Virus record (IMG/VR): IMGVR_UViG_3300033153_016031
Coordinates: 1 to 25,671 of that record
Origin: a virus
Strand: one strand, 5' to 3'
Length of the DNA: 25,671 nucleotides
The stretch's first letter is position 1. Each line of letters starts with the position of its first letter. This document shows, piece after piece, positions 1-25,671 of this stretch. The position numbers were made by a program, and so were the translations under genes. The notes beneath the pieces were generated by a model. That model had not been told where the DNA came from. It saw nothing but the letters and a program-made list of their open reading frames with translations, and did no database searches.

Positions 1-1278
1 CCCCGCCGTGGACGCCTGACGATCGTGTTTCTCTCGTTCCGGCGGCGGGAATTCGTATCCGCAGTCCGGACACGTCGCGTACGCGGCGTGGATCACCGCC
101 AGGCATTCGGGGCACTCCTTGGCCGGCGCCTCGCCGCCGGAGCCGGCGCGATCATCAATCTCCAGGGCGTCGACGGGGCCGTGGCGGAGGATGTTGCCGC
201 CGTAGTCCAGGACGAGGCAGTCGTCCTTCGACGGATGCAGGCGGAAACCCCGCCCAACCATCTGGTAGTAGAGGCCCGGCGAGTTCGTCGGCCGCAGCAA
301 CGCCACGCAGTCGACGTTCGGCGCGTCGAAGCCGGTGGTAAGAACGTTGACGTTGACCAGGTACTTCAGGTCGCCATCCTTGAATCGCTGCAGCGTCTCG
401 GCCCGTTCGAACGGCAGCGTGTCGCCGCAAACGAAGCCGCATTCGCAGCCGGACTGGGCCAGAATGCGCTGCACATGCAGGGCATGCTGGACGCCCGAGG
501 CGAAGATCAGGGTCGAATGGCGGTCGCGGGTGTGCTCGACGATCTCCTGGCATGCGGAGCGAACCAGGCCATCATCATCCATCAGCGCCTCGACTTCGCC
601 GGCGATAAACTCCCCGCCGCGGATATGGAGGCTCGACGTATCAACCTTCCGACGTCCTGCCTTGGTCTTCAGCGAGCACAGGTAGCCCTGCACGATCAGT
701 TCGCGAACGCCGACCTCGTAGCAAACGTGGTTCAGCAGGTTGCCGGGCTCGCAGATCATGCCTGTGGACATCCGGTACGGCGTGGCCGTCAGGCCGACCA
801 GCCGCACGTTGGGGTTGACGACTTTCGCATCGGCCAGGAATTGACGATACATGCCCTCGCCATCGGGCGGGAGCATATGGGCTTCGTCGATCAGAATCAG
901 GTCGAAGCGATCCAGTTCCGCCGCACGGCGATAGACACTCTGAATACCGGCGACGATGATCGGGTGGTCAGTGTCGCGGCTCTTGAGGCCCGCCGAGTAC
1001 ACCCCGATCTGCATCCACAGGTCGGGGGCCATGTCGTGGAGTTTCTCGACGGCCTGTTCGAGCAGCTCTTTCACATGGGCAAGAATCAACACGCGTCCGT
1101 TCCACTGCTGGACCGCATCGCGGCAGATGCTGGCCATCACCGGTGTCTTGCCCCCCGCCGTCGGAATGACCACGCACGGGTGATCGTCCCGCCGGCGCAG
1201 GTGGTCATAGACGGCGCTGATCGCTTCGGCCTGGTACGGGCGCAGCGTGATCGCAGTTGGAGCGGCGCACGCCGTCAT
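1..1278 (-). CDS. SF2 DEAD/DEAH-type helicase with C-terminal zinc ribbon (3' end cut by window)
   Basis: ATP-dependent DNA/RNA helicase, most likely the replication or recombination helicase of the phage early module. I translated the minus strand from the ATG at 1278; 426 codons are present and the frame is still open at base 1. Visible motifs in order are a Q-motif-like LRPYQ (residues 12-16), Walker A PTAGGKT (39-45, Lys44), DEAH (131-134), TATPYR (motif III, near 165) and QMVGRGFR (motif VI, near 355). A four-Cys ribbon follows, with CPEC near 389 and CPDC near 403. The start overlaps the stop of the upstream zinc-protein gene in an ATGA arrangement, which fixes the start and implies translational coupling. 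Both RecA lobes are present, so little is probably missing beyond a short tail. The family call is safe; the exact role is inferred from the neighbouring RusA, DUF669 and Sak4-like genes. Confidence 0.93.
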   Translation of the reverse strand, partial: MTACAAPTAITLRPYQAEAISAVYDHLRRRDDHPCVVIPTAGGKTPVMASICRDAVQQWNGRVLILAHVKELLEQAVEKLHDMAPDLWMQIGVYSAGLKSRDTDHPIIVAGIQSVYRRAAELDRFDLILIDEAHMLPPDGEGMYRQFLADAKVVNPNVRLVGLTATPYRMSTGMICEPGNLLNHVCYEVGVRELIVQGYLCSLKTKAGRRKVDTSSLHIRGGEFIAGEVEALMDDDGLVRSACQEIVEHTRDRHSTLIFASGVQHALHVQRILAQSGCECGFVCGDTLPFERAETLQRFKDGDLKYLVNVNVLTTGFDAPNVDCVALLRPTNSPGLYYQMVGRGFRLHPSKDDCLVLDYGGNILRHGPVDALEIDDRAGSGGEAPAKECPECLAVIHAAYATCPDCGYEFPPPEREKHDRQASTAG

Positions 1279-1472
1279 TCATCACCTTCCCAGTCGGGCA
1301 GGTGCAGGCCGTTTTCGCGAATGAAGTAGCAGTCCTCGCACAGCCAGACCATTTCCTCCTCGTCGAAGTTGTAGAAGAGGAAGGGGTCGGGACCGTGCTT
1401 GCAGTCACGCTGCTGCTTGCAGAACTGGCACTTCCTGTGAACGGGCTGCTGATCGGGCCAGAGGTTGCTCAT
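1275..1472 (-). CDS. small two-CxxC zinc-binding protein
   Basis: A 65-residue protein of unknown function. It contains CQFC near residue 15 and CEDC near residue 46, the usual pattern of a small treble-clef or zinc-ribbon fold, with an acidic, aromatic stretch between them and an acidic C terminus. The ATG at 1472 overlaps the stop of the DUF4406-like gene by one base (TGATG), and its own stop overlaps the helicase start (ATGA). It therefore sits in a tightly coupled operon and is very likely real despite its size. A GTG one codon upstream is an alternative start. Small zinc proteins of this kind are common accessory genes in phage replication modules. No function is assigned. Confidence 0.8.
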   Translation of the reverse strand: MSNLWPDQQPVHRKCQFCKQQRDCKHGPDPFLFYNFDEEEMVWLCEDCYFIRENGLHLPDWEGDE

Positions 1473-2131
1473 CACTCATCCTCCGCGATCATGGCGGCCG
1501 TGCGGGCGTACCCGGCGATGTCCACGAGATTGTCCCGCTTGTGACGGTGGGCCTGTCGGGCGAGCTTGACCGCAATCATGCACAGGGGCACATCCATCGG
1601 AATGATCCGCTCGCCCTCGCGCAGCTTCGGCGCGAGGATGCCTGTCCACATCTGCGCTGTGCGGGCGAAGTCCTGCGACGGATGGCCGTAATCGGCCTGA
1701 CGGTCCGATGCGGTCAGCCTCCCGGCCTCATCCAGAATGCCCTCGGGTTCCTCCTGGTCATGCTCCCACCGGATGTGCAGCCGATGAAGGTGGACCAGAG
1801 GCACCGTCGGGTCCTCCAGCGGCTGAAGCGTTTCGGCGTCGAGCACGGGCAGGGCCAGTTCCCGCGCCAGCAGGTATTCCAGCTTCGCACCGCGCGAGTC
1901 CTCCCAGCCGCTGAGCATGGCCACCGCGGCGCACTCGATCAGCAGCTTCACGTCGGCGCGAAGGTAGTCCTCACGGGGCAGGTCGGTGCGCCCGCCAAAG
2001 TTCTCCGCAGGATTGACCGGCTCCCAGCCCGCCTCGCGCATCCGCTCGGCGGCTGCGTGAAAGGCCGGGAAGTTGTATTCGGGCAGGCCGGTCATCGGCC
2101 CGGCGATATAGATGCGTTTGGGACCGTCCAT
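1472..2131 (-). CDS. DUF4406 (nucleoside 2-deoxyribosyltransferase-like) fused to a DUF6378-like domain
   Basis: A 219-residue two-domain protein. Residues 5-100 look like DUF4406, a relative of nucleoside 2-deoxyribosyltransferases: the RIYIAGPMTG start, an F-P-A-F helix, and a GWEDSRGAKLEY segment whose Glu85 sits where the family nucleophile is expected. Residues 139-216 (RQADYGHPSQDF, then PMDVPLCMIAVKLARQ and NLVDIAGYA) resemble the phage DUF6378 domain, a helical fold I associate with MazG-like nucleotide hydrolases. Both domains point to nucleotide metabolism or modification during phage replication, but no activity can be read directly. The gene starts 2 bases after the RusA stop; a GAGGAG-type ribosome site lies inside the RusA end. 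The domain fusion is clear; the biochemical role is inferred. Confidence 0.82.
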   Translation of the reverse strand: MDGPKRIYIAGPMTGLPEYNFPAFHAAAERMREAGWEPVNPAENFGGRTDLPREDYLRADVKLLIECAAVAMLSGWEDSRGAKLEYLLARELALPVLDAETLQPLEDPTVPLVHLHRLHIRWEHDQEEPEGILDEAGRLTASDRQADYGHPSQDFARTAQMWTGILAPKLREGERIIPMDVPLCMIAVKLARQAHRHKRDNLVDIAGYARTAAMIAEDE

Positions 2132-2133
2132 GG

Positions 2134-2526
2134 TCAGTTGTTCTCCTCAAACCGCCCGCCGCAGAGGGGGCAGCGCCGCAGGGGCAGTTCGTCAATCCGG
2201 ACTCCAAGTCGCCCACCGGCGACCACATCACGCCGCCGTGTGAGCAACAGGTCGATCTGGCTGTCGTCTTCGTAGATGCCCGCGTGCTCGAGAGCGTCGA
2301 GAACGGGCTTCTGGATGTTGTCCAGGTCGCGACGACGTCGGTCGGGCGGAAAAGCGTCCATCGCCAAGGCAATCCTTCCGCCAGCCGGGGGTTTTCGGGC
2401 CCCGCCCCCGCGTAGAAGGGCGCAGACGTTCTTGCGAAACGCCCGGCCCTCCCGGCTGATCAGCGTGCGGGGCCCGACCCGTCGCCAGTAGTGGTTGATG
2501 CTCGGGGGGTATGGCAGGTTGAGCAT
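2134..2526 (-). CDS. rusA: RusA-family Holliday junction resolvase
   Basis: Endonuclease that cuts four-way junctions made during phage recombination and replication; RusA proteins act as Mg-dependent dimers. The N terminus PYPPSINHYW is the family signature, and the acidic triad is present: Asp67 and Asp69 in RRRRDLDNIQKP and Asp88 in GIYEDDSQI. Length is 130 residues, normal for RusA (about 120). The C terminus adds a single CPLC knuckle that the classical enzyme lacks, which might form a zinc site on dimerisation. The start is uncertain among ATG 2526 and two in-frame GTG codons at 2529 and 2532; a GAGGTGG sequence upstream could serve any of them. I chose the ATG because MLNLPYPPS gives the usual distance to the motif. 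It follows the small membrane protein gene closely in the same operon. Confidence 0.92.
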   Translation of the reverse strand: MLNLPYPPSINHYWRRVGPRTLISREGRAFRKNVCALLRGGGARKPPAGGRIALAMDAFPPDRRRRDLDNIQKPVLDALEHAGIYEDDSQIDLLLTRRRDVVAGGRLGVRIDELPLRRCPLCGGRFEENN

Positions 2527-2534
2527 CACCACGC

Positions 2535-2777
2535 TCACCACCTCGCTTCCCGGTTGCCCCAGTCGGAGGTGTCCAGCTTCCAGAACAGGACCAGCAGGAC
2601 GGCGAGCAGCGGCATCACCGGCCCGTAGATCACCGAGAAGGTGATGGCCCAGATTCGGTCGTTGCGGGTCCACCGGCCGCCCATGGCCCGAATGGACCAG
2701 CGGGCGGAGATGTAGCCGACGGGCGTGCTGAGCGCCCAAACGCAGGCGACGATCAGAATCAGAATGCTCGAGGTCAT
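2535..2777 (-). CDS. small two-helix membrane protein
   Basis: An 80-residue protein with two strongly hydrophobic segments. The first lies at about residues 3-24 (ILILIVACVWALSTPVGYI), the second at about 44-66 (IWAITFSVIYGPVMPLLAVLL). A short basic linker (ARWSIRAMGGRWTRND) sits between them, so both ends may face the same side. It is preceded by AAGGAGAACCCC and the ATG, a good ribosome site, and lies between the DUF669 gene and rusA with tight spacing. I do not recognise a family. Small membrane proteins in early phage operons can be superinfection-exclusion or host-takeover factors, but nothing in this sequence shows that. Confidence 0.72.
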   Translation of the reverse strand: MTSSILILIVACVWALSTPVGYISARWSIRAMGGRWTRNDRIWAITFSVIYGPVMPLLAVLLVLFWKLDTSDWGNREARW

Positions 2778-2792
2778 GGGGTTCTCCTTGTG

Positions 2793-3251
2793 TCAGCGCT
2801 TCCAGGGCGGGGTGTTGTCGGTCACGGGAGCCTGCTGCGGTTGACCGGCAGCGGCGGTCTTCGGCTCGAAACCTTTGATCTCGTTGGTCAACTCATCGTT
2901 GTCGCTGCGTTTCTTGAGCTTGACGGTGATCAGCAGCGGGAGGTTGTGCAGTTCGACGCTGTCTCTCGGCTGCATGACCCCGACCGCCCGGCAGAGGGCC
3001 GACAACTCGCTTCGGGCGATCTTGACCGCCGTGGCGTTGGGGTTGTTGAGGTTCAGCCGCGCCCACAGCACGCGGTTCTTGTACTCGCCTTCCAGGACCG
3101 TGAACGTCAGTTCGAGATAGCTGCCCGAACCGGACTTGACGGCCTTCATCTCGCTGGCCGTGACGGCCGCCAGGTACTTGCCCGCCGGAATGGGCTCGAA
3201 CGGGGTGGTGGGTTCGACTTCGTTTGCGTTGAATCCTGCCAAGTCAGCCAT
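2793..3251 (-). CDS. DUF669-family phage protein, likely ssDNA-binding
   Basis: A 152-residue protein starting MADLAGFNANEVEP and containing the DUF669 pattern: IPAGKYLAAVTASEMK, then YLELTFTVLEGEYKNRVLWARLNLNNPN, and a beta-rich middle. The C terminus ends in TPPWKR, the short hydrophobic tail I recall from this family and reminiscent of SSB tails that recruit partners. DUF669 genes typically sit beside Sak4-like ATPases and DEAD helicases in phages and are thought to act as single-strand binding proteins. Here the start overlaps the end of the Sak4-like gene by 8 bases. I rejected a longer reading that starts near 3524, because that part lies antisense-shadowed inside the ATPase gene and has no recognisable domain. 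Family call firm; ssDNA binding is inferred from the family. Confidence 0.88.
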   Translation of the reverse strand: MADLAGFNANEVEPTTPFEPIPAGKYLAAVTASEMKAVKSGSGSYLELTFTVLEGEYKNRVLWARLNLNNPNATAVKIARSELSALCRAVGVMQPRDSVELHNLPLLITVKLKKRSDNDELTNEIKGFEPKTAAAGQPQQAPVTDNTPPWKR

Positions 3252-4077
3252 TGGGGGTCTCCTCGCTGTTGGTGTCTTGGGTATCGCTCCCCGGGCAAAG
3301 GACGGGGGCGGCGCTGTCACGACTGGCGTCCATGGCCTGCATGAGCGCCTGCCACGAAAGAGGCAATTCGGCCGGCAGGCCGTAGCGGTTCTTGGCGACG
3401 CAGGCCGGGCTACCGACGGTGCGAAGAATGCGTTCGCCGCCGTCGGCCCCGAGGGCCACGGCGATGGACCGTGTGCGGTTGAATCCGGCGTCCTCGCTTT
3501 CAGTGCGGAACTTCCGGGTCGCAAAGAGAACCGCGTCGGACCACTCGTTGATCAGTGCGGTGGCATGCTTGTGGAGCCGGGGCGAATAGCGGTCATAAGC
3601 GACCGACTCGGGGTCCTCGAATCGCTCGACCCTCGCGTGGGCCAGAAGGATCACGCACATGCCGCGCTCGTTGCGGAGCGCGTCGAGGCCGTTGAGGATT
3701 TCGCGCCATTGGGTCAGCGCGTGGGTGTAGCCTTTGGCGTATCCGCCGTCGGCCTTCTCGATGCTCTTGACCCCGAACTCGCGGCAGACGTCATCCCAGA
3801 TCAGCCGCTCCAGCCAGTCCAGGCTGTCGATCACCACCGTCTGGAAGTTGTGATCTTGCGAGTACAGCGCCGACAGCGCCGAGACGACCTCCCCGAAAGT
3901 CTTCGCCAGCGGGAAGCTCGAACAATCGATCTGGTCGAGCCCGTCCTCGGTCTGGATGAAGACAGCCTCCGGCGCCCCGGCGGCAGTGGTCGACTTGCCG
4001 ACACCTTCGACGCCGTAAATGAGCAGCCTCGGCGGTACGCGGCGGCGGCCCGTGTGAATCCGTTCCATCATCGTCAT
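3244..4077 (-). CDS. Sak4-like RecA-fold ATPase (phage nucleotide-binding protein)
   Basis: Probable single-strand annealing or recombination ATPase of the AAA_24/Sak4 type. Walker A GVEGVGKST lies at residues 22-30 (Lys28), Walker B VVIDSLDWLE at 81-90 (Asp84), and a sensor-like strand VILLAHARVE near 145-155. Length is 277 residues, usual for the family. I place the start at ATG 4077, because GGAGGAG sits 8 to 9 bases upstream; longer readings to 4146 run into the low-complexity tract and lack a ribosome site. With DUF669, RusA, the PD-(D/E)XK nuclease and the helicase it makes a complete phage recombination set, in which this ATPase would be the annealing protein. The fold is certain; the annealing role is by analogy with Sak4. 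Confidence 0.87.
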   Translation of the reverse strand: MTMMERIHTGRRRVPPRLLIYGVEGVGKSTTAAGAPEAVFIQTEDGLDQIDCSSFPLAKTFGEVVSALSALYSQDHNFQTVVIDSLDWLERLIWDDVCREFGVKSIEKADGGYAKGYTHALTQWREILNGLDALRNERGMCVILLAHARVERFEDPESVAYDRYSPRLHKHATALINEWSDAVLFATRKFRTESEDAGFNRTRSIAVALGADGGERILRTVGSPACVAKNRYGLPAELPLSWQALMQAMDASRDSAAPVLCPGSDTQDTNSEETPNG

Positions 4078-4120
4078 GTGCGTTGTCTCCTCCATTACGC
4101 GATTCTGTTGTTCGTCTGTC

Positions 4121-4286
4121 ATGCCTGCCGGGCCTGGACACGCCATGCCTCGCGCGTACGCGCCTTGCCAAACCTAGCCTGCCTTGCCGAACCTTGCCCC
4201 GGCATGCCCCGTCGGGCCTCGCCCCGCCGGCCACGCCAATCCCAGCCTGGCCTAGGGTTGCCTTGCCACTCCTGCCCAGCCGCGCC
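4121..4286. repeat. degenerate 5-nt-periodic GCC-rich tract, copy A
   Basis: About 165 bp in which a loose pentamer of the form NNGCC (plus strand; GGCNN on minus) recurs, for example cgcct tgcca aacct agcct, with two one-base phase shifts. It lies between the stop of the small gene at 4287 and the Sak4-like start. Read in a minus-strand frame it gives repeats of the G-x-A-R-x type, because 15 bp is five codons. No ribosome site or domain supports coding. A matching tract (copy B) lies on the other side of the neighbouring gene. Confidence 0.7.
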
Positions 4287-4721
4287 TTACCGCGAGAGAG
4301 CGTGCTGGTCGCGCGCCGATCGCATCGCGGAAATGACCGAAGCGAGTTCGGAAAGCTGGCGGTAAGTGGTCTCGAAACGGACCATGTCGGCGTGGGCCTG
4401 CTTGAGCAGGGCTTCCCGCATGGTCTTGGATCGCATGACCTCATCGAGGGTGCGATAGCCGCCGCCATCGTTGCGGCGGTCGTCGGCGAGCGAGACGTAC
4501 ACGCGGGTGGATGCGTCGTTGGTCGGCCGGGTGTGCACGACCACGCGGATCAGTTCCCGGGCCTGCCAGAGGCGGTACTGCTCGGCCGCCTTCGTGTCGT
4601 TCCACTCGAAGCGCTGGTACAGCGCGGTTCCGGGGTCGCGTGCGTACTCGACCACGTCGACGGCGCGGAGTACGCCATCGTTGGCTTCGCGGATCTGCTC
4701 AAGCTCCGTTGTGTAGTCCAT
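4287..4721 (-). CDS. phage early protein of unknown function, flanked by repeat tracts
   Basis: A 144-residue soluble protein starting MDYTTELEQIREAND and ending ARDQHALSR. It is charged and probably helical at both ends, with a central strand-rich part (ELIRVVVHTRP, STRVYVSLADDRRND). I know no named domain for it. The start is ambiguous: ATG 4721 has GGGAG about 9 bases upstream, and ATG 4745 (8 codons longer) has AAGGAAG about 7 bases upstream. The frame stays open further up to 4862, but that extension is pure repeat tract giving low-complexity G-x-A-R residues, so I reject it. It is a lone cassette between two 5-nt-periodic tracts, in the same direction as its neighbours. Confidence 0.72.
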   Translation of the reverse strand: MDYTTELEQIREANDGVLRAVDVVEYARDPGTALYQRFEWNDTKAAEQYRLWQARELIRVVVHTRPTNDASTRVYVSLADDRRNDGGGYRTLDEVMRSKTMREALLKQAHADMVRFETTYRQLSELASVISAMRSARDQHALSR

Positions 4722-4755
4722 ACTCGTTGCTCCCTTTGTCTTCATGGGTCTGCTT

Positions 4756-4892
4756 CCTTGCCTGCCGCGTTCTGCCTTGCCTGGCCACACGTTGACTGGC
4801 CACGCCTGCCATGCCTCACCTCGCCTTGCGATGCCACGTCTCGCCCGGCCCGCCCTCGTCATGCGTTGCCTGCCAAGCCGCGCCCGGCCGGG
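4756..4892. repeat. degenerate 5-nt-periodic GCC-rich tract, copy B
   Basis: About 137 bp with the same pentamer periodicity as copy A (for example atgcc tcacc tcgcc ttgcg atgcc), spanning the gap between the upstream gene end (4893) and the start region of the small gene. The pentamers are imperfect and drift in phase once near 4806. Both tracts have the same strand bias, GCC on plus and GGC on minus, so on the mRNA they are G-rich. Confidence 0.7.
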
Positions 4893-5522
4893 TCACTCGT
4901 CGCCGAGTTTGAACAGCCCCCAGCCCATGCCGCAACTCTTGCGGCTGTCGGGACGGCCCTCGCCGATGCCCACCTGCATGCCGGCACGCAGCAGCAGGTT
5001 GGCCACGTCCACCAGGGTGAATTGGTCGCCGTCGAAGCGGACCCGGACGACGGCTTCCCAACCCTCGCGCCACATCGGGCGCGGGCGCAGGTCGCAGACG
5101 CCGGATTCGTTGCGAACGGCCATCTCCGAGTACTCCGGCTCGCCCCTGGTGATCCGCACCAGCGGGGTGCCGTCGTCGGCATCGAAGCCGTCGGGCTCGA
5201 TGAAGACGGACAGTTTCGCGTGGGTCATCCGGAATCCGCACATCCGGCATGCGCTGACACAAGCGTTGCGGAACGCGGGGGCGGGAATGCCGCACCAGCC
5301 GTCGGCGCTGCGGTGCATGGCCCCCTCATAGGAGGCGGTGAAGTCCTTCGGCTCGCGTTTCGAGCCCTTCCCGGCGGTGCTGCCGGCCTCCTGCTTGGCT
5401 CGCATCTGCTCGCGGGCCTTCGCGCTGAACTTGTTCTGGACGTAGGGCGCGACGCCGACGATGCGGAACTCGGCGACTTCGAACTTCGGCGGTGCAATCG
5501 TCAATGCTTCCTTCTTGGCCAT
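4893..5522 (-). CDS. phage early protein of unknown function with weak RAMP-like features
   Basis: A 209-residue protein beginning MAKKEALTIAPPKFEVAEF. The start at ATG 5522 is supported by AGGAG about 9 bases upstream and by the fact that the longer frame runs back through a tRNA-like element. No family is recognised with confidence. Features that catch the eye are an N-terminal beta strand (FRIVGVAPYVQ), a helix led by GIPAPAFRNACVSAC (79-92), and a glycine-rich C-terminal segment VGIGEGRPDSRKSCGMGWG (184-202). That order, with IPxxxxR before a helix and a late G-rich loop, resembles RAMP/Cas7-type proteins, but this is only an impression. Four cysteines cluster at 77-95. Position beside the recombination nuclease suggests a role in DNA recombination or in protecting phage nucleic acid. 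Confidence 0.8.
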   Translation of the reverse strand: MAKKEALTIAPPKFEVAEFRIVGVAPYVQNKFSAKAREQMRAKQEAGSTAGKGSKREPKDFTASYEGAMHRSADGWCGIPAPAFRNACVSACRMCGFRMTHAKLSVFIEPDGFDADDGTPLVRITRGEPEYSEMAVRNESGVCDLRPRPMWREGWEAVVRVRFDGDQFTLVDVANLLLRAGMQVGIGEGRPDSRKSCGMGWGLFKLGDE

Positions 5523-5582
5523 CCTGTACGCTCCTGTGTGTGGCAAGGTCTGTGTGCGGGCCGCGTGCCACATCGCGGCCAT

Positions 5583-5655
5583 TGGCAGGTGCGGGAGTCG
5601 AACCCGCGTCCCAAGGCCTGTCTTCAAAAAGAGGCCCCGGTAGCCCGGCCCTGCC
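5583..5655 (-). tRNA. tRNA-like element or degenerate tRNA (anticodon arm not canonical)
   Basis: Seventy-three bases on the minus strand fold as the outer half of a tRNA. The acceptor stem GGCAGGG pairs with ACCTGCC at six of seven positions, with a discriminator A. A perfect five-pair T stem (GCGGG/CCCGC) closes the canonical loop TTCGACT, and there is a five-base variable region GGGAC. The inner half is aberrant: I find no standard seven-base anticodon loop on a five-pair stem. Instead CCGGGGCCT pairs with AGGCCTTGG around a 12-base loop, replacing the D and anticodon arms. CCA is not encoded. It lies in the roughly 200-bp gap between the nuclease gene and the gene ending at 4893. It could be a decayed phage tRNA, a tRNA mimic, or an attachment-site remnant. 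Confidence 0.45.
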
Positions 5656-5724
5656 GAAGAGCGCCCGAGGGGCGGCCGTCGCGTTCGATGGACTCGCCGC
5701 AAGCCGCTCGGGCGTGGGAGGGGT

Positions 5725-6534
5725 TCATGCAACCTCCAGGAGGCGGATGCTCTCGTAGCCGGTGGGCCATTGGTCGTTCTCCCAGCAGTCGCGAAGTCGC
5801 CGGATGGCCGCTTCGTTCTCCCGCTGGGCGATGGCCAACGTGTCCTCGCTGACCAGCCACACGCCGCAGCGGAACGGCTCCTTCTTCTCGACGGCGATGA
5901 GGTGAACGGGGACCAGAGCACCGCCGAGGGGCTGGGCCAGAACGGCCCGGTAGAAGGCCATCTGCCGGTGGTAGCCGTAGCGGCGGGCGTCGGACTCGAA
6001 CCACGTCAGGTCGTCGCAGGTCTTGAAGTCCACGATGCCCCGATGCGGATGGACCCAGTCGATGCGGATCTGACAGGGCATGCCGCAGTACTCGGCCCGC
6101 ACGACGCCTTCGGACCGGCCGTAGAGCAGCAGGTCCACGGCCTCGTCGTTCATGGCCACGCCCGACGCCATCTGTTCGATGAGCGCGACATGGTCGTGTG
6201 ACAGAACCGGCTTGCCCTGGGCGACGGCCCACTCGGCAAAGGTTTTAGTGTTCGACCCGAAAGGCTTGTTGGTCTTGGGGTTGATCGGACCGCCGAGAGC
6301 GAAGGCGGTCTCGTAGGCGTCGCGGCCTTCGAGAATCCGGACGTGCGCGGCGCGTCCGAGCAGATAGGCCGGCGAATCCGTATCCTCGATCAGACCGAGG
6401 GACTTCTTGCGGTGCAGCCAAGGGCACTTGATGAAGTCCAGCAGTTGGTGGCTGCTGAGGAACCGATCCCTCCGGGCGTGATACTCATCGGAGGGTTCGG
6501 CTTCCAGAATGCTGAGGTCGATATTCAGGTCCAT
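5725..6534 (-). CDS. RecB/RecE-like PD-(D/E)XK exonuclease (DUF3799-like)
   Basis: Probable phage exonuclease that resects double-stranded ends for recombination. The 269-residue protein has the Cas4/RecB-type motif series: SSHQLLDFIKCPWLHR (27-42), GRAAHVRIL with His64, IRIDWV with Asp159, IVDFKT with Asp169 and Lys171, and YHRQMAFYR with Gln191. Length and motifs match the RecE-type DUF3799 domain of phages. The single Cys in the N-terminal motif and absence of a C-terminal Cys cluster argue against an iron-sulfur Cas4. The start ATG 6534 follows GAGGATAAAC. It stands at the head of the recombination block, after a 129-bp gap that holds a hairpin and a repeat shared with the recombinase operon, so it may be the first gene of its own transcript. 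Confidence 0.9.
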   Translation of the reverse strand: MDLNIDLSILEAEPSDEYHARRDRFLSSHQLLDFIKCPWLHRKKSLGLIEDTDSPAYLLGRAAHVRILEGRDAYETAFALGGPINPKTNKPFGSNTKTFAEWAVAQGKPVLSHDHVALIEQMASGVAMNDEAVDLLLYGRSEGVVRAEYCGMPCQIRIDWVHPHRGIVDFKTCDDLTWFESDARRYGYHRQMAFYRAVLAQPLGGALVPVHLIAVEKKEPFRCGVWLVSEDTLAIAQRENEAAIRRLRDCWENDQWPTGYESIRLLEVA

Positions 6535-6573
6535 GTTTATCCTCGTGTCTTGCTGTCCGGCCCCGACCCCCGA

Positions 6574-6598
6574 AGGCCCGGCGTCAGTGCCGGGGCCT
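6574..6598 (-). other. GC-rich hairpin in leader of the nuclease gene
   Basis: AGGCCCGGC and GCCGGGGCCT form a nine-pair stem with one bulged base around the loop GTCAGT. No T-run follows on the minus strand, so a simple intrinsic terminator is unlikely. It lies between the sigma-factor gene and the nuclease start, downstream of the shared repeat, and could act as an mRNA processing or attenuation element. Confidence 0.4.
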
Positions 6599-6610
6599 CC
6601 GGGAGGAAGC

Positions 6611-6644
6611 AGTTTGTTGTGTGCTTACTGGTTACCTATGCCGT
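6611..6644 (-). repeat. direct repeat, copy 1 (upstream of nuclease gene)
   Basis: Contains tactggttacctatgccgt (19 bases, 6626-6644) preceded at a 4-base distance by agtttgttgtg. The same arrangement occurs at 23174-23207 in the same orientation, with 30 of 34 positions identical. Both copies lie upstream of the first gene of a minus-strand operon. The core GGTTACC is palindromic. Candidate promoter, operator or attachment core. Confidence 0.6.
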
Positions 6645-6663
6645 GAGCGGACGGGCTGCCCGG

Positions 6664-7245
6664 TCAGTCGGGGCGAAGGCCCGCTTTTTCGAAGTGGTCG
6701 CGGGCGCGGGCGACGGCGTTGTCGATCTGACGGCGCGAGACGCCGAAGGCCCTGGAGGCGCTGGCGACGCCATACTCGGCCACATGGGTCAGAATCTCCC
6801 GGTCCTTCGGCTCCAGGTTGCCCATCGCGTGGTCGACGGCCTCGCACAGTTCGAAACGCTCGGTCTCCGACAACGTGTAGTACTGGGACATGCGACGGCC
6901 GTCCTCCTCGACGAGGATGACGCCGAGGGCAGTGATGTCTCCGTCGCACTCGACGCGGGTTCGTTCCAGCGACAGCGCCCTGAACGAGTCGCGGCGCTTC
7001 TCGCGGCTGCGGTAGCGAAGCTGCATCGCCACCCAGGTCCGAATCGCCTTGGTGACGAAGGCTTCGAGGTTGCCCCGTACGGGATCGAACAGATGGGCCT
7101 TCTCCAGCAGATACACACGCATGTCCTGCTGGAGGTCCTCGCAGTCCGAACTGGAGAAGTCGGACCGCCGACACAACTGGCGGGCCTTGATGCGAATGAG
7201 GGTGGTGGTGAACGGGTCCGAAACGATGCTGTGGCTGTCGGCCAT
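6664..7245 (-). CDS. sigma-70-family (ECF-like) factor
   Basis: A 193-residue RNA polymerase sigma factor of a divergent, phage or mobile-element type. Residues 10-80 look like region 2: DFSSSDCEDLQQDMRVYLLEKAH, then FDPVRGNLEAFVTKAIRTWV, the latter matching the FDP-x-x-G-x-F-x-x-W-type helix. Residues 143-188 form region 4, NLEPKDREILTHVAEYGVASASRAFGVSRRQIDNAV, with a clear helix-turn-helix that would read the -35 box. Start ATG 7245 has GAGG only four bases upstream, rather close. The gene lies between two unknown phage-type genes and the recombination block, so it may switch on the genes downstream; a repeated sequence sits just after its stop. It could instead be a sigma-like transcription activator that does not bind core polymerase. 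Confidence 0.78.
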   Translation of the reverse strand: MADSHSIVSDPFTTTLIRIKARQLCRRSDFSSSDCEDLQQDMRVYLLEKAHLFDPVRGNLEAFVTKAIRTWVAMQLRYRSREKRRDSFRALSLERTRVECDGDITALGVILVEEDGRRMSQYYTLSETERFELCEAVDHAMGNLEPKDREILTHVAEYGVASASRAFGVSRRQIDNAVARARDHFEKAGLRPD

Positions 7246-7466
7246 GATTCCTCAAGGCCGATCCACTTGCTCCCGAACCAATCAGCGATCGCACGATCGA
7301 AGGTCTGTGCCGCGACAACTCGCCGCGAGGTAGCACAGGTGCGGTCGTGACTGGCCCGGCAATGAGCCGGCCGGCCTCGACCGAAGCCCGCGGTGTCGCG
7401 GCTGGCGCAAAAAGAAGCGGACGCAAGGCCCGCTCGCACCCCATTCAAGTTGTCTGTATTACGGCA

Positions 7467-8426
7467 CTAACGTCTTTCTATGAATTTCTTCGCCCTGTCG
7501 CTGCGTTGCGACGCGACAGTTCTGGCGATGGAGGTGGAGTCTTCGTTTCTATCGATGTCATGGGTCTGGCGGAACTTCTTCAGCTTCCGGGAAATCGTCG
7601 AGTGGTGAACCGAATAGCCCTCATCGTTCAGCGCTCTGGCCGCAGCCCGGGCGTTTCCGCCGTGCATCTTGAGCGCCTGCAACATGGCCTCATCCGTCAA
7701 CTCGGTCTTCTTGTCGACCTTGACCTGTCGGCGGATCATCAACTGTAGATCCTCATGCGTTATCTCCAGGCCACCGGCCATGTGGGGCGTTTCATCCGCC
7801 ACCCGTACGATATCCATGAGGGTTTCGCCGTCGAGTTCCACCGTCGCGTCGTCCCAATACAGGACCTCCGACAGCGGAATCACCGGCGGCTTCCTGCCGG
7901 GCCAGACGCGGTCGTCGGGCGCATGATGCGGAACCAGCACGATGGTCCGGCCGTCCATCGGTACACGCCCGACCAACTCGGCCGCATCTCCGTCTCCCAG
8001 GCGGCGGAGGAGAACTACCGGCCGGGCTTTCTCGGGACCGGGCGGCCACGGCGTGCGGCCTAGCCGCCAGAACCGGCCCGCCACGACCTCCTTGGGCTTA
8101 CCTTTGAGCCCCAACAGGCGGGAGGCCGCTTGGGCCAGGCCAGCCGAGTCGATCTCCCAGCGTTCGAGCATCTCCGGCCGGACCTCCACCAGCAGGGCTT
8201 CCGGGCAGGAGATGTAGAAGCGACCGTCGGCAACAGTCACGGGTTCGGCGTGCCCGCCGTCGCAGTTGGGGCACGTCGCGTACATTGCGCCGGCGGAGCG
8301 GCGCAGAATTCCCAGCCGCTGGAGTTCCTCCAACGCGCCAGAGGGCCATGCCGCCATGGCGGCGTGGTCGAAGTTGCGGTCGACGTCATCGGCCGCCGCC
8401 AACAACATCGGCAATAGGTCATTCAT
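7467..8426 (-). CDS. unrecognised protein with N-terminal zinc-knuckle and C-terminal helix-turn-helix
   Basis: A 319-residue protein. Near the N terminus are CPNC (51-54) and C73, a possible zinc ribbon missing one visible ligand. The middle (about 90-215) is hydrophobic-rich and probably globular, with no motif I can name. Residues about 235-285 (TELTDEAMLQALKMHGGNARAAARALNDEGYSVHHSTISRKLKKF) form a good Fis-like helix-turn-helix. This suggests DNA binding, either as an early-gene activator or as a replication initiator. The tail is basic. Its start overlaps the stop of the upstream gene by 8 bases, so the two are coupled. It is followed by a 220-bp gap before the sigma-factor start in which I see no gene. 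Confidence 0.8.
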   Translation of the reverse strand: MNDLLPMLLAAADDVDRNFDHAAMAAWPSGALEELQRLGILRRSAGAMYATCPNCDGGHAEPVTVADGRFYISCPEALLVEVRPEMLERWEIDSAGLAQAASRLLGLKGKPKEVVAGRFWRLGRTPWPPGPEKARPVVLLRRLGDGDAAELVGRVPMDGRTIVLVPHHAPDDRVWPGRKPPVIPLSEVLYWDDATVELDGETLMDIVRVADETPHMAGGLEITHEDLQLMIRRQVKVDKKTELTDEAMLQALKMHGGNARAAARALNDEGYSVHHSTISRKLKKFRQTHDIDRNEDSTSIARTVASQRSDRAKKFIERR

Positions 8427-9603
8427 CGTCGCCGCTCACCTTCCAGAGTTTCAGGCACCGCTCGCCGATCTCACGCTTGTCGTCGGGCCAACTCTTCAGG
8501 TCGCAAGAACTGGGGGCACCGACGGAAAACGTCATCGTCGGAGCCCGGCCCGGCCCGTCGTGCTGGAAGGTCAGACGGAACGTGGCCTTCAGCACCCGGG
8601 TGCTTTCGCGGGGAAGGTGCGTGTCGTCGAGCCACCGTTCGATCTTCCGGTAGATGTCATTGGGCGCCCCCTTGATGTCCGCTTTGATCTCGACCGAACC
8701 GTTGCTGCCCGTAGGCGACAGGCGCATCGCCGTGATGCGGGCTTCCGCGACCCGGTCGTGGGGATCGGTCGCCAGCGGGAAATCCGTCTGCAGCAGATGG
8801 TCGAGCTTGTACGATGGACGAAGCGGATCGGCCGGCGCGACCTCCACACCGAGTACCGCCTGGCAGAAGGCGGCCTCCAGCGGCTCGCGGACCTGCCGGC
8901 CACCCGGCGCATACGATTCCATCGTTCCCTCGCCGCTGTTGTAGACGAACACGTTCTCGAAGGCGTAGCGTCCCGCCTGCATGGCCGGTCGGCCATCGTC
9001 GTCGAAAACCACGTGCTTGCCGGGATAGTCGTCCAGGTAAGCGAAGAAGTACTCCGCGCCGCTGCTTCGAGGGTAATGGGCGACCTTGCAGAAGCGGCCG
9101 CGCATCTGCAACGGGCCGTAGAAATCCGTCAGCGCCGTCGCCAGACGCGTCGTCAGCGCCTCATCCACGGTGAGTTTGCCCTTGGGCAGCCCGTTACGCT
9201 TCTCCCAGGAGCGGCCCGCCGCCAAGGCGTCGGCGCGGGCGAACATGGCCGCGTCCTCGAAGACCTCCGGGACGTTCAGATAGGCCCACATCGCCTTGTC
9301 GGCCTCGCCCACCTGGGCCTCGAACTGCTGCGCACGTTCGGGACACCGCAGGCGAACCAGTTCAACCAGCGCCGCCACGCCGCGATGGTCGGCCAGTTCG
9401 TGAATGTCGCGAAGCAGGACCTGCACCTCCAACTGCGCCGATTCGGGCAGATCCTGCCAGGCCTCGAACACCGGCCCGATCTTGTACTCGGTCAACTCGC
9501 CCCAAGGCACATCCAGCAGTTCGCCGCGCCGGGCGAAGAACTCCTGCAGCAGCGGATTCGCGATGTGCTTGAGGACCTTCCTTGGATCAAACGGCTTAGC
9601 CAT
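8419..9603 (-). CDS. unrecognised 394-residue phage-module protein
   Basis: A soluble protein with no motif I can assign. It begins MAKPFDPRKVLKHIAN and ends LKLWKVSGDDE. The first third is helical and leucine-rich (ELADHRGVAALVELVRLRC); the middle and C-terminal parts are strand-rich, with several paired aromatic and acidic residues (EYFFAYLDDYPGKHVVFDDDG). ATG 9603 is chosen over ATG 9612 because AAAGGA lies 9 bases before it but abuts the earlier codon. It follows a terminator and an inverted repeat, so it probably begins a transcript that runs into the helix-turn-helix gene. A role in replication or DNA modification is possible, but nothing in the sequence shows it. Confidence 0.78.
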   Translation of the reverse strand: MAKPFDPRKVLKHIANPLLQEFFARRGELLDVPWGELTEYKIGPVFEAWQDLPESAQLEVQVLLRDIHELADHRGVAALVELVRLRCPERAQQFEAQVGEADKAMWAYLNVPEVFEDAAMFARADALAAGRSWEKRNGLPKGKLTVDEALTTRLATALTDFYGPLQMRGRFCKVAHYPRSSGAEYFFAYLDDYPGKHVVFDDDGRPAMQAGRYAFENVFVYNSGEGTMESYAPGGRQVREPLEAAFCQAVLGVEVAPADPLRPSYKLDHLLQTDFPLATDPHDRVAEARITAMRLSPTGSNGSVEIKADIKGAPNDIYRKIERWLDDTHLPRESTRVLKATFRLTFQHDGPGRAPTMTFSVGAPSSCDLKSWPDDKREIGERCLKLWKVSGDDE

Positions 9604-9619
9604 GACGGCCATTCCTTTC

Positions 9620-9638
9620 TACCGTCCACTAAACGGTA
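9620..9638. promoter_or_regulatory. inverted repeat TACCGT-N7-ACGGTA, candidate operator
   Basis: A perfect six-base dyad spaced by seven bases, just upstream of the ribosome site of the 394-residue protein gene and just downstream of a terminator. The position suits a repressor operator over a promoter start. It could equally form a short mRNA hairpin. Confidence 0.45.
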
Positions 9639-9650
9639 AACATCGGATTC

Positions 9651-9674
9651 AAAAAAAGAAGGCACGACGCCCTC
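9651..9674 (-). terminator. intrinsic terminator after the ImmA-like gene
   Basis: On the minus strand GAGGGC and GCCTTC form a six-pair stem (one G-T pair) around the loop GTCGT, followed directly by seven T. It starts immediately after the metallopeptidase stop codon at 9675. This is the cleanest intrinsic terminator in the window and separates the regulator operon from the downstream phage genes. Confidence 0.72.
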
Positions 9675-10388
9675 TCAGAACAATCGAGGCTCATTCTTCT
9701 TCACCAGCAGCCCGAGATTCTGCAGCCGATAACGCATCGCCTGGGCCGAGACCTCGAACCGGTCGGCCAGCGGCCGACAGAACTGGTCCATCGCCATCTC
9801 TTCATTGGCCTGGCGGTCGGCATGGTAATCGCCGACCGGCAGATCGGCGATCGCGACGGGCATGTCGCTGTCCCGCCATTGCGACCACGCTTCGTAGACC
9901 ATGTCACGCGGCATCAGTATACAGGATGCGAACATGTTCGCCTGGATCTCCTCGGGCGGGTTCGCACTGGATCGCTGGACGAACGCCGGTTCGCAGTCCG
10001 CGTCGAAAAGTGATTTGGCCGACGGATCGTCCATCAGGTGCTGGCGGTGCAATCGCCAGTGGCCGACCTCGTGGGCGAGCGTGAAACGGTAGCGGCCGAG
10101 CATCTTCGGCGTCACCGACGGGTCCAGCGACTGATCCACCTTGATCGTCCGGTCGCCGAACCAGATGCCGCCCAGGACGTCCGGGTGGCCCAGATCCGCC
10201 TGGAGGTCAACCACGAGGAACGTCAGTTCCAGGTGAAGCTCAAGGATATCCTCGATCGGTACCGGCGGCTCAGCCACTGCCGGGTGGCCTTCGGCCCATT
10301 CGTCCAGCAGCAGTTGCGCATCCCGCTCGATCCTCTTCTCAGGGAGGAACGGCACCTTGTACTGACGGTACGCAAAACGGCGCTTCAT
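9675..10388 (-). CDS. ImmA/IrrE-family zinc metallopeptidase
   Basis: Zinc protease of the family in which ImmA cleaves the XRE repressor ImmR of ICEBs1 and IrrE cleaves DdrO. The 237-residue protein has TLAHEVGHWRLH (the HExxH at 106-110) and a downstream Glu147 in PPEEIQANMFASCILMP, the usual third ligand segment. Its start overlaps the stop of the XRE gene by one base (TAATG), so the two are translationally coupled, the classic repressor-antirepressor pair. A terminator follows its stop directly. The C-terminal part (about 165-237) is probably a sensing or substrate-binding region. It most likely removes the adjacent repressor on a DNA-damage or phage signal; that substrate is inferred from the pairing. 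Confidence 0.92.
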   Translation of the reverse strand: MKRRFAYRQYKVPFLPEKRIERDAQLLLDEWAEGHPAVAEPPVPIEDILELHLELTFLVVDLQADLGHPDVLGGIWFGDRTIKVDQSLDPSVTPKMLGRYRFTLAHEVGHWRLHRQHLMDDPSAKSLFDADCEPAFVQRSSANPPEEIQANMFASCILMPRDMVYEAWSQWRDSDMPVAIADLPVGDYHADRQANEEMAMDQFCRPLADRFEVSAQAMRYRLQNLGLLVKKNEPRLF

Positions 10389-10756
10389 TACTGACCGTCT
10401 CCATCCTTCTTCCGATCGCGAATCTCGTCCGTGAGTTTTCGCAACTCATCTGCAGTAAGCCCTTTAGCGGCACGCAACAACGCTGGCATAGCCTGTGGCT
10501 CGCTCTTGATGATGTCTCTCAGATCATCCGGGATGCGGCCGGCCAGAGCGATCCACTCATCCGGGTCCTGGCCCAGCAGTTCCGCCATCGAGCGTACCCG
10601 TTCTGCCGTGGGCGGGCGATCAACCTTGCCCTGCTCTACCTGCGACAGGTACGTCGGGCTGACATCCACCATGCTCGCGAACTTGCGCAGGCTGTAGCCC
10701 TTGGCGATTCGCGTCGCCCGGAGCAGGTCGCCCAAGATTTTGCGTGGGTCCGGCAT
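10388..10756 (-). CDS. XRE-family HTH transcriptional repressor
   Basis: A 122-residue DNA-binding protein. The Cro/C1-type helix-turn-helix covers residues 7-65: LGDLLRATRIAKGYSLRKFA, then VSPTYLSQVEQGKVDRPP. A short helical C-terminal region rich in charge (ELRKLTDEIRDRKKDGDGQ) probably holds the dimerisation part. I place the start at ATG 10756, which has AGGA 7 bases upstream; the longer frame to 10822 runs over its promoter. It pairs with the ImmA-like protease and is transcribed away from the MutL/MORC gene. The overlapping opposed promoters beside it make this the likely regulator of both the phage module and the defence operon, though the operators are not proven. Confidence 0.92.
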   Translation of the reverse strand: MPDPRKILGDLLRATRIAKGYSLRKFASMVDVSPTYLSQVEQGKVDRPPTAERVRSMAELLGQDPDEWIALAGRIPDDLRDIIKSEPQAMPALLRAAKGLTADELRKLTDEIRDRKKDGDGQ

Positions 10757-10769
10757 GGTGAATTCCTGA

Positions 10770-10798
10770 TTGACAAGGGCCTGTTTATCAGATAGTGT
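10770..10798 (+). promoter_or_regulatory. candidate sigma-70 promoter for the defence operon
   Basis: TTGACA (10770-10775, perfect -35) and TAGTGT (10793-10798, three of six -10 matches) are spaced by 17 bases on the plus strand. Transcription would start near 10805 and leave a leader of about 100 bases before the TTG start at 10909. The -10 overlaps that of the opposed XRE promoter. Confidence 0.55.
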
Positions 10799-10822
10799 AC
10801 AGTGATGCGGCCAGTGAGTCAA
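10794..10822 (-). promoter_or_regulatory. candidate sigma-70 promoter for the XRE-ImmA operon
   Basis: On the minus strand TTGACT (10822-10817) and TACACT (10799-10794) are spaced by 17 bases. Transcription would start near 10787, about 30 bases before the XRE start codon. Two CAGTGA copies (10800-10805 and 10812-10817), with starts 12 bases apart, lie within it and could be repressor half-sites. Confidence 0.55.
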
Positions 10823-10908
10823 GCGGCCGCTTATGAAGATTCGGGCTCAGCCGTTGAAGGGCCCCAAGGGATCAAGTCTGAACACCAGTTGCAGAGAGGA
10901 CGCCTGGA

Positions 10909-12438
10909 TTGCTTAAGCATCGTCGCAATGAACCGGTTGACATAGTGCCGCCATCGGCATCCGCTATGATTGAGTCCATGCGGGCGTACGGTTACTCACT
11001 TCCCGTAGCCGTCGCCGACCTCATAGACAACAGCATCTCGGCCGGAGCACGCAACGTGTGGCTCACGTTTCATTGGGGCGGCCAGGATTCCTGGATATCC
11101 ATTGCTGACGACGGAACTGGCATGGACGAGAACTCACTGGTTGCAGCCATGCGACTTGGCAGCCAGAGCCCATTGGTGAAGCGATCGACATCCGATCTGG
11201 GGCGATTCGGTCTCGGAATGAAGACCGCGTCATTCTCGCAGTGCCGACGGATGACAGTCAAGTCCGTCCGCAATGACACAGCTTCGGTCCGAAGGTGGGA
11301 TTTGGACTACATATCATCGCAGGCTGATACGAACGAAGACAGCTGGCGACTTCTGCGTGAACCCGCCGATGGCTCGGACGCCCGGCTGGCCTCACACGCC
11401 CAATCCGATGGCACTGTAGTGCTCTGGGAGAGAATGGATCGCGTGGTTGGCGAATCGCATGTGAGTGATGAAGCAGACCAGAGAGCCTTTCATCGCCACA
11501 TCAGGAGCGTCCAGGATTACCTCGGCATGGTCTTCCACCGTTTTCTGCAGGGCCCGCGGCCCCGCTTGCGAGTTTTCATCAACGGAAACGGAAGCGAAAA
11601 CCGTATCCAGCCGTGGGACCCGTTCGTGCAGGACCACCCCTGCACTCAGACGACCCCGGCGGAACCCATCATGGTGGGGCCGCACAGGATAGCGGTCAAA
11701 GGCTTCGTGCTTCCTCACAAGGACCGACTGGGCCACGACCGACATCGCGAAGCCTCCGGCCCCAAGGGATGGAACGCCCACCAGGGCTTCTACGTCTACC
11801 GCAACGAGCGACTGCTGGTTGCTGGAAGCTGGCTCGGACTCGGACAGGGAAAGGCCTGGACGAAAGAGGAGCACTACAAACTGGCCCGCATCCAACTCGA
11901 TTTGCCGAATACGATGGACCAGGAGTGGCAGATTGACGTCAAGAAGTCCGTTGCAGTTCCACCCGCGGCCGTCCGGGGACGCTTGCTTGCTCTGGCGAAG
12001 GAGGTCAGGCAACTCGCGAGGGAAGTATTCGCCCACCGCGGCCAATACGGGCCGCGGGCAGCCCGGCCGGATCTGGTTCGCCCCTGGCTCGCTACAACAT
12101 CGAGCGGACGGCCGAAATACCGGATAGACCGGAACCATCCGCTCGTTGCTGAACTTCTGCGGCTGGCGGGGAAGAACAGCGCCTTGACTGAAGCCGCCCT
12201 GCAGGTGATTGAGGAGACAGTGCCTGTCCAACGAATATGGCTTGATGCTGCTGAGAAGCCAGACACCCACCTCCTGCCTTTTGAAGATCGGACCAGGACG
12301 GATGTCAAACGCCTGATCCAACAGACCTACGAAGCATGTCTGGCCGGCGGAATGGCCCCCGACGAAGCCATGCATCGGTTACGCTGCCAGGAAGAGTTCC
12401 GTGAGTATGGGGAACTCATGAATGAACTTGAGGATTGA
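10909..12438 (+). CDS. mzaB: MutL/MORC-like GHKL ATPase of a Z1/AIPR defence system
   Basis: An ATP-driven clamp-like protein. The GHKL fold is clear: N box VADLIDNSISAGA (36-48), G1 ADDGTGM (66-72), and G2 DLGRFGLGMKTASFS (97-110). In MutL the N-box general base is Glu; here the aligned residue appears to be Asp37, with the Mg-binding Asn at 41. The remaining roughly 400 residues carry a transducer-like strand region (WNAHQGFYVYRNERLLVAGSW) and a helical end. Start is TTG 10909, supported by AGAGGA 8 bases upstream; the next ATG would remove part of the N-terminal arm. It is the first gene of a four-gene overlapping operon with Z1, DUF4420-like and AIPR proteins, the set described as MORC-associated restriction or Mza. 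The symbol follows Mza naming from memory. Confidence 0.9.
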   Translation: MLKHRRNEPVDIVPPSASAMIESMRAYGYSLPVAVADLIDNSISAGARNVWLTFHWGGQDSWISIADDGTGMDENSLVAAMRLGSQSPLVKRSTSDLGRFGLGMKTASFSQCRRMTVKSVRNDTASVRRWDLDYISSQADTNEDSWRLLREPADGSDARLASHAQSDGTVVLWERMDRVVGESHVSDEADQRAFHRHIRSVQDYLGMVFHRFLQGPRPRLRVFINGNGSENRIQPWDPFVQDHPCTQTTPAEPIMVGPHRIAVKGFVLPHKDRLGHDRHREASGPKGWNAHQGFYVYRNERLLVAGSWLGLGQGKAWTKEEHYKLARIQLDLPNTMDQEWQIDVKKSVAVPPAAVRGRLLALAKEVRQLAREVFAHRGQYGPRAARPDLVRPWLATTSSGRPKYRIDRNHPLVAELLRLAGKNSALTEAALQVIEETVPVQRIWLDAAEKPDTHLLPFEDRTRTDVKRLIQQTYEACLAGGMAPDEAMHRLRCQEEFREYGELMNELED

Positions 12439-12443
12439 CCGCC

Positions 12444-15269
12444 ATGAAACCAGACGACGCCGCCCACATCATTTCGATGGTCTCTCAACGCCTTATGAGG
12501 CGAAAAGACAAGATGGATGGAATCCTACCGGAGGGCTGCATCGAATCTGAGCTGGACCGTGAATTGGAAACTGAGCCGTACGATGTTGATCGCGGCGAAC
12601 TCCTGGCTCAGCTTGAGTCCAACTTTGCAACCCTTATTGGCTTGGCGTCATGCCTTCAGTCTGACGAAGCAAAGGACCTGCCGGATGCGCCCTGGGTCCG
12701 GCTTGCCCTCTCCGACGGCAACCTGGAGTGGCGTTTCTGGGCTCGTTATCGCCAGTATCTCCTCAAGAACGGCTGGCCCGCGCCCGTTGTATCAAGGCTG
12801 GACCAGACGACCACCCAGATACTCGACAGCATGATGCCATCGACCACGCCGGGCTCTTGGGATCAGCGGGGCCTTGTGGTTGGTCACGTTCAGTCAGGAA
12901 AGACTGCGAACTACACGGGGCTGATCTGCAAGGCCGTTGATGCGGGCTACAAGGTGATCGTGGTGCTGGCCGGGGCCCACAACAACCTTCGCACGCAGAC
13001 TCAGATCCGCCTGGAAGAGGGCTTCCTGGGCTACAGCACCATCGATGAGGACCTGGATCGCAGGGAGACCACCGGCGTCGGCCTGATCAGTCCGCCTCAC
13101 ATCATCCCTGACACGATCACGACCCGTGGCGACAACGGGGACTTCAAGACCAGCGTTGCCAAGAACTTCGCCATCAATCCCGGCGGGAACCCGCTGTTGT
13201 TCGTTGTGAAGAAGAACACCACGGTCCTGAAGAACCTTCACAACTGGGTGCGCGACGTTGCCAGGACGCAGGGCCAGAGACTCATGCGAGCCGTTCCTCT
13301 TCTGGTGATTGATGATGAGTCCGACTATGCCTCCGTTGACACGAACAAGCAGGACTATGATTTCGACAACACGCCTGATCCAGAACATGACCCGACCGCC
13401 ATCAACCGGTGGATACGCCTGATTCTGCGATCTTTTGAGCAGAGCGTCTACATCGGGTATACGGCAACGCCATTTGCGAATATCTTCATTCATGAGAAAG
13501 CGGAGTCTGAGGAACACGGCGAGGATCTCTTCCCGCGGTCATTCATCTTCTCCCTGCCCGTTCCAAGCAACTACGTCGGCCCCGCCCAGATGTTTGGCAG
13601 CCGAGAAGACGGCTCCGAAGGACTCCCCATCTTCCGAACAGTAAGTGACCACGCCGCCTCAGACTCGCTTCGCGAGCAGGAGGGATGGATTCCGCCAAGG
13701 CACGACACGACGCATGTGCCAACCTACGACGGGATTCGAACAGTTCCTCCTTCGCTGAAGGAAGCCCTTCGTTCATTCCTCCTTGCCACAGCTGCCCGGA
13801 AGGCGCGCGGTCAGGCGCAGGCGCATAATTCCATGCTCATCCACGTGACGCGGTTCGTCGACGTACAGGCGCGAGTTCACGAGCAGGTGGAGGAGGAGTT
13901 CTTCTCATTGCGCGATCGCATCCTGTATGGGGACGGAGACCGCGCCCCGCTCCTGGAGGAACTGAAGGACCTCTGGCTTTCTGATTTCGTCCCGACCAGC
14001 AGTGCCATCGGCGCAGAAGACTGCCATGAGGTAACATGGGATGACGTGAGGGCAAAACTGGCTGACACGGTCAACTCCATCACGGTCAAGGCCATCAACG
14101 GGTCCAGCGGCGACATCCTTGAGTATGAGCGACATGCTCGAGCCAACCAGCCGTTCGACGTAATCGCGATTGGCGGCGACAAGCTGTCCCGAGGCCTAAC
14201 GCTTGAAGGGCTGACCGTGAGCTACTTCCTCCGACACTCCAAGATGTACGACACGCTAATGCAGATGGGGCGATGGTTCGGGTATCGTCCCGGCTATGTC
14301 GACATGTGCCGGGTGTATACGACGACAGATCTGCAGACGTGGTTCCGCCATATATCGCTGGCTGCCGAGGAACTCCGGGAGGATTTTCAGCAGATGGTGG
14401 TCAGTGGATGTACACCCAGGCAGTTCGGACACAGGGTGCAGAACCATCCTGAGATGATGGTCACGTCACCGAGCAAGATGCGATACACCGAGAGGCGGAC
14501 CACTTCTTTTGACGGCTGCATTTCGGAAACTGTTCTTTTCCGGCGTGATCCTGAAGTGGTGCAGGCCAATGTTGCGGCGTTGCGAACCCTTGCGGCTGGC
14601 ATGCAGGCGGATTGTGATGCCGGCAAGGCGACGAGGGTCAACGGGAAGCTGCTGTGGGAGAGCGTTGAGCACTCCCGAATTACGTCATTCCTCAAGGCCT
14701 ATCATGGGCACCCGGCCATCACCAGAGCCAGGCCGGAATACTTGCAGAAGTACATAGATCAACAGGCGGTGCGCAAATGCCTGACCAAGTGGACTGTGTA
14801 CGTTGACCAAGGGCTCGGCAGCGAATATGACCTCGCCGACGGGGTCACGGCAAGGAGCGTGCAGCGAGCATGGCACAAGCGTCCTGATCCGGTGACCAAC
14901 AGGGACCCCTATCGCGTGAAAAGAGTGGGTGATCCTTCTCATGAGTACATTGACCTGAATGACGATCAGCACGAGGAAGCCCTGCAGTTGTCCGTGGCCA
15001 TGTGGGAGGCCAGTGGCGGTGAAGAACGGGGAGTCTCGCGACCCGCTGCTCCGAGAGGACCGGCCATTCGCCAAGTCCGCAAACCAAAGGATGGGCTGAT
15101 GTGCATCTACCCGGTAGACGCGGACCTCGGCGATGGATGCCCTGCGCTGGAGCATCCGCTGATTGGGTTCTTCATAAGCTTCCCGGGCGATCCTGAGGCG
15201 CAGGGCGTGCAGTACACGGTGAACGAGGTCTATCGCCGACAGGAAGAGGAGGGGTTCTGGGATGAGTGA
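12444..15269 (+). CDS. mzaC: Z1-domain superfamily-2-like ATPase/helicase
   Basis: A 941-residue motor-type ATPase. Walker A is GHVQSGKTANYTG (147-159, Lys153), Walker B LLVIDDESDYAS (near 286-297), the motif III equivalent GYTATPFANIF (near 336-346), and late helicase motifs GGDKLSRGLTLEGL (near 577-590) and MQMGRWFGYRPGY (near 605-617). This order is the Z1 domain signature. I use ATG 12444 rather than the TTG at 12435 because GAGGA lies about 9 bases before the ATG. The TTG reading would overlap the upstream stop. Its end overlaps the next gene by 8 bases. In these systems Z1 is thought to translocate on DNA and work with the GHKL ATPase and the nuclease. Full length for the family. Confidence 0.93.
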   Translation: MKPDDAAHIISMVSQRLMRRKDKMDGILPEGCIESELDRELETEPYDVDRGELLAQLESNFATLIGLASCLQSDEAKDLPDAPWVRLALSDGNLEWRFWARYRQYLLKNGWPAPVVSRLDQTTTQILDSMMPSTTPGSWDQRGLVVGHVQSGKTANYTGLICKAVDAGYKVIVVLAGAHNNLRTQTQIRLEEGFLGYSTIDEDLDRRETTGVGLISPPHIIPDTITTRGDNGDFKTSVAKNFAINPGGNPLLFVVKKNTTVLKNLHNWVRDVARTQGQRLMRAVPLLVIDDESDYASVDTNKQDYDFDNTPDPEHDPTAINRWIRLILRSFEQSVYIGYTATPFANIFIHEKAESEEHGEDLFPRSFIFSLPVPSNYVGPAQMFGSREDGSEGLPIFRTVSDHAASDSLREQEGWIPPRHDTTHVPTYDGIRTVPPSLKEALRSFLLATAARKARGQAQAHNSMLIHVTRFVDVQARVHEQVEEEFFSLRDRILYGDGDRAPLLEELKDLWLSDFVPTSSAIGAEDCHEVTWDDVRAKLADTVNSITVKAINGSSGDILEYERHARANQPFDVIAIGGDKLSRGLTLEGLTVSYFLRHSKMYDTLMQMGRWFGYRPGYVDMCRVYTTTDLQTWFRHISLAAEELREDFQQMVVSGCTPRQFGHRVQNHPEMMVTSPSKMRYTERRTTSFDGCISETVLFRRDPEVVQANVAALRTLAAGMQADCDAGKATRVNGKLLWESVEHSRITSFLKAYHGHPAITRARPEYLQKYIDQQAVRKCLTKWTVYVDQGLGSEYDLADGVTARSVQRAWHKRPDPVTNRDPYRVKRVGDPSHEYIDLNDDQHEEALQLSVAMWEASGGEERGVSRPAAPRGPAIRQVRKPKDGLMCIYPVDADLGDGCPALEHPLIGFFISFPGDPEAQGVQYTVNEVYRRQEEEGFWDE

Positions 15270-16263
15270 CTCGCTTGCCGACGCGTGGAAAGAGCTGGCA
15301 ACCTCCTCGGATGAATCCAGTGGACTGCGACGGATTCGCGTTGAACCCATGCAGTACTGTGTCTACGCCGGTTGGACGATACCGTCAGGTCAACCGGCAT
15401 TGGCTGCCGTGGTGGATACTGCTTCCGTACCCATGGACATTGACCTTCCACAGTCAGCGGGTTTCAGTGTTTCCATCAGCCACTTGCCGCATGATGCCGC
15501 CAGTTCTCTGGTCCTTCTGCAGGCGGAATCGGATCAGTACCATGAGGTGTTTGACAGACTCGCGGAAGATGTCCGCGCCGAGATCAGGAATGCTGACAGC
15601 GAAAGAAACCTGGTGACTACGTTCGTGGCAAGGCTTCGGCGGTGGCAACTGTTTTTGAGCCGCCGTCGGGTTGCTCACCTTTCGCGATCTGAGCAGGTCG
15701 GCCTGTGGGGAGAACTCTGGTTCCTCCGATCGCACCTGATCCCTAAGCTTGGGATGGATAGCGCGGTTCAGGCATGGCGAGGCCCCGATGGAGCAAACCA
15801 GGACTTCGAGTTCTCTGGCCAAGCCGTTGAGGTCAAGACAAGTTCGGCGAATCCTGAAGGCAAAGTCCACATCTCCAACATACTGCAACTCGTGGATGAG
15901 GGCCTGGAGGCCTTGTACCTGCGATACATCCACGTATCAATACACCAAGGCGCTGGAACGTCTCTGCCTGATCTGATCCTGAGGGTGAAGAACGATCTTG
16001 GCGCGTGTTCGTCGGCTCGGCAGCAGTTCGAGATGAAGCTGTTCGATGCCGGCTACCTCGACTCGGAAGAGAGCCATTACCGTCGCATGGGGCTTGCGGT
16101 CCTTTCAGAAACTACATATCGCGTCACGGGCGGATTCCCGCGCCTGCTTCCAAGCGACCTGCCGCCGGGGGTGGGCGATGTCCAGTATGTATTGTCTCTG
16201 GGAGCCTGTCGGGATTTCGAAGTTACGCCTGACCCATTCGTAGAGGGCTGTTCTGATGACTGA
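15262..16263 (+). CDS. mzaD: DUF4420-like PD-(D/E)XK nuclease subunit
   Basis: A 333-residue protein, probably the nuclease of the system. The restriction-endonuclease core is visible at about residues 145-195: GLWGELWFL with Glu, then DFEFSGQAVEVKTSS, giving the Asp and Glu-x-Lys of a PD-(D/E)XK site, followed by HISNILQL. The N-terminal 130 residues are mixed helix and strand with no named motif. It overlaps both neighbours by 8 bases, which argues for a fixed protein ratio. DUF4420 proteins occur with Z1, MutL/MORC and AIPR genes. The active-site pattern is clear by eye; the domain name is from context and memory and would need a profile search to be sure. Confidence 0.88.
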   Translation: MSDSLADAWKELATSSDESSGLRRIRVEPMQYCVYAGWTIPSGQPALAAVVDTASVPMDIDLPQSAGFSVSISHLPHDAASSLVLLQAESDQYHEVFDRLAEDVRAEIRNADSERNLVTTFVARLRRWQLFLSRRRVAHLSRSEQVGLWGELWFLRSHLIPKLGMDSAVQAWRGPDGANQDFEFSGQAVEVKTSSANPEGKVHISNILQLVDEGLEALYLRYIHVSIHQGAGTSLPDLILRVKNDLGACSSARQQFEMKLFDAGYLDSEESHYRRMGLAVLSETTYRVTGGFPRLLPSDLPPGVGDVQYVLSLGACRDFEVTPDPFVEGCSDD

Positions 16264-18340
16264 TATGCGTCAAGATCTGGTAGAGTTCGCCGACTCTGTT
16301 GAGGCCTACATTACGTCCCGTCTGGAAGAGGGCGATACCGAAGGCTTGGGCTCGTTTCGTGAGCAACTGTTCACCGAGCATGTCTGCGGGTATTTGGTCG
16401 AGTACGGGGCGATTAACGATGTCGAAATGTGCTTCTTCGAGCACCAGCATGGCCGAGGTCAGTGCAAGGCCAACGCCTACTGCGTCGCCGACGACTGCTC
16501 GAAGGTGACGATTGTGTCCACGGTCTATCGGGATGAGCCCCTGTCAACTGTTCACCGGAAGGATCTGGAGCTGGCCGTGCGACGCGCCCTGCGCGTCTTC
16601 GAGGCCGCCCGCGCTGGTATTCGAACGTCCATGGAACCAGCACTTGAGTCGTACTCCATGATGCAGCGATTCGAGGAGGCAGAATCAGCCATCGACTGCG
16701 ACATCGTCGTGCTGACGAATGGACTGGCGGCATCAGCAATCGAAGACGCGGGGCTTCCCGATCTTGGAATCCGCATTACCAGTCAGGTGTGGGACATGGA
16801 GCGGCTCTCCAGGTGTGCTGCTTCCGGCCGATCATATGAGACGATCTCGATTGATTTGGCTCGCACGGCTACCGGGCCTATCGAGTGCCTGAAAATGCCC
16901 GAGTCATCCGCTGACTATGACGCCTATATGGCGATCATCCCCGGTAACCTGCTGTTTGAGCTTTATGATCTGCACGGAGCGAAGCTGCTGGAACTCAACG
17001 TGCGTTCATTCCTTCAGGCACGCGGGAAGGTCAATCGCGGCATCCGCGACACAATCCGCAGTGAGCCTCACCGGTTCCTGGCGTACAACAACGGAATATC
17101 GGCCACCGCAGAATCCGTGGGTATCGAAAGAAACGGAGGCGGTTCGCTTCAGATCACTTCGATGGAGGGGTTCCAAGTTGTGAATGGAGGCCAGACCATG
17201 GCCTCCATACACCGAGCGAGGAAGACCGATCAGGCCGATCTTTCGGACGTGTTCGTCCAAGCCAAGATCACTGTAGTTCCGCCAGAGCAGATCGACGATA
17301 TTGTTCCGCATATTTCCAGGTACGCAAACACGCAGAACCGGGTCAGTGAAGCTGACTTCTCGTCTAACGATCCCTTCCATGTCAAGATTGAGCGGCTGTC
17401 TGAGCGCATATGGTGTCCGGGGGAGTCTTCGCGGTGGTTCTATGAGCGGGCGCGAGGGCAGTACCAGGTAGCCCGCGCTCGAAGGGGAACGACTCCTGCA
17501 CGTCGGAGGGATTTCGATGCAATGGCGCCGACTGCACAGAAGTTCGACAAGACCGGGCTGGCCAAGTACGTGAATGCTTGGGACCAGCTGCCATACCTGG
17601 TCGGAAAGGGCAACCAGAAGAATTTCGTCCATTTCATGAGCATGCTGAAGGAGCGAGGGGAAGCATGGTCGCCGGACGAGGCCTACTACCGCGACCTGAT
17701 CGCCAAAGCGATCATCTACAAGCGTGCTGAGAAGATCGCCCGTCAACACAAGTTCCCGGGATTCCGCGCCAATGCCGTCGCCTACACAGTCGCCTTGCTC
17801 TCGTACAAGACTGTCGGGCGCGTTGACCTTGGGGCCATATGGGCGCAGCAGCGCGTTTCCGACGCCATGGCAGACACGCTCTACGAATGGATGCCGGTGG
17901 TCCTCAACTGCATCCTGAGTTCCGCAGGGGAACGCAATGTAACCGAGTGGTGCAAGAAGGAGGAGTGCTGGCGAACCGTCCAGGTTGCTGAGGTGGAGAT
18001 TGCTGAAGCCCTCCAGCAGGAACTGGCTGAAGGCCAACCTCTGCCTACCGTCGGCAGCGCCAAGGGACGGCAAGGAGTGGGCCTGACTCATCTGGATCGA
18101 GAGAACATTGCGAAGACTATGCAGATCTCAGCTGAGGAATGGCTGGGCGTCCACAAATGGGCGACCGAGAAGGAACTGCACTACTCAATGTCCGGCATTG
18201 CCCTGACACTGAGTGGGTACGCTGCCAACGGCTGGCAGAAAGTGCCCTCGGCCAAGCAGGCCAAGCAAGCGGTCAAAATGGCCCAGATGGCATCGGACGA
18301 CGGGCTTTTCGCGAACGAAGACATCGTCGAAGCGTCATAG
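16256..18340 (+). CDS. mzaE: AIPR-family (abortive infection phage resistance) protein
   Basis: A 694-residue protein of the AIPR family. Diagnostic stretches are FLAYNNGISATAE (near 273-285) and FQVVNGGQTMASIHRA (near 304-319), followed by a conserved region with QNRVSEADFSSND (near 360). The N-terminal 110 residues include a possible nuclease-like strand set. AIPR proteins are linked to phage exclusion and recur as the last gene of MutL-Z1-DUF4420 operons. Here the gene overlaps the DUF4420-like gene by 8 bases and ends 7 bases from the converging vsr stop. Biochemical activity of the family is poorly defined, so I give only the family and the system role. Confidence 0.92.
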   Translation: MTDMRQDLVEFADSVEAYITSRLEEGDTEGLGSFREQLFTEHVCGYLVEYGAINDVEMCFFEHQHGRGQCKANAYCVADDCSKVTIVSTVYRDEPLSTVHRKDLELAVRRALRVFEAARAGIRTSMEPALESYSMMQRFEEAESAIDCDIVVLTNGLAASAIEDAGLPDLGIRITSQVWDMERLSRCAASGRSYETISIDLARTATGPIECLKMPESSADYDAYMAIIPGNLLFELYDLHGAKLLELNVRSFLQARGKVNRGIRDTIRSEPHRFLAYNNGISATAESVGIERNGGGSLQITSMEGFQVVNGGQTMASIHRARKTDQADLSDVFVQAKITVVPPEQIDDIVPHISRYANTQNRVSEADFSSNDPFHVKIERLSERIWCPGESSRWFYERARGQYQVARARRGTTPARRRDFDAMAPTAQKFDKTGLAKYVNAWDQLPYLVGKGNQKNFVHFMSMLKERGEAWSPDEAYYRDLIAKAIIYKRAEKIARQHKFPGFRANAVAYTVALLSYKTVGRVDLGAIWAQQRVSDAMADTLYEWMPVVLNCILSSAGERNVTEWCKKEECWRTVQVAEVEIAEALQQELAEGQPLPTVGSAKGRQGVGLTHLDRENIAKTMQISAEEWLGVHKWATEKELHYSMSGIALTLSGYAANGWQKVPSAKQAKQAVKMAQMASDDGLFANEDIVEAS

Positions 18341-18347
18341 CTGGCCT

Positions 18348-18764
18348 CTATACGTCGGGACGTCGTATCTCTGATGCCAGACGCCCGGCCAAGCGATCCA
18401 TGTCATGCAGTTCACACTCCCACACAACAACCACAGTCCAACCCGCCCGCTCCAATGCTTCTTGAGTTCTGGCGTCGCGATCCACGTTCGCGGAGAACTT
18501 CTCCGTCCAGAACTTGACGCGGGATTTGGGTGTGTAGGCAAAGCGACATCCGGGATGTCGGTGCCAGAAGCAACCATGGACGAAGATGACGGTCCGGTGC
18601 TTCGGCAGAACAATGTCCGGCGTACCGGGAAGATCGCGCCTATGGAGTCGGAACCTGTACCCAAGTCGATGGAGCAGCGATCGGACCTGCTTCTCAGGGC
18701 GTGTATCCCGGCTCCTTATCCGAGACATGTTCCGGCTTCGTTCCTCGGGTGTCAGGCGATCCAT
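18348..18764 (-). CDS. vsr: Vsr-family very-short-patch-repair endonuclease
   Basis: Nicks DNA at T:G mismatches left by deamination of 5-methylcytosine, so it partners a C5 methyltransferase. The 138-residue protein shows GTPDIVLPK with catalytic Asp50, VHGCFWHRHPGC with His63 and His68, and zinc ligands Cys65, His70, Cys73 and Cys117 (VWECELHD), all at the spacing known from E. coli Vsr. The N-terminal helix RLTPEERSRNMSRIRSRDT is also typical. It follows the methyltransferase gene by 11 bases on the same strand and converges on the AIPR gene. In some MORC/Z1 systems the Vsr-like protein may act as a restriction enzyme instead of a repair enzyme; the sequence does not decide. Confidence 0.95.
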   Translation of the reverse strand: MDRLTPEERSRNMSRIRSRDTRPEKQVRSLLHRLGYRFRLHRRDLPGTPDIVLPKHRTVIFVHGCFWHRHPGCRFAYTPKSRVKFWTEKFSANVDRDARTQEALERAGWTVVVVWECELHDMDRLAGRLASEIRRPDV

Positions 18765-18775
18765 CGGTCATGCCT

Positions 18776-20332
18776 CTATTTGCTCAGAATCCTCCACACG
18801 ATTCCTGCAATCTGCTTTGCCAAGAGCGGAGGCACGGCATTTCCAACTTGAAGGTACTGCGCCGTGCGTGGTCCGCAGAAGAAGTAGTTGTCAGGAAACG
18901 TCTGAATCCGTGCTGCTTCGCGAACCGTCAGGCTTCGACACTGTGAAGGGTCAGGATGTATGTAGTAGTGGCCATCCTTCGACATATGGCACGTGATCGT
19001 GGTTGCGGGGCGCCCCTTGCACTGTACGCGGAAGCGGTCGGCGAAATGGCCGCCCACCCCTCCTGCCGCTTCCAGAGCGTTCTCATGGTCAGGCAACAGG
19101 CCTGCAGGGAACTCGCGAAGCGATGGGGCTCTGCCAATGATCTCGGCGTAGCACGAAGCGAAAAGGTAGCGATGAAGGTCGTCTTCTCGATGGAAGCGTG
19201 CCTCATGATTGAGAGCGGCTTCCAGACGATCGTCCCAGAACCAGTCGGGCTCAACGGCAGGCTTCCTTCCCCGGCCCATGCTGCGTTTCGGCAGTTCTCT
19301 CTGCTGACGACCAAGCGCAGCGATCACCTGCCTGATCCTTCTTCGGACCGGCTTATCTAGCTCCGAGAGCCAAGGCGAGTCTGCCGCGTCAAGCAAGCAT
19401 CTGCGCCAGTTCTCCCACGAATCCGAACACGACGCGCTCCGCGACAACCCGCTTCGAATCCGAGGGAGCGTCAACACTGACTCTATAGGGCACGGTTCCT
19501 TGATGACGGGCAGAGTCTCGTTCAGGATCTCGCCCTGCGCGAAATCATCCCGAATCCCAAGAAGAATGACCCGATGTCGGGACTGAGGAATGCCGCACTC
19601 CTCTGAGCGCACAACGAAATCAGCAGGACGCAATTCGTCTTCACTGCGCTGGCAAGTCAGAGAGAAGAGCCGGTATGTATGAACAGAAGAGCCGCCTACG
19701 GCCGCGCCCGGACTGGCCAGATCCCTCCGGATCGCCGGGAAGATGTCCTTGCCCCTAGCTCGTGCACTCAAGATGCCCTTGACGTTCTCCATGATGAACA
19801 GGGGTGGCCAGTGCTCGGCCAAGATGTTCAGATACTCACGATAGAGGAAGTGCCTCTGATCGTCCTCAAATTCCGGATTCCTGGCGTTACGTGATCGCCC
19901 CACGAGCGAATACGCCTGACACGGAGGCCCCCCGATCAGCACCCAGGCGTCGTGTCCGCCCAACGCACGTTTGATCCTCCCATGCAGAGCCTCTTCGGTT
20001 TTCGGTGCTCCGAGTTCGGCATTCCAGGCCTCCTCAAGGGCCGCTGCGCTCTGAGATGGATATCTGCTGAACAGCTCCTCTCTTGTCAGTTCGTTCGGGG
20101 AGCAGACATGGAGGTAGTAATCGTCCGGAACTGGCGATCCCGCATATCCGAACTGCCTGAAGAAGGCCCGCAGCGACAGCGTCTCCCACGCCCGATGATC
20201 CTTCTCCACCGACAGGCGGATCCTGAACGGATGCTCACTCCCTTGCCTGAAGGCAGAGAATCCCTCGCCCAACCCGCCAGGGCCAGCAAAGACATCGATC
20301 ACGGGGATGTATCCACTTATGCATGTATCCAT
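18776..20332 (-). CDS. C5-cytosine DNA methyltransferase
   Basis: Transfers a methyl group from S-adenosylmethionine to C5 of cytosine in a specific site, protecting the host from the adjacent restriction genes. Motifs in order are I VFAGPGGLGEGF (14-25), IV GGPPCQAYS (134-142, Cys138), VI MENVKGI (181-187), VIII QSRHR (248-252), and IX/X near the C terminus (SLTVREAARIQTFPDNY, QVGNAVPPLLAKQIA). The long stretch of roughly 260-430 is the target-recognition part. I start at ATG 20332, with AGGAAG about 4-8 bases upstream; upstream ATG codons (near 20347 and 20371) lie in the promoter. Length 518 residues, normal for a larger Dcm-type enzyme. Site specificity cannot be read by eye. Confidence 0.95.
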   Translation of the reverse strand: MDTCISGYIPVIDVFAGPGGLGEGFSAFRQGSEHPFRIRLSVEKDHRAWETLSLRAFFRQFGYAGSPVPDDYYLHVCSPNELTREELFSRYPSQSAAALEEAWNAELGAPKTEEALHGRIKRALGGHDAWVLIGGPPCQAYSLVGRSRNARNPEFEDDQRHFLYREYLNILAEHWPPLFIMENVKGILSARARGKDIFPAIRRDLASPGAAVGGSSVHTYRLFSLTCQRSEDELRPADFVVRSEECGIPQSRHRVILLGIRDDFAQGEILNETLPVIKEPCPIESVLTLPRIRSGLSRSASCSDSWENWRRCLLDAADSPWLSELDKPVRRRIRQVIAALGRQQRELPKRSMGRGRKPAVEPDWFWDDRLEAALNHEARFHREDDLHRYLFASCYAEIIGRAPSLREFPAGLLPDHENALEAAGGVGGHFADRFRVQCKGRPATTITCHMSKDGHYYIHPDPSQCRSLTVREAARIQTFPDNYFFCGPRTAQYLQVGNAVPPLLAKQIAGIVWRILSK

Positions 20333-20342
20333 ATAACTTCCT

Positions 20343-20371
20343 ATCATAATTGGATTTGCGTTAGGATTCAA
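20343..20371 (-). promoter_or_regulatory. candidate sigma-70 promoter for the methyltransferase-vsr operon
   Basis: On the minus strand TTGAAT (20371-20366) and TATGAT (20348-20343, five of six -10 matches) are 17 bases apart. The expected start would be near 20336, which leaves only about four bases before the ATG at 20332. Either the mRNA is nearly leaderless or the start of transcription or translation lies elsewhere. Confidence 0.6.
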
Positions 20372-20425
20372 TAGCCGGCCAAGTTAATGCCAGGCCAAGA
20401 CTTGTGTTTCGCCCAAGCACGTACG

Positions 20426-20827
20426 TCAACGTTGGTTCACTCCACGTATCTCACGCCACAGCCCGCGTTGCTGCCTCCAATCCTTCACCCGGGCGATCGG
20501 CCGCAGGTCTCGCTCCGTGATCGGGTCGCGGCCTTCCATCACCGGCGGGAGGTGCAAGATGGCTTCCTGGATGTCGGGGGCCAAGTGCAGCAGGTTCATG
20601 ATCTGTGTCATGCGGGGTTGTGTGACGTGGGCAAGACGGGCCAGTTCTGACTGGTCGGCGACATGGCCGTCGCGAAGGAGTCCCTCGAAGCGGATCGCGA
20701 GGGCCATCAGCTTTGACACGCGGGGAATGCGACCTGCCGGTTCGGACGGTTCGTGCGGCGGGCCGGGCTTGGCCACCTTACGATGGCCCTTGGTTGCGAA
20801 ATGAATCTGCTTTGTGACGGTTGTCAT
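20426..20827 (-). CDS. KorB/ParB-type helix-turn-helix protein of the recombinase module
   Basis: A 133-residue protein with a basic N-terminal arm (VTKQIHFATKGHRKVAKPG) and a ParB/KorB-like helix-turn-helix at about residues 57-82 (DQSELARLAHVTQPRMTQIMNLL), followed by helices ending in RDLRPIARVKDWRQQRG. Proteins of this kind regularly sit immediately after a large serine recombinase and DUF2924 gene. The ATG at 20827 overlaps the recombinase stop (ATGA), so it is coupled to it. It probably binds the recombination site or regulates the module. It ends about 95 bases before the methyltransferase start codon, on the same strand. Confidence 0.87.
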   Translation of the reverse strand: MTTVTKQIHFATKGHRKVAKPGPPHEPSEPAGRIPRVSKLMALAIRFEGLLRDGHVADQSELARLAHVTQPRMTQIMNLLHLAPDIQEAILHLPPVMEGRDPITERDLRPIARVKDWRQQRGLWREIRGVNQR

Positions 20828-22395
20828 GCCGCGGCGTCCTCCATCTTGCGGTCGATCAGCGAACGGATGCTTGTCGGTCTGAAGGTGAACGACACGGTCC
20901 CCGCCTCGCTGTCGTACTCAACCGTAGAGATCAGCAACTTGAGCAGGCGGGCCTGTTCGCGGGGAATCAGGTTCTCCCATAGGCTGTCGAAGTCGGCGAA
21001 GGCCGCACGCGCCTCAGACTCGGTGATCGTCTTGTTTTCCAGTTCGGCGATACGCGATTCGAGGCCTGGCAAGCGCTGGTCGGCCGTAGACAGCCGTTCG
21101 TGAAGCGTGGCAATCCGGGCGGTCACATCAGTCGTGGTCCTGCCGCTGGTGACAAGCTGCTGGAGTTCGTCATGGAGGCGTTGCCGTTCCCGTCGAAGAT
21201 CGTCCCGGTCGCGTCGAGCAACTGACAGTTCGGCCTCGATGGCGGCTTGGGCGTCGTGGAGCACCTGGGCGAAGAGGGCTTCATCTTTGACCAGGCCGCG
21301 GATCTCGTCGACAACCACGCGCTCAATCTCTCCAGCAGGAAGCGTGCCCGAAGGGCAGCTATCGTGGCCGTTCTTGATCGCGCTGGTGCAGCGGTAATAC
21401 CTGTAGAAGTTCCGCTTGGATTTGCCGCAAAAGGTGTGCGTCATGGCTGTGCCGCAACTCTTGCAGCGTAGCAGACCGCGAAGAAGCGCCCCGTACTTGT
21501 TGCGGACCTCAGCACCACCGGTTCGCCCGTTGAGCTTCAATTGCTTCTGGACCTTGTCGAAGATGTCCTGATCAACGATCGCCGCGTGCTCGCCCTCGTG
21601 GAGTTCGTCCTTGTACCGCATTTTGCCGGTGTAGATGGGATTGGTCAGCAAGACGTACAGGCTGGATTTGTCGAACGGCCGGCCGCCGAGCTTCTTGCCC
21701 TTCTTCGTGACGCGACGCTTGTTCACCCAGCCGCGGCGGGCGAGTTCCTTGACCACAGGCAACAGGGACGCCTCCTGAAGATACATCCGGTACATCTCGC
21801 GGACACGTGCGGCCTCTTTGGCGTTGACCACCAGACGGGGACTGGGGCCGGTCCGATCCACGTCATAGCCCAACACCGGAATGCCGCCGGTCCATTTGCC
21901 CTTGCGGGCCTGAGCGGCGAGTTTGTCGCGGATGCGTTCGCCGATTATTTCACGCTCGAACTGGGCAAAGCTCAGCAGAATGTTGAGCGTGAGCCGTCCC
22001 ATCGAGTGAGTCGTATTGAAGTGCTGGGTGACCGAGACGAACGAGACGCCGTGGTTGTCGAAGGTCTCCATGATGCGAGCAAAGTCGAGAAGCGAACGGC
22101 TAAGGCGGTCAACCTTGTAGACCACCACGCAGTCGACCTTGCCCCGCTCGATGTCCTGTAGCAAACGGTCGAGGGCCGGGCGCTCCATGTTGCCGCCGGT
22201 GTAGCCGCCGTCATCGTAGCGGTCCGGCAGAGCCTCCCACCCCTCGGCTTTCTGGCTGGCGATGTACGCCTCGGCCGCGTCGCGTTGGGCGTCGAGTGAG
22301 TTGTACTCCTGATCGAGGCCTTCCTCGCTGGACTTGCGGGTGTAGATGGCGCAACGGATCCTCGGCTTCTCGGCCTTCCTACTGCGTGAACTCAT
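20824..22395 (-). CDS. large serine recombinase (resolvase/integrase)
   Basis: Site-specific recombinase for integration or excision of the element. The 523-residue protein has an N-terminal resolvase domain with RCAIYTRKSSEEG, whose Ser22 is the expected nucleophile next to Arg20, and the DRLSRSLLDFARIME motif. The recombinase domain follows (RKGKWTGGIPVLGYDVDRTG, then KEAARVREMYRMYL). Next is a zinc ribbon (LLRCKSCGTAMTHTFCGK, YYRCTSAIKNGHDSCPSG), then a long coiled-coil (SVARRDRDDLRRERQRLHDEL) and a short strand-rich end. Domain order and length are those of large serine integrases. It overlaps the DUF2924 gene by 4 bases and the HTH gene by 4 bases. Whether it mobilises the whole window is not known. 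Confidence 0.95.
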   Translation of the reverse strand: MSSRSRKAEKPRIRCAIYTRKSSEEGLDQEYNSLDAQRDAAEAYIASQKAEGWEALPDRYDDGGYTGGNMERPALDRLLQDIERGKVDCVVVYKVDRLSRSLLDFARIMETFDNHGVSFVSVTQHFNTTHSMGRLTLNILLSFAQFEREIIGERIRDKLAAQARKGKWTGGIPVLGYDVDRTGPSPRLVVNAKEAARVREMYRMYLQEASLLPVVKELARRGWVNKRRVTKKGKKLGGRPFDKSSLYVLLTNPIYTGKMRYKDELHEGEHAAIVDQDIFDKVQKQLKLNGRTGGAEVRNKYGALLRGLLRCKSCGTAMTHTFCGKSKRNFYRYYRCTSAIKNGHDSCPSGTLPAGEIERVVVDEIRGLVKDEALFAQVLHDAQAAIEAELSVARRDRDDLRRERQRLHDELQQLVTSGRTTTDVTARIATLHERLSTADQRLPGLESRIAELENKTITESEARAAFADFDSLWENLIPREQARLLKLLISTVEYDSEAGTVSFTFRPTSIRSLIDRKMEDAAA

Positions 22396-22901
22396 CGCTG
22401 CACCCCGAGCTTGAAGAAGCGGAACCCGTTGATGTGACTATTGGTGATCCGCTTGGCGATGGCCGAGAGCGTGCGGTAGCGATGGCCCTCATACTCGAAG
22501 CCGCTGCCGTCAGCCAAGTAGACCACCCGGTGCTTGCGGCCCTTGTACTCGCGGACGATGGCCGAGCCTGGCGCGGGCAGACGCGGGTCGCTGGGCATGT
22601 CCCGACCTCGCGGTGCCGGCCTAGTTATGGTGGCGGATTGGCCGTTCTGCGGCGGGCAGACCATGGTCTTCGGGGCCATCACCCGCACCTCGGCGTCGTC
22701 GGCCAGTTCGGCCGCACGCTTGCGGGCGCGTTCGGACAGGTCGCCCTCGGCGTTGGCCTGGATGCGCCAGGCGATCTTGCGGATGAGATAGGCTCGATGG
22801 CGGGTCCGGCAGGGCTGGCCGTGCAGTTCGGCATATCGCTCGGCCAGGTCGCCCGTGGTCATCCGATCCAGGGCTGCGATTTCGGTTGCGATGTCAGTCA
22901 T
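22392..22901 (-). CDS. DUF2924 protein of the recombinase module
   Basis: A 169-residue protein with the DUF2924 features. The N-terminal helix block is IAALDRMTTGDLAERYAELH followed by RTRHRAYLIRKIAWRIQANA. The C-terminal strand block is PGSAIVREYKGRKHRVVYLA, then FEYEGHRYRTLSAIAKRITN and NGFRFFKL. DUF2924 genes almost always precede serine recombinases in Alphaproteobacteria and Planctomycetota elements, so the protein is probably a recombination accessory factor or DNA-binding partner. It overlaps the recombinase start by 4 bases. The middle (about 75-115) is low in structure. Mechanism unknown. Confidence 0.9.
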   Translation of the reverse strand: MTDIATEIAALDRMTTGDLAERYAELHGQPCRTRHRAYLIRKIAWRIQANAEGDLSERARKRAAELADDAEVRVMAPKTMVCPPQNGQSATITRPAPRGRDMPSDPRLPAPGSAIVREYKGRKHRVVYLADGSGFEYEGHRYRTLSAIAKRITNSHINGFRFFKLGVQR

Positions 22902-22936
22902 TTCATGCGGCTCCTTTCGTCAAGGTCTTCCGAGAC

Positions 22937-22960
22937 GCGACCCGTTAACCGCCGGGTCGC
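22937..22960. other. perfect 8-pair hairpin spanning the stop codon of the small leader gene
   Basis: GCGACCCG and CGGGTCGC form an eight-pair perfect stem around the loop TTAACCGC; the TAA stop of the 69-residue gene lies in the loop region. No T-run follows, so it is not an intrinsic terminator. It could affect stop-codon processing, mRNA decay or expression of the DUF2924 gene that begins 36 bases further on. Confidence 0.55.
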
Positions 22961-23154
22961 GGAGCCACACTGAGCCTCGTTTTCGCCGGAAGCTCAAGGC
23001 CGGTTTTCGACCCTTTCGAGACTGTTTTCGCGGGCGATGATGCGGCCGATTCGGCCGCCCGGAGACGCCGCATCAGGCCGTTGGTAAGGATGGTGGCGAC
23101 CTCGCGGCGTCGTTCGTCGGCCGTCATGCTTTCGGGATCGGTTGTCGAGATCAT
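22945..23154 (-). CDS. small protein at the head of the recombinase module
   Basis: A 69-residue protein beginning MISTTDPESMTADERRREV, with a helix ATILTNGLMRRLRAAESAA followed by a basic, unstructured tail rich in S, K and P. I recall short proteins with this TADER...VATILxxGLxRL pattern before DUF2924 genes, so I take it as a genuine accessory gene. ATG 23154 has GGGAG about 8 bases upstream. A longer frame to 23535 runs antisense across the CHAT gene start and is rejected. Function unknown; a DNA-binding or regulatory role is plausible. Confidence 0.68.
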   Translation of the reverse strand: MISTTDPESMTADERRREVATILTNGLMRRLRAAESAASSPAKTVSKGSKTGLELPAKTRLSVAPRPGG

Positions 23155-23173
23155 GGCGAGGCTCCCAGGGGCG

Positions 23174-23207
23174 AGTTCGTTGTGCCCATACTGGTTACCT
23201 ATGCCGT
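23174..23207 (-). repeat. direct repeat, copy 2 (upstream of the recombinase module)
   Basis: Contains the same 19-base tactggttacctatgccgt (23189-23207) and, four bases to its left, agttcgttgtg, as in copy 1 at 6611-6644. It sits about 20-50 bases upstream of the ATG of the first gene in the module, exactly where a promoter or operator is expected. The 34-base unit matches copy 1 at 30 positions. Confidence 0.6.
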
Positions 23208-23343
23208 ACGCCGCCGACCTGCTCACACGAGATAACCAGGCGGGTCGGATTTGTCGTCTTGGCCGCCCAGCCGGGTAGTTAGTCTGGCCGTTGCCACCGA
23301 TCATCCGATAGAATCTCACTCGTCGAGTCATGCAGGAGAAAAC

Positions 23344-23925
23344 ATGAAGGTCGCGATCATTGAGTCGGTCTCGCTTGAGGACGTTCAGGCTAAGCGGTAT
23401 GAGGGTCCGGACCTCGAAGGGTACCTGAAGACGATTGGCGTCACGACATCCTACAAATACGTGCGAAACAAGGATGAATTGGGTCAGGCTATCGCCGACG
23501 CGGCTGATGCAGACGTGGTGCACGTGAGTTGCCACGCCAACGACGAGGGCATCGGCCTTGAGGACCAGACCTTCATCGCGTGGAAGGATTTGAAGGAGGT
23601 CGCTGGGAATGGACTGAAGGACAAGAAGCTTTCACTGTCCAGTTGCGAGGGCGGGGTCCGGTCTTCGCCGGGGCGGCTGCTTTTCCAAGGGGGCCGAGCC
23701 AGCCGCCTTGTCGGCCCGTTCAAGGAGGTAGACTGGGACGAATCACTCGTGGCGTTCAAGGTCTACTATGACGGCATTGTGAAGAACCGGCCACTGGCAG
23801 ACATTGCCAACGACATGAATATGGTGGCTACGGCCAGCTTCCGCATCTACGAGAGGACAGGTGTCTCACGCTACGATCTGTTCCCGAACGACCCGAATCC
23901 CCATCGCGTGCGGCGGAAGCAGTGA
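23344..23925 (+). CDS. compact CHAT/caspase-like cysteine protease
   Basis: A 193-residue protein that reads as a stand-alone CHAT (caspase-like) peptidase. The strand VVHVSCHANDEGIGLED ends in His64, and the next strand, KLSLSSCEGG, presents Cys101, giving the His-Cys dyad at the expected spacing. After it come GRASRLVGPFKEVDWDESLVAF and a helix. No other domain is attached. ATG 23344 has AGGAG five bases upstream, so the start is well fixed. It is transcribed alone, away from the recombinase module and toward the Mrr-like gene. CHAT proteases in bacteria are often effectors that cut a specific protein once released by a sensor; here the substrate and trigger are unknown. A non-catalytic role remains possible. 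Confidence 0.75.
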   Translation: MKVAIIESVSLEDVQAKRYEGPDLEGYLKTIGVTTSYKYVRNKDELGQAIADAADADVVHVSCHANDEGIGLEDQTFIAWKDLKEVAGNGLKDKKLSLSSCEGGVRSSPGRLLFQGGRASRLVGPFKEVDWDESLVAFKVYYDGIVKNRPLADIANDMNMVATASFRIYERTGVSRYDLFPNDPNPHRVRRKQ

Positions 23926-23953
23926 TCCTCGCTTCGTCAGCGTGGACTGAATG

Positions 23954-23975
23954 AACCGGTGCAAACGCTCCGGTT
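23954..23975. terminator. possible weak terminator hairpin in the convergent gap
   Basis: AACCGG and CCGGTT form a perfect six-pair stem with a ten-base loop, 29 bases after the CHAT-like stop. There is no clear T-run on either side, so termination is only suggested by the convergent arrangement. A second, imperfect stem lies at 24017-24036. Confidence 0.3.
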
Positions 23976-24066
23976 GTCGCCATTCCTTGTGGCGGCCCCG
24001 CAGTCATTTAGCAAGGCTGTGTCCGTACGGGGACAGTGTTGCTGGAGCCGATACTGCACCGTCGGC

Positions 24067-25671
24067 CTACTTCGCCTGTGATGGGCTGTCGGTGGGTTCC
24101 TCGGTGGGGAAGTAGCACTGCATCAAATCGGGTCGGATTCGCAGGAACCTTTGTAGACGGCGTCCATCCCATGTGTCGAGTTGTATGCCACGTCTACTGG
24201 CGATAGCGTCTAGCTTGTCATAGAGGGTGGAGTCGATCACCTCGTTTGTCATGACGCCGAAGCCATCGGCACCATACTGGTCTATCACGTCGGCCACAGC
24301 CACCTTGCTGCCCGCGAGGGCGCGTCCGTTCGTAACGAGCTTGCATTGGAGAATCCACTTATGGGCTGGTTGCTCAACTCTGGGAAGCGTCCATACCTCT
24401 ATATCACGCCCTCCGTCACGGGACCGCGTCTTGCCGTGTTTCCTGATCGTCTTGTCGTCAAACCGCCCGCTTCTGAGGATGACATCATAGCAGAGGTCCT
24501 CAAACTGCTCCGGAGAGAGTAGGCTCCAATCAAGCTGGGCCGCAGGTCCCAATCCCGCCTGATCGCGGAGCATCTCTAAGACCCGTTCCGTGTCTGGGAG
24601 CAAGTCTTGAATTGCCTCGGGGCGCAAACGGTCGGAAGTGTGCGTGAACGCGACGAAATTGATCGATTCGTCGCCGCAGACAATGGCATCTCCGCTCTCG
24701 GTCATGGCCCAACTAAGCCCGTAGCGGTACTTGCATCTACTCCGACGCCTTTGCTCGAAACGGATGAAGCGTTCTTGGTACCGCCTCCCAAAGGCCTCTC
24801 TGTCACGCAATTCGGGCCAGCCAGAGCCATCGGAGTCTGTTGTAGCCATATCGGAAACGTTGTAGCTATGCGTGAGCTCGGGAGCGATACACGAACTCCA
24901 ACAGGAAACTGCCTTGTCGAGTTGGCCAGACGGGACTTGCGTCACAACCTGTGGCCCAATAAGGAGGTGGGGATTGCGACCAACCTGAAGTGGTTTAGCA
25001 CAATGCAGGTGACTGCCGTCGGTGCTGAATCCGCCATAGTCACGCAGCAATCTCTCAACGGTGGCGCGATTGCCGAGGACGATCCACGTGCCGTCCAGTA
25101 CGCTGGAGGTGTAGAATTCGCATCCCAGCCTATCGGCCGCGAAGGATCGCCAGTGTCCCCATTGCCATGTTGGACACTTCCTGTTGAATTCTTCTTGATT
25201 CTCGTCGTAGCGCGAACCTGCAAGGAAATTCGCCATGTAGCTGTCGCCAAGCTCAGGAACGCGCAGGTCGGCCTCAAGGAAGCCATCGAAGAATTCGCAG
25301 ACTTCGTTGCGCAGTTCCTCGCTCGGGTCGTGGTTGTCTGAATCAAACCAAGGCTGAATGCGGCGGATTTCACCGATCAGGGCAGATACGTCCTGCGGGG
25401 TCATGGTGAAACGAATCAGGAGCCCATGTTTCAGGTCAACAGGACAAGCTTCAATAGACTCACAATGCTTTCCGGCTTTCTCGGCGAAGAACGCGGCGTC
25501 AACATAGTCTTCCGCAATGTCGGTGGGTTCGTTGGTGAAGCCGACACTGGGCAAACGCACGTCAAAACGGAGCGGATTGCATGCGGCAGCAATCCGGCTC
25601 TCGACTTCTTCATCTTCGAGATGATTCAGATCTTCGAAGGTGAGTGGCGAGTTATTTCGGTCACCATCCAT
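24067..25671 (-). CDS. Mrr-like restriction endonuclease with a large unknown N-terminal region (start at window edge)
   Basis: A 534-residue protein, taking the ATG at the last base of the window. The true start could be upstream. The C-terminal 160 residues form an Mrr-type PD-(D/E)XK domain: WSLLSPEQFEDLCYDVI, then DGGRDIEVW with the catalytic Asp, ILQCKL with the Gln-x-Lys, and GFGVMTNEVIDSTLYDKLD. Residues 1 to about 375 are unlike the usual winged-helix N domain; they contain several acidic and tryptophan-rich stretches and no motif I can name. It is probably a modification-dependent or foreign-DNA nuclease, with the N-terminal part as sensor. It converges on the CHAT-like gene over a gap of about 140 bases. 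Confidence 0.82.
   Translation of the reverse strand: MDGDRNNSPLTFEDLNHLEDEEVESRIAAACNPLRFDVRLPSVGFTNEPTDIAEDYVDAAFFAEKAGKHCESIEACPVDLKHGLLIRFTMTPQDVSALIGEIRRIQPWFDSDNHDPSEELRNEVCEFFDGFLEADLRVPELGDSYMANFLAGSRYDENQEEFNRKCPTWQWGHWRSFAADRLGCEFYTSSVLDGTWIVLGNRATVERLLRDYGGFSTDGSHLHCAKPLQVGRNPHLLIGPQVVTQVPSGQLDKAVSCWSSCIAPELTHSYNVSDMATTDSDGSGWPELRDREAFGRRYQERFIRFEQRRRSRCKYRYGLSWAMTESGDAIVCGDESINFVAFTHTSDRLRPEAIQDLLPDTERVLEMLRDQAGLGPAAQLDWSLLSPEQFEDLCYDVILRSGRFDDKTIRKHGKTRSRDGGRDIEVWTLPRVEQPAHKWILQCKLVTNGRALAGSKVAVADVIDQYGADGFGVMTNEVIDSTLYDKLDAIASRRGIQLDTWDGRRLQRFLRIRPDLMQCYFPTEEPTDSPSQAK

Follow-up and report, generated by a model that had tools for sequence, protein, structure and literature searches.

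How newly acquired defence genes come to be expressed and regulated is largely an open question, and it is raised by a stretch of viral DNA of 25,671 nucleotides from an IMG/VR virus contig (the window), in which two opposed promoters at positions 10770-10822 lie between an operon for an XRE repressor and an ImmA peptidase and a defence operon of the Mza type. We consider it likely that this segment is a bidirectional promoter belonging to the backbone of a planctomycete temperate phage and bordering a slot for exchangeable defence genes, with one arm serving XRE–ImmA, the other serving the divergent defence genes, and both being controlled by XRE. Sequence comparison establishes how the promoter is built, that this design is conserved and follows cargo orientation, that the slot has a sharp border and that there are two operator-like sites (O1 and O2); the activity of the promoter, the binding of XRE, the strength of O1 relative to O2 and the action of ImmA on XRE are what we infer.

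Two promoters with overlapping -10 boxes

The preliminary description of the window had proposed a plus-strand promoter TTGACA-17-TAGTGT opposed to a minus-strand promoter TTGACT-17-TACACT, with -10 boxes overlapping at 10794-10798, and these elements can be read directly and exactly in the sequence:

10770..10775, plus strand: -35 box TTGACA of the outward (defence-facing) promoter, 6 of 6 consensus bases, seen as its complement GTCAA in relatives
10793..10798, plus strand: -10 box TAGTGT of the outward promoter, 17-nt spacer, 3 of 6 consensus bases, predicted start at about 10805
10794..10799, minus strand: -10 box TACACT of the XRE–ImmA promoter, 17-nt spacer, 4 of 6 consensus bases, predicted start at about 10787
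10817..10822, minus strand: -35 box TTGACT of the XRE–ImmA promoter, 5 of 6 consensus bases, doubling as the border of the exchangeable-cargo slot

The -10 boxes, on opposite strands, have five bases in common, the defining property of a bidirectional promoter. From the predicted minus start it is about 31 nt to the ATG of XRE (10756), and from the plus start about 104 nt to the TTG of MzaB (10909). A mechanical TTG start for XRE at 10822 was set aside in favour of the ATG at 10756, and GATAGT, at 15-nt spacing, was dropped as the plus-strand -10 box because relatives keep TAnnnTA at 17 nt.

When the window was scanned with a generic promoter model, only the minus-strand promoter was listed, the plus-strand one being missed because TAGTGT matches just three of the six consensus bases, a poor score by a consensus that may not fit the promoter preferences of Phycisphaerae. 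Among 60 composition-shuffled versions of the window, 11 produced a loosely defined face-to-face pair, so that little weight can rest on a loose consensus by itself; the strict pattern TTGAC-N18-TAnnnTA-N18-GTCAA, allowing up to a single mismatch, is matched once in the window and never in 100 dinucleotide shuffles. Conviction comes from comparison with relatives and not from such single-sequence chance statistics.

The arrangement resembles the bacterial bidirectional promoters described by Warman, Grainger and colleagues (PMC12825309, PMC10268837), in which symmetric -10 boxes likewise overlap and polymerase binding is exclusive. Divergent starts at such promoters are preferentially 10, 18 or 23 bp apart, 18 bp being the commonest distance (PMC12825309), and it is this spacing that separates the predicted starts of the window. 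Both arms may answer to a single regulator, AcrR at PacrA/acrR being an example and XRE the predicted case here. What is different is that one arm is fixed on the repressor operon while the other faces changing cargo, and that the outward arm is gone when the cargo is turned.

The phage backbone and its cargo

On the minus strand the genes run in the order integrase, recombinase-associated protein, cargo, XRE, ImmA, hairpin and early operon:

20824..22395, minus strand: serine integrase (phrog_95, 4e-127)
20426..20827, minus strand: recombinase-associated protein of 133 aa (phrog_14161)
10388..10756, minus strand: XRE (HTH) repressor of 122 aa, with AGGA upstream of its ATG (Pfam HTH_31, 5e-15; PADLOC capH, 1e-10)
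9675..10388, minus strand: ImmA/IrrE-type (M78) peptidase of 237 aa with the motif HEVGH (Pfam, 6e-13; PADLOC capP, 3e-19)
9656..9676, minus strand: intrinsic-terminator-like hairpin directly after ImmA and before the early operon
8419..9612, minus strand: first gene of the early operon (phrog_37634)

Residues H106, E107 and H110 of ImmA are invariant in 12 sequences, and the early operon also encodes sigma-like, exonuclease VIII-like, Sak4-like and SSB proteins. Structural genes were not found in the window itself. A search with four structural Pfam families missed the phage genes; in the record of the close relative L002, scans with PHROGs and Pfam found a lambda-type portal and a GpA-type terminase together with a prim-pol and a helicase; a terminase is also present in the record of L041. 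The idea that the element might not be a phage was dropped after the portal and terminase had been seen in the L002 record, since their presence marks these elements as phages. The combination expected of a temperate tailed phage is thus spread over the window, which carries the integrase, and the records of its relatives, which carry portal and terminase. Relatives of ImmA in public genomes come mostly from Phycisphaerae and from other Planctomycetota, so the window most likely comes from a temperate phage of these bacteria. In the record of L002 (L131:17709-19085), a fusion of a ParB-like protein and a DNA methyltransferase is encoded between the replication and packaging genes, and a similar gene is present in the L041 record.

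The cargo of the window consists of six genes:

10909..12438, plus strand: MzaB (GHKL ATPase), first cargo gene, TTG start (PADLOC MzaB, 7e-141)
12435..15269, plus strand: MzaC (Z1 helicase-like; PADLOC MzaC, 3e-226)
15262..16263, plus strand: MzaD (DUF4420, PD-(D/E)XK; Pfam and PADLOC)
16256..18340, plus strand: MzaE (AIPR; Pfam and PADLOC)
18348..18764, minus strand: Vsr-like endonuclease (translation read)
18776..20371, minus strand: Dcm-type cytosine methyltransferase (translation read)

PADLOC matches to MzaB, MzaC, MzaD and MzaE in one operon identify the system as Mza, of which the Dcm-type gene would be the methylase (MzaA-type). The gene for the Vsr-like mismatch endonuclease adjoins that of the Dcm-type methylase, and both oppose the Mza operon (18348-20371).

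The slot holding this cargo lies between XRE and the integrase, and its far border is the recombinase-associated protein. Relatives combine the same XRE–ImmA pair and backbone with other defence cargo, as is characteristic of a phage defence hotspot: their cargo proteins include type I R-M (HsdM/HsdR-type), Mrr-type, NOV_C and SNF2 helicases, DUF499 and DUF6079 proteins and one cysteine-desulfurase-like protein, and four loci (L035, L041, L042 and L088) have the slot without large cargo. In nine sister loci, pairwise identity is 0.95 from the -35 box of XRE inward to XRE, as opposed to 0.28-0.34, near random, outward of it. Cargo is therefore exchanged immediately outside this box, and since similarity ends at XRE's own -35 box, the outward promoter falls wholly within the phage backbone.

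Cargo orientation and the outward promoter

Relatives of ImmA were used as bait to collect 16, 25 and 80 loci (the first two sets overlap), and in each of them we noted where XRE starts, what sequence lies upstream of it and which way the neighbouring gene points. Searching viral contigs with XRE alone or with MzaB gave no loci; the ImmA query did. Eight loci that came from a promoter-pattern scan of viral contigs were without ImmA homologues and were regarded as chance. Coding strands were assigned by codon-position GC; for 28 cargo proteins a Pfam check was added, in which L044 alone was without a match.

Cargo is divergent from XRE in 25 loci, and in 23 of them (the window and 22 others) a face-to-face promoter is found at the identical place, which bears out the earlier placement of the site between the phage XRE/ImmA operon and the defence operon and adds that its conservation among related phages depends on how the cargo is oriented. 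The 23 loci have TTGAC-(16-18)-TAnnnT toward XRE and TTGAC-(17-18)-TAnnnT toward the cargo, overlapping in a symmetric TAnnnTA that is present throughout and whose middle bases differ (TACAGTA, TACACTA, TATAGTA, TAAGCTA). Two divergent loci, L071 and L076, are without the outward -35 box. Co-directional loci are of two types: either XRE has no promoter and lies close behind a cargo gene (e.g. L043, L051 and L054), or an XRE promoter is present without an outward -35 box (L005, L013, L015, L035, L041, L042, L088, L079, L082, L084 and L085), the XRE promoter having been recognised in several co-directional loci by eye and not by regular expression. Among promoter-bearing loci, the outward -35 box is thus present in 23 of 24 divergent versus 0 of 11 co-directional ones (Fisher, 3e-8), or in 12 of 13 versus 0 of 6 when XRE clusters are counted (3e-4). 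On the tree, orientation changed at least eight times. The outward-promoter label tracks orientation in five of six independent pairs on supported branches, with one tie and none opposite (p = 0.06); relatedness limits these orientation statistics, and the promoter-bearing loci alone give only two independent pairs.

The outward arm might be nothing but the inherent symmetry of the -10 box, giving weak, non-functional antisense transcription while the defence operon has another promoter. Bacteria often show such transcription, which accounts for 19% of E. coli RNAs (PMC12825309), and the plus-strand -10 box is weak. However, symmetry alone does not explain why an outward -35 box is conserved at a fixed 17-nt spacing and is absent with co-directional cargo, and the generic scan gave no other sigma-70-type site on the plus strand ahead of MzaB, so that we regard this explanation as improbable. 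On another reading there is just one real promoter, that of XRE, and the outward TTGAC/GTCAA is one side of a wide inverted repeat to which XRE or some other regulator binds. The two -35 boxes do form an inverted repeat, which in some loci is extended to GGTTTGAC/GTCAAACC, but in divergent members conservation of the repeat flanks does not extend past the -35 core, GTCAA is missing from L005, L071 and further promoter-bearing loci that have kept the XRE promoter, its presence tracks cargo orientation, and regulation is better accounted for by a separate palindrome (below). We find the wide repeat unlikely, and prefer to see the outward box as part of a bidirectional promoter. The GTCAA columns hold 1.6-2.0 bits each, and most of the nearest spacer columns 0.1-0.5. 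L005, which is nested among divergent relatives, has kept an operator-like site (13.8 bits) and lost the outward -35 box, so operator and outward -35 box are separable.

In one clade (L053, L057, L058, L061 and others) the spacer of the XRE promoter, GGTTATGTCCATG, is near-invariant; its opposite strand starts a short frame, MDITGGS, which frequently continues into the cargo gene and is probably a by-product of operator or promoter conservation. Its conserved ATG (ATGGACATAACC) was discarded as a cargo start, being upstream of the predicted start site.

Candidate operators of XRE

Two palindromic sites are candidates for XRE binding:

9621..9637, unstranded: O2, ACCGTCCACTAAACGGT, a near-perfect palindrome ahead of the early operon
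10780..10796, unstranded: O1, CCTGTTTATCAGATAGT, overlapping both -10 boxes, 8.8 bits (5.9 bits in a second register at 10787-10803)

In the closest relatives of the window, ImmA and the early operon are separated by a gap with a 17-bp palindrome, the two arms of which change together (ACCGTTCAnTGAACGGT, ACTGTCAACTGGACAGT, and ACCATCCATTGGATGGT in L045). A weight matrix trained on O2 of the other phages, the window's own O2 being left out, ranked 9621-9637 first and 10780-10796 third among 25,655 positions of the window. Matrix sites are enriched in the XRE promoter, with a combined p of 2e-10 over 11 promoter-bearing loci (optimistic, since related loci are treated as independent) and of 0.62 over four loci without the promoter. 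In every locus having both sites O1 scores below O2, in a matrix that was built from O2 and so favours it, and O1 is weak in L045, L050 and L007. The palindrome before the early operon and its weaker copy over the shared -10 boxes are, judging by these patterns, likely to be XRE operators. When a promoter for the early operon was sought by eye near O2, no clear TTGACA-type site was seen. The second-best match in the window, ACTGTTCACCGGAAGGA (14.9 bits), lies at 16547-16563 inside the coding sequence of mzaE, and may be due to chance or be an extra XRE site. L079 and L084 have other palindromes before the early operon, that of L079 being AGTGTGTAATACACACT, with a similar GGTGTGTAGTAAACACT in its XRE promoter; the palindromes of these other clades suggest that repressor specificity drifts together with the operators.

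Two copies of CAGTGA (10800 and 10812, starts 12 apart) had been put forward as repressor sites. Relatives do not conserve the pair, and the best match containing a copy reaches at most 5.9 bits, as against 8.8 for 10780-10796; the copies were rejected as operators for these reasons. The position of O1 bears likewise on the idea, also put forward earlier, of a bistable switch, in which exclusive binding of polymerase would make cells choose between expression of the regulator and of the defence genes. Overlapping -10 boxes cannot indeed be occupied simultaneously, but a likely operator spanning both directions would have the two arms repressed and released together, which argues for shared control. 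No feedback from Mza to XRE is known, and we know of nothing in the Mza operon that antagonises XRE. Moreover, published bidirectional promoters are without basal competition, and interference at them lowers noise: at five studied E. coli ones, basal transcription was too low for polymerases to compete, so that the other direction did not gain when one was blocked (PMC12825309). We therefore hold a bistable switch to be very improbable, and favour shared control by XRE.

Proposed shared control of repressor and defence

Under shared control, one arm of the promoter would make the XRE repressor and the ImmA peptidase, and the other would leave the backbone and drive whichever divergent defence operon sits there, Mza in the window. 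XRE would probably bind weakly at O1, over the shared -10 boxes, and strongly at O2. In a lysogen the early operon would then be off, and XRE–ImmA and the defence genes would be held at a modest, low shared level; O1 being lower than O2 would fit such a state. A signal such as DNA damage might lead ImmA to inactivate XRE, by analogy with CapH/CapP and ImmR/ImmA, and release both arms and the early operon. The CapP-type peptidase, which ssDNA activates, cuts its HTH partner, and ImmA may do the same to XRE.

The mobile element thus seems to provide a regulated promoter, so that cargo could be swapped without a promoter of its own and defence would be tied to the lysogeny repressor. We give an even chance to the more general proposal of a "promoter dock", in which the lysogeny repressor would hold down both arms of a backbone promoter, and this promoter would give any divergent defence operon that recombines next to it immediate expression and life-cycle control. 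If this were true, acquisition of defence by prophages would be independent of the cargo's own promoter, and the docking border would be the repressor's -35 box. The natural swaps of cargo and of orientation amount to a comparative experiment already performed, and planctomycete genomes could be searched with the conserved 60-bp segment as a marker to locate unknown defence genes.

ICEBs1, a mobile element, is controlled by an XRE-type repressor, ImmR, and the protease ImmA, its repressor operon diverging from the xis operon. Here, in contrast, the repressor operon is co-directional with the early operon and divergent from the defence cargo.

Bidirectional promoters, control of the CapH/CapP kind, phage defence hotspots and defence tied to a repressor promoter are all known already (PMC12825309, PMC13373217, PMC9122126, PMC11087260). 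CapH and CapP respond to DNA damage and control the immune operons beside them (PMC13373217 and works cited there). The pair in the window, an HTH repressor and an M78-type peptidase with an HExxH motif, likewise adjoins defence cargo, which varies among relatives; unlike CapH/CapP, it sits in a temperate phage backbone and has a second candidate operator before the phage early operon. The hotspots of P2-like phages and P4 satellites similarly hold many different defence systems at one fixed phage locus, but those systems were cloned and tested with native promoters, whereas here the backbone appears to supply the promoter (PMC9122126). In S. aureus phage 80alpha, Tha lies in the cI operon, so that prophage defence is coupled to the lysogeny repressor promoter as proposed here, but on the same transcript as cI and not on the other arm of a two-way promoter (PMC11087260). 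In the open-licence literature we found no report of a hotspot in which exchangeable cargo is driven from the backbone by an outward arm of the repressor promoter.

A related XRE–ImmA pair occurs in Myxococcota genomes (L092-L099), beside an inverted serine integrase and a 169-aa protein and with a different promoter layout.
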